From assembly GCF_000348945.1 (NCBI RefSeq), contig NZ_AOCK01000014.1, positions 1 to 64,000 of the forward strand: a stretch of 64,000 bases of DNA. Reading direction: 5' to 3'. This stretch comes from Paeniglutamicibacter gangotriensis Lz1y (GTDB taxonomy: Bacteria > Actinomycetota > Actinomycetes > Actinomycetales > Micrococcaceae). Numbering within the stretch: the first letter of the stretch is position 1; each line of letters begins with the position of its first letter. This document shows, one piece after another, positions 1 to 64,000 of this stretch. The position numbers were made by a program, and so were the translations under genes. Below the pieces are notes generated by a model, which worked only from the letters and a program-made list of their open reading frames with translations, was not told the DNA's origin and searched no databases.

Positions 1-1551
1 GGACATCGGTGACAGTTCTGCATCAACACATCGGTGACAAAACAAGCACTCTTGGTGGTGACACTTCTTGATTTGTTAATCCATGAATCCATGGGGTGAA
101 CTGATCGGATGTGAAATCCAACGAACCCGTCGATGCCCGACTCCGGCTAGACATTGCCCAATGGCCCGACGATGCTCCCCGTGGCGCGGTGACGACTTTC
201 TGCCAGGCCCACGGCATCAGCCGCAAGACGTTTTACAAGATCCGCGCCGTTGCCCGCAACGAAGGCCAGGCTGCGGCCCTCGAACCGCGCTCACGCCGGC
301 CGAAAACCTCTCCCACCGCCCTGAGCGAATCGGTAAAGGACCAAGCTGTCAAGGTCCGCGCCGCAATGGAGTCATCGGGCCTGGACCACGGGACCATCAG
401 CGTGCACGACAAAATGAAGTCCCTCGGCATGGACGCACCGTCCACCGCTGCGCTGGCCAGGATCTTCCGCGAACGGGACGTTGCCCGCAACGAGCCACAG
501 AAGAAGCCACGTGCAGCGTGGCGCCGCTTCGTCTACCCGGCACCGAATGCGTGTTGGCAACTGGACGCCACCGAATACGTCCTGACCGGCGGACGCAAGT
601 GCGTGGTCTTCCAGCTGCAGGATGACCACTCCAGGCTGGCAGTGGCCACGTTGGCCGCGTCCGGGGAAACCAGCGAAGCGGCCATCGCCGTGGTGAAGAA
701 GGGCATCGCGGCACACGGGGTACCCCAACGCCTGCTCACGGACAACGGCATGGCTCTTAATCCGACCCGGCGCGGAGCGGTCGGCCAACTGGTCACCTAC
801 ATGACGTCCCTGGGCGTCAGCATGATCACGGGCAAGCCGTACAAGCCCACGACCCAGGGCAAGAACGAGAGGTTTCACCAGACCCTGTTCCGCTACCTGG
901 ACAAGCAGCCCATAGCCGAGTCGTTGGCCGAGCTGCAAGCACAGGTGGATCGGTTCGACGTCATCTACAACACCCAACGGCCGCACCAGGCACTGCCCGG
1001 ACGCATCACCCCTCAGCAAGCCTAGGATGCCACAGAAATTGCCGAGGCGCCACGCCCGGACGTTACCAAATCAACGCAGGGCGGCGGCGCCGAGCCCGCA
1101 GGGCCTTCGCCCCAAGGGCCCGAGCCGTCCGAGCCGCTGCTGGCCACGGAACCGGAAACACCCTTGGTCGAGGTCTCTGCCAGCCCTGCCCGGGTCAGCG
1201 GCAGCTTCAACACCACTGAACCGAGCGGAGACCGGACGCTGAAGGTCTACTCCAACGGCACGATTCGTTTCAAGGATGTCGTCTATTCGCTGACCACCCG
1301 ACAGGCCCACCGGCAGGTGACCATCACGTGGGACCCCGAGGCGATCATCTTCGTCACCATGGAAGGCGAGATCATTGCGGAATTCGGCTGGCCGGCACCG
1401 GGAACCAAGCATGTTGGAATCAAATCCGCCCGAACGTCTTTTCAGCGAGCCGTGAAAACGTAGAAAACGCCCCGCAACCGGGCCGAACCGCTACCGATGT
1501 CTTGACACATCGAGTGTCACCGAAGTGCTGATGCAGAAGTGTCACCGATGA
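1..1551 (+). mobile_element. IS481-family insertion sequence, inactive copy
   Basis: A transposase reading frame lies between two long imperfect inverted repeats at about 4-39 and 1515-1550. Both arms carry two copies of a TCGGTGACA core, separated by a TTCTGCATCA block. The left end is at or within a few bases of the window start, so the exact outer tip and any target duplication cannot be judged. The transposase has an internal stop codon, so the copy is probably dead unless helped in trans. Confidence 0.8.
111..1463 (+). pseudogene. IS481-family transposase with an in-frame amber stop
   Basis: The frame encodes an N-terminal helix-turn-helix (GISRKTFYKI) followed by an integrase core. The DDE acidic residues are visible in LDATEYVL, LLTDNGMA and GKNERFHQ. 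The frame stops at TAG 1023-1025 directly after TPQQA, but the same frame stays open for another 146 codons to 1463 and reads as the normal C-terminal beta-rich tail of these transposases. Related proteins commonly read TPQQAW here, so the simplest explanation is a single TGG to TAG change. Full length would be about 450 residues. The 304-residue product up to the stop still contains the whole catalytic core, so residual activity is conceivable. Confidence 0.8.
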
Positions 1552-1566
1552 GTCGAGACATCACAC

Positions 1567-2516
1567 GGAGAGTGTTAAGCCTCGTATGTGAACCCAAAAC
1601 TCAACACCCTCCTGACCACACTCTACGTCCTACTCACCGACCGTATCTTGCCGGATTTGGGATACGACCGCTCGAGCAAACCCGGCCGCAAGGCCGCGCT
1701 TAGCGACGCCGAGCTGCTGTGCCTGGTCGTGGCCCAACACCTCTTGCACGGGCATTCCTCCGAGTCGCGGTGGGTGCGCTACGCCCGCACCCACCTGCGG
1801 GAACGGTTCCCCGGCATCCCGCAGCAATCCGGCTACAACAAACGCGTACGCGCCGCCGGAACCCTGATCTCAGCGGTGATCACCGCCCTGGCCCGGGACA
1901 CCGAATCCTGGCACGAAATCCTCCGCCTGCTCGATTCCACCCCGGTGCCGTGCGGCACCAGCCGCGAAACCGTCAAGCGCTCGGACCTGGCCGGGCACGC
2001 CGGCTACGGGTACTGCGCCTCGCACTCGCGCTACTTCTGGGGCTTCCGCCTGTACCTGATCAGCACCCCGGAGGGCATGCCGGTGATCTGGGGACTGGCC
2101 AACCCCAAGCTCGGGGAACGCGAGGTCACCGAGGCCCTGCTGCGCCGCGACCACCACCTGGTCCGCGACGGGCAGGTCATCCTCGCCGACAAGGGCTTCG
2201 CCGGAAAGGACTTCGAGCGGTTCATCGCCGAGGACCTCGGTGCCAACCTGGTGCGGCCGGACCGCAAGGACGAAAAACCCCGGTTCAGGAAGTTCGGCGG
2301 CATCCGCCAGTGGATCGAGTCCGTCTTTGACACCCTCAAGGGCCAGCTTGGGCTGGAATATCACGGTGCTCGGACCCTCGACGGGCTTTATGCCCGCGTC
2401 GCCTCAAAACTGTTGGCCCTCGCGGCCGGAATCTGGCACAACTGGAAAGCCAACGAGCCCCGAAAACGGTCCCTGACCGCCTACGACCACTGAAATGAAT
2501 AGGACTTAATCATCTA
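1567..2516 (+). mobile_element. IS982-family insertion sequence, ends approximate
   Basis: An intact transposase gene is flanked by short sequences sharing an inverted TTAAG-CCT core near 1575 and 2507. The outer ends were not resolved, and no target duplication was identified. It abuts the right end of the IS481 element. Confidence 0.6.
1588..2493 (+). CDS. IS982-family transposase
   Basis: This 301-residue protein matches the usual length of IS982 transposases. The DDE residues are seen in the motifs LLDSTPVPC, VILADKGFAG and QWIESVFDTLKGQ. The N-terminal part (GRKAALSDAELLCLVVAQHLL) is typical of the family. Translation starts at GTG 1588 with a GGAGAG sequence about 15 bases upstream, so the start is only moderately supported. 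The frame is uninterrupted, so the enzyme could be active. The element sits directly between the dead IS481 copy and the 3' end of the first catabolic cluster, where it may have helped acquire or truncate neighbouring DNA. Confidence 0.85.
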   Translation: MNPKLNTLLTTLYVLLTDRILPDLGYDRSSKPGRKAALSDAELLCLVVAQHLLHGHSSESRWVRYARTHLRERFPGIPQQSGYNKRVRAAGTLISAVITALARDTESWHEILRLLDSTPVPCGTSRETVKRSDLAGHAGYGYCASHSRYFWGFRLYLISTPEGMPVIWGLANPKLGEREVTEALLRRDHHLVRDGQVILADKGFAGKDFERFIAEDLGANLVRPDRKDEKPRFRKFGGIRQWIESVFDTLKGQLGLEYHGARTLDGLYARVASKLLALAAGIWHNWKANEPRKRSLTAYDH

Positions 2517-2743
2517 GTTGGCTCTTTCGCGGACGTCGGCCGCGGCCTCGCCGTGGCAAGGGCCGCCGTCGATGTCCTCACCTACGAGCGGCACGACGGG
2601 GCGACAACTACTGGACGCTCAGCCGGACCCGAACCGCAGAGGCTTTCCGAGTTGCTCCCTGGAGGGGCGAGCCGCCAGCGGGTCCGGCCGGAAACGTCCG
2701 GAGGGAATGTGAGATCCACGCTGGACCTGCCCCGTCCTGCCCG
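2494..2743. other. Intergenic, no recognisable gene
   Basis: This GC-rich stretch lies between the IS982 transposase and the end of the ring-cleavage dioxygenase gene. An open frame on the plus strand reads GLAVARAAVDVLTYERHDG, which could be a fragment of a lost gene, but I cannot name it. Confidence 0.4.
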
Positions 2744-3895
2744 TCAGCCCCGGCCGCCCGGAAGGTATCGATTCGATTCCGGCAGATAGACGCGCTGGAA
2801 GTTCAGACGCTCCACGATGGGAGCATCGCTGAACCGGAACAGGTCAAATTCCGTGCCAGCTTCGAGTGACCATGGAATCCACGACGGGACGACGAATAGG
2901 TCACCCTTTGTCAACTCCCGCCGATCGCCATTCAGCACGATGGCGCCCGAGCCTTCGAAGACTTGCCATACCGACGAACCAACCTCGTGGCGGACGGCGG
3001 TTTTTGCCCCCGCGCGCAGTCGGTGGAATTCGGCCCTCATGGTGGGGAGTACGTCACCACCGTTCGTGGGGTTGGTGTATTTAATGGCTGCATGCCCCGG
3101 CTCCAGTGTGGCCGGATGCCCCTCGTCTTCCAGCTTCAGTTGCTCGCGCAGTGCCTGATCCGTGAACTCCCACCGATAGGCGGCAATGGGCGTGCTGGAC
3201 TGTGAGTCCTGTGCGGACAGGGGCGTGAGGCCGGGGTGCGCCCAGAGGCGTTCGGACCGCGAGACGCTGGGTGACGCTTCGTCGGTGACCCGCTCCGAGC
3301 CGAATTCAAAGAAGCCGAAATCCATGTCGTGGACAAACGGGACATCAAGCCCGTCTATCCAGGCCATCGGCTGATCCGTGTCGTTGTGGTGGCCGTGGAA
3401 AGCCCACCCCGGGGTCATGAGTAGGTCCCCGCGCCGCATAGCGACCGGATCACCATTAACCACCGTCCAGACGCCTTCGCCCTCAACGACGAATCGGAAA
3501 GCATTTTGTGCGTGACGATGCTCGGGCGCTGTCTCGTGCGGACCGAGGTACTGGATGGCACACCACAGCGTCGGGGTTGCGTACGCGGTCGGAGCCAGTC
3601 CGGGGTTGGCCAGTCCGATTGCCCTGCGTTCCCCGCCACGGCCTACCGGCACCAGATCACCCGAACGTCGCGCAATGTCCAGTAGGTCGTGCCAGCGCCA
3701 GACATACGGGATTGCTTTTGGCGACGGCACGATCGGCATCAGATCATCGAGCTGGGTCCAGAGAGGGGATGTACTAATACGTGCGTAGTCCGCATATAGT
3801 CTATCGAGTTCCGGGCTGGGCTCTGGCCGGTTCATGGCGTCCAGTGAGACGGTTGACTCCGCGGTCATGCTGTCAGTTGATGGATCGTTGCTCAT
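2744..3895 (-). CDS. Gentisate 1,2-dioxygenase-type cupin ring-cleavage dioxygenase
   Basis: The 383-residue protein belongs to the bicupin gentisate 1,2-dioxygenase / 1-hydroxy-2-naphthoate dioxygenase family, which opens the ring of 2,5-dihydroxybenzoates between C1 and C2 with Fe(II) and O2. The first cupin carries the likely iron ligands in EHRH (about 126-128) and FHGHH (about 167-170). A second cupin lies in the C-terminal half. The start at 3895 is favoured over an upstream in-frame ATG by an AAAGGAG ribosome site six bases before it and by family length. It is the last gene of the leftward arm and has its own promoter candidate in the 381-base gap upstream. Family membership is secure; the actual substrate (gentisate or a methyl- or other substituted gentisate) is inferred from neighbours. 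Confidence 0.88.
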   Translation of the reverse strand: MSNDPSTDSMTAESTVSLDAMNRPEPSPELDRLYADYARISTSPLWTQLDDLMPIVPSPKAIPYVWRWHDLLDIARRSGDLVPVGRGGERRAIGLANPGLAPTAYATPTLWCAIQYLGPHETAPEHRHAQNAFRFVVEGEGVWTVVNGDPVAMRRGDLLMTPGWAFHGHHNDTDQPMAWIDGLDVPFVHDMDFGFFEFGSERVTDEASPSVSRSERLWAHPGLTPLSAQDSQSSTPIAAYRWEFTDQALREQLKLEDEGHPATLEPGHAAIKYTNPTNGGDVLPTMRAEFHRLRAGAKTAVRHEVGSSVWQVFEGSGAIVLNGDRRELTKGDLFVVPSWIPWSLEAGTEFDLFRFSDAPIVERLNFQRVYLPESNRYLPGGRG

Positions 3896-4276
3896 TTCCA
3901 CTCCTTTGTAGTTGGCATTCGTGCACCGTGCGGCAGGCTGTGTCCGCTGCGGGATGTGGACTCCGCCAGGGAGCGACACATTACTTTTAGAATATCGATC
4001 GCACTTTTGATTGTCTATAAAAATGCGGTTCGTCGGAGGAAGGAACTTCCAATCATCCGTTCCGTCCAATAACGGCATCTAGGGCCGAGATGGTGTCTTC
4101 GGTACGTACCGCGGCATCATTGTCTGCCGAGGACCGCCTTGATTTTGTCCTGTGATTTCGGCGGTAATTCGCAGCCCTGGTTCCGCCATACGAATAACGG
4201 GATGTGGCCGTGAGACAACGGTGGCGATCGGGAAACCTGGAAAAACCCGTAAAGAGCAGGGACCCGTTCGGCATGG
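3896..4276 (-). promoter_or_regulatory. Promoter region of the ring-cleavage dioxygenase gene
   Basis: On the minus strand a -35-like TAGACA (4012-4017) and a -10-like TATTCT (3989-3994) are separated by 17 bases, about 90 bases before the dioxygenase start. A very similar pair occurs upstream of the transporter lipoprotein gene at 9584-9611, and both regions share ATCGATCG in the spacer area. The remaining 4030-4276 holds no gene I can support. Confidence 0.5.
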
Positions 4277-5230
4277 CTAGGGTGCGACCTCTAGGACCCA
4301 TTCGAAGGCGGCAGTCTTTGAACGTGCGCCCTGGGCGGCCTTGGATCGGTTTGCCTCGCCGAGATCCGCGAGTAAGAGCTCGGTGAGGGCGACGAGTGCT
4401 CCGAACTTCCCCGGTGTCAGCCATGCCGGGCGTGTGGCGAAGAGGATATCCTCGCTCGAGCTGTTACCACTCGCGCCGGGGGCAAACGGGCAGCCCCCGA
4501 GTCCGCCGAGGGCACCGTCCACCATGGTTGCCCCCGCCTGGATTGCAGCGAGAGTGTTCGCCACGCCGAGGCCCCACGTGTCGTGGCCGTGAAAGACAAT
4601 ACGCCGTTCGGGTGTCTCGTGGAGGACTCGGCCGATCAGGCCGGAGACTTGCGCTGGCACAGCCTGACCAAGCGTGTCGCAGATGACGATGTCCACTGTT
4701 CCTGCGGTCCTTGGATCGTTGGCAATGTCGATAATCCGCTGAGGAGGGATCATTCCCTCAAAGGGGCAAGTGAACGATGTCGCAATGCACAGCTGGACCT
4801 GTCCGCCGACCTGATCCGCGCAGGCGATGGCCTGCGGCAGCGCGTCCAGGCTGGCTTCCACGGAACGACCAAGATTCGCCTGATTATGTGCTTCCGAGGC
4901 GGAGAGGCAATATTGAAACCGGGTGACCCCGAGTGCGGCCGCCCTCGCAACGTGCTTGGGCGTTGCCACCCAGATCCAGCACTTCGCTAATTCCTCCGGG
5001 GTCAGGGCCTGCACGACCTCCAAAGTGTTAGCCATGGGCGGCACGAGATCGGGCTGGGCCATCGACCCGATTTCGATTTCGCTGACCCCCAAATCGATCA
5101 GCGACCTGACCAGCTCGACTTTTCTCTCGACGGACAGGAGCTTTCCCGTCAGCTGAAGCCCGTCGCGCAGCGTCACATCGCGCAGGACGGCGGAAGGTGT
5201 GAATTCAAATTGTGTGGCGGGGTGTCTCAT
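4277..5230 (-). CDS. HMG-CoA-lyase-like enzyme, candidate citramalyl-CoA lyase
   Basis: The 317-residue TIM-barrel protein belongs to the hydroxymethylglutaryl-CoA lyase family. It has the divalent-metal and catalytic motifs RDVTLRDGLQ (R22-D23), the HxH pair in VFHGHD, and the cysteine loop GGLGGCPFAPGASGN. The family retro-aldol cleaves a 3-hydroxy-acyl-CoA to acetyl-CoA plus a keto acid. The start at 5230 overlaps the stop of the upstream CoA-transferase gene (ATGA, 5227-5230), so the two are translationally coupled and probably act in sequence. Next to a hydratase and a CoA-transferase, cleavage of citramalyl-CoA to pyruvate and acetyl-CoA is the best guess; true HMG-CoA lyase activity (leucine breakdown) is the alternative, but no leucine-pathway genes are nearby. 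Confidence 0.8.
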   Translation of the reverse strand: MRHPATQFEFTPSAVLRDVTLRDGLQLTGKLLSVERKVELVRSLIDLGVSEIEIGSMAQPDLVPPMANTLEVVQALTPEELAKCWIWVATPKHVARAAALGVTRFQYCLSASEAHNQANLGRSVEASLDALPQAIACADQVGGQVQLCIATSFTCPFEGMIPPQRIIDIANDPRTAGTVDIVICDTLGQAVPAQVSGLIGRVLHETPERRIVFHGHDTWGLGVANTLAAIQAGATMVDGALGGLGGCPFAPGASGNSSSEDILFATRPAWLTPGKFGALVALTELLLADLGEANRSKAAQGARSKTAAFEWVLEVAP

Positions 5231-6477
5231 CGCGGCACCATCTCCTCGCCACCGCAAGCCTGAAGGATTTGATCCGGTGTCAGGTTGAGCAGGCCGCTCA
5301 GAATCTCCTCCGTGTGCGCACCAAGGTCGGGACCCAGGCTGCGCACGGGCAGCGACTCGTTGCCGATCACGGGAACAATACCCGGAAAGCCGATGTTTTC
5401 GAGTTCCTCTTCGCCCGTCGAGACGGTGACGCGCTGAATCATGTTGCGGGCAATATATTGTTCATCGGTAGCTATGTCCGCGGCTGTATAGATGGGGCCG
5501 GCCGGGACGCCTGAGGCGTCTAGTTCTGCCAGCGCCTCGAGGCTGCTGCGGCCTGCGGCCCACGCGCCAATGGCAGAGTCTAGCTCGTCGCGGCGCGCCC
5601 ACCGGCCAGCATTGGACCGCAGATCCGGATCGGCAGCAAGGTCGGGGCGGCCGACGACTCCCATGTAGCGCTGGAAAATGGAGTCTCCGTTTCCGGCGAC
5701 GACAATGCTCGCACCGTCTTGGCAGATGTAAGCGTTGGACGGTGCGATCCCCTCGACGCGGCCCCCCACACGTTCGCGGATTACACCGTAGGCCTCATAG
5801 TCCGGCACGAGGGATTCCATGATCGAGAAAATGGCCTCATGCAGGGCAACGTCGATGACACGGTGTTCCAGGGCCGAGCCGGGCAGCCGCTTCCCGCGCC
5901 GTGACTCCCGCTGGAAGAGGGCCATGACGGCGCCAAACGCAGCATAAATCCCGGCAATGGAGTCGCCGATCGAAACCCCGACCCGCACCGGCGCCCGATC
6001 GGAGTCGCCGACGAGTTCGCGCAGGCCGCCGTAAGCTTCAGCCACTGCCGCAAAACCCGGCCGGCTCGCAAGCGGACCGGTCTGTCCGAAGGCCGAGATC
6101 CGGCTGATCACCAGCTCAGGATTCGCTTCGTTGAGCACCTCAGGTCCCAAGCCCCACCGCTCCAGGGTGCCCGGCCGGAAGTTCTCCACCAGGATGTCGC
6201 AGTGCGCGACGAGTTCAATCACCGCGGCGCGGCCGGCATCGGTCCGCAGATCCAACACCACCGATTTTTTGTTCCGGTTGATGGTCCGAAACAGCATCGA
6301 CGTCGTTCCCTTGTGCAGTCTCCAGTTGCGGAGTTCATCTCCGGTGCCAGGTCGCTCGACCTTGATCACCTCTGCGCCGAAATCCGCCAGCAGCCGCCCG
6401 GCCGTCGGTGCCGCGATGTAGTTTCCCAGCTCCAGGACGCGGATGCCGGCCAGCGGTGCAATCTGTTCTTCATTCAT
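5227..6477 (-). CDS. Class III (CaiB/BaiF) CoA-transferase
   Basis: The 416-residue protein has the family start motif (LAGIRVLELGNYIAAPTAGRLLADFGAEVIKVE) split here as VLELGNYIAAP and GRLLADFGAEVIKVE, the LDLR stretch before the first hinge, and the catalytic aspartate region VSIGDSIAGIYAAFGAV. These enzymes move CoA from a donor such as succinyl-CoA to an organic acid. Coupling to the lyase gene by a four-base overlap, and the upstream aconitase-family hydratase, suggest the acceptor is the hydroxy-diacid made by that hydratase, for example citramalate or malate. It begins at ATG 6477, 55 bases after the hydratase gene. Donor and acceptor are inference. Confidence 0.85.
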   Translation of the reverse strand: MNEEQIAPLAGIRVLELGNYIAAPTAGRLLADFGAEVIKVERPGTGDELRNWRLHKGTTSMLFRTINRNKKSVVLDLRTDAGRAAVIELVAHCDILVENFRPGTLERWGLGPEVLNEANPELVISRISAFGQTGPLASRPGFAAVAEAYGGLRELVGDSDRAPVRVGVSIGDSIAGIYAAFGAVMALFQRESRRGKRLPGSALEHRVIDVALHEAIFSIMESLVPDYEAYGVIRERVGGRVEGIAPSNAYICQDGASIVVAGNGDSIFQRYMGVVGRPDLAADPDLRSNAGRWARRDELDSAIGAWAAGRSSLEALAELDASGVPAGPIYTAADIATDEQYIARNMIQRVTVSTGEEELENIGFPGIVPVIGNESLPVRSLGPDLGAHTEEILSGLLNLTPDQILQACGGEEMVPR

Positions 6478-6532
6478 GGTCTATCGGTATCCTCTGATTT
6501 TTCTCGGTATTCAGGGCTGTCCGGCGTGACGA

Positions 6533-8506
6533 TCAGCTAGCTTCAGTCAATTCGGCGGGGTGAGCGGAAGCGACGCCGGGGCGCGCGCCGTTGAGTATAT
6601 GTGCGAGCAGTCCGCCGGAAGCCAAGACCGATCGTTCACTGGGTGAAAGATCCAGTCCCAGCTGCAGGCTCCCACCTCCGCCCACTAGTGCAGTTACCTC
6701 GGTGGCACTGGAGGTGATGGCGTCAGCCAGGCCCTCGATGACCCAGTGCTCCCCCGGCGTGCTCCGGGCGGAAGGTGGTATCAGCAAAGGCACGATGCCT
6801 ACGGCAATGAGGTTCCGCCGATGGATGCGCGCATAGCTGCGCGCTGCGATGACTCGGATACCGAGGTAGAGCGGGACCAGTGCCGCGTGCTCGCGGGACG
6901 AGCCCTGGCCGTAGTTTTCACCGCCGACAATGACGCCCCCGTCCCATTCCCGTGCCCGGTCGTGGAAACCGGGGTCCACACGGCGGAACATGAAGGCTGC
7001 GCAGGCCTTGATGTTTGACCAGACGGACATGGCGATCGCGCCGTCGGGCGCCATGTCACCGGTGGAAACGTCGTCACCAACTACGGTCAGTACGCGGGCA
7101 TCAATCGTCGGCGGCAACGGGCCGGGCACCGGCGGCGGTACAAGGTTCGAGCCACGGATAATTTCAATTGCCGTGCGTCTGGCCTCCGGAAGCGGTGCGG
7201 AAATGTGAATCGAGTGGATGTCCATGCCGGCATGTACCGCCGGACGCAGTGACTGAATGCCCACAGCGCTCGGATCGGTAATGACACCGGTCAGCGCACT
7301 GGCTGCAGCGGTTGCGGGCGAACACAGGTAGACCATATCCTCTGCGGTGCCGCTGCGTCCCGGGAAATTCCGGTTGAAAGTCCTCAGCGAGGCTTCGTTG
7401 CCTAACGGGGCCTGGCCGATTCCCACGCAAGGCCCGCAGATGGGTTCCAACATTCTCGCTCCGGCTTGTAGCAGGTCGTCATACACTCCCGAGGCAATAA
7501 TGGTCTGCAGGATTTGCCGCGATCCGGGAGTCACCGTCAACTGGATGCGCGGGTGGATCTGTTGCCCCTTGAGGATCGCCGCTACCGTGGCCAGATCCTC
7601 GTAGGAACTGTTTACCGACGAGCCGACGCAGACCTGCGACAGTTCAACACCGGACGTTTCCGCGACAGTCTTAACATTGCCTGGCGAGTGCGGGATTGCG
7701 ATCAACGGAACCAGCGCACCCAGTTCGATCGATTCCACGGAGTTATATGCTGCCCCGTCGTCAGCGGTGAGCTCTTGGAAATCGGCCTCGCGCCCCTGCT
7801 CAACGAGCCAGCGTCGCGTCTCACTATCGGAGGGAAAGATCGCCGTGGTGGCTCCGGTTTCAACAATCATGTTGCAGATGGTGCCCCGTGCCGAGGTGCT
7901 CAGGCCGGCCACTGCGTCCCCGAAAAACTCGAACACCTTCCCCCTGCCACCTCGCACATCGTGCCGGCGCAGGAGTTCCAGCACAATGTCCTTCGCCGAC
8001 GCTGCTCCCACGAGCCGGCCGCGTAATTCGACGCCCACCACCTCCGGGCAGACGAAGTCAAAGCCGAATCCGGCCATCGCGACGGCCACCTCAAGTCCGC
8101 CGGCACCTGCTGCGAACATCCCTACAGCTCCCGCCATCGAGGAGTGAGAGTCCGCGCCCACCAGCACACCGCCGGGCCGGGCATACTTCTCTAGGTGGAT
8201 GTAGTGCGAAATACCGTGGCCGGCCGGGGAGTAATGCAGGCCGTACCGGGCCGAAAACGTCCTCAGGTACTGGTGGTCCTGCATGTTCTTGTCGTCAATC
8301 TGCAGCACATTGTGGTCGACGTAGGTCACCGCCAGAGGGACGGCGACGGAATCCACTCCCAACATCTCAAACTGCATGGCCGTCATGGTGCCGGTTGCGT
8401 CTTCCAGGAGCACCTGGTCGACCGAAACCGTCACATCCCGTCCGGGGGACAGCTCGCCCGAAGCGAAGTGGGCCCGGAGAATCTTAGTGGTCAAGTTATC
8501 GGACAT
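6533..8506 (-). CDS. Aconitase-family hydratase with altered iron-sulfur ligand motif
   Basis: The 657-residue protein is a complete single-chain aconitase-superfamily enzyme with an N-terminal catalytic region and a C-terminal swivel domain carrying GENYGQGSSREHAAL. Two cluster cysteines are present in EPICGPCVG (C357, C360). The usual third ligand motif GSCTNS reads GSSVNSS, with serine at position 297 and a cysteine four residues earlier (C293). The start at 8506 fits the family length. Plain aconitase is possible, but next to a gentisate dioxygenase, a hydrolase, a CoA-transferase and an HMG-CoA-lyase-like enzyme, hydration of citraconate, mesaconate or maleate is more coherent. Substrate is inference; family is seen. 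Confidence 0.82.
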   Translation of the reverse strand: MSDNLTTKILRAHFASGELSPGRDVTVSVDQVLLEDATGTMTAMQFEMLGVDSVAVPLAVTYVDHNVLQIDDKNMQDHQYLRTFSARYGLHYSPAGHGISHYIHLEKYARPGGVLVGADSHSSMAGAVGMFAAGAGGLEVAVAMAGFGFDFVCPEVVGVELRGRLVGAASAKDIVLELLRRHDVRGGRGKVFEFFGDAVAGLSTSARGTICNMIVETGATTAIFPSDSETRRWLVEQGREADFQELTADDGAAYNSVESIELGALVPLIAIPHSPGNVKTVAETSGVELSQVCVGSSVNSSYEDLATVAAILKGQQIHPRIQLTVTPGSRQILQTIIASGVYDDLLQAGARMLEPICGPCVGIGQAPLGNEASLRTFNRNFPGRSGTAEDMVYLCSPATAAASALTGVITDPSAVGIQSLRPAVHAGMDIHSIHISAPLPEARRTAIEIIRGSNLVPPPVPGPLPPTIDARVLTVVGDDVSTGDMAPDGAIAMSVWSNIKACAAFMFRRVDPGFHDRAREWDGGVIVGGENYGQGSSREHAALVPLYLGIRVIAARSYARIHRRNLIAVGIVPLLIPPSARSTPGEHWVIEGLADAITSSATEVTALVGGGGSLQLGLDLSPSERSVLASGGLLAHILNGARPGVASAHPAELTEAS

Positions 8507-8588
8507 AATCGCCGCTTTCTTCAAGGATCTGTGGAGAATCAGCCATGCGGGCCTCCGCACACGGCGGACATCGGTCTGTACGAGTCGG

Positions 8589-9548
8589 CTAGGGGACGAA
8601 CTTCTCCATATCGGGCAGTTTGTCGATCAAACCGTTTTTCAGCGCAAGTTCGGCAACTTCGTTGACGGAATCACGGTTGACCTGGGATGGGAAGCGCGGA
8701 AGAACGATCCTGTTCACCAGGTCGTCGTCCATGGCGGTGAACTCCGGCAGAATCTTCCGCACGGCGTCGGGATGCTCATCGGAGTACTTGAGGGACTTGG
8801 ACATGGCCCGCTTGAACGCTTCCACCACTTCCGGCTTTTGGGCTGCCATCTGTTCCGAAGTAAAATATGCCGTTACCATCAGGTCGGTCAGCGGGGCGGC
8901 GTAATTCGAGACCGCCGAATGAGTCTTGTCCTCCAGGATCATGGAGCGGAACGGCTCCACGGTGGCCACCGCATCGACGTTTCCTTTTGCCAGCGCGGCC
9001 CGCATGTCGGGGAACGGCATCTCGACGAAGGTCACATTGGACCCATCAGCTCCGGCGGCTTCGATGGCGGCGCGGACAGTGGTGTCACTAATATTGTTCA
9101 GGGTGTTGACGGCTATCTTTTTGTGTACAAGGTCTCCGGCGTCCTCAATGCCGCTGTCGTCCTTGACCAGCACGTCGGCGAAGTCCTTGCCTTCTATGCC
9201 GGTGGTGGCGTTGCCGGCGGACACGATTTGGAGGGGCAGCCCCTTGGACCGTCCGATGATCAGCGACGTGACGTTGCTGAACCCAAAGTCGGCGCCGCCA
9301 CTGACCACCAGCGGAACGATCGCCGCGCCGCCCTGGGCCGGAACCAGTTCCGCTTTGAGGCCCTCCTCCTCAAAGAATCCCTGGTCCACGCCTACGTATG
9401 CGGCCGCGGCATCGGTGATTGTGATGACCCCGACCTTGATCGGTGTCAGACCGCCCTCCCCGGCCGTCTTGGCGGCTGGGGAGGTTCCCCCGCAGGCCGT
9501 CAGGGACAGGAGGGTCGCTGCAAGGATTGCAACTGCTAATTTCTTCAT
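8589..9548 (-). CDS. NitT/TauT-type ABC transporter substrate-binding lipoprotein
   Basis: The 319-residue protein starts with a lipoprotein signal (basic MKK, hydrophobic stretch, lipobox LTAC-GG), so it is exported and anchored outside the membrane. The mature part is an SsuA/THI5/NMT1-like binding protein (IKVGVITITDAAAAYVGVDQGFFEEEGL). The start at 9548 is chosen for the GGGAG ribosome site and the intact signal peptide. It is separated from the other transporter genes by the isomerase-like gene and has its own promoter candidate at 9584-9611. It presumably delivers an aromatic carboxylate to the permeases encoded at 11113-12782; the ligand is not visible from sequence. Confidence 0.85.
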   Translation of the reverse strand: MKKLAVAILAATLLSLTACGGTSPAAKTAGEGGLTPIKVGVITITDAAAAYVGVDQGFFEEEGLKAELVPAQGGAAIVPLVVSGGADFGFSNVTSLIIGRSKGLPLQIVSAGNATTGIEGKDFADVLVKDDSGIEDAGDLVHKKIAVNTLNNISDTTVRAAIEAAGADGSNVTFVEMPFPDMRAALAKGNVDAVATVEPFRSMILEDKTHSAVSNYAAPLTDLMVTAYFTSEQMAAQKPEVVEAFKRAMSKSLKYSDEHPDAVRKILPEFTAMDDDLVNRIVLPRFPSQVNRDSVNEVAELALKNGLIDKLPDMEKFVP

Positions 9549-9583
9549 GGCAACTCCCAAAGGTTCACCGCGTCATTGCGGAT

Positions 9584-9623
9584 AGAATATATACAAGATA
9601 TCGATCGTCTATAGTAACGTCAA
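9584..9623 (-). promoter_or_regulatory. Promoter candidate for the substrate-binding protein gene
   Basis: Minus-strand TAGACG (9606-9611) and TATTCT (9584-9589) are 16 bases apart; an alternative -35, TTGACG, lies at 9618-9623. The arrangement repeats that upstream of the ring-cleavage dioxygenase at 3989-4017, including the -10 hexamer TATTCT and nearby ATCGATCG, which suggests common control of the two transcripts. Confidence 0.45.
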
Positions 9624-9659
9624 CCATTTTTTCGGAACGTGACCCAACCCAGGCAGTGG

Positions 9660-10238
9660 TTATGGTCGCGCCATTGGCGCAGGTCCGTTATCGGTGCAGG
9701 CCAGGATTCGGCGGCCGCCTGGCGGGCAGTACTCAGCAATCTGCCCGGGGAGCTCCTCGAATCGCGCTCCATTGTCAAGATCGACCGCGTGGATCCAAAC
9801 TTCATGGGCCCGAAACCAAACGGTGTCCGCCAGCGGCAACTCACCGCCGTCCGGCAGCACCAACGTATTCCGCCAGGTCTCCGGCGTCGTGTCGCGCCAC
9901 TGAACATCTAGGTGCACCGCAGAGTGGGCGAAAAGGTTTCGAAGTGCCTGCGGCGCAAGCGTCGCTCCGAAGGCAATAAGCTCATCCTGGGCCGCCGGAG
10001 GCGGGTACATACGTGATTCGACCCCCGCCGCCTCGGCCAGCCGAACGAGCGCCCTCGCTTGGTAGGCGGCATGCGCCACGACGTGGCGGCGGCTCCAGCC
10101 TGAAATTCGGGAGGGTCCGTCCAAATCCACATCCCGGAGTTCGTTGAGTTTCCTGCCGAAGTGGGAGGTGCCCCGGCGGGCGAGCAGCAGGGCGAGCCTG
10201 AGATCCGGGTCAGTGACCAAATCATGTCGGGCAACCAT
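9660..10238 (-). CDS. Mycothiol-dependent maleylpyruvate isomerase-like protein, C-terminally short
   Basis: The 192-residue protein matches the DinB-like N-terminal domain of mycothiol-dependent maleylpyruvate isomerases, which convert maleylpyruvate to fumarylpyruvate after gentisate ring cleavage. The predicted zinc ligands are conserved: histidine in GWSRRHVVAH (H52 or H56), and E146 and H150 in HEVWIHAVDL. Family members are usually about 240 residues with a second SCP2-like domain; here the chain ends soon after the first domain at a clean stop. ATG 10238 is preceded by GGAAGGTG. It lies between the transporter ATPase and binding-protein genes. Presence of the metal site argues for function, the missing domain against full activity. 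Confidence 0.75.
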   Translation of the reverse strand: MVARHDLVTDPDLRLALLLARRGTSHFGRKLNELRDVDLDGPSRISGWSRRHVVAHAAYQARALVRLAEAAGVESRMYPPPAAQDELIAFGATLAPQALRNLFAHSAVHLDVQWRDTTPETWRNTLVLPDGGELPLADTVWFRAHEVWIHAVDLDNGARFEELPGQIAEYCPPGGRRILACTDNGPAPMARP

Positions 10239-10265
10239 TAATACACCTTCCGAATTCGACCGGCA

Positions 10266-11123
10266 TTAATGGCCGGCCTGCGCCGCGGCGGTGGGGCGGT
10301 GCCCTGCCTTGGCGAGCTGGATCTGTTCGTAGACGTGGTGGCGCAGTTCGGTGAACCGCGGCAGCGAGCGGGTGTTGAGTTGGTCCCGCTCGTCGGGCAG
10401 ATCGATGGTCAGATCCTCCTGAATCACCGTCGGCGAGCTGGAGAGGATGATCACACGTTCACCCAGATAGACGGACTCGTCGATATCGTGGGTGACGAAC
10501 AGGACGGTCACGCCGAGTTTGCGCCAAACGGTGCGGATCAGGTCCTCCAGGTCCGCGCGGGTCTGTGCGTCCACGGCCGCAAACGGTTCGTCCATCAGCA
10601 GCACCTCGGGCTGATAGGCCACGGCGCGGGCGATGGCCACGCGCTGCTGCATGCCGCCGGAAAGCTGCCAGGGGTAGGACTGCGGAACGTGGGCCAAGCC
10701 CACGGCCTCCAGCGCGTCGTCGACGAGCCTGTCGCGTTCAGCCTTGGGCACACCCTGGTTCTTCAGCGGCAGCTCCACGTTCTCCCGCACCCGCATCCAG
10801 GGAAAGAGTGAACGGCCGTATTCTTGGAACACCACAGCCATCTTCTTTGGCGGGCCGGAGACTTTCACGCCGTCGAGCAGGACCTCGCCCTCGGTCGGGG
10901 CCATCAGCCCGGCAATGCACTTCAGGAGCGTGGTCTTGCCGGAACCGGAGGGGCCGACCAGGCAGGCCAGCTCGCCGGCCTTCAGGTCGAAGGTCAGGTT
11001 CCGCACGGCCTCGATGTCGCCGCCGTCGGTCTTGTAGACCTTCTTCATGTTGCGGACCGAGAGCATGGCCTCGTTCCCGGGCAGGGTCTTACCGGCCGGA
11101 GCCGGGGTGGTTTCAGATTGCAT
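10266..11123 (-). CDS. NitT/TauT-type ABC transporter ATP-binding protein
   Basis: The 285-residue ATPase has Walker A GPSGSGKTT, signature SGGMQQR and Walker B VLLMDEPFAAVD, in the order and spacing of SsuB/TauB-like importers. It powers uptake through the two permeases encoded just upstream; its start overlaps the end of the second permease gene by 11 bases, so the three are one translational unit. It acts at the inner face of the membrane. The cargo is likely the aromatic acid handled by this cluster. Confidence 0.9.
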   Translation of the reverse strand: MQSETTPAPAGKTLPGNEAMLSVRNMKKVYKTDGGDIEAVRNLTFDLKAGELACLVGPSGSGKTTLLKCIAGLMAPTEGEVLLDGVKVSGPPKKMAVVFQEYGRSLFPWMRVRENVELPLKNQGVPKAERDRLVDDALEAVGLAHVPQSYPWQLSGGMQQRVAIARAVAYQPEVLLMDEPFAAVDAQTRADLEDLIRTVWRKLGVTVLFVTHDIDESVYLGERVIILSSSPTVIQEDLTIDLPDERDQLNTRSLPRFTELRHHVYEQIQLAKAGHRPTAAAQAGH

Positions 11124-11886
11124 TTTCTACCTCTCGCAGGCCGTGGTACCAGCGCAGCACACGCCGCTCGGTCCACTGGAAGATGAATGACATTGCCACG
11201 CCGATCAGGCCCAGGATCACAATGCCGGACCACATTTCCGGAATGGCGAAGGACCGCTGGAACTGGACAATGGCGAAGCCAAGTCCAGAGGATGAGGCGA
11301 ACATTTCGGAAATGACCATCAGGATCAAACCGATCGACAGGCACTGGCGGATTCCGGCCATAATCTGCGGACCGGCGGACGGAAGCACCAGGTACTTAAC
11401 CCGCGCCCAGCCCTGGATTCCGTAGGTGTGGGCCGAGTCTGAGAGCACCCCGTCGATGGCGCGGACACCTTCGATGGTGTTCAACAGCACCGGCCAGATA
11501 CAGCCGGAGATGATCACAACCACCTTCATGGAATCGGAGATACCCATCAGCAGCATCAGGACCGGCACAAGGACCGGCGGCGGAATGGCACGGAAGAATT
11601 CAAGCACCGGTTCCGTCAGGTCCCGCAGCCACTTGACCGAACCGATCAACAGGCCCGTGACAATGCCGAAGATGATCGCCGAGGAAACCCCGACCACCAG
11701 GCGCCCGATGCTGGGCAGCACGTCCGAGAGGATGCGATCCCCGAGCCACGTCTCGGCGAACGCCTCGGCCAGCAGCGCCGGGGTAGGCACGAAGAAGTTC
11801 GTCTCCCCCAGCGTCGAGACCCACCAGATCGCAACCAGGATCAGAGGCAACGCCAGCACGTATCCAAGAGTCTTCAAGAACCTCAT
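11113..11886 (-). CDS. ABC transporter permease, second subunit
   Basis: The 257-residue membrane protein has about six hydrophobic segments and the BPD-type permease cytoplasmic loop seen in SsuC/TauC proteins (around YGIQGWARVKYLVLPSAGPQI). It overlaps the upstream permease gene by four bases (11883-11886) and the ATPase gene by eleven. The two different permeases imply a heterodimeric channel, which is less common than a homodimer for this transporter class. Together with the ATPase and the lipoprotein at 8589-9548 it forms a complete importer. Confidence 0.88.
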   Translation of the reverse strand: MRFLKTLGYVLALPLILVAIWWVSTLGETNFFVPTPALLAEAFAETWLGDRILSDVLPSIGRLVVGVSSAIIFGIVTGLLIGSVKWLRDLTEPVLEFFRAIPPPVLVPVLMLLMGISDSMKVVVIISGCIWPVLLNTIEGVRAIDGVLSDSAHTYGIQGWARVKYLVLPSAGPQIMAGIRQCLSIGLILMVISEMFASSSGLGFAIVQFQRSFAIPEMWSGIVILGLIGVAMSFIFQWTERRVLRWYHGLREVENAI

Positions 11887-12782
11887 ACGATCGCCTCCGA
11901 ACGGATCGAGGAATGCCAGGACAAGGTCTTGCGCTCAATGAAACGCATGACCAGGTTGATGACGACGCCGATCAGGCCCGTCGCGAGTACCAGCGCGTAC
12001 ATCCCTGAGATCGCGCCGCCAGACTGGGCCAGAGCAATCTCGCGGCCCAGCCCGGGGGAACCGATCACCAGTTCGGCGGTGATCGCCAGGATCAGCGCCA
12101 CGGAAGCGGCCAGACGGATGCCGGTCATCAGGTACGGCAGCGCCGTCGGGAACACCACGTGGCGGACCCGGGCCATGGTGCCGAGCCCGTAGGACTTGGC
12201 GGTCTGCATCGCCACGTTGTCCACATCGGCCACCCCGTAGAGCACCTGGATGAAAACCTGCCAGAAAGACGCGTAGACCACCAGCATCAGGGTTGATTCG
12301 ATCTTCACGCCGAACAGCAGCACGGCCAGCGGGATCAGCGCCACCGAAGGGATCGGGCGGAGGAACTCCACCGTCGAGTTCGTGAACTTTCGCAGGACCA
12401 TCGACGAACCCGTGATGAACCCCAGCACCACGGCCAGCACGATCGCCATCATCAGGCCGATCGCCCAAGCCAGCATGGTCTCGCCCACCGCAACCCAGAA
12501 CGCCGTCAAACTGAAATCGGTGATCAGTGCCGCGATGACCTCACTGGCAGGTGGCAAGAACCGCGGCTCAACGACGCCCACGCGTGGAATCAACTCCCAC
12601 AGCAGCAGGAACCCAATAATGCCCGCAAGCCCGGGCAACTGCTTCTTCGACCGTCTCATCTTTCCCGGACGAGGCTTTTCCCCTCCAGGGAAGGAACGGG
12701 GCAAAGGAAGGGGCCCGCTAGATTTCTCGTCGGCCAGCGGTCTGTCACTATGTCGGTCAAAAATGGGTGTCAAAGGCTGCAT
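11883..12782 (-). CDS. ABC transporter permease, first subunit
   Basis: The 299-residue protein has a roughly 45-residue basic, proline-rich cytoplasmic N-terminus followed by six membrane segments and the permease loop (YGLGTMARVRHVVFPTALPYL). ATG 12782 has an AAGGAAA ribosome site seven bases upstream; a shorter start at 12659 lacks a comparable site. It is the first gene of the leftward arm and faces the hydrolase gene across the 276-base divergent promoter region. Downstream overlap with the second permease indicates coupled translation. Confidence 0.87.
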   Translation of the reverse strand: MQPLTPIFDRHSDRPLADEKSSGPLPLPRSFPGGEKPRPGKMRRSKKQLPGLAGIIGFLLLWELIPRVGVVEPRFLPPASEVIAALITDFSLTAFWVAVGETMLAWAIGLMMAIVLAVVLGFITGSSMVLRKFTNSTVEFLRPIPSVALIPLAVLLFGVKIESTLMLVVYASFWQVFIQVLYGVADVDNVAMQTAKSYGLGTMARVRHVVFPTALPYLMTGIRLAASVALILAITAELVIGSPGLGREIALAQSGGAISGMYALVLATGLIGVVINLVMRFIERKTLSWHSSIRSEAIV

Positions 12783-13058
12783 TGCCCGTTTCCTTGGTTT
12801 GGTCCGTATGTGCGCAAGCGGAGATCGACGGCAACAAGCCGTGTGTTAGGTGCAGATTGGAAGTTCTCGGACCCCCAGTGAAAGACGTTCCAGATGGGCC
12901 GTCTCTGCCACGAACAACTATTCGTGTGACACAAGACTCCACGATCGTGGCAACGTATGTCAACCATTGATTCCATCAGGGCAGTCATGCATAATGGATG
13001 ACATCTAGAAATGCGTCCGCATTTATCAATGTCTAGCACATCGACGAAGAGGTAACCC
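12783..13058. promoter_or_regulatory. Divergent promoter/operator region of the first catabolic cluster
   Basis: For the rightward arm, TTGATT (12967-12972) and CATAAT (12990-12995) are 17 bases apart. Just downstream of the expected start point lies a 16-base palindrome, AAATGCGTCCGCATTT (13009-13024), in a position suited to repression. Two more symmetrical sites lie toward the leftward arm: CACGAA-N6-TTCGTG (12909-12926) and CCACGATCGTGG (12939-12950). No regulator gene sits inside the cluster; the PaaX homologue at 20984-21892 is the nearest candidate to bind here. Confidence 0.55.
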
Positions 13059-13940
13059 ATGAGACTGGCAACTTTTAACGGCGCACGACTCGGCATCGTG
13101 GACAACGACGAGTTGACTGACATAACTGATTTGGCAGGCGTCGCTGACTCCGGCAAAGGCGGGCCCCTGCTGGCACTGCTCGAGGCCGGAAAAACCGTTC
13201 AGGACCTCGCCGCCATGGACTTCTCCGCCGCTCCCCGGATTCCACTTACCGAGGCGACGATCAGCGCCCCGCTTCCCCGCCCGCACAAGGTCATCGGAGC
13301 CCCGGTCAATTACATCGATCATCAGATCGAAATGTCGGAGCAGAAAACCATTGGTGAGTATGGGGTGTTTCTCAAGTCCCCTTCCTCGGTAATCGGCCCG
13401 GGCGAGTCTATCCAGCTGCCATATCTCGACAAGCGCACGGACCAGGAAGGTGAACTGGGAGTCGTCATCGGCAAACTGGCCCGCAACGTTTCCGTCGACC
13501 AGGCGCTGGATTATGTCTTCGGCTATATGCCGGTGCTGGACATCACCGTCAGGTCCGGGGAGGACCGTTCAACAAGGAAGTCCTTCCGCACCTTCACACC
13601 CACCGGCCCCTATGTCGTCACGGCCGATGAAGTCGGTGACCCGGATGATCTGCAACTCAAATGCTGGGTGGGAGGCGAACTGCGCCAACAGGTCAACACA
13701 CGGGAACTCATCTTCTCGATCGCCGAGGTGATCTCCTATGCCAGCCATGTCATGGATCTGGAACCTGGTGACATAATCGCCAGCGGAACCCCTGCCGGCG
13801 TGGGACCGCTGGCCGACGGTGATGATGTGATCCTGGAGATCGAGAAGCTCGGCCGTCTTGCCGTGGTTGTCAGCGCCGGAACAGCCATTAACTACGCGGA
13901 CCGCCCGGGTCCGCGCCTTGCCGCAGATACGGTGCGCTGA
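13059..13940 (+). CDS. Fumarylacetoacetate hydrolase-family acylpyruvate hydrolase
   Basis: The 293-residue protein is of the FAH superfamily, whose acylpyruvase members split fumarylpyruvate or maleylpyruvate into the diacid and pyruvate. The metal-binding core motifs are visible: KVIGAPVNYIDH, FLKSPSSVIGPG, QEGELGVVIGK and ASGTPAGVG. The start has GAAGAGG nine bases upstream. It opens the rightward arm. If the ring substrate carries a methyl group, its diacid product would be citraconate or mesaconate, which links it to the hydratase of the leftward arm. It resembles the hydrolase of the second cluster at 44675-45604 in motif order. Confidence 0.85.
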   Translation: MRLATFNGARLGIVDNDELTDITDLAGVADSGKGGPLLALLEAGKTVQDLAAMDFSAAPRIPLTEATISAPLPRPHKVIGAPVNYIDHQIEMSEQKTIGEYGVFLKSPSSVIGPGESIQLPYLDKRTDQEGELGVVIGKLARNVSVDQALDYVFGYMPVLDITVRSGEDRSTRKSFRTFTPTGPYVVTADEVGDPDDLQLKCWVGGELRQQVNTRELIFSIAEVISYASHVMDLEPGDIIASGTPAGVGPLADGDDVILEIEKLGRLAVVVSAGTAINYADRPGPRLAADTVR

Positions 13941-13941
13941 G

Positions 13942-16005
13942 GTGGCAACCGCTACCCGCTCAGGGCTGGACTGTCTTTTCAACCCGCGGAGTGTTGCCGT
14001 TATGGGCGCGTCCGGAAATGCAGGCAAGGCCGGATACGCCATGGTTTCGTCGCTCGCTAACTTCCCCGGACCGGTGTACGCCATTAATCCCCGGGCGGCA
14101 GCTGTGGGAGAGAGCATCCTTAATCTGGAAACCAAAGCATCGGTGGCCGAATTGAAAGGACAAGTCGATCTTGCCGTTCTGACGGTGCCGGCCCAGATGG
14201 TGCCCGAGGCCCTTGAACAGTGCGGAGAGGCCGGAGTCACCGCCGCCGTTATCTGCGCAGGCGGATTCAGCGAGAGTGGCGACGAGGGATCCGCCCTTCA
14301 GCAGCAAGCGGTACATGTGGCCACCACCCACGGCATCCGGTTGCTTGGCCCCAACACTTCAGGGTTCATGAATCCAAGGCTCGGGCTGTTCGCCAATTTC
14401 ATGCCCTCGGTTACCACTCTCAGTCCAGGCCCCGTCGCTGTCGTGGCCCAAAGCGGCGGTGTGAACTTAGCCCTCGCCTTCATGCTGGACCATGCCGGAA
14501 TCGGGACAAGCCTGAGCGTCGGCTTGGGCAACGGCGCAGATGTCGGGTTCGTAGAGGTTCTCGACCACTTGGCCAACGATCCAGAGACGACCGCCGTGGC
14601 ACTTCATGTGGAGGGAGTCGCCGACGGGGCGGCGCTGATGGACGCGGTCCTAAGGGTTTCCACCCGTAAACCGGTTATCGCCATCAAGGTCGGGAAGAAC
14701 GACGTCGGTGATTTCGCCAAGTCCCACACAGGAGCCCTCACCGGTTCCTACGAGGTCACCCGCGCCGCACTGTCCCAAGCCGGCGCCGTCGTGGTGGACA
14801 GCCTGGCCGAGCTAGTCGATGCCGTCACCGCCTTGAGCACGATCCGGCTGCAGCCCCACCCCGGCCCCGGAGCCGCCGTCATCACCGGCCAGGCCGGTCC
14901 CGGCCTCATCCTGGCGGATGCCCTCGCCGAAGCCGGAGTGCCGATGCCAGCCCTCCACAGCGAGACAACCGCGCAGCTCCAACAGCTGCTCCCTGCTCTG
15001 ACCTATCAAAGGAACCCCGTGGACACGGGCCGTCCGGGGGGAAGTTTCCCGGCGGTGGCACGCGCGGTTTCCGAAGACCCCTCGATTGCGCTGACCGCTG
15101 TGTATGCGCTCGACGAGCCGGGCGCGTTCGATCCCGTAGCCGCACTGGGCCCGTTGTCCGGGCACGTCATGTTCGCCTCCGGCGGCCCCAAGAATGTGCT
15201 CATCCAGCAGCGTGAGCGGCTGCGCGAATTGAGAATCCCGATGTTCCATTCCCCCGACGCATTGGCCCACGGTGTGGCCGCCGTCGTGAAGGATGCGCAG
15301 CTACAGTTCGCCGCCAGCCAGTGGCCGGTCCGCCCGGCCTTTGGCAGGGGTGCCATACTGGGTTCAACCCTTGACGAAAGCGAGGGCAAACGGCTCATAG
15401 CCGAGGCCGGGGTGCAAATACCAGCAGGCCGGACCGCCGCGAACCGGCAAGAAGCCCATGCGGCGCTGGAGGATTTGGGCGGACCCCTCGTCGTTAAGGT
15501 TTTGGACGCGGCAATCCTGCATAAAGCCGATGTCGGCGGTGTCCACACCAATATCCGAACCCCCGACCAGCTGGACGTGGCCTTGGATGTGATCGACCGG
15601 ATACCGAACCGTTCATCCGGACGGTACCTGCTGGAACGGCAAGCGGGCTACGGTGTCGAGCTCATCGTCGGCGGTGTTCGCGACGCGGCATTCGGCCCCG
15701 TGGTGGCGCTCAGCCTCGGCGGCACCGATGTCGAAATCTCGAACGTTTCTCCCCAGCTGCGGGTCGCCCCCTTGAGCCGACCCGCAGCGATTGACATGGT
15801 ACTGGGGTTGCCGCCGGCGCTATTGGCCGGCCACCGCGGGTCCCCGCCCATCGATCCTGAAGCCGTAGCCGACATCCTGCTGGCCGTCAGCGAGCTGCTG
15901 ATGACCTACTCGGACATCACCGAAGTGGATCTCAACCCCGTACGGATCACCGCAGAGGGATCCATCGTCCTCGACGCACTGATTATCTGCGAACTCCAGC
16001 ACTAG
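13942..16005 (+). CDS. ADP-forming acyl-CoA synthetase (acetate-CoA ligase-like), fused alpha-beta
   Basis: The 687-residue protein joins a CoA-binding Rossmann domain (NPRSVAVMGASGNAGKAGY), a succinyl-CoA-synthetase-like domain with the phosphorylated histidine motif KSHTGALTGS, and a C-terminal ATP-grasp domain (VKVLDAAILHKADVGGV). Such enzymes interconvert acyl-CoA + ADP + phosphate and acid + CoA + ATP. GTG 13942 follows the hydrolase stop by one base; earlier in-frame codons lie inside that gene. In this cluster it could recover ATP from an aryl-CoA intermediate or activate an acid; direction and substrate are not visible. Confidence 0.8.
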   Translation: MATATRSGLDCLFNPRSVAVMGASGNAGKAGYAMVSSLANFPGPVYAINPRAAAVGESILNLETKASVAELKGQVDLAVLTVPAQMVPEALEQCGEAGVTAAVICAGGFSESGDEGSALQQQAVHVATTHGIRLLGPNTSGFMNPRLGLFANFMPSVTTLSPGPVAVVAQSGGVNLALAFMLDHAGIGTSLSVGLGNGADVGFVEVLDHLANDPETTAVALHVEGVADGAALMDAVLRVSTRKPVIAIKVGKNDVGDFAKSHTGALTGSYEVTRAALSQAGAVVVDSLAELVDAVTALSTIRLQPHPGPGAAVITGQAGPGLILADALAEAGVPMPALHSETTAQLQQLLPALTYQRNPVDTGRPGGSFPAVARAVSEDPSIALTAVYALDEPGAFDPVAALGPLSGHVMFASGGPKNVLIQQRERLRELRIPMFHSPDALAHGVAAVVKDAQLQFAASQWPVRPAFGRGAILGSTLDESEGKRLIAEAGVQIPAGRTAANRQEAHAALEDLGGPLVVKVLDAAILHKADVGGVHTNIRTPDQLDVALDVIDRIPNRSSGRYLLERQAGYGVELIVGGVRDAAFGPVVALSLGGTDVEISNVSPQLRVAPLSRPAAIDMVLGLPPALLAGHRGSPPIDPEAVADILLAVSELLMTYSDITEVDLNPVRITAEGSIVLDALIICELQH

Positions 16006-16020
16006 AAAGGCCTTGCAACC

Positions 16021-17235
16021 ATGAGCAATTCCCATGACGCGATCGTCGTCGGAGCCGGACCTGTCGGCATGACAGCCGCGCTTGCACTCCATTCTGTCGG
16101 CGTCCAAGCGACCGTCCTCGAGGCGGAACCATTCGACCGGCAGCGACCCGGCAGCCGTGCGATCTTTACCCATAGCGAAAGCTTGAGGATTCTGGACCGC
16201 ATCCGCCCCGGGCTGGGCTTTGCCCTCAGTGAATACGGAATCTACTGGGCTACCCAGCGGACATTCTTCGGCGGCAAAGAGGTCTACACCACGACATACC
16301 CCGCACCGAAACCCGGCACCTATCCCCATTTCACCTCTCTTCCACAGGTCCACATCGAACGCTTCCTCTTCGAGGCTTGTCAGGAAGCCGGCGTCAAGTT
16401 CGAATGGAACCGCGAGGTTCAAACGGTGGTATCCGACGAGGATTCGGTAGATATCACCACCACAGACGGAAGTTGTTACAACGCCCGTTATGTGATCGCC
16501 GCGGATGGCTCACGATCCAAGGTCCGAAAGCAGATCGGCGCCACGATGGAAGGCAGCCGGGACGAGGGATGGTATGTGGTCGTGGACCTGACGGAGGACG
16601 AAGACGATCCTCTGCCCTTCGAACGGATCTTCCACTACGAATCCCCCGCCGCTGGCGGCCGTAACGTACTGGCGGTTCCGTTTGCCGGAGGCTGGCGACT
16701 TGATCTGCAACTTAAGCCGGACGATTCGCCCGAAAAGTTCGGCAGTGAAGCAGGCGTTAAGGAATGGGTGGCCAAGGTTCTCGGCAGCAAGTACGCAGAC
16801 CGTATCACCTGGATCTCGACCTATCAGTTCATGCAACTCGTAGCCCACGATTTCGCGGATGAGCACCGCCGCGTGATGCTGGCCGGGGAGGCGGCACACC
16901 TTTTCGCTCCCTTCGGCGCACGCGGCCTGAACTCTGGCATCCCGGATGCGGAGTCAGCGGCATGGGCAGTCGCCCTCGGGCTGAGTGGTACCAACCGGGC
17001 CGTGGGCCGTGCTGCGGTCGAGGCGTTTGCAGGCAATCGCCGTTCCGCAGCAACGTTCAATCGCAATGCGGCAGGGGAGGCCCTCGCACATTTGCGTCCC
17101 GATGAGGAAACACTGACGAAGATCCGGGCCGCTGCCGAAATTGCGCCGCATGACCAAACCGCCAGCACCTGGTTGGAAAAGGCACCCTACGGTCCTCGAG
17201 GGGTTCCGGCCGCCGAGTCCATTTACCGATACTGA
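16021..17235 (+). CDS. FAD-dependent aromatic hydroxylase
   Basis: The 404-residue class A flavoprotein monooxygenase has the FAD dinucleotide motif VVGAGPVGMTAALAL near the N-terminus, the DG motif AADGSRSKVRKQIG, and the GD-type motif LAGEAAHLFAPFGARGLNSG. These enzymes add a hydroxyl to a phenolic ring using NAD(P)H and O2. A GAAAGG ribosome site precedes ATG 16021, 15 bases after the synthetase stop. With the AMP ligase immediately downstream it resembles the salicylyl-CoA synthetase/5-hydroxylase arrangement known from Streptomyces (sdg genes), so the substrate may be a hydroxybenzoyl-CoA. A free hydroxybenzoate is the alternative. Confidence 0.8.
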   Translation: MSNSHDAIVVGAGPVGMTAALALHSVGVQATVLEAEPFDRQRPGSRAIFTHSESLRILDRIRPGLGFALSEYGIYWATQRTFFGGKEVYTTTYPAPKPGTYPHFTSLPQVHIERFLFEACQEAGVKFEWNREVQTVVSDEDSVDITTTDGSCYNARYVIAADGSRSKVRKQIGATMEGSRDEGWYVVVDLTEDEDDPLPFERIFHYESPAAGGRNVLAVPFAGGWRLDLQLKPDDSPEKFGSEAGVKEWVAKVLGSKYADRITWISTYQFMQLVAHDFADEHRRVMLAGEAAHLFAPFGARGLNSGIPDAESAAWAVALGLSGTNRAVGRAAVEAFAGNRRSAATFNRNAAGEALAHLRPDEETLTKIRAAAEIAPHDQTASTWLEKAPYGPRGVPAAESIYRY

Positions 17236-17269
17236 TGCGATCCGTACTGTAAATCCGGAAGGAAAAATA

Positions 17270-18874
17270 ATGACGACTCAGTCTAAGCTGCCATCCGTCG
17301 ATTTCACGTTCGGCGAAGAATTTAAGTCGATCCTGAAATTGAAGGGCGATGCCCCGGCTGTCTACCACGACGGCCGCTGGTCCACCTGGGCGGACTGGGG
17401 CAGCCAAAGCAGGTCCATGGCCGCGGCCCTTCAGAAACTTGGCGTCGGACCGGGCAGAGTGGTGGCGCTCCAGCTGCCGAACTCTTGGGAGTTCCTCGTG
17501 GCACATGCTGCGGCTGCGATGATCGGTGCCGTGACTTTTCCCATCCATATGCCTTACGGGGCATTCGAGCTACAGCACCTGCTCTCGCGCGTGGACCTAG
17601 CCGCGCTCATAGTTCCGGCCACATACAAGGGCCAGGACCGCAGCGGAACCGCACGCAGTGTGCTGGATGACCTCGCGTCTGATGCAAAGTTGATCGCTGT
17701 GTCGACCGCATCGCATCCTGAACCGCAAGGGCCCGGGCTCGTTGCATGGTCCGATCTGATCCAATCCGGGGGGGACTTGCCGTTGGCGCCAGTGGCGATC
17801 GGTCCCGATACACCTCTGACTTATCTGGCTTCCAGCGGCACTTCGTCGACCCGGCCGAAGATCTGCGTCCACACCCATGGCGGGCAGATTGGCGGTTCGT
17901 CGATCTGTGCAGCCGAAACCGGCCTGTCGACGAAGGACGTTCTGATCAGCGCAAGCCCCTTCAGCAATGCCTTCGGCATTTCGGTCATCTACATGGCTAT
18001 TCGGTTCGGACTCAGGCAGGCGACGCTGCCCGTGTGGAATCCCGAAGTCCTTGCCGAAATAGCCAAGGCCAGTGCTGCGACAGAGGTCTTTGCGGTTCCG
18101 GCACAGCTTCGCGACCTAATCCGTAGCCTGAAACCAGGCGAGCTCAATCTGAGGAGGGTCAGAACCGGCGGATCCCCGGCAGCTGCGGAACTGGTACGTT
18201 CCGTTAAATCAGTCGTCGGGGCGGATGTCATCGTGCAGTGGGGAATGACAGAGGTCGGCGGCGGAACGTACTCACGGCCGGGCGATTCGGAAGAGCGCAT
18301 CACACAGACGATTGGGCGAGCTCAGGGCGGCGCCGACGTTGCCATTTTCAATCCAGCCGGGAGCCCCGTTCCGGCCGGTCAGGTTGGAGAGCTGGTCTAC
18401 CGCGCCCAGACCATGATGCGCGAGTATCTGGGGGACTCGGAACGGACGTCGCAGGCAATCGATGCCGAGGGTTGGCTGCATACCGGGGATCTGGCCTATC
18501 TTGACGACGACGGCTACGTCTACTACCAGGGACGAATGACAGAGTTCATCAACCGCGGCGGTCTGAAGTTCAGCGTGGGTGAAGTCGAAAATTTGTTGTC
18601 CGAGATATCGAAACTTGAACAGATCGCGATCATTCCGGTTGATGATGACCGGCTGGGTCAACGCGCGGTCGCAGTGGTCGTGGTCCGCGAGGGCCAAAGG
18701 GTCACGTTGGAGGAGATCACCGCACATCTTGAAAGCCGAGGGCTGGCGAAATACAAGTGGCCGGAACGGCTCATCATGATTAATGAGCTGCCGACGACGG
18801 CCACGGGCAAGATAATGCGGGCCAAGCTGACCAAGTCACTTGCCGAAGGTTGGGCCGCACCTGCCGAGTGGTAG
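17270..18874 (+). CDS. AMP-forming aryl-CoA ligase
   Basis: The 534-residue adenylate-forming enzyme shows the ATP loop YLASSGTSSTRPK, the GWLHTGDLAYLDDDGY motif, the hinge GRMTEFINRGG and the C-terminal catalytic lysine in PTTATGKIMRAKL. It should form an acyl-adenylate and then a CoA thioester of a carboxylic acid. ATG 17270 is preceded by GGAAGGA; the frame is open further upstream, but inside the hydroxylase gene. It is related to 2,3-dihydroxybenzoate-AMP ligase/benzoate-CoA ligase groups. The substrate is probably the imported aromatic acid. It is the last gene of the rightward arm and is followed by a strong terminator. Confidence 0.83.
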   Translation: MTTQSKLPSVDFTFGEEFKSILKLKGDAPAVYHDGRWSTWADWGSQSRSMAAALQKLGVGPGRVVALQLPNSWEFLVAHAAAAMIGAVTFPIHMPYGAFELQHLLSRVDLAALIVPATYKGQDRSGTARSVLDDLASDAKLIAVSTASHPEPQGPGLVAWSDLIQSGGDLPLAPVAIGPDTPLTYLASSGTSSTRPKICVHTHGGQIGGSSICAAETGLSTKDVLISASPFSNAFGISVIYMAIRFGLRQATLPVWNPEVLAEIAKASAATEVFAVPAQLRDLIRSLKPGELNLRRVRTGGSPAAAELVRSVKSVVGADVIVQWGMTEVGGGTYSRPGDSEERITQTIGRAQGGADVAIFNPAGSPVPAGQVGELVYRAQTMMREYLGDSERTSQAIDAEGWLHTGDLAYLDDDGYVYYQGRMTEFINRGGLKFSVGEVENLLSEISKLEQIAIIPVDDDRLGQRAVAVVVVREGQRVTLEEITAHLESRGLAKYKWPERLIMINELPTTATGKIMRAKLTKSLAEGWAAPAEW

Positions 18875-18890
18875 AACGCGAAATCTCTAT

Positions 18891-18921
18891 CCGGTGGCCC
18901 CCGCTGACGCGGGTCCACCGG
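18891..18921 (+). terminator. Terminator after the aryl-CoA ligase gene
   Basis: A strong hairpin has outer arms CCGGTGG/CCACCGG and an inner GC-rich stem, 16 bases after the ligase stop codon. No long T-run follows. Confidence 0.65.
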
Positions 18922-19128
18922 GTATAAGTAATCCAACACGGCAGATGTTGGCTAGGCTAAGCTTGGCGCTTAACCTTTTTATCCCTAATTAGGCTGAAGA
19001 GTCGTTAGGGATTTGCCCCGGAACCGAATGGTTCCGGGGCATTCTCGTGTTTCGGGCCGAAAACTGTAGCCACTAAAAATTTCGTCAAAAGTCTTCCAAC
19101 TCAAGTCTCACGGGCGTAGTTTGTTGCT

Positions 19129-20883
19129 ATGGAACAGGGCACCAAGGCCATGCACGTAGCCATCAACACCTCCCGCCGGACCAATAAGGCCGGCGTCGAA
19201 GTCGAATACCGGTCCGCCCTGGTGCGCCGGACCTACCGCCAGGGCGGCAAGGTCAAGCACGAGACCCTGTGCAACATTTCCTTCCTCCCCGACCACGCGA
19301 TCATGGACCTGAAGGCCTCCCTGAACGGCAAGATCATGGTGGACGCCGAGACCCGGATGCAGATCCTGCGCTCCCTGCCCCACGGACACCTCGACGCGAT
19401 CTACGCCATGGCCCGCGGGCTGCGCTTCGAATCCCTGCTGGGCCACGCCTGCCGGAACCGCGACCTGGTCATGGCCCTGCTCGCCGCCCTCATCTGTAAG
19501 TCGACCTCCAAGCTTGCCACCCTGAACTGGTTCGCCGACACCACTTTGGGCCCCGACCTGGGCCCGGTCTCCTCCGATGACCTCTACGCCGCGATGGACT
19601 GGCTGCTGGAACAGCAGCCCCGCATCGAAAAGCAGCTCGCCCGCACCCACCTGGGCCCCGAACACAACCCCGAGGGCCTGGCCCTGTTCGACCTGTCCTC
19701 CTCCTGGGTCACCGGCACCCACAACCCCCTGGCCAAATTCGGGTACTCGAGGGACCGAAAGCGCGGCTGCGAGCAGATCGAATACGGCATGCTCGCCACC
19801 CGCGCCGGACTGCCCATCGCCGTGCGCGTCTTCCCCGGCAACACCGCCGACCCGGCCGCCTTCATCCAGATCGCCTCCGAGGTCCAGGGCCTCTCCGGTG
19901 TCCAGGAACTGGTCATGGTCGGGGACCGCGGGATGATCACCAATGCCCGCATCGAGGACCTCAAAAAAGACACCGACTTCCGGTGGGTCACCGCGCTGCG
20001 CAACACCGACATCCAGATGCTCGCCGAGGACAACGGGCCCCTGCAGATGACCCTGTTCGACGAACAGAACCTCGCCGAAATCAGCCACCCGAAATACCCG
20101 CACGAACGGCTGATCGCCTGCCGCAACCCCGCCCTGGCCACCAAGCGCTCCCGCAAGCGCACCAGCCTGCTCGAAGCCACGGAAGAGAAGCTCGAAACCA
20201 TCAAGAAAGCGGTGGAGGCAGGCAGGCTCAAGGACGCCGGCAAGATCGGGGTGAAGGTCGGGAAAATCGTCGGTACCTACAACATGGCCAAGCACTTCAA
20301 CCTGGTCATCACCGACGAAGAATTCACATACTCCCGCAACGCCGAATCCATCAAACGGGAGGCGGACCTGGACGGGATCTATGTCATCCGCACCAACCTC
20401 ACCACCGATGCCATGGACGCCCCCGAGGCCGTGCGGACCTACAAGGCCCTGGCCAACGTGGAAAAGATCTTCAAGACGCTCAAGACCCGGCATTTGGGCA
20501 TCCGCCCCATCCGCCACTACACCGAGGACCGGACCCGCGCCCACGTGTTCCTCTGCATGCTCGCCGCCCACCTGACCTGGCACCTACGCACCGCGCTCGC
20601 GCCGTTGACCTTCACCGACAAGAACCGGCCCGTGCCCGAAGAGCCGGTCGCCAAGGTGGTCCGTTCGGCCGCCGCGGCACGCAAGGCCAGCACCCGGAAG
20701 CTTGACGACGGGACCGTCGCCACCAGCTACCAGGACCTGCTCACCCACCTGGGAACACGGACACGGAACACCACCAGAGTCCCGGGCACCGGGAAGACCT
20801 TCGAACTGCTCTCCCTGCCCACGCCCCGCCAACAGCGCGCCATGGACCTCATCGACCACCACGCCCGAAACCACAGAAAGTAG
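19129..20883 (+). CDS. IS1634-family transposase
   Basis: The 584-residue protein is a typical large IS4-superfamily transposase of the IS1634 group. Catalytic residues are visible in ALFDLSSSWVTG, VMVGDRGMI and NVEKIFKTLK, separated by the long beta-rich insertion expected of this family. The frame is uninterrupted and begins at ATG 19129; a second ATG at 19150 is possible since no clear ribosome site decides between them. A second, decayed element of this type left its 3' end at 23110-23225. Confidence 0.88.
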   Translation: MEQGTKAMHVAINTSRRTNKAGVEVEYRSALVRRTYRQGGKVKHETLCNISFLPDHAIMDLKASLNGKIMVDAETRMQILRSLPHGHLDAIYAMARGLRFESLLGHACRNRDLVMALLAALICKSTSKLATLNWFADTTLGPDLGPVSSDDLYAAMDWLLEQQPRIEKQLARTHLGPEHNPEGLALFDLSSSWVTGTHNPLAKFGYSRDRKRGCEQIEYGMLATRAGLPIAVRVFPGNTADPAAFIQIASEVQGLSGVQELVMVGDRGMITNARIEDLKKDTDFRWVTALRNTDIQMLAEDNGPLQMTLFDEQNLAEISHPKYPHERLIACRNPALATKRSRKRTSLLEATEEKLETIKKAVEAGRLKDAGKIGVKVGKIVGTYNMAKHFNLVITDEEFTYSRNAESIKREADLDGIYVIRTNLTTDAMDAPEAVRTYKALANVEKIFKTLKTRHLGIRPIRHYTEDRTRAHVFLCMLAAHLTWHLRTALAPLTFTDKNRPVPEEPVAKVVRSAAAARKASTRKLDDGTVATSYQDLLTHLGTRTRNTTRVPGTGKTFELLSLPTPRQQRAMDLIDHHARNHRK

Positions 20884-20904
20884 CCAGACACCCGGAACCA
20901 CAAA

Positions 20905-20938
20905 CGCTAGGAACCCCGACAATCCGGGGTTCCTGGCG
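20905..20938 (+). terminator. Terminator after the IS1634 transposase gene
   Basis: The hairpin has 13-base arms at 20905-20917 and 20926-20938 with one G-T pair. The same structure is conserved with compensating base changes at 23155-23188 in the second IS1634-type remnant, which supports a real RNA stem. Confidence 0.65.
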
Positions 20939-20983
20939 TTCTGTCTCACAGTAACTTCAGATTAGGGATAAAAAGGTTAAACG

Positions 20984-21892
20984 TCATGCTAAGTCGGCGG
21001 TGCCGAAAACAATTCTCGCAGTCTCCGGGTTGTGGGCCGCAACGATATCCCGGACGCACCGACGGGCGGCCCCCTCCAGCGCATTGTAGGCTGCCAGAAA
21101 TGCTTGACGCGCATCCTGCATTGGCCAATCGTGAGGCAAAAGTTGCGTCGGTAACTGAGGATCGCGAGTGATAAAAATTCTCCACTCCCCCATCAGGCTG
21201 GTGCGTTTGACCAATGCCTCCGCATCGCTAAGCCGGCCTCCTTTTGCCTGCTCGCTGAGATGACATGCGTCCCCCTCAAACGCCCGATAATCCGAGGCGA
21301 CCGAGGCCAAGTCCCAGGCGCGCAATGCCGATCCGGCAGGATTTCCATTGTCCACGATTTGGCCACGAATGCCAGTCGCCACCTCGATATTCAAGGCATG
21401 GCACGCCGCAAGAGCCTCGGTCACCGAATCGTGGGGTGATATCCACAACCCGTCATAGAGAGGTGCGAAGCCTTGCCAGCGGAGCTTCGTTCGGATGCTT
21501 CCGCGCCGACTGCGCTTAGCTTCGGGGACCGAGAAAGCAACCATGCTCCACAACCCGTCCCAGTCAGGTTGATCAAGTCCAAAACCAAAAAGCTTCGCGC
21601 CACCTTCTTCGAGCACCGCACGGCACCGATCCGTCAGCCCATAAAAGGTGTTGCGCCCGGATTTCTCCGAGTACAACAAATCCCGCTTCACCATCCGGGA
21701 CAGGGCTGCGCGGGCCGACATACCGGTTACTCCAAAAACCGCGAGCAAATCTACTATGGCGGCCGACGGAAGCAGCTCGGTCCTTCCCAACCAGTAGTCA
21801 CCCAGCAGCGTCATAAGCAGGTTCGGAGGGCCGCCGAACCTGCTGCCTGTCTCACCCGGCGCAGGCGTAGTTTGTCCAGCTGTCTCGGTCAC
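20984..21892 (-). CDS. PaaX-family transcriptional regulator
   Basis: The 302-residue protein has the PaaX domain order: an N-terminal winged helix (around LLMTLLGDYWLG to MSARAALSRMVKRDLLYSEKSGRNTFYGLT), a central domain (WSMVAFSVPEAKRSRR...LRWQGFAPLYDGLWISP) and a C-terminal domain. PaaX proteins repress phenylacetate genes and are released by an aryl-CoA thioester. The GTG start at 21892 has a GGGAAGGGA site and gives the family length; the frame is open upstream but without family features. It is convergent to the first catabolic cluster, which makes an aryl-CoA, so control of that cluster is a reasonable inference. An IS1634 copy ends three bases after its stop. Confidence 0.83.
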   Translation of the reverse strand: MTETAGQTTPAPGETGSRFGGPPNLLMTLLGDYWLGRTELLPSAAIVDLLAVFGVTGMSARAALSRMVKRDLLYSEKSGRNTFYGLTDRCRAVLEEGGAKLFGFGLDQPDWDGLWSMVAFSVPEAKRSRRGSIRTKLRWQGFAPLYDGLWISPHDSVTEALAACHALNIEVATGIRGQIVDNGNPAGSALRAWDLASVASDYRAFEGDACHLSEQAKGGRLSDAEALVKRTSLMGEWRIFITRDPQLPTQLLPHDWPMQDARQAFLAAYNALEGAARRCVRDIVAAHNPETARIVFGTADLA

Positions 21893-22281
21893 AATGCATC
21901 CCTTCCCTAGAAGTACTATCAAATCACGCAGCGGCCGAAGCCTGATCCATGGCTGCGCCGACCACCACGTCGGTATCCGCTTTTCTTCCAGGGCCTTTTC
22001 AAAGTCCGGCGGGGTACGGGGCGGTGTCGCGGACGATGGAAGGGCTTGGACAGATGGAGAAATCCTGCTATTCGGTGTTTGTTCAGGACGGCCAGGCGAA
22101 AAGAGTTCTCCGATGTCATCTTCCCTCACGTACGTGCTGCAATGCCATTCCATGGCAGAGGCCGCCGTCTCCGCGGTGCGGAACAACTTCCCCGGCGAGC
22201 CGCCGAGCCGGCCAGCCTCATACTGGCCTGATGCCCAGGCATTACGAAAATCAAATGGGTCTGGCTCTTCTAGAGTGACAC
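21893..22281. other. Upstream region of the paaX-like gene, no gene seen
   Basis: This 389-base stretch contains the GTG start context of the paaX-like gene and then sequence without recognisable genes, ending where the decayed ISKra4 transposase begins. No clear operator symmetry was found. Confidence 0.4.
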
Positions 22282-23064
22282 TCAGGCCGCCTGCGGAATC
22301 GCGTCCTGGGCATAGCGGACGGCATGGACACGCCGGAGTTCCTGTTGTTGGTGAAAAGTCCCAACACTCCTCGAAGTCGCCATTGCTGCGCAGGGCACGT
22401 AGCTGCAGGACGGCCTAGGCACCGTCCAGCCCCCAACGGGCTCCGGTGATATAGAGTCGGTCCGCGACCAGGTGTCAGCAGGCACCCTCGATGACGCCGG
22501 TGGCGATTGGCCACCCTCCGGCCAACGCCTGGGGATAGTCAAGACAGGGTGCCTTGTTGCTCAGGTAGGGGCCGCGTTGTCGGCGCCCTTGCGCGCCGTG
22601 GCACCCAGTTTGCGGGTGCTGGCGGTGCGCCGGAGGGTGGCAGCGACGGTCTTGGCCTTGCCTGCCAGGATGTCGCGCCCCTTGGCATGCACCCAGGCCT
22701 AGGCGGCCGGATCGCCTTCGGCATGGAAGCACCATGCTGCCTTCCATAAGTACTCCATAACGTGGACGATATCGATGAGGATATGCACGGTGATGTTTCG
22801 GGTTGCCGCTTCGGCGTTGATCCGCTCGATCTGGTGATTGGCCCCGTCAACCAACGCGACCCAGGTCCGCGCCTTGTCGGGGTCCCGGCGGGTGGCCTCC
22901 TCGAACACCGTGCTGATGACGCTCGCCGCGTCCTGGGCCACGCGGGCGGTCAACCACTTTCCGGTGGTCCGGGGACCATCCACGGCAGCGGCCCGTTCGG
23001 CATCGGTGGCCGGCAGGATGTCAGCGATCGTGCGCACCAACGGGGTCGCATCGTGCACGGCGCC
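22282..23064 (-). pseudogene. ISKra4-family transposase remnant
   Basis: On the minus strand the stretches ATPLVRTIADILPATDAERAA, TWVALVDGANHQIERINAEA, VHVMEYLWKAAWCFHAEGDPAA, GWPIATGVIEGAC and YAQDAIPQAA, in that order, match the C-terminal two-thirds of ISKra4-type transposases. (Each is quoted only in part here.) They are spread over different frames and broken by several stop codons, for example after EGDPAA and after IEGAC. The N-terminal third is missing, replaced by the end of an IS1634-like element at 23110. The gene is dead. Confidence 0.75.
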
Positions 23065-23109
23065 GACACATGGCCATGGCGGGCTTATCCAGTGGCTTCG
23101 TGCTGGCCG

Positions 23110-23225
23110 CCAACAGAAACCACAGAAAGTACCCAGACACCCCGGAACCAAAATCGTCAGGATCCCCGACAATCCGGGGATCCTGACGATCTGTCTAACG
23201 ACTCTTCTCTAAAAAATCAGTGAGC
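23110..23225 (+). repeat. Solo 3' end of a second IS1634-type element
   Basis: This stretch aligns with 20866-20962 of the intact IS1634 element: shared blocks ACCACAGAAAGTA, CCAGACACC, CCGACAATCCGGGG and TCTGTCT occur in the same order. The rest of this second element is gone. Its hairpin (arms 23155-23167 and 23176-23188) has the same shape with paired base changes. Confidence 0.7.
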
Positions 23226-24004
23226 CCTTAGTCTCCGGGGACTAAGTAAACTGTATTGGGGCTAAGGCCAATGCCGTTTACTTAGACTTGATTTGTTAAT
23301 CTTTCGGCATGGCACGTAGCTGATGGCAAACCCGGATCAAGGTTCGCGAACCCCACCGTCGAAATTCGCAGCCTCCGCTGGTCCACTGCCGCGCGTCAAA
23401 CGTCTTGGAGGTGCCTTCCACTTCCGGCATCGCGTGGAGCCAACAATCACAGGTTGTATGCTAACCACACAATCCCATTGATCGCTCACTGCGCCGTCCC
23501 ATAAGCCGATCCCCCAACGCGACACCTGAACGTCAACAATCCGAGATGTAAAAAAGTTGAAAATTCAAGGAAGTTGGATTCGCACATGCCCCGCCCAAGA
23601 GAGTGTCCGGTCAAGGTAGCCTAAACGCTTTTCAATACAGCATTGGAGCGAACTCGTGATCTTGCAGAAGTGAAGTTCAAGTTGAGTCAAGGGACGTAGG
23701 GCAAGAACCGCTATAGATCCCCTTAAGTTTCTGATTTTGCTTCGTGACCTCCGGCCAGAGCTGGCGTTGGTCTGTGTATTTCAGCGTTCCATGCCGGCGT
23801 TTTTGCAGCGTTCTTTGCCACGCCATTGTTTTCCGACGACCCGAGCGAAGCTTTTCCGGCATTGTCGGAAACTGCTGAGGCCCGACAATGATGTCATTGC
23901 TGACATTCGATGTGACAACGACATTCCGGGAACAACGAGAGTGCCAGATATCAGATCTGTTTTCCGCAGATCTGACATCTGGCACTAATGAGGGTATGAC
24001 GTTT
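23226..24004. other. Intergenic, no gene recognised
   Basis: This lower-GC stretch follows the IS remnants. It contains an inverted pair CTAAGTAAAC/GTTTACTTAG around 23243-23285 and a long hairpin at 23941-23985. I see no convincing coding sequence on either strand. Confidence 0.45.
23941..23985 (-). terminator. Long hairpin just after the alpha/beta hydrolase gene
   Basis: Arms of 18 bases (23941-23958 and 23968-23985) pair with one mismatch around a 9-base loop, 19 bases beyond the hydrolase stop codon on the minus strand. It could end transcription, though no T-run follows; an operator is the alternative. Confidence 0.5.
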
Positions 24005-24865
24005 TTATACGCGGCTGCTGATCTTGCTTTGTACCAAGTCGAGCGCCTGAACCAGGTATTCCTTGAATACGGGGTAGTTCTCGCTCATTGGGAAGTGACC
24101 GATGGCCTTCATCTCGATGAACTCGGCGTTCGGGATCTGGCTGGCGGTACGTGCGCCGTCTTCCGGTGTGGTGAGGTAGTCGTATTCGCCGGTCATCATA
24201 ACGACTGCACACTTGTCGGTCTGGATCTCGTTGAGCTTGCCGCGCATGTCGTGATCCACCGAGTAGAAGTGCAGGTCACCCTTGAATGCTTCGGAACCCT
24301 GAGTGTAGTAGAACCAAGTCTTCCAACGATCGGCATCTGGCGACTGCGGGGCCATGAGATCCCAAGTGCCACTGCCACAAACCTGTGCAGCGTTGGCATG
24401 CGGGTGCTGCCACCAATCGAGGTAGAAACCTGGGGAGTAGTCGGCGCCTTCGACAGGAATGACAGCGTCAAAGCGGTCAGGGAATCGATGTGCCAGCTGC
24501 AAAGCTATGTTGCCACCGAAGGAGGAGCCCATGAAGATGGGGTCAACCAGATCAAGTGCATCACATAGCGCCACGATGAAGTTGGCATAGTGACCAGCGG
24601 TGAGTTGGTATTCCTCGGTCCACCATTCCGTGTTTTCTGGTGGATCGGATTTGCCGTGGCGTGGCAGATCGTAGGCGATCACTCGGTAGTTGGAGGTGAT
24701 TTCCGGGTCTTCCAGAAGTCCTCGCCATTGGTGGTTGTGTGCGCCTGCGGTGTGCTGGCACACCAACGGTTGCCCTTCGCCGTTTTCCAGGTAGAAGACC
24801 TTGTACTCAAGGCCGTCTACATCAACGGTGACGTAGTGCCCGGTAACGGGTGAAATTTTGCTCAT
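24005..24865 (-). CDS. Alpha/beta-fold hydrolase
   Basis: The 286-residue protein has the hydrolase fold signatures: oxyanion region CQHTAGAHNHQWR, nucleophile elbow MGSSFGGNIAL, the acid in TGEYDYLTTPEDG and the catalytic histidine in AIGHFPMSENY. No signal peptide is seen, so it is cytoplasmic. The family includes C-C bond hydrolases and esterases of aromatic catabolism. GAGGAA precedes ATG 24865. It is the second gene of a two-gene unit after an SCP2-like gene, divergent from a LysR regulator, which suggests inducible expression. The substrate is unknown. Confidence 0.8.
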   Translation of the reverse strand: MSKISPVTGHYVTVDVDGLEYKVFYLENGEGQPLVCQHTAGAHNHQWRGLLEDPEITSNYRVIAYDLPRHGKSDPPENTEWWTEEYQLTAGHYANFIVALCDALDLVDPIFMGSSFGGNIALQLAHRFPDRFDAVIPVEGADYSPGFYLDWWQHPHANAAQVCGSGTWDLMAPQSPDADRWKTWFYYTQGSEAFKGDLHFYSVDHDMRGKLNEIQTDKCAVVMMTGEYDYLTTPEDGARTASQIPNAEFIEMKAIGHFPMSENYPVFKEYLVQALDLVQSKISSRV

Positions 24866-24882
24866 GTCAGGATTCCTCGTTT

Positions 24883-25290
24883 TTAGACGGGTGCGCCGGT
24901 GGAACGCAGCAGTTCGATCTGGCGGGTTAGGCAGCGCAGGTTCTGCATTAGCACCAGAACATCGCCTTCAAGCTTCATATCGCGCTGGAATGATGCCGAC
25001 CAGATGCCGTGGTACATCGGTGCGGGAACGGGCTTGCCGAATTCTCCCCAGGTGTGGGCACTAGCTCGAATGGCGAACTGGTACGGCACCTCGATGGATC
25101 CAGGATCGACGGAGATCTTAACGATGGTGCCGGACACTACCTGCACAACAAAGGTGTGTTCTTCCATGTCGAGCATGTATGAGCAGGTGAAGTACTTTCC
25201 GTGGGCCTGAATTTCCGGGTCTTGGTTGTTGGCCTCGGTGAAGCTCTGTGCCCAGGCGTCGACCGAAGGGGCGCGTGTTGCGACTGTCAT
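24883..25290 (-). CDS. SCP2-like small protein
   Basis: The 135-residue protein has the pattern of sterol-carrier-protein-2-like domains: a central beta sheet (FVVQVVSGTIVKISVDP), a SAHTWGEFGKPVPAP segment and a C-terminal helical QNLRCLTRQIELLR. The fold binds hydrophobic ligands. The start at 25290 is preceded by GTGAGGAAC; the frame is open upstream without a ribosome site. It lies 17 bases before the hydrolase gene and very likely forms an operon with it; it may hold or present the substrate of that hydrolase. Assignment to the family is by pattern only. Confidence 0.6.
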   Translation of the reverse strand: MTVATRAPSVDAWAQSFTEANNQDPEIQAHGKYFTCSYMLDMEEHTFVVQVVSGTIVKISVDPGSIEVPYQFAIRASAHTWGEFGKPVPAPMYHGIWSASFQRDMKLEGDVLVLMQNLRCLTRQIELLRSTGAPV

Positions 25291-25432
25291 CTCGTTGTTC
25301 CTCACGTTGTGTTCGTCGAGGCCCAGACCTCTATGTCCGTGCCTCGAAAGCAGGAATGCTGACGCTTTGTAACGGCGGTTCCAGCGATGTCCATTCCAGT
25401 CCAAGGAACGATGACGCGTCCAATACTTGTCT

Positions 25433-25460
25433 CCTATTCATCAATAGGTTGAGGCTATTG
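25433..25460. promoter_or_regulatory. Probable LysR operator in the divergent region
   Basis: Three copies of a CTATTG half-site overlap here: CCTATT-N4-AATAGG (25433-25448) and CAATAG-N7-CTATTG (25442-25460). The latter contains the T-N11-A pattern of LysR sites. It lies 34-61 bases before the regulator start. Confidence 0.6.
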
Positions 25461-25493
25461 GATCTAAAATGAGACGGACGTTACAGTTGGGCA

Positions 25494-26447
25494 ATGCAGC
25501 AACCACAATTGGACTTACGCGTTTTGCGTTATTTTGTCGCGGTGGCCGAGGAACTGCATTTTGGCCGTGCCGCTTCCAGGCTTCATATAGCGCAACCGTC
25601 ACTGAGCGTTCAAATCCGTAAGCTTGAACATGAGCTGGGTGTTCCCTTATTGATCAGGAGTAGCCGCAGTGTTGAGCTGACCGATGCCGGCGAGGTGTTA
25701 TTGACCGAGGCGCGACGGCTTCTATCGGCAGCGAAGCGGGTTGTTTCTATGACGCAGGAAGCGGCCAGCGGTGTGAAAGGGACTTTGATTGTTGGGTTCC
25801 AGAGCAATGCGGCCGCGGAAATGACACCCAGGATTCTTGCGGCATTCAAGAACAACCATCCAGGTGTGCACGTCCAGATGAGATCCTATGGGTTCTCTGA
25901 TCCGACCGCGGGGCTTGCTGACGGAAGCGCGGATGTTGCATTTGTGCGTCCACCGCTCCCAGAAGCCGGTTGGCTTGCCATGGAGACGTTGTTTGTTGAG
26001 CCGAGGGTCTTAGCGGTCTCCAACGGTTCGCACCTAGCCAAGTTGTCCGAGGTTTCCGTCGAACAAGTTCATGATCAACCATTCGTCGCACGCAATGCAC
26101 CTGAGAAGTGGCGAGATTTTTGGTTGGCAACCCAGTCGAGGGAAGGGCACCCAGTTCGTTTGGGCACTCAAGTTTCAACTGTGGATGAGTGCTTCGAGGC
26201 CATTCTCAATGAGCGTGGGATCGCTTTCACTCAGGCCTCCACTCAACGCTTCTATGACCGGCCAGGTCTTTCTTTTATCCCGGTCAAGGACATTCCACCT
26301 TCGACGTTGTCTATTGCTTGGCGTACTGATACCAATGACGAATTGGCGCGTGAATTCGTAGAGACCGCAAGGACATTGGCAACGTTCGGAGGCATTCCAA
26401 ACGTTACGAGTAGTTTTATCGGTGACCCAATGAGCCCAATCGTCTAG
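25494..26447 (+). CDS. LysR-family transcriptional regulator
   Basis: The 317-residue protein has an N-terminal winged helix (LRVLRYFVAVAEELHFGRAASRLHIAQPSLSVQIRKLE region, residues about 8-65) and a periplasmic-binding-like effector domain. It is of the BenM/CatM-like length and starts at ATG 25494 without a strong ribosome site. It is transcribed away from the SCP2-like/hydrolase pair across a 203-base region containing symmetrical LysR-type half-sites, the classical arrangement for an activator that responds to a pathway intermediate. Confidence 0.88.
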   Translation: MQQPQLDLRVLRYFVAVAEELHFGRAASRLHIAQPSLSVQIRKLEHELGVPLLIRSSRSVELTDAGEVLLTEARRLLSAAKRVVSMTQEAASGVKGTLIVGFQSNAAAEMTPRILAAFKNNHPGVHVQMRSYGFSDPTAGLADGSADVAFVRPPLPEAGWLAMETLFVEPRVLAVSNGSHLAKLSEVSVEQVHDQPFVARNAPEKWRDFWLATQSREGHPVRLGTQVSTVDECFEAILNERGIAFTQASTQRFYDRPGLSFIPVKDIPPSTLSIAWRTDTNDELAREFVETARTLATFGGIPNVTSSFIGDPMSPIV

Positions 26448-26492
26448 GTGTGCGCCAGTAGAAAACTGACCCCGGCGAATCGTTCCCGGGAC

Positions 26493-27107
26493 TCATGCTG
26501 GCATGTCGGGGCCTTCGGTCGGTCCGGGTCCCACTGGGGCTTCGCCGCGTCTCAGGTATTGGTACACCGTTTCCCTGCTCAGTCCGTATTCCCTGGCAAG
26601 CTGGGCCTTGGGAATCCCTGCAGCCGCCCGGGCAGTAAGCTCAAGAACCTTCTCCGGTCCAAGAACACGTTTGCGCCCCTTATAGACCCCGCGGGTCTTC
26701 GCCAACGCGATGCCTTCACGCTGGCGTTCCTTAATAAGGGACCGTTCGAACTCGGCGAAGGCCCCCATGACGGAGAGCATCAGATTCGCCATCGGGGAAT
26801 CCTCCCCCGTAAACACCAGACCTTCCTTCACGAACTCGACCCGGGCACCCTTGCCGGTCAGGGTTTGCACCACCGAGCGAAGGTCATCGAGGTTGCGGGC
26901 CAGTCGATCCATGGAATGAACCATCACGGTATCCCCCGTGCGTGCGAATCTGATCAGCTCATCGAGCTTCGGCCTCCGGATGTCCTTGCCCGAGGCGCGG
27001 TCGGTGAACACTTGGTCCATGGCTTGACCTTCGAGCTGCCGTTGTTCGTTTTGGTCCAAGGTACTGACCCGAACGTACCCAAGTCGCTGTCCAACCACGA
27101 AACCCAC
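26493..27107 (-). CDS. Serine recombinase (resolvase/invertase)
   Basis: The 204-residue small serine recombinase has the catalytic serine in YVRVSTLDQN (S15), the arginine-rich active-site block MDRLARNLDDL and the C-terminal helix-turn-helix GIPKAQLAREYGLSRETVYQYL. Length and layout are those of Tn3-type resolvases. It reads toward the LysR gene; the region behind it (27108-27360) holds inverted repeats that could be its crossover site. It probably marks the left edge of the lower-GC island that runs to about 36866. Confidence 0.88.
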   Translation of the reverse strand: MGFVVGQRLGYVRVSTLDQNEQRQLEGQAMDQVFTDRASGKDIRRPKLDELIRFARTGDTVMVHSMDRLARNLDDLRSVVQTLTGKGARVEFVKEGLVFTGEDSPMANLMLSVMGAFAEFERSLIKERQREGIALAKTRGVYKGRKRVLGPEKVLELTARAAAGIPKAQLAREYGLSRETVYQYLRRGEAPVGPGPTEGPDMPA

Positions 27108-27135
27108 CCCACATTTTCGAACGCCAACAATTATT

Positions 27136-27204
27136 TGTCAGGTTAGAGTCTAAGAGGTTCAAGGCAATATGTCCATAAATAAGAAATATGATCCTAATCT
27201 GACA
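27136..27204. promoter_or_regulatory. Candidate recombination (res) site
   Basis: Inverted 15-base repeats TGTCAGGTTAGAGTC (27136-27150) and GATCCTAATCTGACA (27190-27204) match at 12 of 15 positions and lie directly upstream of the serine recombinase gene, where res sites of such elements usually sit. Function is inferred from position only. Confidence 0.4.
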
Positions 27205-27223
27205 CTGTTCGAAATGATCGCCT

Positions 27224-27257
27224 GACGTCTGGTTGGGGTATACCCCAAACTGACGTC
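27224..27257. repeat. 34-base two-fold symmetric site
   Basis: A perfect core TTGGGGTATACCCCAA (27233-27248) is flanked at equal distance on both sides by GACGTC (27224-27229 and 27252-27257). It lies about 100 bases before the ATPase start. A second small stem, AGCTGGG-AAG-CCCAGCT, follows at 27276-27292. Likely an operator or a recombinase/partition-type binding site. Confidence 0.6.
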
Positions 27258-27360
27258 CCTGTCTAGGCAGAATTGAGCTGGGAAGCCCAGCTGGGCAGTG
27301 CCGAAGTTTTTGCCATAGAATCTAAAATGTCTAAATAATCTAAAGAAGAAAAAGGTTGCT

Positions 27361-28476
27361 GTGGCAAACCCATTCAAGCCGACGGCCGGCGCAGAGCCGC
27401 CGCATCTCATCGGGCGTGAGGACGCACTGGACCTCTTCGTCGAAGGACTCGAAGATGGCGCCGGCGCACCCGGCCTCCTGAGTATCATCTCCGGGCCTCG
27501 CGGTATCGGCAAGACCGCCCTGCTTCACCGCGCGGAGAGCATAGCGCTCGAACATGGGTGGGCGCCAATCTCCGACACCGCCACCCCGGGTCTGCTTGAA
27601 CGCCTCAAGCACGGTGTCGAGGTGCATCTTCGGGAACTGGGCAAAAGAGAGCCAAGGTGGCACATCACTGCCGTGCAGGCAGCATCTTTCGCAGTTACGC
27701 GGGAGATAACCCCAGCTTCGCAAATCGATCTGCGGGAACGCATGACGGAACTGACCACGATTCTTCGTGAGCATGGCACCGGTCTGCTGATCACTGTCGA
27801 TGAGATCCACTCAGTGGATCGCTCCGAGCTCGTTCAGTTGTCGGCGACGGTCCAGCACCTAATCCGAGACGGGCTGCCCATCGCATTCATTGGGGCCGGG
27901 ATACCCCAAGCGATCTCCAACCTGCTGAACGACAAAATTTCCACTTTCCTCCGCCGGGCAGACCCAATCGTGCTCGACAGCGTCGCCTTAGACGCCGTGA
28001 GGGATTCCCTGCGTCAAACCTTTGCGGACAGCAACGTGGCCATCAGCGAGGATCAGCTGACAATGGCGGCGCAAGCCACCGGAGGCTATCCGTTCCTGGT
28101 CCAGCTCGTCGGATACCACGTATGGCGTCTTTCGAAGGTTGACGGGGTCACCGACCAAACACTGAGCAGAGGCATAGAGGCGGCACGCAAACGACTTGGA
28201 TCGACGGTATTGGACACCGCGCTGGCCGATCTCTCAGACGTTGACCGAACTTTCCTGGTCAAGATGGCCATCGACGACGGGCCCTCGTACATGTCCCGCA
28301 TTGCCGAAAGGATGGGCGAGAGCATTAAGTACGTCGGCGTCTACCGACGAAGGCTCTTGGACACCGGCATCATCAGGACGGCTGGCCATGGCAAGGTAGA
28401 GTTCACACTCCCCTATCTGGCCGAGCACCTCCGCAACCATGCCGTCCAGCTCCACAATCCGGGGCAAGGCTCATGA
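27361..28476 (+). CDS. AAA-type ATPase with C-terminal winged helix
   Basis: The 371-residue protein has Walker A GPRGIGKTA (about 45-53), Walker B LLITVDEIH (about 142-150), a sensor region (IAFIGAGIP) and a C-terminal winged-helix-like part. The overall layout resembles Orc1/Cdc6-like or archaeal-type ATPases found in many actinobacterial accessory regions. GTG 27361 follows AAAAAGG. It overlaps the acetyltransferase gene by four bases (ATGA). No partner protein of known defence systems is obvious; a DNA-linked or NTPase switch role is possible, but function is not known. Confidence 0.7.
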   Translation: MANPFKPTAGAEPPHLIGREDALDLFVEGLEDGAGAPGLLSIISGPRGIGKTALLHRAESIALEHGWAPISDTATPGLLERLKHGVEVHLRELGKREPRWHITAVQAASFAVTREITPASQIDLRERMTELTTILREHGTGLLITVDEIHSVDRSELVQLSATVQHLIRDGLPIAFIGAGIPQAISNLLNDKISTFLRRADPIVLDSVALDAVRDSLRQTFADSNVAISEDQLTMAAQATGGYPFLVQLVGYHVWRLSKVDGVTDQTLSRGIEAARKRLGSTVLDTALADLSDVDRTFLVKMAIDDGPSYMSRIAERMGESIKYVGVYRRRLLDTGIIRTAGHGKVEFTLPYLAEHLRNHAVQLHNPGQGS

Positions 28477-29063
28477 GCGCGTCCAGAGAATTTACCGGGA
28501 GAAACCATGTGTCCATTCGCTCCGCTGGGCCCGCTGACTTTCCTGGAGTGCTCACGCTTCTCACCCAGATGCCGCGCTGGAGAAACGCTACACATGGCGC
28601 ATTTCGCGACGAGAACATCGTGGCGATCGACGACCAGGGACAGATCGTTGGATGGCTTATGGGCAATCATGACTCCGAAGCGTGGCGGAACGTCCACGGA
28701 TATGACATGGTCGAGGGATGGCGATGCTCGTATATAACGTGGGTACTCGTCGACAAGGGCTGCCGCTCAGCCGGGGTCGGAGCCATGCTGATGGAAACCT
28801 TCGCCCATGATTCGGCCTCTGCCGGGAGGGATACCATCGTCGCCTCACCCCAGTCGGGCGAGCACGAGCTGGCGCTCCTGCGGTTCTATTCCCGAATGGG
28901 TTACCGCCGCGCGGAATCCGGGCAGGTTCACCGGGGGCCATGGGGATCACCGGTCGATGTTCCCCTACCGGAACCTGAAGTGAGGAGCGCGCCCTCTGCG
29001 CCGGATCCACAGGCTGAGGCGGCCATCAGCGAATACCTGCGGAAGCTTGGCTACACGCAATAA
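28473..29063 (+). CDS. GNAT-family N-acetyltransferase
   Basis: The 196-residue protein has the GNAT core: beta strands around IVAIDDQGQIVGWLMGNHD, the acetyl-CoA loop region WVLVDKGCRSAGVGAMLMETFA and the ALLRFYSRMGYRRAE segment that closes the fold. Its ATG overlaps the ATPase stop codon, so translation is coupled and the two proteins are made together. The substrate is unknown; acetyltransferases paired with NTPases can act on proteins, tRNA or small toxins, but nothing here selects among these. Confidence 0.75.
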   Translation: MSASREFTGRNHVSIRSAGPADFPGVLTLLTQMPRWRNATHGAFRDENIVAIDDQGQIVGWLMGNHDSEAWRNVHGYDMVEGWRCSYITWVLVDKGCRSAGVGAMLMETFAHDSASAGRDTIVASPQSGEHELALLRFYSRMGYRRAESGQVHRGPWGSPVDVPLPEPEVRSAPSAPDPQAEAAISEYLRKLGYTQ

Positions 29064-29283
29064 CCCAGACAGCGGTCGGAGACGAACTTAATCGACGAGG
29101 TCAGGGGCACGCGCATATCGGTACATTGCGTGTCTCCGACATCATGGCCTCGACGAGGGCGAAGCTTTCTATGCCGCCGGTACTAAGAACGGCCACGTCG
29201 AAGCCACCAAATACCGGGAATTCGCGGAAGTCTTCGATTTCGCTGCGCTCGCTGCTGCGCAGCCACCCAGCATCCGGTGGGGA

Positions 29284-30423
29284 GTGTGGCATGGGCACTA
29301 TGTTTACAGTATGGAACCCAACGAGCCTTTCAGTATCGGCATTGCCGTGCCGCTGACCCCCGTCGACGAGAATAACGCCGCAGGACTAGAAAGGGAGCTT
29401 TCCGAGCACTATTTCAGCATCAGCCCCGCGGAGTATTTTGAACGCCGCCTCTGGGAGATCATCAAGACTGCGGACACCGCCCACCAGGAAGTGCGCGACT
29501 GGCACACCGACGATCCGACGAACCTGTTCAACCAATACGCCACACTGATGGGCAAGGAAATTGACCTTGACAACCCTCCGGGTGACACTCTCGATTCAAC
29601 GACCATGGCTTCAATCGAGTCCTACACCCTGATGCAGCACGTCATTGAGACCGTGCTCAGGTTGTATGTGGCAGCGAAAAGCCGAAAGCTAGGGACCAGC
29701 CCGATGCTGGTGTTGCTGAACATGAAAGATCCCCGGCAACTCCGCGATCCCATCAAGGAACTCCTTCGAGAAGAAGCCGTTCTGAAAGTAAAGGAGACTC
29801 TCCTTCCACCGGAGCTCAAACTGGGCGATGATCCCGAAGCATTAGTTGAATTTGAACAACATATTCTGTTCGTTACGCAGTGGCTATCCCACTTCGCACG
29901 TTTCTATTCCGATGACCATTTCGGCGGTGCCCAGGGCAATAACCAACTCAAGCACGGGGCGGCCGTCGCCCCCAGGGCAGACCTCGAATACTCGTTCCTT
30001 ACCAATATTGAGCCTCATCAATCACTGACCAATGAGGAGTGGAACGCCGGAACCCCGATCATCAATGGCCCATCGATCTCATACATGGAGCTCATCAAGC
30101 AAGGAGGGTGCGAGCCAGGCATCCGGTTACGGACCGACAATTCAGATCCAGCAACCAACCTAGCCATCGCTGCTGTCGGCATCAGCATCATCAAATCGCT
30201 GTGGACCATTGCCGGAGCCGTGGCAGGTCCAGTGACAGGCCCCCCGCGTCAGATTGACTATCCTCTTGATTGGTCGCCTCTCCCAGATGAGGTGTTTGAC
30301 AAATCGAAGCGGCCACCACGCTCCATCGTGCGCATGCTGCGGGCCCCGGCCCGCAAGGCAGGCGCTCAGAACGGCGCCAAAACAAAAGGTGGCCCGAATT
30401 CGCGAAGGAGCCGAACTCCATAA
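29284..30423 (+). CDS. Protein of unknown function, start uncertain
   Basis: From GTG 29284 the frame encodes 379 residues without a family I recognise. The middle is helical and rich in acidic residues (about 30-210), one short hydrophobic stretch occurs near residue 300 (LAIAAVGISIIKSLWTIAGAV), and the tail is basic. The reading frame is open back to a TAA at 29089-29091, and this upstream part reads like real protein (RYIACLRHHGLDEGEAF) but offers no ATG, GTG or TTG. Either an ATT at 29125 is used, or a short sequence change removed the true start. It follows the acetyltransferase gene and is likely part of the same operon. Confidence 0.55.
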   Translation: MWHGHYVYSMEPNEPFSIGIAVPLTPVDENNAAGLERELSEHYFSISPAEYFERRLWEIIKTADTAHQEVRDWHTDDPTNLFNQYATLMGKEIDLDNPPGDTLDSTTMASIESYTLMQHVIETVLRLYVAAKSRKLGTSPMLVLLNMKDPRQLRDPIKELLREEAVLKVKETLLPPELKLGDDPEALVEFEQHILFVTQWLSHFARFYSDDHFGGAQGNNQLKHGAAVAPRADLEYSFLTNIEPHQSLTNEEWNAGTPIINGPSISYMELIKQGGCEPGIRLRTDNSDPATNLAIAAVGISIIKSLWTIAGAVAGPVTGPPRQIDYPLDWSPLPDEVFDKSKRPPRSIVRMLRAPARKAGAQNGAKTKGGPNSRRSRTP

Positions 30424-30897
30424 GCGGGCTGCAACTTTCCTGATAGCCAGCCCGTATCTCGTCTATGGCTGTTTTCGCCTTCGCCGCGACCGAACTCCCT
30501 GAGACACATTGGTGCGACGAGCTGCCAGGATCAAACCGTCAGACCAGAGAAAGTTCCCAAGTACTCGCTGCCCTCTCATCAAAGAACCCTTTGTTGAGAC
30601 ATCATTTCTCTTAATTCAATTAAACAGAGGTCGCGAAGACGTAGGAGTCAGTGGCGCTGACTCGGTCTTGAGGGTACGTCGACGAGGCGAAGCGGGATTT
30701 TTTTGATTAGTCTCGACCACTAAATAGATACCTTCATCGGAGACCTAACCGAGATGACGCCACAGAATCCCATCCGATCATCTCCGACCGGATAAGATTC
30801 GAGGGATGCCCGCCGTCATTCGTAGCGCCTATTGATCTACCAATGTATTGGGGTGTGCAGAGGGACCGAGCCATCGCGCTCGGTAGAAGGAGTCGCA
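30424..30897 (+). promoter_or_regulatory. Upstream region of the methyltransferase operon
   Basis: No gene is seen. The stretch is AT-richer than its surroundings and includes a 13-base palindrome TTAATTCAATTAA (30611-30623), a run of seven T (30698-30704), and a possible promoter TTGATT (30703-30708) with TAGATA (30725-30730) 16 bases later. The real start of the following gene is marked by AGAAGGAG at 30885-30892. Confidence 0.45.
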
Positions 30898-33627
30898 TTG
30901 GTAAAGCTCAATCTCAAGACCATCGAAGAGCGCGTCGCTCCCGTCGGAGGACAAGAAACCTACACCCGGGATTTCATTTTCGACCTGCTCACTGCCTATG
31001 GTCGGGCTCAGGGCAATATCACCCGGTTGCGCAATGGCTCATTGAACGTTGCTGAAGATCCGTCAACCGAGGTAGCCCAAAAGAACGTGGTTTACTTCAA
31101 GCAGACCACCGAGGACCCTCTGGCTGTCATTGAGGAACTTCGTACTTCGCCTGCAGTAGTTCGCTACAACACCAGATTCGTCATCGTTACCGACTTTGTT
31201 GAACTGGTTGCGATCGATATCAAGACGAATGAGAATCTGATGATTCCCATTCGCGACATTGATCAGCATTTCGTGTTCTTCCTCCCGTGGGCCGGGATGG
31301 AAAAGGCACAGTATGTTGCCGAAGCGCACGCCGATGTCAAAGCCGCGGAGCGCATGGGCAAACTCTTCGACGAGCTCCTCCAAGCGAACCCCGACGTATT
31401 TGATACTCCTACTGGCCGTCACGCACTGAACACGTTCTTTACCCGGCTCCTCTTCTGCTTTTTTGCCGAGGACACCGGTATTTTCACAGAGAACCAGTTC
31501 ACCAACGCGGTCGGGACGCATACGCAGCCTGATGGCTCCGACGTTGCTGGATTCCTCAACGATCTGTTCACGGCGTTGGATACGCAGTTCGCCTCGGCAA
31601 AGCCGGCCCACCTGGCTTCGTTCCCATATGTCAACGGCCGGCTATTTCACACGTCCGATGAGCAGACCGTTCCTCAGTTCACGAAGAAGGCGCGCGGCCT
31701 TTTGATCGAGGCTGGCTCTTTGATTTGGAGGGAGATCAACCCGGATATTTTTGGGTCGATGTTTCAAGCGATCGTCACACCAGGAAAACGCTCGGATCTT
31801 GGCCAGCATTACACCTCTGTACCGAACATTCTGAAGACTATTGAACCGCTCTTCCTTAATGAGCTTAAAGAAAAGTTCGATAACGCTTACAACTCAGTTC
31901 CACAGCTTGAGAAGCTCCTTGACCGGATTAGTGAGATCAAGATTTTTGACCCTGCATGTGGCTCGGGCAACTTCTTGGTGATCGCGTATAAGGAACTGCG
32001 CCGCCTCGAACACGCGATCCTGGAACGTCTTGGAAATCTAAGCGTTAAGCATCAGAGAATATCCTTAGATTCACGTATCAATGTTGAGAACTTCTACGGC
32101 ATCGAGATCGATGACTTCGCCGTAGAAGTCGCAATCCTTTCGTTATGGATTGCTAAGCATCAGATGAATGCAGAGTTCTTCGAGAAGTTCAATCTTAGGA
32201 TCGAACTGATCCCGCTGAAGGAAGCCGGCCAAATTGCCCAGGGCAATGCTACTCGCGTTGATTGGAACTCGGTCTGCCCGAACGAAGGCGGCGAGATCTA
32301 CCTGATCGGCAATCCCCCATATAAGGGCGGAAAATCGCAGAGTAAGGAAATGAAAGCCGACTATCCATTCGTCTTCGGCAAACGGCCCTATTCAAAGGAC
32401 CTTGATTACATCGCGCTCTGGTTCGTAAAAGGCGCCAGTTATATTGAGGGAACGCGAGCGGAGCTGTCGTTTGTCTCCACGAACTCTGTAGCCCAGGGCG
32501 AGCACGTCGGTCTGATGTTTCCAATGGTCTTAACCATGGGCATCGAAATAGGATATGCCTACACCTCGTTCAAATGGGAGAACAACGCTAAGCGCAATGC
32601 TGGCGTCTCTGTAGTCGTGATCAACCTTCGTATGGAACGCACAGGTCAAAAGTACATCTTCACTGACGGTCTTCAGATTGAGGCAACCAATATTAATGGT
32701 TACCTCACCGATGCTCCTTCGGTATTCGTGTACCGACGAACGAGCGTGCTTAGTCCTTCTCTTCCTCGAATGGTTTTGGGATCAATGCCTAAAGATGGTG
32801 GACACTTGATTTTTGGGGCCCGAGAACGGGCCGAAATCGTGGCATCTGATCATCGATCAGAACAGCTTATCAAGCGCTATATGGGTTCAGCTGAATTTAT
32901 TAATGATATTGAACGTTACTGTTTTTGGATTGCAGATAGTGAGTTGGAATTCGCCTACCAAATCCCTCTCATCAAGCGACGACTTGATGCGGTCGCGCAG
33001 TGGAGAAGCGAAAGTGTTGCCTCCACCACCGCCGACTTTGCTGTGCACCCAAACCGATTCAAACAGATGGCCTACCGTCCAACGAATTCCATCGTTGTCC
33101 CTAGGGTCTCATCTGAGCGACGAAAATATGTTCCAATGGGATTCCTTGGTCCAGAAACTGTTGTTTCAGACCTTGCGAATACTGTCTACGACGCGGAGCC
33201 GTGGATTTTTTCGCTGCTTACTTCGAGGATGCACAATGTGTGGCTGAGAGCTGTTAGCGGTCAGCTTGAGACTCGCATTCGTTACGGTGCATACATTGTT
33301 TACAACAATTTCCCGGTCCCACCGCTCTCAGCCGCGGTGAAAGAGAAACTCACGGTCGCGGCATTGCGCGTGCTGGATGTACGCGAGTATCACTGCGAAC
33401 ATACTCTCGCCGAGCTTTACGACCCTGAAAGCATGCCACAAGACCTCCGCCAAGCTCATTCTGAGGTAGACGCTCTGGTGGACTCGATCTATTCCAAGAA
33501 GCCATACGAGACTGATGAACAACGCCTGTCTGATTTGTTTGCAATGTACGAACGCATGACCGCTGAGGAAGCTGCGAAAGCTTCGGTCAAGAAGACCCGC
33601 ACTTCGAGGAAGACTGTAGCCAAATGA
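30898..33627 (+). CDS. MmeI-like DNA adenine methyltransferase/specificity protein
   Basis: The 909-residue protein has the layout of type IIL (MmeI-like) enzymes: an N-terminal domain, a helical spacer, an N6-adenine methyltransferase with the SAM motif FDPACGSGNFL (about 350-360) and catalytic NPPY (about 472-475), then a target-recognition domain and C-terminal tail. In the N-terminal domain, where MmeI proteins carry a PD-ExK nuclease site, the sequence reads VVYFKQ, so the ExK motif is missing. TTG 30898 is chosen because AGAAGGAG lies six bases before it. Its stop overlaps the helicase start (ATGA). It likely modifies host DNA and sets specificity for the linked helicase and nuclease. 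Confidence 0.82.
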   Translation: MVKLNLKTIEERVAPVGGQETYTRDFIFDLLTAYGRAQGNITRLRNGSLNVAEDPSTEVAQKNVVYFKQTTEDPLAVIEELRTSPAVVRYNTRFVIVTDFVELVAIDIKTNENLMIPIRDIDQHFVFFLPWAGMEKAQYVAEAHADVKAAERMGKLFDELLQANPDVFDTPTGRHALNTFFTRLLFCFFAEDTGIFTENQFTNAVGTHTQPDGSDVAGFLNDLFTALDTQFASAKPAHLASFPYVNGRLFHTSDEQTVPQFTKKARGLLIEAGSLIWREINPDIFGSMFQAIVTPGKRSDLGQHYTSVPNILKTIEPLFLNELKEKFDNAYNSVPQLEKLLDRISEIKIFDPACGSGNFLVIAYKELRRLEHAILERLGNLSVKHQRISLDSRINVENFYGIEIDDFAVEVAILSLWIAKHQMNAEFFEKFNLRIELIPLKEAGQIAQGNATRVDWNSVCPNEGGEIYLIGNPPYKGGKSQSKEMKADYPFVFGKRPYSKDLDYIALWFVKGASYIEGTRAELSFVSTNSVAQGEHVGLMFPMVLTMGIEIGYAYTSFKWENNAKRNAGVSVVVINLRMERTGQKYIFTDGLQIEATNINGYLTDAPSVFVYRRTSVLSPSLPRMVLGSMPKDGGHLIFGARERAEIVASDHRSEQLIKRYMGSAEFINDIERYCFWIADSELEFAYQIPLIKRRLDAVAQWRSESVASTTADFAVHPNRFKQMAYRPTNSIVVPRVSSERRKYVPMGFLGPETVVSDLANTVYDAEPWIFSLLTSRMHNVWLRAVSGQLETRIRYGAYIVYNNFPVPPLSAAVKEKLTVAALRVLDVREYHCEHTLAELYDPESMPQDLRQAHSEVDALVDSIYSKKPYETDEQRLSDLFAMYERMTAEEAAKASVKKTRTSRKTVAK

Positions 33628-35606
33628 ACGCAATCAAAAAACCAGTGAACATCGTCAACGTCAGCTATGCCCAGACGAAGGCCTCGGTGAATACAGATGC
33701 GTTGGGTATGCGCGAAATGCAGCAGCGTGTCTTCGCCCAGCGCGAGGCCCAACACTTGTTGGTGAAGGCTCCCCCGGCCTCGGGTAAGTCCCGTGCGCTC
33801 ATGTTTGTTGCGCTCGACAAGCTCTACAACCAGAATCGTAAAAAAGTCATCGTCGCCGTGCCGGAACGCTCGATTGGCGCATCGTTTGCGCCAACGAATC
33901 TCAGTAAGTTTGGGTTCTGGGCGGACTGGGAAATCAAGGATGGACACAACCTCTGTGATGCTGGTTCTTCAGCTGGTAAGGTCAATGCGTTCATCAAGTT
34001 CCTCGAAGGCCCTGATGCAGTACTCGTGTGCACGCATGCGACGCTGCGGTTCGCCTTCGAGAGGCTTGCTCCCGAGGCTTTCAACGGCACCGTCCTGGCT
34101 ATCGATGAGTTCCACCATGTCTCCGCCGATATTGAGAACTCGCGTCTGGGCTCACTGCTGCGCGATGTGATGAACGGTTCGGACGTGCATATCGTCGCAA
34201 TGACCGGTTCCTACTTCCGTGGTGACTCCGTGCCGGTCTTGTCCCCAGAAGACGAAGCCAAGTTCACTCCGGTCACTTTCAACTATTACGACCAGCTCAA
34301 CGGTTACGCACACCTGCATTCACTGGGCATTGGCCACCATTTCTACCAGGGCCGGTACACCGAGGCCATCGAGGAAGTCCTTGACCTCGATAAGAAGACG
34401 ATTGTGCACATCCCGAGCGTAAATTCGGGTGAGTCCACCAAGGACAAGATTGAAGAAGTCGGCTTCATTATTGATGCCATCGGGCATGTCGAAGAGACCG
34501 ATGCTGACACGGGAATCATTAGCGTGCGGCGGAGAGACACCGGCCAGATCGTGCTTGTGGCCGACCTGGTCGACGATACCGACCAGAAGAAACGCGGCGA
34601 CACGATGCACTACCTCGCACACACGGCCTCGAAGAACCGCGACGCGGTCGACATCATCATCGCCCTCGGCATGGCCAAGGAAGGCTTCGACTGGCCCTAC
34701 GCCGAGCACGCCCTCACCGTAGGCTATCGCGCTTCACTGACCGAGGTTATCCAGATCATCGGCCGAGTCACCCGCGACAGCGAGGGAAAGACCCATGCCC
34801 AGTTCACTAACCTGATTGCTCAGCCTGATGCGGCAACCGATGAAGTGAAGCTTTCCGTCAACAACATCCTTAAGGCGATCACTGCATCGTTGCTGATGGA
34901 ACAGGTCCTCGCACCGAACTTCACGTTCAAAACCAAACGCGGCAACGACGATGCACCAAAGCCTGGCGAACTGAAAATCAAGGGATTCAAAGAACCATCA
35001 ACACCTCGAGTGAAGCAGATCATCAAGACAGATTTGAATGATCTGAAGGCAACGATTCTGCAAGACGATACGTTCGCCAAGGCTGCAGCAGGTAGCCTCG
35101 ATCCGGAAACGACCAACAAGGTACTCATCCCGAAGATCATCCGGGAGAAATACCCGGATTTGTCGGATGCCCAAGTAGAAGAGGTTCGTCAGCAGGTTGT
35201 GGTCGACTCCGTCATCAAAAACGGTGAGGTTCGCGAAGTCGGAGACAAACGCTTCATCAAGATGGCTGAAAAGTTCGTCAACATAGACGACATCGACATC
35301 AATCTCATCGACTCGGTCAACCCGTTCCAGCGGGCCTTCGAAGTGATGAGCAAATCAGTCACGCCCAACGTGCTCCGAATCATTTCGGACACGATCACCG
35401 CGACCCGGGTAGAAATATCGGAGCAAGAAGCACTGCTGCTGTGGCCCAAGATTCAGGCGTGGGTCAAGGTTAACGGCCGTAAGCCGGATGTGCGCAGCGA
35501 GGATCCAAACGAAAAAAGGTACGCTGAAACGCTGTTGTTCCTGCAACGGAAGAAACAGCAACTTTTGGCACACCAGCGGGCAACACAGATGGTCGACGAG
35601 GCATGA
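33624..35606 (+). CDS. Superfamily 2 DEAD/DEAH-type helicase
   Basis: The 660-residue protein shows Walker A KAPPASGKS (about 48-56), a DEFH box in LAIDEFHHVS (161-164), the SAT-like MTGSYF, and motif VI QIIGRVTR (377-384). It is followed by about 270 residues of unassigned C-terminal sequence. It resembles the motor subunits of type I and III restriction systems and other DNA-translocating defence helicases, but has no nuclease motif of its own that I can see. Both ends overlap neighbours by ATGA, so methyltransferase, helicase and nuclease are translated as a unit. Confidence 0.83.
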   Translation: MNAIKKPVNIVNVSYAQTKASVNTDALGMREMQQRVFAQREAQHLLVKAPPASGKSRALMFVALDKLYNQNRKKVIVAVPERSIGASFAPTNLSKFGFWADWEIKDGHNLCDAGSSAGKVNAFIKFLEGPDAVLVCTHATLRFAFERLAPEAFNGTVLAIDEFHHVSADIENSRLGSLLRDVMNGSDVHIVAMTGSYFRGDSVPVLSPEDEAKFTPVTFNYYDQLNGYAHLHSLGIGHHFYQGRYTEAIEEVLDLDKKTIVHIPSVNSGESTKDKIEEVGFIIDAIGHVEETDADTGIISVRRRDTGQIVLVADLVDDTDQKKRGDTMHYLAHTASKNRDAVDIIIALGMAKEGFDWPYAEHALTVGYRASLTEVIQIIGRVTRDSEGKTHAQFTNLIAQPDAATDEVKLSVNNILKAITASLLMEQVLAPNFTFKTKRGNDDAPKPGELKIKGFKEPSTPRVKQIIKTDLNDLKATILQDDTFAKAAAGSLDPETTNKVLIPKIIREKYPDLSDAQVEEVRQQVVVDSVIKNGEVREVGDKRFIKMAEKFVNIDDIDINLIDSVNPFQRAFEVMSKSVTPNVLRIISDTITATRVEISEQEALLLWPKIQAWVKVNGRKPDVRSEDPNEKRYAETLLFLQRKKQQLLAHQRATQMVDEA

Positions 35607-36817
35607 GCGAACTAGGCAACGAGAACCCAGTAACAGGTACAGCTGAGCCCGTCTTAGACATTCAATCGTTGATTGACTCAGATCTCGATGGACTTCTTGA
35701 TACACCTGAGAAGCCTAGGAAGATCACTGCCCAGGGCCGTTTAGAGCGCGCTTTTCTGGAGATCGTTGAGTTCAACAAGGCTCAGGGGCGTCTGCCAAGC
35801 TCGAGCACACGAGACATCGCTGAACGAAAGCTCGGTGCACGGCTTGAAGGAATTCTGGCCAGCGAAGAAAAAATCGCTGTGCTAAAGCCCTTGGACGATC
35901 TCGGGTTGCTCGAATTCCCCGAAGCGCCGGAGTCATTGGACGATCTGCTCAATGGTGGCGGACTCGACTTGCTGGACGATGATCTTGGGCTTCTCGACGT
36001 TTCTGCTTTGCCCCAGCGGCGGACTGCCGACACTCCGGACTCAGTTGCTAAACGCAAGAAAGCCGTAGGGTTCGAAGCCTTCGAACCACTGTTCAAGGCA
36101 AAGCATGCCGAACTAGCTCAGGGAACTTTCAAGCTGATCCAGTTCCCGGGCGCGCACACCATTGACTCCGGAAACTTCTTCGTGTTGAACGGTGTCATGC
36201 TTTTCGTGGCCGAAGTAGGCGAAACTACCGTGCTCGAAGTCGGTGGCAAAGCACGTCCGAAGCAACGTTTGAGGGTCATCTTCGAAAACGGCACTGAATC
36301 ATCCATGTATAGGCAGTCTCTTTCGATCCGGCTCCATGAAGGCGATGGGCAAGCTATTGTTCGGACCGGACACGACTCTTCCGAGGTGGGTGATGCTGAT
36401 GAAGAGTCAGGGCACGTCTATGTGCTTCGCTCGCTGAGCGACGATCCACAAGTGTCATCGATTCAGAATTTGTACAAAATCGGGTTCAGTACGACCACGG
36501 TTGAGAAGCGAATCGTTAACGCCGCAGGCAGTCCGACTTATTTGATGGCACCGGTGGAAATCGTCGCTGACTACAGGGCATATAACTTGCGTGCTTCGGC
36601 GTTGGAACACTTACTGCATCGGGTGTTCTCTTCGGTTCGTTTGGACGTTACCCAGGTAGATCGTGGGGGCAAGAATTACGATCCTTCTGAATGGTTTGTG
36701 GTGCCGCTGAACGTGATCAACCAGGCGATCAGCATGATCATGTCAGGTGAAATCGTCGATTACGTTTACGCCTCACAACAAGAGAAGCTCGTTCCTCGCG
36801 AGGGCCAGACTAACTGA
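35603..36817 (+). CDS. GIY-YIG (T5orf172-type) nuclease
   Basis: The 404-residue protein has an acidic, low-complexity N-terminal half (many L/D repeats around 96-133) and a C-terminal GIY-YIG domain of the T5orf172/MUG113 type: VYVLRS (272-277), LYKIGFS (290-296), the conserved arginine R303 in EKRI and glutamate E335 in ALEHLLHRVF. All residues expected for catalysis are present. It is the third gene of the methyltransferase-helicase operon and is the likely DNA-cutting part, since the methyltransferase lacks its own nuclease motif. Confidence 0.8.
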   Translation: MSELGNENPVTGTAEPVLDIQSLIDSDLDGLLDTPEKPRKITAQGRLERAFLEIVEFNKAQGRLPSSSTRDIAERKLGARLEGILASEEKIAVLKPLDDLGLLEFPEAPESLDDLLNGGGLDLLDDDLGLLDVSALPQRRTADTPDSVAKRKKAVGFEAFEPLFKAKHAELAQGTFKLIQFPGAHTIDSGNFFVLNGVMLFVAEVGETTVLEVGGKARPKQRLRVIFENGTESSMYRQSLSIRLHEGDGQAIVRTGHDSSEVGDADEESGHVYVLRSLSDDPQVSSIQNLYKIGFSTTTVEKRIVNAAGSPTYLMAPVEIVADYRAYNLRASALEHLLHRVFSSVRLDVTQVDRGGKNYDPSEWFVVPLNVINQAISMIMSGEIVDYVYASQQEKLVPREGQTN

Positions 36818-36833
36818 CGGTATCCAGCAGGGT

Positions 36834-36866
36834 TGAGAGGGGCGGTCCTAGTGACCGTTCCTCTCA
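36834..36866 (+). terminator. Terminator after the GIY-YIG nuclease gene
   Basis: A 14-base stem (36834-36847 with 36853-36866, two G-T pairs) around a five-base loop begins 17 bases after the stop codon and ends the three-gene operon. No strong T-run follows. Confidence 0.6.
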
Positions 36867-37711
36867 CGTCAAAATGAGATCAACCGCCGATAACAGCACA
36901 TCCGACATGAATCCGCTCTCCTACTGGCTATCCGGGTCAGGTTCCTCCGACCCCAAACATCGACCCCATCAGGCGCTGCACGTATTCCGTTTGGGCTTTG
37001 AGGTTCCAGTGAAGTTCACCGGGTGGTTGCAAAGCGATCCTTTCCTGGCGCTTTGTGTAGGCCCGCCTCACACGTAGCAGCGCACTGTCCGGTCTCAATA
37101 TTGTTGACAACGCTGACCTGGGGTTTTGCCAACTTCAATGAGACGGAACTTGCCCGTTTCGTCTCACTGAAGTTGGCAATTCCGTATCCTTCGTGTGGGG
37201 CAGTCAGCTGGACTGCACTTGGCAAAGGCGCACGGATACCGCCGATTCGACTGGACCGATCTCAAAATTGCCCAGCATGTGCACGGAATCATTCTGGTTC
37301 AGCAACATTGACCTCGAAGCCTCCGCGTTGCCAACTTGAATGAGACAAACCGTGTAATCCGTATCTTGCCAAGTCCAATGAGATTATTGCCAACAATACT
37401 GAGACAGGACACATACCGTTCTCGGATGGCGATTGAACTGACGGATCTCCTTTGACTCCAGCGGCGGGTTTTGACCATTGAGGGCAGATCGTCCGGTGTG
37501 ACGCACCGTCCCGCCTCGGGCTCCGGGTGGAACAATCGCCCTCCCAAGTCAACTGAATATTGGCCCCTGTGGGCTCCACTTGTGGTGCGGGTGAGCTCCG
37601 CCGTCCGATAGGGCGATTGGTGTGCTTGAGCACCACCGCTGGCGTGTTTGGGCACCAACTGCAAGGCTCCTTCCACCATGTGATGGCCACATGGTGGAAG
37701 GAGTACCGGCA
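36867..37711. other. Intergenic with IS21-type terminal repeats
   Basis: No gene is seen. The stretch is dominated by the repeated 19-base motif described at 37092-37405 and leads into a broken istA gene. An additional related motif, AAAATGAGAT, occurs at about 36871. Confidence 0.5.
37092..37405. repeat. Six copies of a 19-base IS21-type end repeat
   Basis: The pattern TTGCCAA-N6-TGAGAC or close variants occurs at 37126-37144, 37328-37346, 37366-37384 and 37387-37405 on the plus strand and at 37092-37110 and 37161-37179 on the minus strand. Repeated sites of this kind form the ends of IS21-family elements, where the IstA transposase binds. Copies in both directions indicate ends of at least two elements. 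Confidence 0.6.
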
Positions 37712-37974
37712 ATGGTACGGAAGATCAAGGCGAAGTTGGTATTGCAGCTGCGTAACCAGAGCCTGTCGCGACGGGCGATCGAGTCTGCCCATAAGATATC
37801 CCGGCACAGCATTCAGGCGGTCCTCGATGCGGCGGAGCTGGCAGGACTTGGTTGGGATGACGTCGCCGAGATGACGTCGCCGAGATGTCGGAGGCCGAGG
37901 TATATACGGCGTTGTTTCCCGGCCGCGGGGTGAGGGAGAGCGTATTCGTGATGGCGCTCAGGGAAATTCCCTAG
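37712..37974 (+). pseudogene. istA: istA N-terminal fragment (IS21 family), frameshifted
   Basis: From ATG 37712, with GGAAGGAG just upstream, the frame reads the typical IstA N-terminus (MVRKIKAKLVLQLRNQSLSR, then ISRHSIQAVLDAAELAGLGWDD). A 14-base tandem duplication (37856-37869 repeated at 37870-37883) shifts the frame; beyond it the correct frame continues as EMSEAEVY, LFPGRGVRESVF and then ends at TAG 37972. The catalytic integrase core is missing altogether, so the gene is both frameshifted and truncated. Confidence 0.75.
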
Positions 37975-38007
37975 TTCTGCTCACCGGTTTCACCCAGCCC
38001 GCGTGAG

Positions 38008-38460
38008 CTAAGTTAGCAGGTTTGCCGGGGTGCCGGTAGTCGCCTTCCGGAGTTGCTCTGCCGCGTCGTGGTGGTTACGCAGCCGGTAGGAGTCCCCGTC
38101 AAGGTTCAGCACCACGGAACGGTGCAGCAGCCGGTCGAGCATGGCCGCGGCGACGGTGGTGTCGCCCAGGATCTCTCCCCACAAATCCCACCGGCCTGTT
38201 TGTCGTGATCACGATGCTGGTTTTCAGGTAGCGCTGGTTGATGACCTGGAACAGGGCCGAGGCGGCCTCGCCCGGCAGTGCCAGGTAGCCCAGTTCGTCG
38301 ATGACCAGGAGCGTTGGCCCCGAGTAGTAACGCATGGTGGATGACCAGTGCCCTTCGATGGCGCCCTTGTGGCAGCGGGCCGCCAGCTCGGCCGCGGAGG
38401 TGAAATAGACGCGGTAGCCGGCTGCGACCGCCGCCCGACCCAGGCCGGCTCCTCACGGTT
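38008..38460 (-). pseudogene. istB: istB C-terminal fragment (IS21 family)
   Basis: On the minus strand MRYYSGPTLLVIDELGYLAL, then FQVINQRYLKTSIVITTN (Walker B and sensor parts), match the IstB helper ATPase. The frame shifts near 38170-38180, after which LDRLLHRSVVLNLDGDSYRL and the tail ending PANLLT complete the C-terminus at TAG 38008-38010. The N-terminal half with Walker A is lost or scrambled. It is opposite in direction to the istA fragment, so the two are not halves of one intact element. Confidence 0.72.
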
Positions 38461-38765
38461 CGGTCGGCAACCGGAAACCCATTCTTGGCCTCCGCGGATT
38501 GTGTGCGCTCCCCCGCTTGCTGTTTCTCCTCCCGCTCTTCCCGGGAAAAAACTAGTATGTATAAAGAATATTGCCAAAAGACTTGGGACGCAGGGGAAGT
38601 CTCAGTGAAGCTACGTACAAGTAATTCAAGAAAATAGTGGCCTTTCCCTTCTTTCCATGCCTATGATGTGGGTCACAAGCTTTTTGATCCTCCGCTTTTC
38701 CAGCTCCCGATGTTGAGCTGGAGAGGATGCCCATCCTGCTTTTGAGCAGATAGAAAGGAACCACC
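38461..38765 (+). promoter_or_regulatory. Upstream region of the vanAB-like operon
   Basis: The stretch after the istB remnant holds GTATAAAGAATAT (38559-38571), whose complement ATATTCTTTATAC recurs nearly unchanged at 41030-41042 before the permease gene. This suggests a shared operator. The ribosome site for the oxygenase gene, AAAGGA, is at 38755-38760. No gene is seen. Confidence 0.5.
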
Positions 38766-39860
38766 GTGACCGTAGTGCAGTCCACGAGCTCCACCACTAA
38801 CAAGGTCCTGCCCCACCCGCTGAACGCCTGGTATGTGGCCGGCTGGGACCACGAGGTCACGCGCAAGCCGATGTCCCGCCGCATCGCCAACCGCCCGGTG
38901 GCCCTTTACCGCACCGAGGACGGCCAGGTCGTGGCCCTGGCCGATGCCTGCTGGCACCGCTTGGCGCCGTTGTCGATGGGCAAGACTGTGGGCAAGGACG
39001 GGATCCAGTGCCCGTACCACGGCATCGTCTACAACTCGGCGGGCCGCTGCGTGTCCATGCCGGCGCAGGAGACCATCAATCCCTCCGCCACCGTTCCTTC
39101 CTTCCCCATTGTGGAGCGCTACCGCTACGTGTGGATCTGGATGGGCGACCCGACACTGGCAGACCCGGACCTGGTGCCGGACATGCATTGGGCGGATGAC
39201 CCGGGGTGGGCAGGGGACGGCAAGGTCATCCATGCGCCATGCAACTACCAGCTGGTGCTGGACAACCTCATGGACCTGACCCACGAGGAATTCGTCCACG
39301 AGGGCAGCATCGGAAACGATGCCCTGAGCCAGGCCGGCTTCGAGGTGACGCACACCAGCACCACGGTCACCCTCTCCCGGTGGATGACCGACATCGAGGC
39401 TCCACCTGTGTGGGCTGGGTATCTGCGCGAGCGGTTTCCCGACTACAGGGGGAATGTCGATAGGTGGCAGATCATCACCTTCGAGGCCCCGTCAACAATC
39501 TGCCTTGACGTGGGGGTGGCGAAGGCCGGCACCGGCGCGCCGGAGGGCGACCGCAGCCAGGGCGTCAACGGGTATGTCCTGAACACGGTCACCCCGGAGA
39601 CCGAGCGGTCGTCCCATTACTTCTGGGCGTTCATGCGCAATTTCAAGCTGGATAGCCAGCGGGTGACGACCCAAACCAGGGAGGGCGTGTCCAGGATTTT
39701 CGCCCAGGACGAGGAAATGCTTGTTGCTCAGCAGGCAGCCATCGACGCCAACCCCGACTACGAGTTCTACAACCTAAACATCGACTCGGGCGGCATGTGG
39801 GTGCGCCGCATCCTCGAGTCCATGCTGGCCGCCGAAGGGCGTCTGGCCGCCTCCGCCTAA
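38766..39860 (+). CDS. vanA: Rieske oxygenase subunit, VanA-like aromatic O-demethylase
   Basis: The 364-residue protein has the Rieske [2Fe-2S] ligands CWH (C62, H64) and CPYH (C82, H85) and the mononuclear iron site NLMDLTHEEFVH (D170, H173, H178). It belongs to the vanillate O-demethylase/dicamba-monooxygenase group, which removes methyl groups from methoxybenzoates as formaldehyde. GTG 38766 follows AAAGGA. The reductase gene is 36 bases downstream. Because the neighbouring enzymes use 3-hydroxybenzoate and gentisate rather than protocatechuate, 3-methoxybenzoate is a more consistent substrate than vanillate; that is inference. Confidence 0.85.
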   Translation: MTVVQSTSSTTNKVLPHPLNAWYVAGWDHEVTRKPMSRRIANRPVALYRTEDGQVVALADACWHRLAPLSMGKTVGKDGIQCPYHGIVYNSAGRCVSMPAQETINPSATVPSFPIVERYRYVWIWMGDPTLADPDLVPDMHWADDPGWAGDGKVIHAPCNYQLVLDNLMDLTHEEFVHEGSIGNDALSQAGFEVTHTSTTVTLSRWMTDIEAPPVWAGYLRERFPDYRGNVDRWQIITFEAPSTICLDVGVAKAGTGAPEGDRSQGVNGYVLNTVTPETERSSHYFWAFMRNFKLDSQRVTTQTREGVSRIFAQDEEMLVAQQAAIDANPDYEFYNLNIDSGGMWVRRILESMLAAEGRLAASA

Positions 39861-39896
39861 GGCGGAGACGGACAGCGAAGGATACGGACAAGGACC

Positions 39897-40907
39897 ATGG
39901 CAGCAACAAACATTGAAACCTGGCAATCGGCAACCGTGGTCGAAAAGATCCCGGTGGCCGACGGCATTGCACGCATCGTGCTCATACCCTCCCTGCCGCT
40001 CAAGGCCGAACCGGGATCGCACGTGGACCTGATGGTCGAAATCAACGGGGAACAGGCAAAACGCTCCTACTCGGTGGTGGAATCGAACCACGACGGGACC
40101 CGGCTGGTGATCAGCGTGATGAGGGCGCCGCTCTCGCGGGGAGGTTCGATCTTCATGCACGGGCTCGTGGCGGGACAGCAGCTGGAAATCACCCAGCCGC
40201 TGCAGAACTTCCCGCTGCGCGTCGGCGCGCAGCGCTACATCCTGCTGGCCGGGGGCATCGGTGTGACAGCCGTTGCCAACATGGCTGCGGTGCTCAAGCG
40301 GCTGAAGGCCGACTACACGCTGGTGTACGTCGGACGCAGCCGCAGCGCCATGGCCTACCTGGCCGAATTGTCCGAACTGCACGGCGAACGGCTCGAGGTG
40401 CACGTCGATGACGAGGGCTCCTCGCTGAAGGTCCCCGAACTGGTGGGCCGCGCGGATGCGGACACCGAACTGTACATGTGCGGGCCCATCCGGCTGATGG
40501 ACGCGGTGCGCCGCACCTGGGTGGAGCGCGAGCTGGATTTGCCCAACCTTCGCTACGAGACCTTCGGCAACAGCGGCTGGTACGACCCCGAGGAATTCAT
40601 CGTGCGCGTCCCCAAGCTGGATCTCGAAGTTAGGGTGCCCCAGGGCCGCTCCATGCTCGAGGCCCTCGAGGACGCGGGCGCGGAGATGATGTTCGACTGC
40701 CGCAAGGGAGAATGCGGACTCTGCGAGGTCCGCATCACCGAGCTCTCCGGTGCCATCGACCACCGCGACGTGTTCTATTCCGAGCGCCAGCAGCGCCTGG
40801 GCACGAAGATGAACTGCTGCGTCTCACGCGCCGTCACCTCAGCCACCGGTGCCCGGTCCGACACGAACCATGCCGGCCCGGCGGTCATCACCATCGGCGT
40901 CTCCTGA
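39897..40907 (+). CDS. vanB: Oxygenase reductase subunit, VanB-like
   Basis: The 336-residue reductase has an N-terminal flavin domain (KRSYSVVES), an NAD(P)H domain (LLAGGIGVTAVANMA) and a C-terminal plant-type [2Fe-2S] domain with CRKGECGLC and a fourth cysteine near MNCCVSRA. This is the phthalate-dioxygenase-reductase order expected for VanB. It passes electrons from NAD(P)H to the Rieske protein encoded just upstream, and the pair should be co-transcribed. The C-terminus is slightly extended beyond the ferredoxin domain. Confidence 0.87.
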   Translation: MAATNIETWQSATVVEKIPVADGIARIVLIPSLPLKAEPGSHVDLMVEINGEQAKRSYSVVESNHDGTRLVISVMRAPLSRGGSIFMHGLVAGQQLEITQPLQNFPLRVGAQRYILLAGGIGVTAVANMAAVLKRLKADYTLVYVGRSRSAMAYLAELSELHGERLEVHVDDEGSSLKVPELVGRADADTELYMCGPIRLMDAVRRTWVERELDLPNLRYETFGNSGWYDPEEFIVRVPKLDLEVRVPQGRSMLEALEDAGAEMMFDCRKGECGLCEVRITELSGAIDHRDVFYSERQQRLGTKMNCCVSRAVTSATGARSDTNHAGPAVITIGVS

Positions 40908-41029
40908 AACACGTCTCGTCCAGGTGGAATGACATCTAGCTGGTTCTCTGCACATTCTCTGGATACGTAGAAAGTCAGTACAAAGTAGATAGTTATCCCG
41001 GCAGCTCTTCCAATATAGCTCGAATCCAT

Positions 41030-41042
41030 ATATTCTGTATAC
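41030..41042. promoter_or_regulatory. Shared promoter motif before the permease gene
   Basis: ATATTCTGTATAC lies 33 bases before the permease start and matches 12 of 13 bases of the complement of 38559-38571 upstream of vanA. It is a candidate binding site for the fused MarR-type regulator of this cluster. The 167-base gap 40908-41074 otherwise shows no gene. Confidence 0.5.
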
Positions 41043-41074
41043 GGAGTAAATCTCCTCTATCCGCTAGGAAATCA

Positions 41075-42403
41075 ATGATGCCTACCGTAACGCGCAGTAC
41101 CTCCATGGCCCGCAGGGTCGCCCTGTCGAGCCTCATCGGCACCACCATCGAGTGGTACGACTACTTCATCTACGGCAGCGCCGCCGTCCTGGTTTTCGGT
41201 CCACAGTTCTTCCCGGGCGATGACCCGACAGCGAGCACCCTCGCTGCCTTTGCAACATTCGCCGTCGGCTTCCTGGCACGTCCCATTGGCGGAATCGTCA
41301 TGGGGCATTTCGGGGACCGCGTTGGACGCAAGTCCATGCTGATCATCTCCATGCTCCTCATGGGCGGAGCAACGGTGGCCATCGGCCTCCTGCCGAACTA
41401 CGCGGCCATCGGCATCGCGGCGCCCATCCTGCTGGTGGTATTGCGCCTCGTCCAGGGCTTCGGCGTCGGCGGCGAATGGGGCGGGGCCGTCCTGATGTCC
41501 GTGGAGCATGCACCGCGTGGACGCCGGACGTTTTATGGTTCCTTCGCCCAGATGGGGCTTCCGGCCGGCATCATCTTCGCGAACCTGGTTTTCATCGTCG
41601 TCGTGAACGTGGTGTCCCCTGAGGCCTTCGCAGCCTGGGGCTGGCGGCTCCCCTTCCTGCTGAGCGCGGCACTGATCGTCTTCGGGTTCGTCCTGCGCTT
41701 CAAGATCACCGAAAGCCCCACCTTTACAGGCGTCAAGGACACCGGTTCGGTCGAGAAGCAGCCCCTGGTTGCCCTCGTCACCCGCCACTTCAAGCCCCTG
41801 GCCCTAGCCAGCGCGGCATCCATTGCGGCTCCCGCCTTGGGCTATTTGATCCTCGTGTACATGCTCTCCTACGGCACCGCCGTCCTGGGACTGTCCAAGA
41901 CGACCATGCTCTGGCTGATCATCGGCGGTGCCGCCGTCTGGTTCATCGTCATCGCGGTGTCCGCCCAGGTAGCGGACCGGGTGGGCCGCAAGAAGGTATT
42001 CCTCGCCGGCGCGCTGCTGGTGGCGATCTGGGCATTCCCCTTCTTCGCCCTGGTCGATACCGCATCCCCGGCGCTGATCCTGCTGGCGTTCGCGGTCGGA
42101 ACCTCGGCGATAGCCATGATGGCAGGGCCCCAGGCCGCCCTCGTAGCCGCACTGTTCCCCCCCGCCATCCGGTACAGCGGCGCATCGGTCGCCTACCAGA
42201 TCGGATCCATCATCGGAGGCGCGTTCGCACCGATGATTGCCACCGCACTGTATGCCGCCACGGGCACCTCTGTCCTGATCGCCTGCTACATGGGCGGCCT
42301 GGGACTGCTCAGCTTCGTCGCCCTGCTCTTCCTGCGTGAGGAAAAGGACGCCGATAACATACCCGACGTCGTGGCAGCCGACGCCCCCAACTCCATTCGA
42401 TAA
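41075..42403 (+). CDS. MHS-family aromatic acid/proton symporter
   Basis: The 442-residue major facilitator has about twelve membrane segments and the metabolite:H+ symporter signatures TTIEWYDYFIYGSAA near the N-terminus, GHFGDRVGRKSML between helices 2 and 3, and RLVQGFGVGGEWGGAVLM. Relatives import shikimate, citrate or benzoate-type acids. Two ATG codons (41075, 41078) follow an AGGAAA site. It is the first gene of a five-gene plus-strand unit with the gentisate pathway enzymes and probably imports the methoxy- or hydroxybenzoate used by them. Confidence 0.86.
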   Translation: MMPTVTRSTSMARRVALSSLIGTTIEWYDYFIYGSAAVLVFGPQFFPGDDPTASTLAAFATFAVGFLARPIGGIVMGHFGDRVGRKSMLIISMLLMGGATVAIGLLPNYAAIGIAAPILLVVLRLVQGFGVGGEWGGAVLMSVEHAPRGRRTFYGSFAQMGLPAGIIFANLVFIVVVNVVSPEAFAAWGWRLPFLLSAALIVFGFVLRFKITESPTFTGVKDTGSVEKQPLVALVTRHFKPLALASAASIAAPALGYLILVYMLSYGTAVLGLSKTTMLWLIIGGAAVWFIVIAVSAQVADRVGRKKVFLAGALLVAIWAFPFFALVDTASPALILLAFAVGTSAIAMMAGPQAALVAALFPPAIRYSGASVAYQIGSIIGGAFAPMIATALYAATGTSVLIACYMGGLGLLSFVALLFLREEKDADNIPDVVAADAPNSIR

Positions 42404-42427
42404 CCACCAATCCACAAGGAGGACACC

Positions 42428-43483
42428 ATGAGCACCGCCCGTTATCACAGCACCGAAGTAGACCTCGACGGTCTCTACCAAGACATGAGCGAGCATAACC
42501 TGCAGCCCCTTTGGGCCATGCAAGGCCTGCTGACTCCCGAACCTGTACCCCGCACCCTTCCCCACCGTTGGCGCGCAAAGCACATGCGTGCCCTGGGTGA
42601 ACGCGCCGGGGCCCTGGTTCCGATCGACCAGGGAGGGGACCGCCGGGTGCTGGCCTGCGCCAACCCGGGTCTCGACGGTGCCCCATACGCCACGGCAACC
42701 CTGTGGGCGGCCGTCCAATTCCTCGGACCCCGCGAAAAGGCCCCTGCCCACCGGCATTCCCCTTCCGCCTTGAGGTTTGTCCTTGAAGGCGAAAGCGTCT
42801 GGACGTTGATCGACGGAGACCCGCTGCACATGGCGGCCGGGGACCTGGTCCTGACGCCCGCCTGGACCTTCCACGAACACCACAACCCCAGCGACAAGGG
42901 CATGCTGTGGGTCGACGTGCTGGACCTGCCCATGGTGGAGTTCATGGAATCAGTCTTCTTCGAAGACGGTCCCAGCGAGGACGTGGAGCCGAAGACCGAC
43001 CTGCAGTCGGCCTCCGAGCAGCTCTACGGACACCCCGGACTCGTCCCCGCCGGCCGCGCCGCCAATCCCAGCGACACGCATTCGCCGTTGCTGGCCTACC
43101 GGTGGGCCGATACCGATGCCGCACTCAGGCAGCAAGCCGCACACACCGGTCAGACGGATGTCACCATGCGGTTCACCGACCCGGTCCGCGGCGGCGACGT
43201 CATGCCGACACTGCGCTGCCAAATGCGCCGCGTCACGGCCGGCACCGCAACCTCAACCCACCGCCAAACCGGCACCCAGGTGACCACGGTGCTGCACGGC
43301 AGCGGCCGCATCACCGTCGGAGACCAGGAATTCGATATCGAGCACGGCGATGTCATCGCGGTTCCCTCTTGGGCACGGACCACGGTGCATGCCGACGCGG
43401 GCTCCGAGGACCTGGACCTGTTCACCACCAGCGACGCACCGGTGCTCAATGCACTCAAGCTCTTCCGGGAGGAATGGTCATGA
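42428..43483 (+). CDS. Gentisate 1,2-dioxygenase
   Basis: The 351-residue bicupin protein has the iron-binding residues in PAHRHSPSA (H108, H110) and TFHEHHN (H149 region) and a second cupin near the C-terminus (HGSGRITVGDQEF, HGDVIAVPSW). It opens gentisate to maleylpyruvate with O2. AAGGAGG stands seven bases before ATG 42428. The stop codon overlaps the start of the 3-hydroxybenzoate 6-hydroxylase gene (ATGA), so ring hydroxylation and ring cleavage are coupled in translation. It is shorter than, but clearly related to, the dioxygenase at 2744-3895. Confidence 0.9.
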   Translation: MSTARYHSTEVDLDGLYQDMSEHNLQPLWAMQGLLTPEPVPRTLPHRWRAKHMRALGERAGALVPIDQGGDRRVLACANPGLDGAPYATATLWAAVQFLGPREKAPAHRHSPSALRFVLEGESVWTLIDGDPLHMAAGDLVLTPAWTFHEHHNPSDKGMLWVDVLDLPMVEFMESVFFEDGPSEDVEPKTDLQSASEQLYGHPGLVPAGRAANPSDTHSPLLAYRWADTDAALRQQAAHTGQTDVTMRFTDPVRGGDVMPTLRCQMRRVTAGTATSTHRQTGTQVTTVLHGSGRITVGDQEFDIEHGDVIAVPSWARTTVHADAGSEDLDLFTTSDAPVLNALKLFREEWS

Positions 43484-44703
43484 CCGACAACCATGTGGAA
43501 ATGCTCATCGCCGGCGGCGGCATCGGCGGCCTGGCCACAGCCTTGGCCGTGGCTAGGACCGGGCGACAGGTGCACCTGGTCGAGCGGGCACCGGAATTCG
43601 GCGAGATCGGCGCCGGGCTCCAACTCGGCCCGAACGCCACCCGGGCCCTGGACCAGCTGGGCTTGCTAGACGGCGTCCTGGAAACCGCGGTCGTTCCCCG
43701 CCGAGGGGTGATCTTCGACGCGGCAACCGGCGAGAAACTCACCACCATCGACTTCGGGGAAAAATTCCGCGACCACTACGGATACCCCTACATCGTCACC
43801 CACCGCAGGGATCTGCTCGATGTTCTCCTGGCGGCCTGCCGAAAGGAAGAAAACCTCACACTGAGCAACAACCGGACGCTGGCCGCGGTGCGCGAGGACG
43901 GGGACCAGGTCCTCGTCGACTTCGCAGACGGCGACCAATGGAGCGCAGATATCCTGGTCGGGGCCGACGGCATCAAATCGACCGTCCGCACCCTGATCGA
44001 TGACACACAGCCGGTCTTCAACGGCCACGTCGCCTTCCGGGGCACCGTGCCGACCGCCCACGTTGCGGACTTCATCAGCCAAGAGGACGTCGCCCTGTGG
44101 ATAGGCCCCGGACTTCACCTGATGCAGTACCCGGTCCGCCACGGGGAACTCTACAACCAGGTCGCAGTGATCGAATCCGACCGTTTCGCCCAAGGCAGGG
44201 ATGACTGGGGGACCCAGGAAGAACTCGCCGAAATGTTCGCGGACATGTGCGAACCGGTCCGCCGATCCGTGGGCATGATCGATTCCGGCCGCGGCACACC
44301 CATCAGCGACCGCGACCCCTCCGCCACCTGGAGCAGCGGCAGGACGGTATTGGTCGGAGACGCGGCCCATGCCATGCTCCAATACCTGGGCCAGGGCGCA
44401 TGCCAGGCACTGGAGGACGCGTTGTCGCTGGCGGACAACCTGGACAAGGAGGGACACGACCACGTACGCGCATTCAGCGGCTATGAAAGCGAACGAGTGG
44501 ACCGTGCCTCGGACTGCCAACGGGCGGCCCGGCCGTGGGGGGCCCTATGGCACACCCGAGACGAAACCACCCTTGCCCTGCGCAACCGCTACTTCCGGAT
44601 GCGAACGGCAGATGACTATTCCGAATTCGACTGGCTCTACTTGCCAGCGGAGCACAACACGAAAGGGCAATCCAATGAAACTGGCAAGCTTTACCACGTC
44701 TGA
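43480..44703 (+). CDS. 3-hydroxybenzoate 6-hydroxylase
   Basis: The 407-residue flavoprotein has FAD motif LIAGGGIGGLATALAV, DG motif VGADGIKSTVR and GD motif VGDAAHAMLQYLGQGACQALED, in the pattern of salicylate hydroxylase and 3-hydroxybenzoate 6-hydroxylase. The neighbouring gentisate dioxygenase points to the latter: 3-hydroxybenzoate + NAD(P)H + O2 to gentisate. The start at 43480 has GGGAGGA seven bases upstream and overlaps the previous stop; its own 3' end overlaps the next gene by 29 bases. Salicylate 1-hydroxylase is less likely since no catechol genes are present. Confidence 0.85.
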   Translation: MTDNHVEMLIAGGGIGGLATALAVARTGRQVHLVERAPEFGEIGAGLQLGPNATRALDQLGLLDGVLETAVVPRRGVIFDAATGEKLTTIDFGEKFRDHYGYPYIVTHRRDLLDVLLAACRKEENLTLSNNRTLAAVREDGDQVLVDFADGDQWSADILVGADGIKSTVRTLIDDTQPVFNGHVAFRGTVPTAHVADFISQEDVALWIGPGLHLMQYPVRHGELYNQVAVIESDRFAQGRDDWGTQEELAEMFADMCEPVRRSVGMIDSGRGTPISDRDPSATWSSGRTVLVGDAAHAMLQYLGQGACQALEDALSLADNLDKEGHDHVRAFSGYESERVDRASDCQRAARPWGALWHTRDETTLALRNRYFRMRTADDYSEFDWLYLPAEHNTKGQSNETGKLYHV

Positions 44704-45604
44704 TGGCCGCCGAGGCGCCGGAGTTGTAACCGAGGAAGGGATCCGAGCCCTCGAGCTCGAGCCCGCTTCCCCCGACTTCATGGGTTTCAGCCCGATGCGC
44801 CGGATTCTGGCACAGTACGGAACCGAACTCACCGCGCTCGGGGCGAAGGCTGCCACCGGCGAACTCTTCGGCCTTGACGCCATCACCCTCGACGCACCGG
44901 TCCCCGACCCCGGAAAGATCGTGGCGGCACCGGTGAACTACCGAGACCACCAAGCCGAAATGAACCAGGACGCGCACATCGATGCCCTCGGGTTCTTCCT
45001 GAAGTCCCCCTCCTCCGTGCTGGGGCCAGGCGGCACCGTCCAGCTCCCCTACACGGACCGCCGGTTCGACCAGGAGGGCGAGCTCGCCATCATCATCGGG
45101 ACGGCCGCGTCCCACATCTCGGTCCAGGACGCTCCCAGCATCATCGCCGGCTATACGCTCCTGCTCGATATGACCATGCGGGGCGGAGAGGACCGATCCA
45201 CCCGCAAGTCATTCGATACCTTCACCCCCATGGGCCCGTACCTCGTCACCCCCGACGAGATCGGCAACCTGGACCAACTGTCCCTGCAGTGCTCGGTTGA
45301 CGGTACCCTCCGGCAAGATGCCGACATCAGCGACCTGATCTGGGGAGTCCCGGAGCTGATCGCCTACGCCTCCTCGGTGACCAAGCTCCTGCCCGGGGAC
45401 GTCATCACCACCGGCACCCCGGCAGGTATCGGACAAGTCGCCGACGGCCAGCGTATTGCCCTGGAAGTTTCCCGACTGGGCAAGCTCGAAGTGATCGTCA
45501 GCGCCGACGGGGCGGTGTCGTGCCCGACCCGAGGGGCCAATCGCGGACCAAAACCACCGGAAACCATCACCCCGGTACGCCAAACCCCCAGCTACAGCAA
45601 GTAG
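44675..45604 (+). CDS. FAH-family fumarylpyruvate/maleylpyruvate hydrolase
   Basis: The 309-residue protein carries the acylpyruvase motifs KIVAAPVNYRDH, FLKSPSSVLGPG, QEGELAIIIG and TTGTPAGIGQ. ATG 44675, preceded by AAAGGG, lies inside the end of the hydroxylase gene, a 29-base overlap. It should release pyruvate from the ring-cleavage product. There is no maleylpyruvate isomerase in this cluster, so it either hydrolyses maleylpyruvate directly or relies on the isomerase-like protein at 9660-10238 or a chromosomal one. The C-terminal 25 residues are an unusual basic/proline-rich tail. Confidence 0.86.
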   Translation: MKLASFTTSDGRRGAGVVTEEGIRALELEPASPDFMGFSPMRRILAQYGTELTALGAKAATGELFGLDAITLDAPVPDPGKIVAAPVNYRDHQAEMNQDAHIDALGFFLKSPSSVLGPGGTVQLPYTDRRFDQEGELAIIIGTAASHISVQDAPSIIAGYTLLLDMTMRGGEDRSTRKSFDTFTPMGPYLVTPDEIGNLDQLSLQCSVDGTLRQDADISDLIWGVPELIAYASSVTKLLPGDVITTGTPAGIGQVADGQRIALEVSRLGKLEVIVSADGAVSCPTRGANRGPKPPETITPVRQTPSYSK

Positions 45605-45610
45605 CCAAGC

Positions 45611-45660
45611 GCAACAGGACCTTCTGCCGGGGCTCAATCCCCGGTTGTAGGTCCTGTTGC
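45611..45660. terminator. Bidirectional terminator overlapping the regulator gene
   Basis: Perfect 12-base outer arms (45611-45622 and 45649-45660) and an inner stem CCGGGG/CCCCGG (45627-45632, 45639-45644) form a long two-part hairpin between the convergent hydrolase and regulator genes. The regulator stop codon (45634-45636) lies in its loop, so the stem also encodes the regulator's last residues. Confidence 0.75.
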
Positions 45661-46569
45661 GTCCGGGATGCACGTGAGCATCCGAACCAAGTCGGCCGAT
45701 TCCTCCACGGAAAGTGGTTCCATCAAGGACTCCTGCACCTGCAAAACTCCCGGACTGGCCCTTCGGATGACCTTCCGGCCCTCATCGGAGACATTAAGGA
45801 TCCGACGACGGCCATCGGCTGGATCCCTGTTCTTCGTCAGCCATTCCTTGCGAGCCAGCCTGTCCACAACATCACCGACAACGGACTTGTCCAAGGAGGC
45901 AAGTTCCCCCAACCGTTTCTGGTCCATCTCTCCGTGGCGGATCAAGGTTGCCAAGACGGCGTACTGGGGACTGGTCATATCCTCCTCGACAAGCGCACCC
46001 CACAACTGGGTATGAACTTGCAAGGACCGCCGAAGCAAGTGCCCCGGGGCGGTGGAGATGCCGATGACATCCGCCTCGGTCTGCGTCGGCTCCGGACCAA
46101 CATCCGTTGCGGAGCGATACGCCACCTTCGCCAGCAGGCGAACGAACTCCACGGCATCGGCGGACGTGAATCCGACCAGCAATTTTCCGTGAACACCTTG
46201 CACCCTAGGGGTGATGTCCCGCAAGGCCACCCGGGCCGGCATGCTCAAACTCAGCACGCGCTTCCGTCGGTCCCCGGTGTCGCCACCGCGAATCAGCCAG
46301 CCCATCGAGGTAAGCCGGTTGATCACATCGGCCCCGGTGGACTTGTCCAGAGAGGCCAATTCACCGGCACCCGTCTGGTCAATGCCAGCCCACCGCGCCA
46401 CGGCTGCCAGCACCGCATACTGCGGACCGGTCAGTTCGCTGCCGAACTCGTCAATCCAATATTTTGTGTTGAACTGCTGGGCCCGGCGCATCAGGTGCCC
46501 GATCGAAATGCGGGGTTCAATACCCGCCGAAAATTCTGGGGTGATATATAAAGTCGCATCCCTCGTCAT
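45634..46569 (-). CDS. Regulator with two fused MarR domains
   Basis: The 311-residue protein contains two consecutive MarR winged-helix domains. The first begins at GHLMRRAQQFNTKYW (about residue 24) and the second at GHLLRRSLQVHTQLW (about 178); each repeats the SPQYAVLA/GPQYAVLA helix, the recognition segment GELASLDKS and a DRRKR or DGRRR wing. Normal MarR proteins are about 150 residues and bind DNA as dimers, so this is effectively a single-chain dimer. It is convergent with the gentisate operon and is its likely repressor. An inverted pair TTGTC-N7-GACAA (46579-46595) lies just before its start and may be an autoregulatory site. Confidence 0.85.
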   Translation of the reverse strand: MTRDATLYITPEFSAGIEPRISIGHLMRRAQQFNTKYWIDEFGSELTGPQYAVLAAVARWAGIDQTGAGELASLDKSTGADVINRLTSMGWLIRGGDTGDRRKRVLSLSMPARVALRDITPRVQGVHGKLLVGFTSADAVEFVRLLAKVAYRSATDVGPEPTQTEADVIGISTAPGHLLRRSLQVHTQLWGALVEEDMTSPQYAVLATLIRHGEMDQKRLGELASLDKSVVGDVVDRLARKEWLTKNRDPADGRRRILNVSDEGRKVIRRASPGVLQVQESLMEPLSVEESADLVRMLTCIPDATGPTTGD

Positions 46570-46865
46570 TTACCCATTTTGTCACCCCTGGACAACTAAT
46601 TCTCGATGCGGTCCCCCGAACCGCGGCAATTCAGGACCGGGCGTAGTCCAGCACAGTGCCAGGACAGCGCATGCCTCATGCCATCCCTTCGGATTCCAAA
46701 TGACTTGATCCGCTCCATCTATACACATATGCCTCGATGCTGGCCGCCGATAATCGCACATATGAACCACTGTAATGATCCTATTTGCAGAATCCGCTGA
46801 ATAGGGCTCGGTGATATGGCGTCCGCTTCGTGCGGTTCCTTGAAGCATAAAACCCCGCCACGTCA
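46570..46865. other. Intergenic, no gene seen
   Basis: This 296-base region holds the promoter side of the MarR-type gene and then sequence without features, ending at the C-terminal fragment of the split nuclease gene. Confidence 0.4.
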
Positions 46866-47123
46866 TCACGTGTCGGGCAGGGTCTCCGGTTCGTGCTCGA
46901 GCGCTGCAGTGATGGCATCCGGAGACGGGAGGGTCGCCTTCACATCAACCGGAAGAGCCTCGTACGTATAGGACGACACGGCCAACGGCTTAGTTGAACC
47001 ATCCAGGGCATAGCGCACGGTGCGATCGTTCTTTGACCCACACACCAGGATCCCGACCGTCGGTGCCTGCCGGGGCAACCGGAGCATGTCATCGACGGCA
47101 GCGACATAGAAGTTCAACTGTCC
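46866..47123 (-). pseudogene. C-terminal part of a YhcG/DUF1016-type nuclease, split by a RIT element
   Basis: The reading frame QLNFYVAAVDDMLRLP, TVGILVCGSKNDRTVRYAL and VASYTYEALP-like stretches (here VSSYTYEALP) are the conserved C-terminus of PDDEXK nuclease domain proteins of the YhcG family. Joined to the fragment at 50649-51446 it restores the conserved segment LGYAGQLNFYV in frame. An internal ATG at 47117 cannot be expected to give a useful product. Confidence 0.8.
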
Positions 47124-47175
47124 CAGGTTATGCGCAGCAGCACATAACGCAGGTTATGCGCAGCAGGACGTTATG
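47124..47175. repeat. Tandem copies of the RIT end sequence
   Basis: CAGGTTATGCGCAGCAG occurs twice in a row (47124-47140 and 47150-47166), each as part of a 26-base unit whose last nine bases differ (CACATAACG, then GACGTTATG). The other end of the element at 50634-50659 has a single inverted copy. Confidence 0.75.
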
Positions 47176-47254
47176 GCGAATTCTTCGTTCGCACTTGCGT
47201 GTTAACAGCCACTGCCGAAGAGCAGGCTTGGCATAACGTCCCACCGCGGTGGGG

Positions 47255-48277
47255 TCAGTGTCCGAGGTTGGTCAGCCAGGTGAGCATGTCCTTGTCTTGG
47301 TGCCATAGGGGCATGGCATCGGGCGGGGTGAGATTGGTGAAGGCGCTCTGGAGTGCCTGTCGCTTCATCTCACCGTCGATGCGGGCGTAAATCTCGGTTG
47401 TCTTCAAGTCAGCGTGTCCGAGGATATCCCGGATATATACGAGGTTGACCCCTGCTTGAAGCAGGTGCATGGCCTTGCTGTGACGCAAGGCATGCGGCGA
47501 AATCGTCTCCGTCAGCATCGCAGGATCGGATTTCCTCGCGGTGGCTACGTGTTTGTCGAGGATGTAGGCGATTCCGGTGCGGGTCATCTTGTTCCCGGCA
47601 CGGTTGGGGAACAGGGGCCGGGACCTGCTGGCGGCGCCGGTGAGCCCGGCACCTTCAGCGTACCGCTGGACCAGAGCGGCTGTCGGGGACATCAGCGGCA
47701 CGATTCTTACCTTGTTGCCTTTGCCCGTGAGCTTGACTGTTGCCGGTGGATCGGCCCGGAAGTCCCCGAGGGTCAGGTCGGCGATCTCCTGGACCCTGGC
47801 GCCGCTGTCATACATGAGCGCCAGCAGGGCGAGGTCGCGCCGCCCTGTCGGCCGGCTGGCGTCGGGCTGAGCAAGAATCAGCCGGATCTCGTCGACCGAG
47901 ACGTGGTGGGGCGGGGTGGTGCTGGTCTTCTTTTTAGGTATCGACAGCACTCGCTGGTATTGCCCGATCCGTTCGATATCTCGGGCCTGTAGGTAGCGGC
48001 AGAATGAACGGATCGCTGCCAGTCGCTGGTTGCGGGTTGCTGGTCCGCAGCCTCGCTCGGTCTCCGTCGAGGCCAGGAATCGTTCCACGAGCTCTTTGGT
48101 CAACAGCTCGCACCTCATGTGTTCGGGGGTGATGTCCTCGTGGGCCTTGCAGTACCTCAGGAGCAAGGTGAATGTGTCTCGGTACGACATGATGGTGTTC
48201 CTCGCTGCACCGACCTCACCGGGGAGGAACCGGGCGAGAAACTCGGAAAGGTAATGCTGGAAGTCGTGGGCGCTCAT
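47255..48277 (-). CDS. RIT tyrosine recombinase, third gene
   Basis: The 340-residue integrase-type protein has an N-terminal SAM-like core-binding domain and a catalytic domain with DSGARVQEIADLTLGD (first Arg), a KVRIVPL strand, SPHALRHSKAMHLLQAG (HxxR) and LGHADLKTTEIYARID (H and nucleophile Tyr). All catalytic residues are present. Its start overlaps the second recombinase's stop by four bases. In RIT elements the three recombinases are thought to act together in moving the element; individual roles are not established. Confidence 0.88.
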   Translation of the reverse strand: MSAHDFQHYLSEFLARFLPGEVGAARNTIMSYRDTFTLLLRYCKAHEDITPEHMRCELLTKELVERFLASTETERGCGPATRNQRLAAIRSFCRYLQARDIERIGQYQRVLSIPKKKTSTTPPHHVSVDEIRLILAQPDASRPTGRRDLALLALMYDSGARVQEIADLTLGDFRADPPATVKLTGKGNKVRIVPLMSPTAALVQRYAEGAGLTGAASRSRPLFPNRAGNKMTRTGIAYILDKHVATARKSDPAMLTETISPHALRHSKAMHLLQAGVNLVYIRDILGHADLKTTEIYARIDGEMKRQALQSAFTNLTPPDAMPLWHQDKDMLTWLTNLGH

Positions 48278-49263
48278 TCGGGATCGCCACCTGGGATTGC
48301 TCGTGAGGCGATGGCGCTCACCGCGGCGGTCACTTCGGGGAACAAGTCCGGGATCAGGCGGACATACTGGCCGGTTGCTGCAACCGACGCGTGGCCGAGG
48401 TAGGTGGCCAGCACTGGCAGCGCCCAGTAGGGATCGGCACCCCGATCAACCATGGCTTTAAGCGAGTAGACGGCGAACGAATGCCGCAGGTCATGAACAC
48501 GGGGTCCATGACCACGACCACCGTGCGAGATGCCCGCCGCCCACAAGGCCTTCCTGAACCACCTATAAATGCTGTCCGCAGCAATGGATCGGCCGTCCTT
48601 GTGGGTGAAGAACAAGGTGTCCCGGTTAGTGATGAAGAGCCGCGGTACGGTGGCGTCGTAACGGCGCATGATGCCGGCCATCGATGGAGCAAGTGCCACG
48701 AGGCGGTCTTGGTCGAATTTCGCATGACGGACCGTCAGGCAGCAGTTCTCGAGATCGACATCGCCGCGTGTCAGGTTCAGGGCCTCGGAGACCCGCAGGC
48801 CGCACCCATATAGGAGCCTAAACAGGACCGGTAACAGGACCGGCATGACCGAGGGCGATTTGGCTTCGAGTCGGTCGCAGGCGGCGAAGAACTGGTCCAG
48901 CTCGCGTCGGGTGAACACGTAGGGGGTGAATGGCTCTCGGCCGCCCCGACGGCCTGGGCTCTGTGGGAATGCCACCGGGACACCCTGTGTGGCCAGGTAG
49001 CTGAAAAACTGGTTGGTGTGCACGATCCGTCCGTGCTGGGTGCTGTGACGCTCGTTGGGCCGCCTGCGGCACCACTGGTCGGCGAGCTCCTGGCTGATCG
49101 CCAGGTCGGTGTGACCCGTGGACGCGATGAACCTAGATAACGCCCGCAAAGACCAAGGCACGCTGGAGTAGCTCAGCCCTTGTGCGCGCTTGTAGCGGAT
49201 GAAGTCGGCCATATGCTCGGCGAAGACGGAATCGTAGTAGGACGCCTGCTCATCAGCCCTCAT
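48274..49263 (-). CDS. RIT tyrosine recombinase, second gene
   Basis: The roughly 330-residue protein carries YGCGLRVSEALNLTRGD, VHDLRHSFAVYSL and LGHASVAATGQYVRL, with the catalytic Arg, His-x-x-Arg and Tyr. The start is set at ATG 49263, inside the end of the first recombinase gene; a GTG at 49275 in the same frame is an alternative that adds four residues. It overlaps the third gene by four bases. Like its partners it lacks any truncation. Confidence 0.86.
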   Translation of the reverse strand: MRADEQASYYDSVFAEHMADFIRYKRAQGLSYSSVPWSLRALSRFIASTGHTDLAISQELADQWCRRRPNERHSTQHGRIVHTNQFFSYLATQGVPVAFPQSPGRRGGREPFTPYVFTRRELDQFFAACDRLEAKSPSVMPVLLPVLFRLLYGCGLRVSEALNLTRGDVDLENCCLTVRHAKFDQDRLVALAPSMAGIMRRYDATVPRLFITNRDTLFFTHKDGRSIAADSIYRWFRKALWAAGISHGGRGHGPRVHDLRHSFAVYSLKAMVDRGADPYWALPVLATYLGHASVAATGQYVRLIPDLFPEVTAAVSAIASRAIPGGDPE

Positions 49264-50515
49264 TGCCGCCACCACCCAGGCTGTCGAGGTATCCCTGGTA
49301 AAGGCCGGGAACGTCCAGCGCGCACCCTCGCAGCTGTCCCAGATCGATCTTCAGGTAGGCGGCAGTCGACCCGGTGTCGGAGTGTCCGAGCGCCGCCGAG
49401 ATCGCCGGCAGTGGCACCTTCTTCTCCAGCAAGGCCGAGGCAAGCGAGTGGCGTAGTGCGTGCGGACCGTGTTTCTTTCCCGGCGGGATCGCGACACCTG
49501 CGGCCTTCAACCGCGTGTGGACCACTGCGTGGATCGATAGCGGCCGCATCGGCTCGCACGGGCCGTTCAATTTAAGGAACACGTACTCGGAGTCGGAGTG
49601 TGGCCTGGCATTGCGCAGGTAATCAATGATGGCTTCACCCACGTCGTTGAGCAGGGGTAGCACCAGGACCCGGCCGGTCTTGTGCTGGACGATTTCGATG
49701 GCGTCTTGTTCCCACTTGAGGTTCGAGAACCGCAGTCCAGCGATGTCTGAGGCCCGCAGCCCGAGCCGTGCCGCCAGCAGGATGAGCGCCAAATCACGCC
49801 TTCCTCGGGGATTGTCCCGGTCAATGGCGGCGACCATCTGCTCCACTTCCCCGCGGGAGTATGCCGAGGGGATCCGGGCCTTCTTCGTGTAGCGGATCCT
49901 GGGCACCAGCGGGCTCAGGTCCCGTGGGACCAGGCCTTCCTCGTGCAAGTAGCACAGCACACCGCGCAGGACGCACACCGTGTGGTAAATCGTCGGCAGC
50001 TCGTAGATCGCCAGGCTTTCGACGAAACCGTGAACATGCACGTGATCCAAGCCCGCGATATCTACCAACCCGGCGTGATCCAAGAACGCCGCCAACCGCT
50101 CCAAATAAGTGCTTGAGTTGCGGATATGCGCCGCCGACAGGCCCTTCGCCGCCATGGAGTCCACGTACGTCTGGAAGGGGACCGCGGCCGCGCCGGCGAA
50201 CACAAACTCCCGCCCGGGCTTGCGCAGTGTCAGGACACCGGTCCGGTTGAAGTCGCTCACTACATAGATCGCCTTCATCCACCGATGCGAGGTCGACTCA
50301 CTCAATGGGTGAGATCGGATGTGGAGCACGTCCTCCAAGAAGTCCATGCCGTGCTCGATACTGAAATCCGATACGGGCATCTCACCTGAGTGCGTGCACA
50401 GTTTGTCCCACACGATGCGGTACTGCTTGATGACGGACGGCTTATAGTTCAGCCGATCCATCTCGGCGACGATCGTCCCCACGAGGTCGGCGACTGTATC
50501 AATCTGGTTCTCCAT
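49253..50515 (-). CDS. RIT tyrosine recombinase, first gene
   Basis: The 420-residue recombinase has a long N-terminal region (about 220 residues) before the catalytic domain, with LGLRASDIAGLR, GPHALRHSLASALL and LGHSDTGSTAAYLKID as active-site segments. ATG 50515 is preferred because a GGAG site lies eight bases upstream; the frame is open a further 14 codons. That GGAG is part of a 50-base hairpin (50522-50571), so translation may be masked when transcripts enter from outside. It is the longest of the trio and its gene is read first. Confidence 0.87.
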   Translation of the reverse strand: MENQIDTVADLVGTIVAEMDRLNYKPSVIKQYRIVWDKLCTHSGEMPVSDFSIEHGMDFLEDVLHIRSHPLSESTSHRWMKAIYVVSDFNRTGVLTLRKPGREFVFAGAAAVPFQTYVDSMAAKGLSAAHIRNSSTYLERLAAFLDHAGLVDIAGLDHVHVHGFVESLAIYELPTIYHTVCVLRGVLCYLHEEGLVPRDLSPLVPRIRYTKKARIPSAYSRGEVEQMVAAIDRDNPRGRRDLALILLAARLGLRASDIAGLRFSNLKWEQDAIEIVQHKTGRVLVLPLLNDVGEAIIDYLRNARPHSDSEYVFLKLNGPCEPMRPLSIHAVVHTRLKAAGVAIPPGKKHGPHALRHSLASALLEKKVPLPAISAALGHSDTGSTAAYLKIDLGQLRGCALDVPGLYQGYLDSLGGGGNEG

Positions 50516-50521
50516 AACAGT

Positions 50522-50571
50522 GCTCCAGTCTTGAGTCGTGGTGCTTATGCACCACAACTCAAGACTGGAGC
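50522..50571. repeat. Near-perfect 50-base palindrome before the first RIT recombinase
   Basis: Outer arms of 15 bases (50522-50536, 50557-50571) and inner arms GTGGTGC/GCACCAC pair around a TTAT loop with a single mismatch. On the minus-strand transcript the 3' arm contains the GGAG ribosome site of the first recombinase gene. Confidence 0.8.
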
Positions 50572-50648
50572 GTTATGCGATGTATTTACCATCAACCCCA
50601 GCGACGCAGCATCACCAATCACGCGGCGGAGGGCATAACGTCCTGCTC

Positions 50649-51446
50649 TGCATAACCCAGATGCTCGGGTTTGAACTTGCCGGCTTTCAGCTCCACCACC
50701 ACGTAACGGTCCGAAGGCACGTGGTACAGCAGGAGATCCACGAAGAAGTCATCCCCATCGACATCGAGGTGGTACTGGCGTCCCACGAAAGCGAAGCCCG
50801 CTCCGAACTCTGCCAGGGTCTGGGACAGGCGCAGCGTCATGGCCTCCTCCAAGGCATGTTCATGGGCATCTTCGGTGAGGCCCAAGAAATCCAGCACCAA
50901 GGGGTCCTTGGCAACTTCCCGCGCCAGGTCAGTGCCTTCTCCCGGCAACCGTGCCTCGAGGTTGTTGGGGGCCGCACCGGTGCGGGTGTGCAGGGACGTG
51001 CGGATTTGGTGTTCCAGGACGGCCACCGACCACCCATGCTGAACCGCGCCGGAGGCATACCAGCGACGCAGTTCATGGTCATCGACCTTGTTCAGCAGCG
51101 CGACGTTGTGGCTCCAACTCAATTGTCCAGACGGTGTCTGGACAATTGGTTCCTCACCGCTCCAGGCCGCGGCGAAGGCGCGCATGTTGTACATATTGGT
51201 CCGGGAGAATCCCTTCATATGCGGGAATTCTGCACGCAGGTCGCGTGCAATCCTCTCCAGGACCTTGCTCCCCCAGGGTTGCTCATGCTGTCGTTGAAGG
51301 ATGGTGTGGCCGATGTTCCAGTACAGCTCGATCATGGCGGTGTTCACGACGCGCTGTGCCCTGTACTGGGCTTCCCGTACGAGATCTTTCAGGGTGGTCA
51401 GTGCGTCGGCATAGTCGCCGGGAATATCCGGTTCGAGCTGGGTCAT
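50649..51446 (-). pseudogene. N-terminal part of a YhcG/DUF1016-type nuclease, split by a RIT element
   Basis: From ATG 51446 the frame encodes the DUF1016 N-terminal winged-helix region (LVREAQYRAQRVVNTAMIEL, YWNIGHTI, FSRTNMYNMRAF) and most of the PDDEXK nuclease domain, with catalytic-type residues in FFVDLLLYH and VVVELKAGKFKPEHLGY. It then runs into the RIT element and stops after a few foreign residues at 50619. The lost C-terminus is at 46866-47123. The truncated protein keeps the D...ELK core, so partial function cannot be excluded, but family members need the C-terminal part of the fold. Confidence 0.82.
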
Positions 51447-51480
51447 GCCTCAACCCTAGTTCCAGTCACCGATGCCCTGT

Positions 51481-51515
51481 CGCCAATTGTCCAGACACTG
51501 GCTGGACAATTGGCG
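51481..51515. promoter_or_regulatory. Inverted repeat before the YhcG-type gene
   Basis: Perfect 14-base arms CGCCAATTGTCCAG (51481-51494) and CTGGACAATTGGCG (51502-51515) lie 35-69 bases upstream of the nuclease start. The same CAATTGTCCAG/CTGGACAATTG pair recurs inside the gene at 51120-51148 with 13-base arms and a three-base loop. An operator with an internal second site is possible. Confidence 0.5.
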
Positions 51516-51612
51516 GTGGAAGGGTTTGTTTGCCATCGGTTGCCGCAATATCCATGAATGCCAGGTCCCACGCCGACCATGGCCACGCTCGTTGGTTGCT
51601 GTGCAGGAATCC

Positions 51613-51981
51613 TCAGGATTCGTGCAGTGGGTACTCTCGTGTGAGGTCCCTGAACCAGCGGTCCTGGGCTGCGTTGTTGTCCCGGTCCAGGGCCTCGAGC
51701 TGCTGCACCAGGGCAGCATGACGGGGTGTACCCGACGATGTGGAGGCGATCTGCCGTTTGAGATCAAGACGCAGACCGTGAAGCTCTTGCTCCCGGGCGC
51801 GCGAGATTTCTTCCATGCCCATGGGGCCATCCTCCACGCCACGGCCCTCTTCCACAACAGCTTCGGGACTCCCGCCGGCAACAGGGAACTCCCCCGCTAC
51901 CTGCCGCAGCCTAGCCAGCACGGTGCCCGCACCAAGGCGGTCCGGCGCTGCCCGAGCTCGGCGGGGCACCCAGCGCCTCAA
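51613..51981 (-). CDS. Small coiled-coil protein of the plasmid module, copy A
   Basis: This 122-residue frame has no known family, but its last 69 residues (from MGMEEISRAREQELHGLRLD to LTREYPLHES) match the product of 60932-61174 at about four of five positions, so selection has kept it. The conserved part is helical and charged with a QLEALDRDNNAAQ segment. The N-terminal 50 residues are only partly conserved, and the true start may be the ATG at 51822. It lies convergent-side of the nuclease gene and divergent from a kfrA-like fragment. A plasmid maintenance or regulatory role is only a guess. Confidence 0.55.
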   Translation of the reverse strand: MRRWVPRRARAAPDRLGAGTVLARLRQVAGEFPVAGGSPEAVVEEGRGVEDGPMGMEEISRAREQELHGLRLDLKRQIASTSSGTPRHAALVQQLEALDRDNNAAQDRWFRDLTREYPLHES

Positions 51982-52014
51982 TGACGGCCAAGCCTGCGTG
52001 AAGACAAACAGACA

Positions 52015-52045
52015 GTAGTAATAATCTCAGTAAGATTCTTACTAC
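52015..52045. promoter_or_regulatory. KfrA-type operator candidate, copy A
   Basis: GTAGTAATAATC (52015-52026) and GATTCTTACTAC (52034-52045) are inverted with one mismatch around seven bases, between the small gene and the kfrA-like fragment. Similar AGTAGTA-type sites precede the intact kfrA-like gene (52959-52994), the copy B pseudogene (61330-61357) and the umuD-like gene (63938-63957). Confidence 0.5.
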
Positions 52046-52055
52046 TTCGCGCCCG

Positions 52056-52205
52056 ATGATGATGGTCGATTCACCAATGGATCATGCGGCAGCACCAATC
52101 GACGCAATGGAGTCGGAGAACCTCAAGGTAACGGTCACTGCGGTGCGCTCACGCGCCGGCGTCTCCATCAAGGCCACAAGATATAAATCGCACCGGCAGG
52201 CATAG
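52056..52205 (+). pseudogene. N-terminal fragment of a KfrA-like gene, copy A
   Basis: A short frame beginning at ATG 52056 reads VDSPMDHAAAPIDAMESEN and VTVTAVRSRAGVSI, matching the start of the copy B pseudogene at 61360 (VESPMDRAATTIDAMEAEN). Homology ends abruptly at about 52175 and the frame stops at 52203-52205, so only the DNA-binding N-terminus survives. Confidence 0.6.
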
Positions 52206-52332
52206 AAGCCCTGGACGAATTCGTGCTGCAAGGCGGAAAACGCACCCGCGCCTAACCGTCCGCCAAGATAACCCCAGCATCCGTAACCCGGCAAGGCCTG
52301 CCGGACCTCCATGGTCCCGCATCCGGTAACAC
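52206..52332. other. Breakpoint region, no gene
   Basis: Short GC-rich sequence between the kfrA-like fragment and the oppositely oriented intact kfrA-like gene. Nothing recognisable. Confidence 0.35.
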
Positions 52333-52941
52333 TTACTCTTTGATGCCCTCTTTTTTATGCGTTTCGGTTTTGTTCCAGTACAGCGCGGCCTGTTCCTGCA
52401 AGATGGCCAGGGCCCCGCGGGCCTCGGCCAGGGCCTCGCGTGCCTCTTGGGTGCGGGTCTGCTCGGTTTCCAGGGCTTCGGCGGCCAACCGGCGCTCCCC
52501 CTGATGGCGGGCGGCTTCTTCGGTGAGTTGGCCCCGCAGCCGGGCCACCTCTTGTTCCGCGGCTATGGCACGCTCTTTTTCGGCCTCGGCGCGCGCCGCT
52601 TCGGTGTCCACCAACTTCCCGGCCTCTTGAGCCTCCGCCGCGGCTGCGGCGACCAGTTCCCGGGCCGCCTCACGGTCCGACTGGTAACGCGCATCGGCAT
52701 CGGAGACGGCGGTGGCCCAGGCACTAGCGAAGATCCGCTGGACGGTCTCAGGCATTGGGATCTCAGGCTGCCGGGACTGGGTGCGCCACTGCTCGACGCC
52801 CAGACGCGCCGCTTCCATGGAGACCCCGGCGCGGGCGCGGACGGCCGAGACCGTGACCTTCGCCCCGGCGGCGTCCATCTCGGCGCTGGCGTCGGCAGCG
52901 CGCTGCGCCGGTGACGGTGACGATGTCGGGTGCTGCTCCAT
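52333..52941 (-). CDS. kfrA: KfrA-like plasmid DNA-binding coiled-coil protein
   Basis: The 202-residue protein has a KfrA-type N-terminal DNA-binding domain (AKVTVSAVRARAGVSMEAARLGVEQW) followed by a long alanine/glutamate-rich coiled coil (about residues 85-190). KfrA proteins are autoregulated plasmid maintenance factors. AGGAGAG precedes ATG 52941. An AT-rich inverted repeat at 52959-52994, just upstream, is a good autoregulatory operator. Its N-terminal domain is related to the broken plus-strand kfrA-like copies at 52056 and 61360. This gene is one of the main hints that the window is plasmid DNA. Confidence 0.78.
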   Translation of the reverse strand: MEQHPTSSPSPAQRAADASAEMDAAGAKVTVSAVRARAGVSMEAARLGVEQWRTQSRQPEIPMPETVQRIFASAWATAVSDADARYQSDREAARELVAAAAAEAQEAGKLVDTEAARAEAEKERAIAAEQEVARLRGQLTEEAARHQGERRLAAEALETEQTRTQEAREALAEARGALAILQEQAALYWNKTETHKKEGIKE

Positions 52942-52958
52942 GAAGACTCTCCTGAGAT

Positions 52959-52994
52959 AGAAATAATAGTTATATTACTACTACTATTACTTCT
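52959..52994. promoter_or_regulatory. Operator candidate before the intact kfrA-like gene
   Basis: AGAAATAATAGT (52959-52970) and ACTATTACTTCT (52983-52994) are inverted with one mismatch, 18 bases before the gene start, in an otherwise GC-rich region. The central part repeats ACTACTACT. Confidence 0.55.
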
Positions 52995-53643
52995 ATTTAT
53001 CGACGTGTCCATCCCTGCGTGTGCTGCTCGCCGTGGGCCTGGGCCTTTGTGGGGGTCCACCGGGAACCGCGGAGGTCCTCGGTCGTGCGGCGGGCGCCGC
53101 TGCCGCCACCGCCCGGTCCTTTGTCATCACGGGGCGCTGGTTTCGCGCACGCAGGTGCCGATCCACCGGGGAGGGTGACTACCCTGCAGGAAACACAGAC
53201 ACACACCCGGTGCGTTTGATCGCCTGCGTCCCCGGAGTCGGCGTATTAGTCAGGTTGCTTGGGGGCTGGTCTGGTGCCGGCCACGGCAAGTCATCATCAA
53301 GGGATTCGGGCGCTTGGCCCCGCAGCGCAGCAAGAGGCTTGTGCCCTTGGTGTCGGGCCATAAACTCCGAAGGACAGCAACCGAAAAAAGGGGACGGCCT
53401 TTAGGCCGGCACCTGATTCGCCGAAAGGCGGATCAGGTCAACAGCCGCACCGCGCAGCGGGCGCCCGGTTCTTTGGTGCGAGCGAGCGAGTGCCCGGGAC
53501 TCCCTCAAACCCTCGGCATCCCGCACGGAGTAGACGATGTATTACCCATTGACTCACACGAGTGCGTGAGTAAAAGACGAGATTCCACACGCCCTGCACA
53601 AGAAGCGATGACCCATGGGCGACAAGGATTCAGCGGAGTTGAA
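52995..53643. other. Intergenic, no gene seen
   Basis: About 650 bases of GC-rich sequence without a supported gene. A short inverted pair ACTCAC/GTGAGT occurs near 53550-53572, next to a CCCATTGA sequence that resembles the 8-base repeats at 62068-62098 in the copy B module. Confidence 0.45.
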
Positions 53644-53748
53644 TTAGCTGGCGTACACGGTCAGCAGTTCGTCCCAGTGGGTGGTGTAGCGCGGTGACAT
53701 CATCTCGCGGCGCATCGTCCATTCGGGCCCGGTCTTCATTCCCGACAG
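53644..53748 (-). pseudogene. C-terminal stub of a UmuC-like polymerase, copy A
   Basis: This stretch matches the last 35 codons of the UmuC-like gene at 62184-62288 at nearly nine of ten bases, including the tail [12 protein letters not shown]. Homology stops sharply at about 53748, where the ABC transporter region begins. The rest of this umuC copy has been lost, presumably when the transporter segment was joined here. Confidence 0.75.
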
Positions 53749-53785
53749 GCCCTGTGCGATTCTTTTCGCTGGCTATCGCTCAAAC

Positions 53786-54625
53786 TCAGACTCGGTCGAG
53801 CGCCTCCGGCACAATATCGAACCATGCCGCCCGCTCTGCGACCGTTGGAGCAGCCGGCAGGTTTCCCTTGCCATCCGGCTCAGGGATCGCCGCGACGAGC
53901 GAACGCGTATAAGGATGCCGTGACTCGTTCCAAACCGCATCGGTCGCACCCGATTCCACCACCCGACCGCGGTACATCACAAGAGTGCGGTCGGCGATGA
54001 GACGTACCACCGCGAGGTCGTGTGAGATGAAGAGCAGGCCCGCACCCGACTCGAGCGCGAGTTTACGCATCATCTCTGCGACGGCTGCCTGGCTTGACGC
54101 GTCGAGCGCGGAGATCGGCTCGTCAGCGACCAGGAGATCAGGTCGGGCAGCGAGTGCTCGCGCGATGGCGATGCGCTGCCGTTGTCCACCAGAGAACGAA
54201 TGCGGATAACGGTTGACCACGGTCGCAGGCAGGCCCACGCGCTCCAGCCATTCTTCCGGCCGCGTAGCCTCCATCCCACGTCGCCGGGCCGCGGCTATAC
54301 CCTCGGAAATCTGGGCACCGACTCGGATACGAGGATTGAGCGACGAGTTAGGGTCTTGGAAAACCATCTGGATCGAGGTGAAGTCATTGGACCGCTGGCG
54401 GACTCCGAGTGTGGGAACAGGGCGGCCCCGGTACTGCACGCTTCCCTCGCTTGGGGTCTCCATTCCTACAACGGCACGGGCGAGGCTGGATTTACCACAA
54501 CCGCTCTCACCGACGAGAGCGACAACCTCGCCTGCATCGATGCTGAGCGAAACGCCGTCGACGGCGCGTACGACCTTGGCGCCTCGGTACTCTACCGCTA
54601 GATCATCGACTCTGAGCAGGCTCAT
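53786..54625 (-). CDS. Peptide/nickel-type ABC transporter ATPase (DppF-like)
   Basis: The 279-residue ATPase has Walker A GESGCGKSS, signature SGGQRQR, Walker B LLVADEPIS and the HPYTRSL motif of oligopeptide/dipeptide/nickel importers. Its start overlaps the end of the other ATPase gene by four bases (54622-54625). As the last gene of a five-gene leftward operon it supplies one half of the ATPase heterodimer on the inner membrane face. The cargo (peptide, opine, sugar acid or metal chelate) cannot be told from this subunit. Confidence 0.88.
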   Translation of the reverse strand: MSLLRVDDLAVEYRGAKVVRAVDGVSLSIDAGEVVALVGESGCGKSSLARAVVGMETPSEGSVQYRGRPVPTLGVRQRSNDFTSIQMVFQDPNSSLNPRIRVGAQISEGIAAARRRGMEATRPEEWLERVGLPATVVNRYPHSFSGGQRQRIAIARALAARPDLLVADEPISALDASSQAAVAEMMRKLALESGAGLLFISHDLAVVRLIADRTLVMYRGRVVESGATDAVWNESRHPYTRSLVAAIPEPDGKGNLPAAPTVAERAAWFDIVPEALDRV

Positions 54626-55437
54626 TCCGCGTCTCCATTCATGCTGTTGGTCTTCGCACCTGGAAGGGAAGCAAGCAGCTCCCGCGTATATTCGTGCTGC
54701 GGCGTCATGAATAGCTGCTCCCTTGTTCCCGACTCGGTGATCAGCCCCGCCCGCATGACCGCGACATCGTCAGCTACCGCGCTCATCACACCCAAATCGT
54801 GGGTGACGAGCAGGACGGCGAGTTGGCGCTCGAGGGCTAGATCGCGCAACAGTTGGAGGATCCCGGCCTGCACTGTGACATCGAGCGCCGTCGTCGGTTC
54901 GTCGGCAAGCAACACGTCGGGATCGCACGCTAGGGCGATGGCGATGGCGATACGTTGCCGCTGACCGCCTGAAAACTGGTGCGGAAAGCGTGACAGGGCC
55001 TCCGTGGCATCCGGAACTTGAACGCGCTCAAGCAATTCAATCGCGTGGGCGCGCGCCTTCTTCCGGTCGTAACCGAGGTGGCGCCTCACATGATCAGTAA
55101 GTTGGCCTCCGATACGGATCTGCGGGTGCAGGCTAGCCGACGGGTCCTGGAAGATCATGGCAATGCGACGGCCACGGATGTCACGCAAGCGCGCCAGTGG
55201 GAGCCCGATGAGTTCAGTGCTACCAAGTCGCATGGAGCCAGTGACGATCGCGTTCGCAGGAAGAAGCCCGAGCACTGCAAGCGAGGAGACAGTCTTGCCG
55301 GAACCAGACTCCCCCGCGAGTCCCTGGATGCGCCCAGCGTATAGGTCAAGGGAGATGCCGTTGACGATGCGAGTGGGTGATTTCTTGTTTCCGATCGCGA
55401 TCGTCAAATCACGGATCGTGAGTGCGGGCGTAATCAC
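54622..55437 (-). CDS. Peptide/nickel-type ABC transporter ATPase (DppD-like)
   Basis: The 271-residue ATPase has Walker A GESGSGKT, signature SGGQRQR and Walker B VLLADEPTT. It is shorter than typical DppD proteins (about 320 residues), ending soon after PQHEYTRELLASLPG, so most of the usual C-terminal oligopeptide-binding extension is absent. Overlaps of four bases with both neighbours show coupled translation. It pairs with the DppF-like ATPase. Confidence 0.88.
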   Translation of the reverse strand: MITPALTIRDLTIAIGNKKSPTRIVNGISLDLYAGRIQGLAGESGSGKTVSSLAVLGLLPANAIVTGSMRLGSTELIGLPLARLRDIRGRRIAMIFQDPSASLHPQIRIGGQLTDHVRRHLGYDRKKARAHAIELLERVQVPDATEALSRFPHQFSGGQRQRIAIAIALACDPDVLLADEPTTALDVTVQAGILQLLRDLALERQLAVLLVTHDLGVMSAVADDVAVMRAGLITESGTREQLFMTPQHEYTRELLASLPGAKTNSMNGDAE

Positions 55438-56288
55438 GAGCTGACTCCTGTCTTGCTGAGCGCAGAGGTAGGGTCAAATATGTCGCGCAGGGAGTCTCCT
55501 ATGAAGTTGAAAGCCATCACGACGGTGAGTATGGCAAGCCCGGGAAACACACCGATCCACCAGCTGTCAAAGTTCTGCAGGGAGGCGGATATCATCGACC
55601 CCCACTCGGCGGTAGGAGGCTGGGCTCCCAGTCCGAGGAACGAAAGGCCGGACAGCAGTAGGATCGCAGTCCCGATATCGAGAGTTGCCAGTACCAAAAT
55701 TGGCCCCACGATGTTGGGGGCGATGTCGGAGATTAGCGATTTCGCAGGCGAATATCCAAGCAGCCGCCCAGCGATCACGTAGTTCTGTGTGCGTAGGCTG
55801 AGCACAAGGCTTCGCGTCATGCGAGCGTACTGAGGCCAAGAGACGATGATGGCTGCGATGGCGGCATTCCAGAGCGATGGGCCGAGGGAAGCTGCAACAA
55901 CCATGGCGAGGATGACGGTAGGGAACGCCATCACGAGGTCAGTTAGGCGCATGAGACCTTCATCGACCCATTTGCCGAAGAAGCCGGAGACGGCCCCGAC
56001 GATTGTTCCAAATAACATCGATACTGCGACGAGCAGGAGTGCCACCGGTACGGTCACGCGCGCTCCAGAAAGCAGACGCGAGAATACATCTCGGCCGAGT
56101 GCGTCGGTGCCCATCAACGTATCGATGCCCGGGGCCTGCAATCGCGGAAGGCCCTGTGCGAGGGGGTCGTGCGGCAGGTACAACGGCGCGGTGAACGCAA
56201 TGACGACCCAAGCCAAGGCGATGGCGGCACCGATAACTCCGAGCGGTGAGACCCAGTGCTTCGGAATTCGTAATCTCAAACGTCTCAT
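55434..56288 (-). CDS. ABC transporter permease (DppC-like)
   Basis: The 284-residue membrane protein has an N-terminal helix, an extracytoplasmic loop with LMGTDALGRDVFSRLLSGAR (the conserved GTDxxGRDxxSR signature) and five further helices with the permease loop near YSPAKSLISDIAPNI. The start at 56288 overlaps the upstream permease stop (ATGA) and gives the normal length, so the longer open frame upstream is not used. It forms the channel together with the DppB-like protein. Confidence 0.9.
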   Translation of the reverse strand: MRRLRLRIPKHWVSPLGVIGAAIALAWVVIAFTAPLYLPHDPLAQGLPRLQAPGIDTLMGTDALGRDVFSRLLSGARVTVPVALLLVAVSMLFGTIVGAVSGFFGKWVDEGLMRLTDLVMAFPTVILAMVVAASLGPSLWNAAIAAIIVSWPQYARMTRSLVLSLRTQNYVIAGRLLGYSPAKSLISDIAPNIVGPILVLATLDIGTAILLLSGLSFLGLGAQPPTAEWGSMISASLQNFDSWWIGVFPGLAILTVVMAFNFIGDSLRDIFDPTSALSKTGVSS

Positions 56289-57346
56289 GCGAGCCTCGCC
56301 CTCGGGTCGAGCACACCGTAGAGCATGTCGACAATGAAATTGATACCTAGATAGATCACTCCGACCACGAGGCCGACCCCCATGATCCCGGGCAGATCGA
56401 GGCTCGTCGCTGACAGATAGGCGTATGTGCCAAGACCTGGCCATGCGAATACGGCCTCAACAAGTACCGTGCCAGACAGGAGCGATCCAAAGGCGATACC
56501 GACGATCGTAAGGATCGGCAGGGACGCGCCACGCAGCACGTACCCGAAGAGCATCCGTGAACCACCCAACCCTTTGGCCCGTCCGGCGCGAACGTAATCA
56601 GCATCAAGCACCTCGAGCACCGACGTGCGAACGAAGCGGGTGAGCAGGCCAATTGTGAACAACGAGAGCACAAACACCGGCAGCATCAGGTGGGCCATCA
56701 CATCAACAAAGCTCTCCCACTGTCCCGCGAGTAGGGTGTCGACCGTGTAGAGGCCGGTGACACTCGGGGGCGGAGCATAAATGGGCGATAGCCTGCCTGA
56801 TCCAGGAGCGATCCCCAGCTGAAGGAAGAAAATGTTGAAAGCGGTCAGGGCCATCCAGAACGTCGGGATACTAAGACCAATGAGCGAGAGAACTCGCACA
56901 AGCTGATCGCTGAGCCGACCGCGGCGGTACGCCGCGACCGCACCTAACGCGGTGCCCACGGCGAGACTGACGACTATGGAGGCAAGCGCCACCTCAACCG
57001 TTGCCGGTACCGCCTTGACGAGGTCATCGGCCACCGGCTGGCGAGTGTGTAGCGACGTACCCATGTCGCCCTGCAGCAAGTTTCCCACGTATGTGAGGTA
57101 CTGCATCGGCAAAGGCTTGTCGAGACCATACTTCTCTACGTATGCCGCGACTGTGTCTGGGTTGCTCGCCGCCCCTTCCCCGAGGGCCGCAGCGACGGGG
57201 TTGCCGGGCACCAGATTAGTTAGGGTAAACGTCACGATCGTCACGCCGATTAACAGCAGGATGGAGGTCACGAATCGACGCAACAGGTACCCGATCAAGG
57301 GGCTCTTGACCGAGTACCTGCGCGGCGCATTAATACTTTTTGCCAC
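56285..57346 (-). CDS. ABC transporter permease (DppB-like)
   Basis: The 353-residue permease has the DppB N-terminal pattern (YLLRRFVTSILLLIGVTIVTFTL region), a large extracytoplasmic segment, and the conserved FVRTSVLEVLDADYVRAGRAKGLG loop that contacts the ATPases. It follows the binding-protein gene by 31 bases. Six membrane segments are visible. The first 16 residues are basic and could be trimmed if an internal start is used. Confidence 0.9.
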   Translation of the reverse strand: MAKSINAPRRYSVKSPLIGYLLRRFVTSILLLIGVTIVTFTLTNLVPGNPVAAALGEGAASNPDTVAAYVEKYGLDKPLPMQYLTYVGNLLQGDMGTSLHTRQPVADDLVKAVPATVEVALASIVVSLAVGTALGAVAAYRRGRLSDQLVRVLSLIGLSIPTFWMALTAFNIFFLQLGIAPGSGRLSPIYAPPPSVTGLYTVDTLLAGQWESFVDVMAHLMLPVFVLSLFTIGLLTRFVRTSVLEVLDADYVRAGRAKGLGGSRMLFGYVLRGASLPILTIVGIAFGSLLSGTVLVEAVFAWPGLGTYAYLSATSLDLPGIMGVGLVVGVIYLGINFIVDMLYGVLDPRARLA

Positions 57347-57377
57347 TGGTTACAACTATCTCTAGTGGAGTGAACCG

Positions 57378-58949
57378 TTACTTGGAGTGGAGCTCGGCGA
57401 TGTCCATCGTCCATGTGGAGTTATATGCCACTCCAGTGATGGATTCTGCAGTTGCGATGTTCGATCCCGGTACGATGAGTGGTACGAAAGGACCTGATTT
57501 CTGCATTTCCTCGGTGAACTTTCGGAATGCAATCTCACGCTCGTCGACGGTCGTGGCGTTGGCAGCTGCGGATGCAAGCTTTACCGACTCCGGGCTCATG
57601 CCGTCGTTCCAGCCCGCACGGAGTCCGACCTTGTCTCCTGCGGCGAAGGGCAGGAAGTTCGCGGAATCCGCGTAGTCGGGAGCCCAGAACCAGATGCTGA
57701 ATGCTTCGCGACCGTTCACATACTCATCTATTTGAGTCGTGAATGGAGCGGGTGCAAGCTTGAGCTTAATACCGGCCTCATCGAGCTGCGCCTGAATACG
57801 CTCTGCGAGAGGAGTGAAGCTCACGCCACCGACTGGGTAGTCGTTCGGGTACTCAAGAGTGATCGTTTCGTCGTTATAACCCGAAGCAGTCAGGGATTTC
57901 GCGGACTTGCCAAGATCCCTCTCGACACCACTGTCAAGCGCACCGAGGAACGCGGGCGGGATGACACCCGTGGCCTGTTCCGAACCCGCGCCCGCAAGTT
58001 CGAGAAGCCCTTCATAATCAAGGGCGTAACGCACGGCATCTACGAAATCAGGATTCGACGTGATCTTGCTGATCTCGGGGTTCTGGTTAAGCAACAGGAA
58101 AATGGTCTGAGCAGAGGGTCCCGACGTGACGCTGACACCATCGGCGAGGTCGGCAACTTGGTCTCCACTAAGATCAACGGCTACGTGCGAGTCGCCACCC
58201 TCAAGATTGAGCTTCTGCGTTGCACTCTCGGAGACGCTACGGATAACAACACGGCTGAAGTCCAGCTTCTCGTCACCGTTGTACTTCTCGTTTTCCGCTA
58301 GAACAACCTGCGTAGCGAAGTCAATGCTGTCGATGATATATGGTCCTGAGCCGGCGGATCCCGCGTTGAGGAATTCTTCAGCGGCATCTGTGTTGTCAGT
58401 CGTTCCCCCGTTCGCGAGGACGAGCTTCGAGTTGAGAATAGCAAGGGACGGATTTGTCATGAGCGCGGGGAGCTTCAGCGATGGCGTGGCTGTGGTCAGC
58501 TTCACGGTGCGGTCGTCGATCTTGGCGACTTCAACGCCGTTCATGAGGAAGTTCGCCTTGCTATCGACCATTCCCTTGACGCGATTGAGCGAGAAAACAA
58601 CGTCGTCTGCAGTGATGGGTGAGCCGTCGGAGAAGACCCGGCCTTCTTCAAGGGTGAAGGTAAAGACCGTGGCGTCTTCATTTTGCTCGAACGTGGCGAG
58701 ACCCGGAATCGGAGTGCTTTCGTCCGCGCCCTCAAAATCGAGGAGGGTCTCGTATACCGCCTTGGATACCATGTAGCCCGTCGGTACATAGTTACGCCCT
58801 GGGTCACCTGTCTCTAGGGTGAAGGCTGTATCGATCACAAGGCTAGAAGGAGCTTTAGCTGAGCTGTCTGATCCCCCGGAACAACCGGCCAGCATGGCCG
58901 TGGCCGCGAGGCCAAAGGCGAGTGCAGTGACGCGAGTAGTAGTGCGCAA
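57378..58949 (-). CDS. Family 5 extracellular solute-binding lipoprotein
   Basis: The 523-residue protein has a lipoprotein signal (RTTTRVTALAFGLAATAMLAGCSGG) and a family 5 (peptide/nickel) binding domain with SITADDVVFSLNR-type text (here PITADDVVFSLNRV), FLLLNQNPE and VDAVRYALDYEGLL. TTG 58949 is chosen as start because GAGGAGAC lies nine bases upstream and it gives a compact signal peptide. It is the first gene of the importer operon and is divergent from an Lrp/AsnC gene. The ligand is unknown. Confidence 0.88.
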   Translation of the reverse strand: MRTTTRVTALAFGLAATAMLAGCSGGSDSSAKAPSSLVIDTAFTLETGDPGRNYVPTGYMVSKAVYETLLDFEGADESTPIPGLATFEQNEDATVFTFTLEEGRVFSDGSPITADDVVFSLNRVKGMVDSKANFLMNGVEVAKIDDRTVKLTTATPSLKLPALMTNPSLAILNSKLVLANGGTTDNTDAAEEFLNAGSAGSGPYIIDSIDFATQVVLAENEKYNGDEKLDFSRVVIRSVSESATQKLNLEGGDSHVAVDLSGDQVADLADGVSVTSGPSAQTIFLLLNQNPEISKITSNPDFVDAVRYALDYEGLLELAGAGSEQATGVIPPAFLGALDSGVERDLGKSAKSLTASGYNDETITLEYPNDYPVGGVSFTPLAERIQAQLDEAGIKLKLAPAPFTTQIDEYVNGREAFSIWFWAPDYADSANFLPFAAGDKVGLRAGWNDGMSPESVKLASAAANATTVDEREIAFRKFTEEMQKSGPFVPLIVPGSNIATAESITGVAYNSTWTMDIAELHSK

Positions 58950-59151
58950 CGGTGTTGTCTCCTCATATGTGTGAGCTGCATCTCCCCCAACGACTCGTGC
59001 ACACCGTGGATTCATATACGGATGCCACGGTCGAGCGACTTTGGTAGTCTCTGGACAGCGTGTATCGAGAATCCCACAGTCGGCACAATCTGTCCAATAT
59101 ATTTACGAAGTTTCAGACAGTCTGCACCGACGAATTCAATTGGAGTATTGA
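58950..59151. promoter_or_regulatory. Divergent region between importer operon and Lrp/AsnC gene
   Basis: TGGACAG (59052-59058) and CTGTCCA (59090-59096) are inverted across 31 bases, and AT-rich sequence (ATATATTTACG) follows. This fits a site for the neighbouring Lrp/AsnC regulator acting on both genes, by position only. Confidence 0.4.
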
Positions 59152-59730
59152 ATGTCCAGAAAAGTAGCATCCGGATCCGAGGTGGGTGGACAAAAAGTTG
59201 GCCCCTTGGATGGAGTCGACATGCGCATATTGTCGGAATTGCGCGATGACGGTCGGATATCGATGGCTGTCTTGGCGGAACGGGTGAATATTTCGCGTGC
59301 CGGAGTGTATACAAGAGTCCAAAGCTTGATCTCCACCGGTGTCATTTCCGGTTTCTCCGCGCGGGTCGATCCGGAGAAGGTCGGTCTTGGAATCTGTGCA
59401 CTCGTTTTTGTGACGGTGCATCCACAGGCTTGGGAACCATTCCGCGATAAAATAACGGACATGCCAGACATTGAGTCCTGCCGAATCACAACGGGGGAAC
59501 ATGATGCCATGCTCGTGGTTCGGGCTTCCGAGGTAGGCGAAATCCACAATTTCGTCATCGGCGTGGTTGCAGCCCTTGCCGAAGTGAAGTCAGTCGAAAC
59601 GGTGCTCGTTCTCGACGAGGTGTTCGAGCGTCCGTTTCTGCTGCCCATCGATCTGCCCTCTCGAGAAACCCAGGGCAAGCAGCTTGGGCTCACACGTTAC
59701 ACGCGCGCGCGGGAAGGCCGTGGGTCTTGA
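59152..59730 (+). CDS. Lrp/AsnC-family regulator
   Basis: The 192-residue protein has an N-terminal helix-turn-helix (LDGVDMRILSELRDDGRISM, then AVLAERVNISRAGVYTRVQSL) and a C-terminal RAM ligand-binding domain (ICALVFVTVH, MLVVRAS). Both ends carry short extensions relative to the usual 150-160 residues. GGAG lies about eight bases before ATG 59152. Divergent from the importer operon, it probably senses an amino-acid-like ligand, which hints that the importer takes up peptides or amino-acid derivatives. Confidence 0.88.
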   Translation: MSRKVASGSEVGGQKVGPLDGVDMRILSELRDDGRISMAVLAERVNISRAGVYTRVQSLISTGVISGFSARVDPEKVGLGICALVFVTVHPQAWEPFRDKITDMPDIESCRITTGEHDAMLVVRASEVGEIHNFVIGVVAALAEVKSVETVLVLDEVFERPFLLPIDLPSRETQGKQLGLTRYTRAREGRGS

Positions 59731-59749
59731 AACGAATGGGCGCCGTTCG

Positions 59750-60496
59750 TCAGTTCTTGATCTGCACGCAAAGGCTACGGCCAGACACGCCGTCCAACAT
59801 GAACTCTTCCAATAGTTCGAGGCGCCCATCTGTTCGCTTGGTAATACGCGTCGTACTATTCCCACTCAGTGTCTCGTTGCCCCCTTCACGCACGAGCTCG
59901 TGGACGAAGGATTCAGACAGCGTCTCCCCTTGACGGATGCCGACGCTATGTCCAGTGGTGACGGTGTCACCACTGTACGTTCCCCAGACAATGCCGCACC
60001 GCTCCTGGAAATCGAAGTGCGTCGGAGCAGCACTGTCGACAAGGCTGGCCGTAGAGGACTCGAGAACAAACGATGCGCCGTCGAGTTGCAGCGTATCCCC
60101 CTCCACTTTCGGCGGCAGATTCCAAGACTCAGTGGAATCGACCTGGACGCACACGCTCCGGTGCTCGACACCGTCCTTGTCGAAGACCTCGATGAGTTGC
60201 ATCCGGCCGTCGGCAGCCCGAACGATTTCACTCGCTCCGCCACCGAGCACGACGCCACTGTGGTCTGCTAGAGCGTGCGCGAAGTTTATGGTGATCTGGT
60301 CACCGGTGCGCTGACCAGCAAACCTGCCGACAGACACGGTGTCTCCCGTGTACTCACCCCAGATCATGCCTCCACTTTGCCGATACCGGAAACGTGAGGG
60401 CGCAGTAACAGACACCTCACTGGCAGTGGAGGAGACCATGACGAACTCGCATTCGTCGAGGTTCGGCATTTTCGCAGTTTCAGTAGCGTCGCTCAT
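59750..60496 (-). CDS. Protein with two copies of an NAGS-like (misnamed) beta domain
   Basis: The 248-residue protein is an internal tandem duplication. Repeat 1 (about 12-118) and repeat 2 (about 138-248) share the pattern FV-SSTAS, APT/SHF-F---GIVWGEY-GDTV--G, then a DGR-L--LE-F--DGV--RS-CVQI ending. A single such domain of about 110 residues occurs in small bacterial proteins often labelled N-acetylglutamate synthase without evidence. ATG 60496 has a GGAGAT upstream; in-frame ATGs at 60514 and 60520 are alternatives. It is convergent with the Lrp/AsnC gene. No signal peptide; function unknown. Confidence 0.65.
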   Translation of the reverse strand: MSDATETAKMPNLDECEFVMVSSTASEVSVTAPSRFRYRQSGGMIWGEYTGDTVSVGRFAGQRTGDQITINFAHALADHSGVVLGGGASEIVRAADGRMQLIEVFDKDGVEHRSVCVQVDSTESWNLPPKVEGDTLQLDGASFVLESSTASLVDSAAPTHFDFQERCGIVWGTYSGDTVTTGHSVGIRQGETLSESFVHELVREGGNETLSGNSTTRITKRTDGRLELLEEFMLDGVSGRSLCVQIKN

Positions 60497-60520
60497 GCCG
60501 ACGAGTATCTCCATACTCAA

Positions 60521-60931
60521 AGAGTGTAATCAAATCCGCTGCGATCAGTCCGAAGTTTCCCTTGGATGCCGGAGCAGAGCTGGACAAGTTCGATCGAAAG
60601 ACCAGCGCATTCGAGCTATTGTCTAGCGAGCACCATATCCGCTTTGAAGAGTGAACAGACGCCAGTTTCTGTAGGCAGTACATCCAGGCTGCAAGGTCAG
60701 TGTCGCAAATTTGATCGGACACTTTGCCGTCACCCGTGAAACCAAGCATCGAGACGCCTCGCCGCTAGAGCAACATGGCGTCCTACACTGGCTCCCTGGT
60801 GGTGTGGTACCCATTACCAAAACCAGCATCTCCGAGACAAGCTTTGCGTCGGTGCCTAGAAATCCACTTCTTGGCCGGCGACCTCAATTCATATCAACCC
60901 CGGCCAAACACCTTGTATCCTGTGCAGGATT
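60521..60931. other. Intergenic, no gene seen
   Basis: About 410 bases between the duplicated-domain gene and the copy B plasmid module. No convincing coding sequence or repeat. Confidence 0.4.
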
Positions 60932-61174
60932 TCAGGATTTCCGCAGTGGATACTCCCTTGTGAGGTCGCTGAGCCAGCGCATCTGGGCTGCGTCATTGTC
61001 CCGGTCTAGGGCCTCAAGTTGCTGCACCAACGCACCGTGCTGGGGCGTGCCCGGAGGTGTGGAGGCTATCTGCCGTTTGAGTTCCAGGCGCAGCCCGTGA
61101 ACCTCTTGCTCCCGGGCCCGCGACAGCTCTTCCATACCCATGGGATTATCTTCCCCGGCATGGCCGTCTTGCAC
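60932..61174 (-). CDS. Small coiled-coil protein of the plasmid module, copy B
   Basis: This is the 80-residue counterpart of 51613-51981. The last 69 residues are well conserved with copy A (MGMEELSRAREQEVHGLRLE ... LTREYPLRKS). Upstream sequence remains similar to copy A (PEPAVV against PEAVVEE), but a one-base difference near 61218-61222 puts the more distal part in another frame. If the long form of copy A is the real protein, copy B is frameshifted; if the gene starts at the shared ATG (61141), both are intact. Family unknown. Confidence 0.5.
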   Translation of the reverse strand: MQDGHAGEDNPMGMEELSRAREQEVHGLRLELKRQIASTPPGTPQHGALVQQLEALDRDNDAAQMRWLSDLTREYPLRKS

Positions 61175-61329
61175 AACGGCGGGCTCAGGCCGCCACTGTG
61201 TCCATTCCCCCGCTTCTTGCCGAAGCGCCGGCGATCACGGTGTCCACCCCAAGGTGTCCCGGCGCCAGTGCGGCTCGACGGAACACCGAACCCCGCCGCG
61301 GCTGCCCACGCCCGTGTAAGGGGCAGACA

Positions 61330-61357
61330 CCTAGTAGTAACAAATCTACTATCTAGG
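61330..61357. promoter_or_regulatory. KfrA-type operator candidate, copy B
   Basis: CCTAGTAGT and ACTATCTAGG are inverted around AACAAATCT, immediately upstream of the copy B kfrA-like pseudogene. Part of the sequence (ATCTACTA then CTAGG) recurs upstream of the umuD-like gene. Confidence 0.5.
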
Positions 61358-61359
61358 AT

Positions 61360-61976
61360 GTGGTCATCGTGGTCGAGTCACCTATGGATCGTGCGGCAAC
61401 AACAATCGATGCGATGGAGGCCGAAAACATTAAGGTGACGGTCTCTGCTGTGCGCTCATGCGCCGGGGTTTCCATGGAAACCGCCCGCTCCTCCGTGGAG
61501 GCATGGCGCACCCAGCACTCGCGCCCGGTCGTCGCTGTCACCAAGGCAGCGCAGCAGGCCTTTACCCGGCTATGAGCCGTAGCGGTGGCCGAGGCCGGCG
61601 CCCGCCACACCGCACAGCTCGAGGCAACCTAGGCGTCCCTTGAGGTAGCACGGGCGGAGACCGTGTAAGCGGATGCCTTGGTCGACGCCGAAGCCCGGCA
61701 CGTCCAGGATGAAGCAACACGAGCGGACGCGGCGTAGGCACGGGTGCGGCGTTGGAGGCGGAGATCGGCTCCCTGCCCGAGGCAGACGCTGTAGAACGGG
61801 CCACTGCCCGGGACGCGGTGAAGGCCGCGCAGGCCGAAGCAGGCCAATCACGCGAGGAGGTCGCGGAACTGCGCGGACGCCTGGCAGTGCTCAGCGAACA
61901 GGCGACCCACTATTGGGACACCATGCTCCCCGCGAACCGATCGGAAGCGCAGGACAAAAACACGCCTCGGCAGTAG
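61360..61976 (+). pseudogene. KfrA-like gene, copy B, degraded
   Basis: The frame begins with a KfrA-type DNA-binding domain (IDAMEAENIKVTVSAVRSCA, then GVSMETARSSVEAWRTQ) and continues as an alanine-rich coiled coil, but is broken by in-frame stops at 61573, 61630, 61666 and 61735 and by a frameshift near 61745. After it the coiled coil resumes (ARDAVKAAQAEAGQSREEV, LAVLSEQATHYWDTM). Every lesion lies downstream of the DNA-binding domain, so a 71-residue fragment could still be made. Confidence 0.7.
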
Positions 61977-62067
61977 GTTATCCCCTCAATGGTGCCCCTT
62001 CGGTGTGGGCGAACCAGCGCTCAGGGGCCCTGACACCGCCCGTTTCCCGCGAGGCATAGCTGAGGCA

Positions 62068-62098
62068 TGACCCATTGACCCATTGACACATTGACCCA
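62068..62098. repeat. Four tandem 8-base repeats
   Basis: TGACCCAT, TGACCCAT, TGACACAT and TGACCCA follow each other without a gap between the kfrA-like remnant and the umuC-like gene. They resemble short iterons, but there are few of them. Confidence 0.55.
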
Positions 62099-62183
62099 AG
62101 CCAGTATGTGGGTAAATGAAGCCCCACCGGGCAACGGACCGATGACCGGCCCTAGCCGGCAACCAGGAGTCAGCCGAGTTGGA

Positions 62184-63503
62184 TCAGCTGGCGTAAACGG
62201 TGAGCAGTTCGTCCCAGTGGGTGGTGTAGCGCGGGGACATCATCTCCCGGCGCATCGTCCATTCAGGGCCGGTCTTCATCCCCGCCAACCCCAGGCCGAC
62301 CGCGTTCACTCCGTGGCGCTGCTTGATCCGCTGGATCAGCGGACCAATGTCCTTGGCCTCGTGGGGGTGTATGAATGGCTCGAAGGTCTCTTGGGCGCCG
62401 GCCGGGCGGATATCGGACACCACGATTCCTGCCCGGGCGTACTTCACCCCATCAAGGATCTTGGGAAGCAGCGCCTTAGCCGCCCGCGTGAGCAGCAGCG
62501 GATCGGCGGTCGGACCCGGAAGGGCGACAGTCACCGCCGGCTGATGGTTATCCTGGGTGTTGTAGTGGCCGGTCATGGCCCAGGCGGTGAGAACCTTGGC
62601 CTGCCGCTGATGCTTGTGCAGGCGCGCCGAGGCCTGTTGGGCATAGATCCCCAACACCTGCTCCATACCATGGGTGTCGGTAATGGGAGTGGAGAAGGAA
62701 CGGCTGAAGATCAACTGACCCTTGATCTCATGCTCCTCATCCATAGGAATGCAGGGGATTCCCCGCAGCTCGAGCACGGTGCGCATCATGACAATCGAAA
62801 ACCTGTTGCGCAGCATCACCGCATCGGCATCACGAAGATCTTTCATACTCCGGATCCCCAGACCCAGCAGACGCTTAGCCAGGCGCGCGCCGATGCCCCA
62901 GATTTCCACCGTCGGCAACCGACCCAACAGCTTTTCGCGGTCCTCCTCGGTGACGGCATCCCACACGCAGACCCCGCCCAGGTTCCGGAATTTTTTGGCG
63001 CATTGGTTTGAAAGCTTGGCCAGGGTTTTCGTTTTGGCGATCCCCACACATACCGGCAGTCCAAGGTGGTCCATCACGTCCTGCTTCATGTCTCGGGCCA
63101 GGGCCTGGAGTTCCGGCAGGGTACCGCGGACGCCCAGAAAGGCCTCATCGATGGAATAGACCTCAACCCAGGCCGAGTGCCTGCCCAAAAGCTGCATGGT
63201 TCGGGCCGAGAGATCCCCGTAGAGCTCGTAGTTACTGGATCTGGCGACCAACCCGGTGGAGGCCGCGGTGGGGGCGAGCTTGAACCACGGGGCGCCCATC
63301 TCCACGCCCAAGGCTTTGGCCTCGTCCGACCGGGCGACGGCGCAGCCGTCGTTGTTTGACAATACGATCACCGGCATACCGATCAGCGTCGGGTCAAAGG
63401 CACGCTCGCAGCTCACATAGAAGCTGTTCACGTCCACGTGGGCGATGTATTCGTTGGAGTCCGCCTGTGGGCTCCAGGGGGCTTCTAGAGTCGATGGATG
63501 CAT
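62184..63503 (-). CDS. umuC: UmuC-like Y-family DNA polymerase
   Basis: The 439-residue protein has the Y-family palm motifs [17 protein letters not shown] and [11 protein letters not shown], then the helix-hairpin-helix thumb ([19 protein letters not shown]) and the little-finger domain. It should perform error-prone lesion bypass with its UmuD partner. ATG 63503 lies inside the end of the umuD-like gene, a 19-base overlap; an in-frame start 12 codons earlier is possible. Arthrobacter plasmids often carry such pairs. Its C-terminal end is duplicated as a stub at 53644-53748. Confidence 0.88.
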
Positions 63504-63916
63504 GTTTCCGCCACTGCCCACACGCTCAGGGCGCCCCACTCCCCCACCAGGATGTCCGGGTACTCGGGGTTTTCGGCCTGAAGCACCACACCCTGCGGGG
63601 TGAGCCGAAGACGCTTGACGGTCATTTCCCCATCAAGGACCGCCACCACGATGGACCCATCCACGGGCTTGCGTGCCCGGTTGACGATCAGCTCGTCCCC
63701 GTCGGAGATGCCGGCACCCTGCATCGAATCACCGGAGACGCGCACAATGAAGGTGCTGGTCTTGTCGTGGATCAGGTAGTCGGAGAGGTTGATTTCCCCG
63801 GAGAAATAGTCCTGGGCAGGTGATGGATACCCGGCCGGAATCGATGTCCCGGCGACCAGGAGCGGTATAGGTGAGCCCTCCACATCTATAGAACATAAAT
63901 TCTGAATACTTGCCAT
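63485..63916 (-). CDS. umuD: UmuD-like S24 peptidase
   Basis: The 143-residue protein has the self-cleavage site AG in [14 protein letters not shown], the catalytic serine in [11 protein letters not shown] and the lysine in [10 protein letters not shown], as in LexA/UmuD peptidases, without a LexA DNA-binding domain. Cleaved UmuD activates the linked UmuC-like polymerase. It is followed directly by the polymerase gene in an overlapping operon. No actinobacterial LexA box (CGAAC-N4-GTTCG type) is evident upstream; an AGTAGAT-type site at 63938-63957 resembles the kfrA-like operators instead. Confidence 0.88.
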
Positions 63917-63937
63917 TGCGACCCCGACTTTAGAAAA

Positions 63938-63957
63938 TATCTACTAAAACTAGGATA
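63938..63957. promoter_or_regulatory. KfrA-operator-like site before the umuDC operon
   Basis: ATATCTACTAAAACTAGGAT lies 22 bases upstream of the umuD-like gene. It shares ATCTACTA and CTAGG, in the same order, with the site before the copy B kfrA-like gene (61330-61357). Confidence 0.4.
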
Positions 63958-64000
63958 CGTCCGTACCCAACGATTTGGTCCATCCGAGTTCCGGGGGGAA

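What the first reader, a model, noticed from the sequence alone, without database searches (positions are those of the whole stretch)
30898..36817. Split restriction-like operon: MmeI-type methyltransferase, helicase and GIY-YIG nuclease
Three genes joined by ATGA overlaps encode a methyltransferase with target-recognition domain, an SF2 helicase and a GIY-YIG nuclease with its catalytic residues. The methyltransferase looks like a type IIL enzyme whose own nuclease has been lost, with cutting moved to a separate GIY-YIG protein and DNA translocation to a helicase. This differs from the standard type I, II, III, BREX and DISARM layouts that I know.
Basis: partly seen in the sequence, partly recalled or inferred. 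Interest (0 to 1): 0.78.

Follow-up and report, generated by a model that had tools for sequence, protein, structure and literature searches.

The report
Split restriction operon, dnmA-yeeB-yeeC type
Three linked bacterial genes make a DNA-marking enzyme that has lost its own scissors, plus a separate DNA motor and a separate cutting enzyme; the same trio is already known from Bacillus and Vibrio and probably protects cells against some viruses.

Summary
Window 30898-36817 holds three intact genes joined by two ATGA overlaps: an MmeI-family adenine methyltransferase (MTase) without the MmeI nuclease motif, an SF2 helicase, and a GIY-YIG (T5orf172/MUG113) protein. The claim that the layout is undescribed is wrong: it is the dnmA(yeeA)-yeeB-yeeC operon of Bacillus subtilis, described in 2020 and 2023 papers that credit Morgan 2009 with noting the missing nuclease beside yeeB/yeeC. 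Deleting dnmA or yeeB in Vibrio crassostreae raises sensitivity to some phages; in B. subtilis no restriction was seen. My tests support the split-restriction reading. Among 30 usable MmeI homologues sampled by their recognition domain, 19 of 19 beside a YeeB-type helicase lack the D-x9/10-E-x-K motif; 10 of 11 others keep it, and the exception sits beside a SNF2-PLD protein. Helicase and nuclease are under purifying selection; the recognition domain diverges fastest. Two additions I did not meet in print: a ~40-residue module shared by the helicase C-terminus and nuclease N-terminus, and a predicted NNGG(m6A)C site. Likely mechanism: MTase-guided, ATP-driven restriction (inferred). Verdict: new member of a known but mechanistically unresolved kind.

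The parts
30898..33627 (+). MmeI-family (DnmA/YeeA-type) N6-adenine MTase with recognition domain, 909 aa
30887..30892 (+). AAGGAG, likely ribosome-binding site of the MTase gene
   Evidence: read
31075..31113 (+). MTase residues 60-72, where MmeI has its D-x9-E-x-K nuclease motif; motif absent here
31945..31974 (+). MTase residues 350-359, FDPACGSGNF (SAM-binding motif; role recalled)
32311..32322 (+). MTase residues 472-475, catalytic NPPY
32713..33327 (+). target recognition domain (MmeI_TRD)
33624..35606 (+). SF2 helicase (YeeB-type), 660 aa
33771..33794 (+). helicase residues 50-57, PPASGKSR (Walker A)
34104..34118 (+). helicase residues 161-165, DEFHH (motif II)
34752..34778 (+). helicase residues 377-385, QIIGRVTRD (motif VI region)
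35439..35558 (+). helicase residues 606-645, module shared with the nuclease N-terminus
35603..36817 (+). GIY-YIG (T5orf172/MUG113, YeeC-type) protein, 404 aa
35750..35869 (+). nuclease residues 50-89, module shared with the helicase C-terminus
36410..36739 (+). GIY-YIG-type domain, residues 270-379

Best explanation
A complete, selectively maintained member of the dnmA(yeeA)-yeeB-yeeC family that works as a split restriction-modification system. Inferred: the MTase recognises a short asymmetric site and methylates one adenine on one strand, which marks self DNA. Inferred: on unmethylated DNA the bound MTase, having no nuclease of its own, recruits or licenses the SF2 ATPase, which moves along DNA and delivers the GIY-YIG protein, which cuts. 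Because only one strand would carry the mark, I expect cutting to need two oppositely oriented unmodified sites, as in Type III and Type ISP enzymes. A ~40-residue module shared by the helicase C-terminus and nuclease N-terminus may hold the complex together. Shown here: gene anatomy, absence of the MmeI nuclease motif, retention of motor and GIY-YIG-type residues, the motif/neighbour exclusion across homologues, purifying selection, and fast divergence of the recognition domain.
For: Anatomy and motifs. 19 of 19 homologues beside a YeeB-type helicase lack the nuclease motif and 10 of 11 others keep it; the exception L044 lies beside a SNF2-helicase/PLD protein. dN/dS 0.023-0.072 for the helicase and 0.043-0.099 for the nuclease against four and four relatives, no internal stops. 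MTase recognition-domain identity 49-58% against N-domain 72-91% in three full-length comparisons. Helicase matched in 230 plasmid records, 116 typed conjugative. V. crassostreae dnmA and yeeB deletions raise sensitivity to some phages, as told in PMC9973331.
Against: In B. subtilis, dnmA deletion did not change transformation (PMC7261158) and dnmA, yeeB or yeeC deletion did not change infection by three phages; DnmA sites are not depleted in phage genomes (PMC9973331). No activity could be tested here. The GIY-YIG fold was not confirmed by structure search. The Type ISP kinship of the helicase is weak (LlaBIII E 0.006) and did not reappear with the family profile at E 0.01. dS is near saturation, so the ratios are rough, and two of three MTase comparisons gave no ratio.
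Confidence: 0.65

Rival explanations
1. A restriction relic: the MTase is active and kept for epigenetic regulation, while the helicase and GIY-YIG protein no longer restrict, as concluded for B. subtilis DnmA.
For: B. subtilis results in PMC9973331 and PMC7261158. Decayed copies exist: a nuclease in pieces without helicase or MTase in a genome of the same genus (L081), and an interrupted MTase in L034.
Against: All three window genes are intact; helicase and nuclease show low dN/dS against relatives. The window nuclease keeps the C-terminal stretch (about residues 383-395) that the Bacillaceae-type relatives L028-L030 lack; B. subtilis YeeC itself was not available for alignment.
Confidence: 0.2
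2. The helicase and GIY-YIG protein act with the MTase but not by cutting foreign DNA: for example they block phage replication without cleavage, or serve plasmid maintenance.
For: The T5orf172 domain is called largely uncharacterised in PMC9973331. DnmA sites are not depleted in phage genomes (same passages). The operon is common on plasmids.
Against: GIY-YIG-type G, Y, R and E positions are invariant across 22 sequences at 33-83% identity to the window protein. The exclusion between built-in nuclease and YeeBC neighbours points to cutting.
Confidence: 0.1

Closest known systems
dnmA(yeeA)-yeeB-yeeC operon (B. subtilis; V. crassostreae homologues)
   Same: Same three families in the same order: MmeI-like MTase without nuclease motif, SF2 helicase, T5orf172/GIY-YIG protein.
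   Different: Window recognition residues predict another site (NNGGAC) than DnmA GACGAG; window nuclease is longer at its C-terminus than the Bacillaceae-type relatives.
Type IIL enzymes (MmeI)
   Same: MTase and recognition domains align over almost all of MmeI (residues 25-904).
   Different: No PD-(D/E)xK-type motif; extra helicase and nuclease genes.
Type ISP enzymes (LlaGI, LlaBIII)
   Same: MTase, recognition domain, SF2 ATPase and nuclease in one system (PMC4872093 passages).
   Different: Three polypeptides, not one; GIY-YIG-type nuclease, not Mrr-type; helicase similarity weak.
MmeI-like MTase with SNF2-PLD protein (L044)
   Same: Also an MmeI-like MTase without the motif, with an ATPase and a nuclease domain encoded next door.
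   Different: Different nuclease domain (PLD), fused to the helicase and encoded upstream; a further downstream ORF weakly matches a type II restriction enzyme model.

Membership tests
dnmA-yeeB-yeeC operon family | MmeI-like MTase lacking the D-E-K nuclease motif | tested here: met
dnmA-yeeB-yeeC operon family | SF2 helicase gene directly downstream (yeeB position) | tested here: met
   55-56% identity to Bacillaceae-type relatives; B. subtilis YeeB itself not aligned
dnmA-yeeB-yeeC operon family | T5orf172/GIY-YIG gene next (yeeC position) | tested here: met
dnmA-yeeB-yeeC operon family | m6A methylation of a non-palindromic site | not testable with these tools
   site only predicted
dnmA-yeeB-yeeC operon family | protection against phage (shown for V. 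crassostreae, not B. subtilis) | not testable with these tools
   literature only
Type IIL (MmeI) | nuclease and MTase in one chain | tested here: not met
   nuclease motif absent
Type ISP | single polypeptide | tested here: not met
   three ORFs
Type ISP | Type ISP-like helicase | tested here: inconclusive
   LlaBIII E 0.0059 by single sequence; not found at E 0.01 by profile, where DHX58 was listed
DISARM | DrmA, DrmB, DrmC partners (recalled) | tested here: not met
   no Drm match for P0002-P0006 at E 0.1; P0001 scores 113 bits for DrmMI against 940 for type IIG. Other window genes were not scanned with PADLOC
BREX | PglX over its curated cut-off, with BrxC and PglZ (recalled) | tested here: not met
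   PglX models at most 42 bits against cut-offs of 400-900; no BrxC or PglZ match listed for the six proteins scanned (for P0001 only the best 25 of 53 families were shown)

The most novel reading that the evidence does not exclude
MmeI-type MTases are exchangeable recognition cores: the built-in nuclease is lost when an external ATPase plus nuclease unit is acquired, possibly twice with unrelated nucleases (YeeB with GIY-YIG YeeC; SNF2 helicase-PLD in L044). The YeeBC unit is an ATP-dependent restriction machine of a type not yet named (neither I, II, III nor ISP), held together by a module shared by motor and nuclease that some lineages encode as a free-standing gene.
Probability: 0.45. Interest if true: 0.6.

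Novelty: new member of a known kind. Interest (0 to 1): 0.33.

Why it matters
The operon family is widespread (loci in five phyla by record title; 230 plasmid records), yet a standard defence library scores its MTase as a self-cutting type IIG enzyme, and the best-studied example is considered a relic. The window copy is intact and under selection, with a predicted site and defined residues to mutate, so it would be a good test of whether dnmA-yeeB-yeeC is a working ATP-dependent restriction system and how one-strand methylation is kept safe during replication.

Tried and rejected
Upstream genes P0004-P0006 (27361-30423) as part of the system: rejected; none of the three is matched at E 1e-5 in any of the 38 loci then held, 30 of which had long flanks.

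Reading of L018/L019 as broken nucleases: rejected; the stop is followed directly by ATG, and the N-terminal module is a separate ORF there, in L084 (annotated; both cases scored with the module profile) and, read by eye in translated frames only, in L026/L027.

Fold search with the nuclease model (mean pLDDT 75): no Foldseek match at E 0.001; the second look covers mainly the SH3-like middle, residues about 157-255, best Z 6.3. The GIY-YIG domain stayed untested, so no fold claim is made for it. The helicase model (pLDDT 67) was not searched. A profile search of the nuclease against PDB sequences gave only two chance-level rows.

Promoter/terminator scan: no promoter-like site and one terminator-like site inside the MTase gene, fewer than in shuffles; uninformative.

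Rows dropped before the motif/neighbour count: of 38 fetched loci (7 Actinomycetota, 31 from the phylum of G450) six have no MTase ORF of 850 aa (L058, L060, L069 with helicase and GIY protein; L045, L047, L075 with neither). Two motif-bearing loci without helicase (L059, L078) end within 1.1 kb downstream and were left out. L080 was left out because it was chosen through the nuclease. L066 was kept although it lies in the centre genome G450, chosen because of its triplet; without it the row is 18 of 18. The weaker Actinomycetota matches (12 places, E 1e-18 to 3e-11) were not examined.

Module test, results against it: of the window's own proteins, P0002 matches the nuclease-end profile only at E 1.3 and P0003 the helicase-end profile at E 0.095, while the best shuffled sequences reached 0.55 and 0.31. 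The case rests on the alignment-to-alignment score and on position, not on single hits.

Literature: nine searches. Papers were seen as listings or found passages only; none was read whole. Morgan 2009 (PMC2731913) was not held; the V. crassostreae work was asked for by a recalled DOI and was not held, so its result is cited through PMC9973331. I met no mention of the shared module or of the L044 arrangement, but no search aimed at them, so I do not claim they are unpublished.
Full report
Observation. Pfam gives a full set of MmeI domains for the first, DEAD for the second, and MUG113 plus T5orf172 (GIY-YIG group, grouping recalled) for the third. MmeI (5hr4) is the only strong solved relative of the MTase.

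Nuclease motif. A profile of 20 family MTases aligns to MmeI over residues 25-904. The MmeI D70, E80 and K82 (numbering read from that alignment; their role recalled) fall on E60, K70 and T72 of the window protein. None of the 20 sequences holds D-x9/10-E-x-K.

Conservation of the triplet. A scan of genome contigs with the nuclease gave 30 loci. L038 is cut short. The other 29 (L009-L037) match all three window proteins. Order and strand agree in 28; in L023 the MTase is inverted and two other ORFs lie between it and the helicase. In L010 the MTase is cut by the contig end, and in L034 it is interrupted. Hosts span Actinomycetota, Pseudomonadota, Bacteroidota, Campylobacterota and Bacillota, judged from record titles. 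These loci were chosen through the nuclease. Among relatives, 6 of 59 genomes (own included, one of them a decayed copy) have a nuclease match, and 2 of 15 genomes of the genus (own included) have the helicase, so it is a patchy, accessory element. On plasmids, 230 records match the helicase at E 1e-40 (116 typed conjugative); the closest, Arthrobacter sp. YC-RL1, carries all three genes. Phage records gave two partial matches at E 1e-20.

Nuclease-replacement test. To avoid choosing loci by their neighbours, I searched for the MmeI recognition domain (PF20466): 19 of 396 genomes of the window's phylum match at E 1e-10, and 29 of 398 genomes of the phylum of G450, the Providencia genome of L031, at E 1e-40. 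The seven strong non-self places of the first and all 31 places of the second were fetched. After the exclusions listed under Tried and rejected, 30 remain. All 19 with a YeeB-type helicase nearby lack the motif; 10 of 11 without one keep it (Fisher p 3.7e-7, not corrected for shared ancestry). In 17 of the 19 the GIY-YIG protein is also in view; in L050 and L061 the fetched stretch ends before it could be seen. Three excluded loci without a full-length MTase ORF also have helicase and GIY protein. The exception, L044, is preceded by a 1121-aa ORF with PLDc_2, SNF2-related and Helicase_C matches, and followed by a 659-aa ORF with a weak, partial match to a type II restriction enzyme model, so its nuclease also appears to be supplied externally.

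Selection. Against L082 (the Arthrobacter plasmid), L083, L009 and L010, dN/dS is 0.023-0.072 for the helicase and 0.043-0.099 for the nuclease, with no internal stops. dS is high (1.4-4.4), so the ratios are rough; for the MTase only one of three comparisons gave a ratio (0.075), the others being saturated. In the MTase, recognition-domain identity is 49-58% while the N-domain is 72-91% in the three full-length comparisons. That is the usual signature of a recognition domain that changes while the machine stays, and it speaks against a relic in this lineage.

Predicted site. With the residue code given in PMC4833311 (passages), the window has R/D at MmeI 751/773 (G at position 3), L/R at 774/810 (bulky 774 with Arg810: G at position 4) and E/R at 806/808 (C at position 6), in an ungapped alignment. 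The target adenine is position 5. The prediction is 5'-NNGG(m6A)C-3'; positions 1 and 2 are not predicted. This is an inference; I could not check it on DnmA itself, whose sequence was not at hand.

Shared module. The helicase C-terminus (residues 606-645) and nuclease N-terminus (50-89) resemble each other. With a permissive limit (E 10), a nuclease-end profile finds 20 of 24 helicases, always in the last 15% of the protein, and the reverse profile finds 19 of 22 nucleases, always within the first 110 residues. MTases give one non-significant hit. Many single hits are weak, the window's own among them (see Tried and rejected). The alignment-to-alignment score is 30.7 and the best of 200 column shuffles is 16.5; it is 33.8 without the rows L028, L029, L030 and L037. 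In L018, L019 and the Proteus plasmid locus L084 the module is a separate small ORF between helicase and nuclease, and by eye also in L026 and L027. A role in assembly is my inference.

Comparison with what is known. PMC7261158 and PMC9973331 (passages) describe dnmA-yeeB-yeeC: DnmA methylates GACG(m6A)G, is 38% identical to MmeI, lacks the nuclease motif and lies before yeeB (SF2 helicase) and yeeC (T5orf172/GIY-YIG); the clustering is conserved; a Type I-like RM system had been proposed. In B. subtilis no effect on transformation (dnmA deletion) or on three phages was found. In V. crassostreae, deletion of dnmA or yeeB increased sensitivity to some phages. The window is thus a member of a described family. 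By mechanism it most resembles a Type ISP enzyme split into subunits (PMC4872093 passages), but it fails the single-polypeptide feature and its nuclease is not Mrr-like. One-strand marking with opposed-site cutting is how Type III systems handle replication (PMC12707154 passages), which is the basis of my two-site prediction.

Surroundings. G+C is 0.51-0.59 over 22-38 kb, against 0.60-0.66 over the rest except 56-60 kb. A serine resolvase lies at 26493-27107 and oxygenase and transporter genes follow at 38.8 kb. This fits a horizontally acquired stretch. The three genes just upstream are not part of the conserved unit.

Verdict. Real and well observed, not new in kind; useful because its mode of action is unproven and it offers clear tests.

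Noticed in passing
L044:7149-15355 (strand -): MmeI-like MTase without nuclease motif beside a 1121-aa SNF2-helicase/PLD protein: a second way of supplying the nuclease from outside.
   Followed up: partly
L054:8209-9216, L070:7963-9273, L061:7001-8970, L050:7801-8586, L018:5850-7873: Extra genes between MTase and helicase in several loci: RhuM family (PADLOC PDC-S05), PDDEXK_4 (PDC-S26), a reverse transcriptase, DUF1828 proteins, others not identified. The gap looks like a slot for cargo genes.
   Followed up: partly
L018/L019:9983-10261, L084:7933-8220, L026 and L027 just upstream of the GIY gene: The nuclease N-terminal module is a separate small ORF (L026/L027 by eye).
   Followed up: partly
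L081:6553-7571 (G006, same genus): Decayed nuclease in several frames without helicase or MTase in the 13 kb fetched.
   Followed up: partly
window 27361-30423: AAA_16 ATPase gene overlapping a GNAT gene by ATGA, then a 379-aa ORF without Pfam match; not in the homologous loci.
   Followed up: partly
window 37690-38530: By eye looks like IS21-type istA/istB remnants (recalled); two ORFs tested gave no Pfam match.
   Followed up: partly
window 19129-20883 and 26493-27107: DDE transposase and serine resolvase left of the operon, suggesting a mobile stretch.
   Followed up: no
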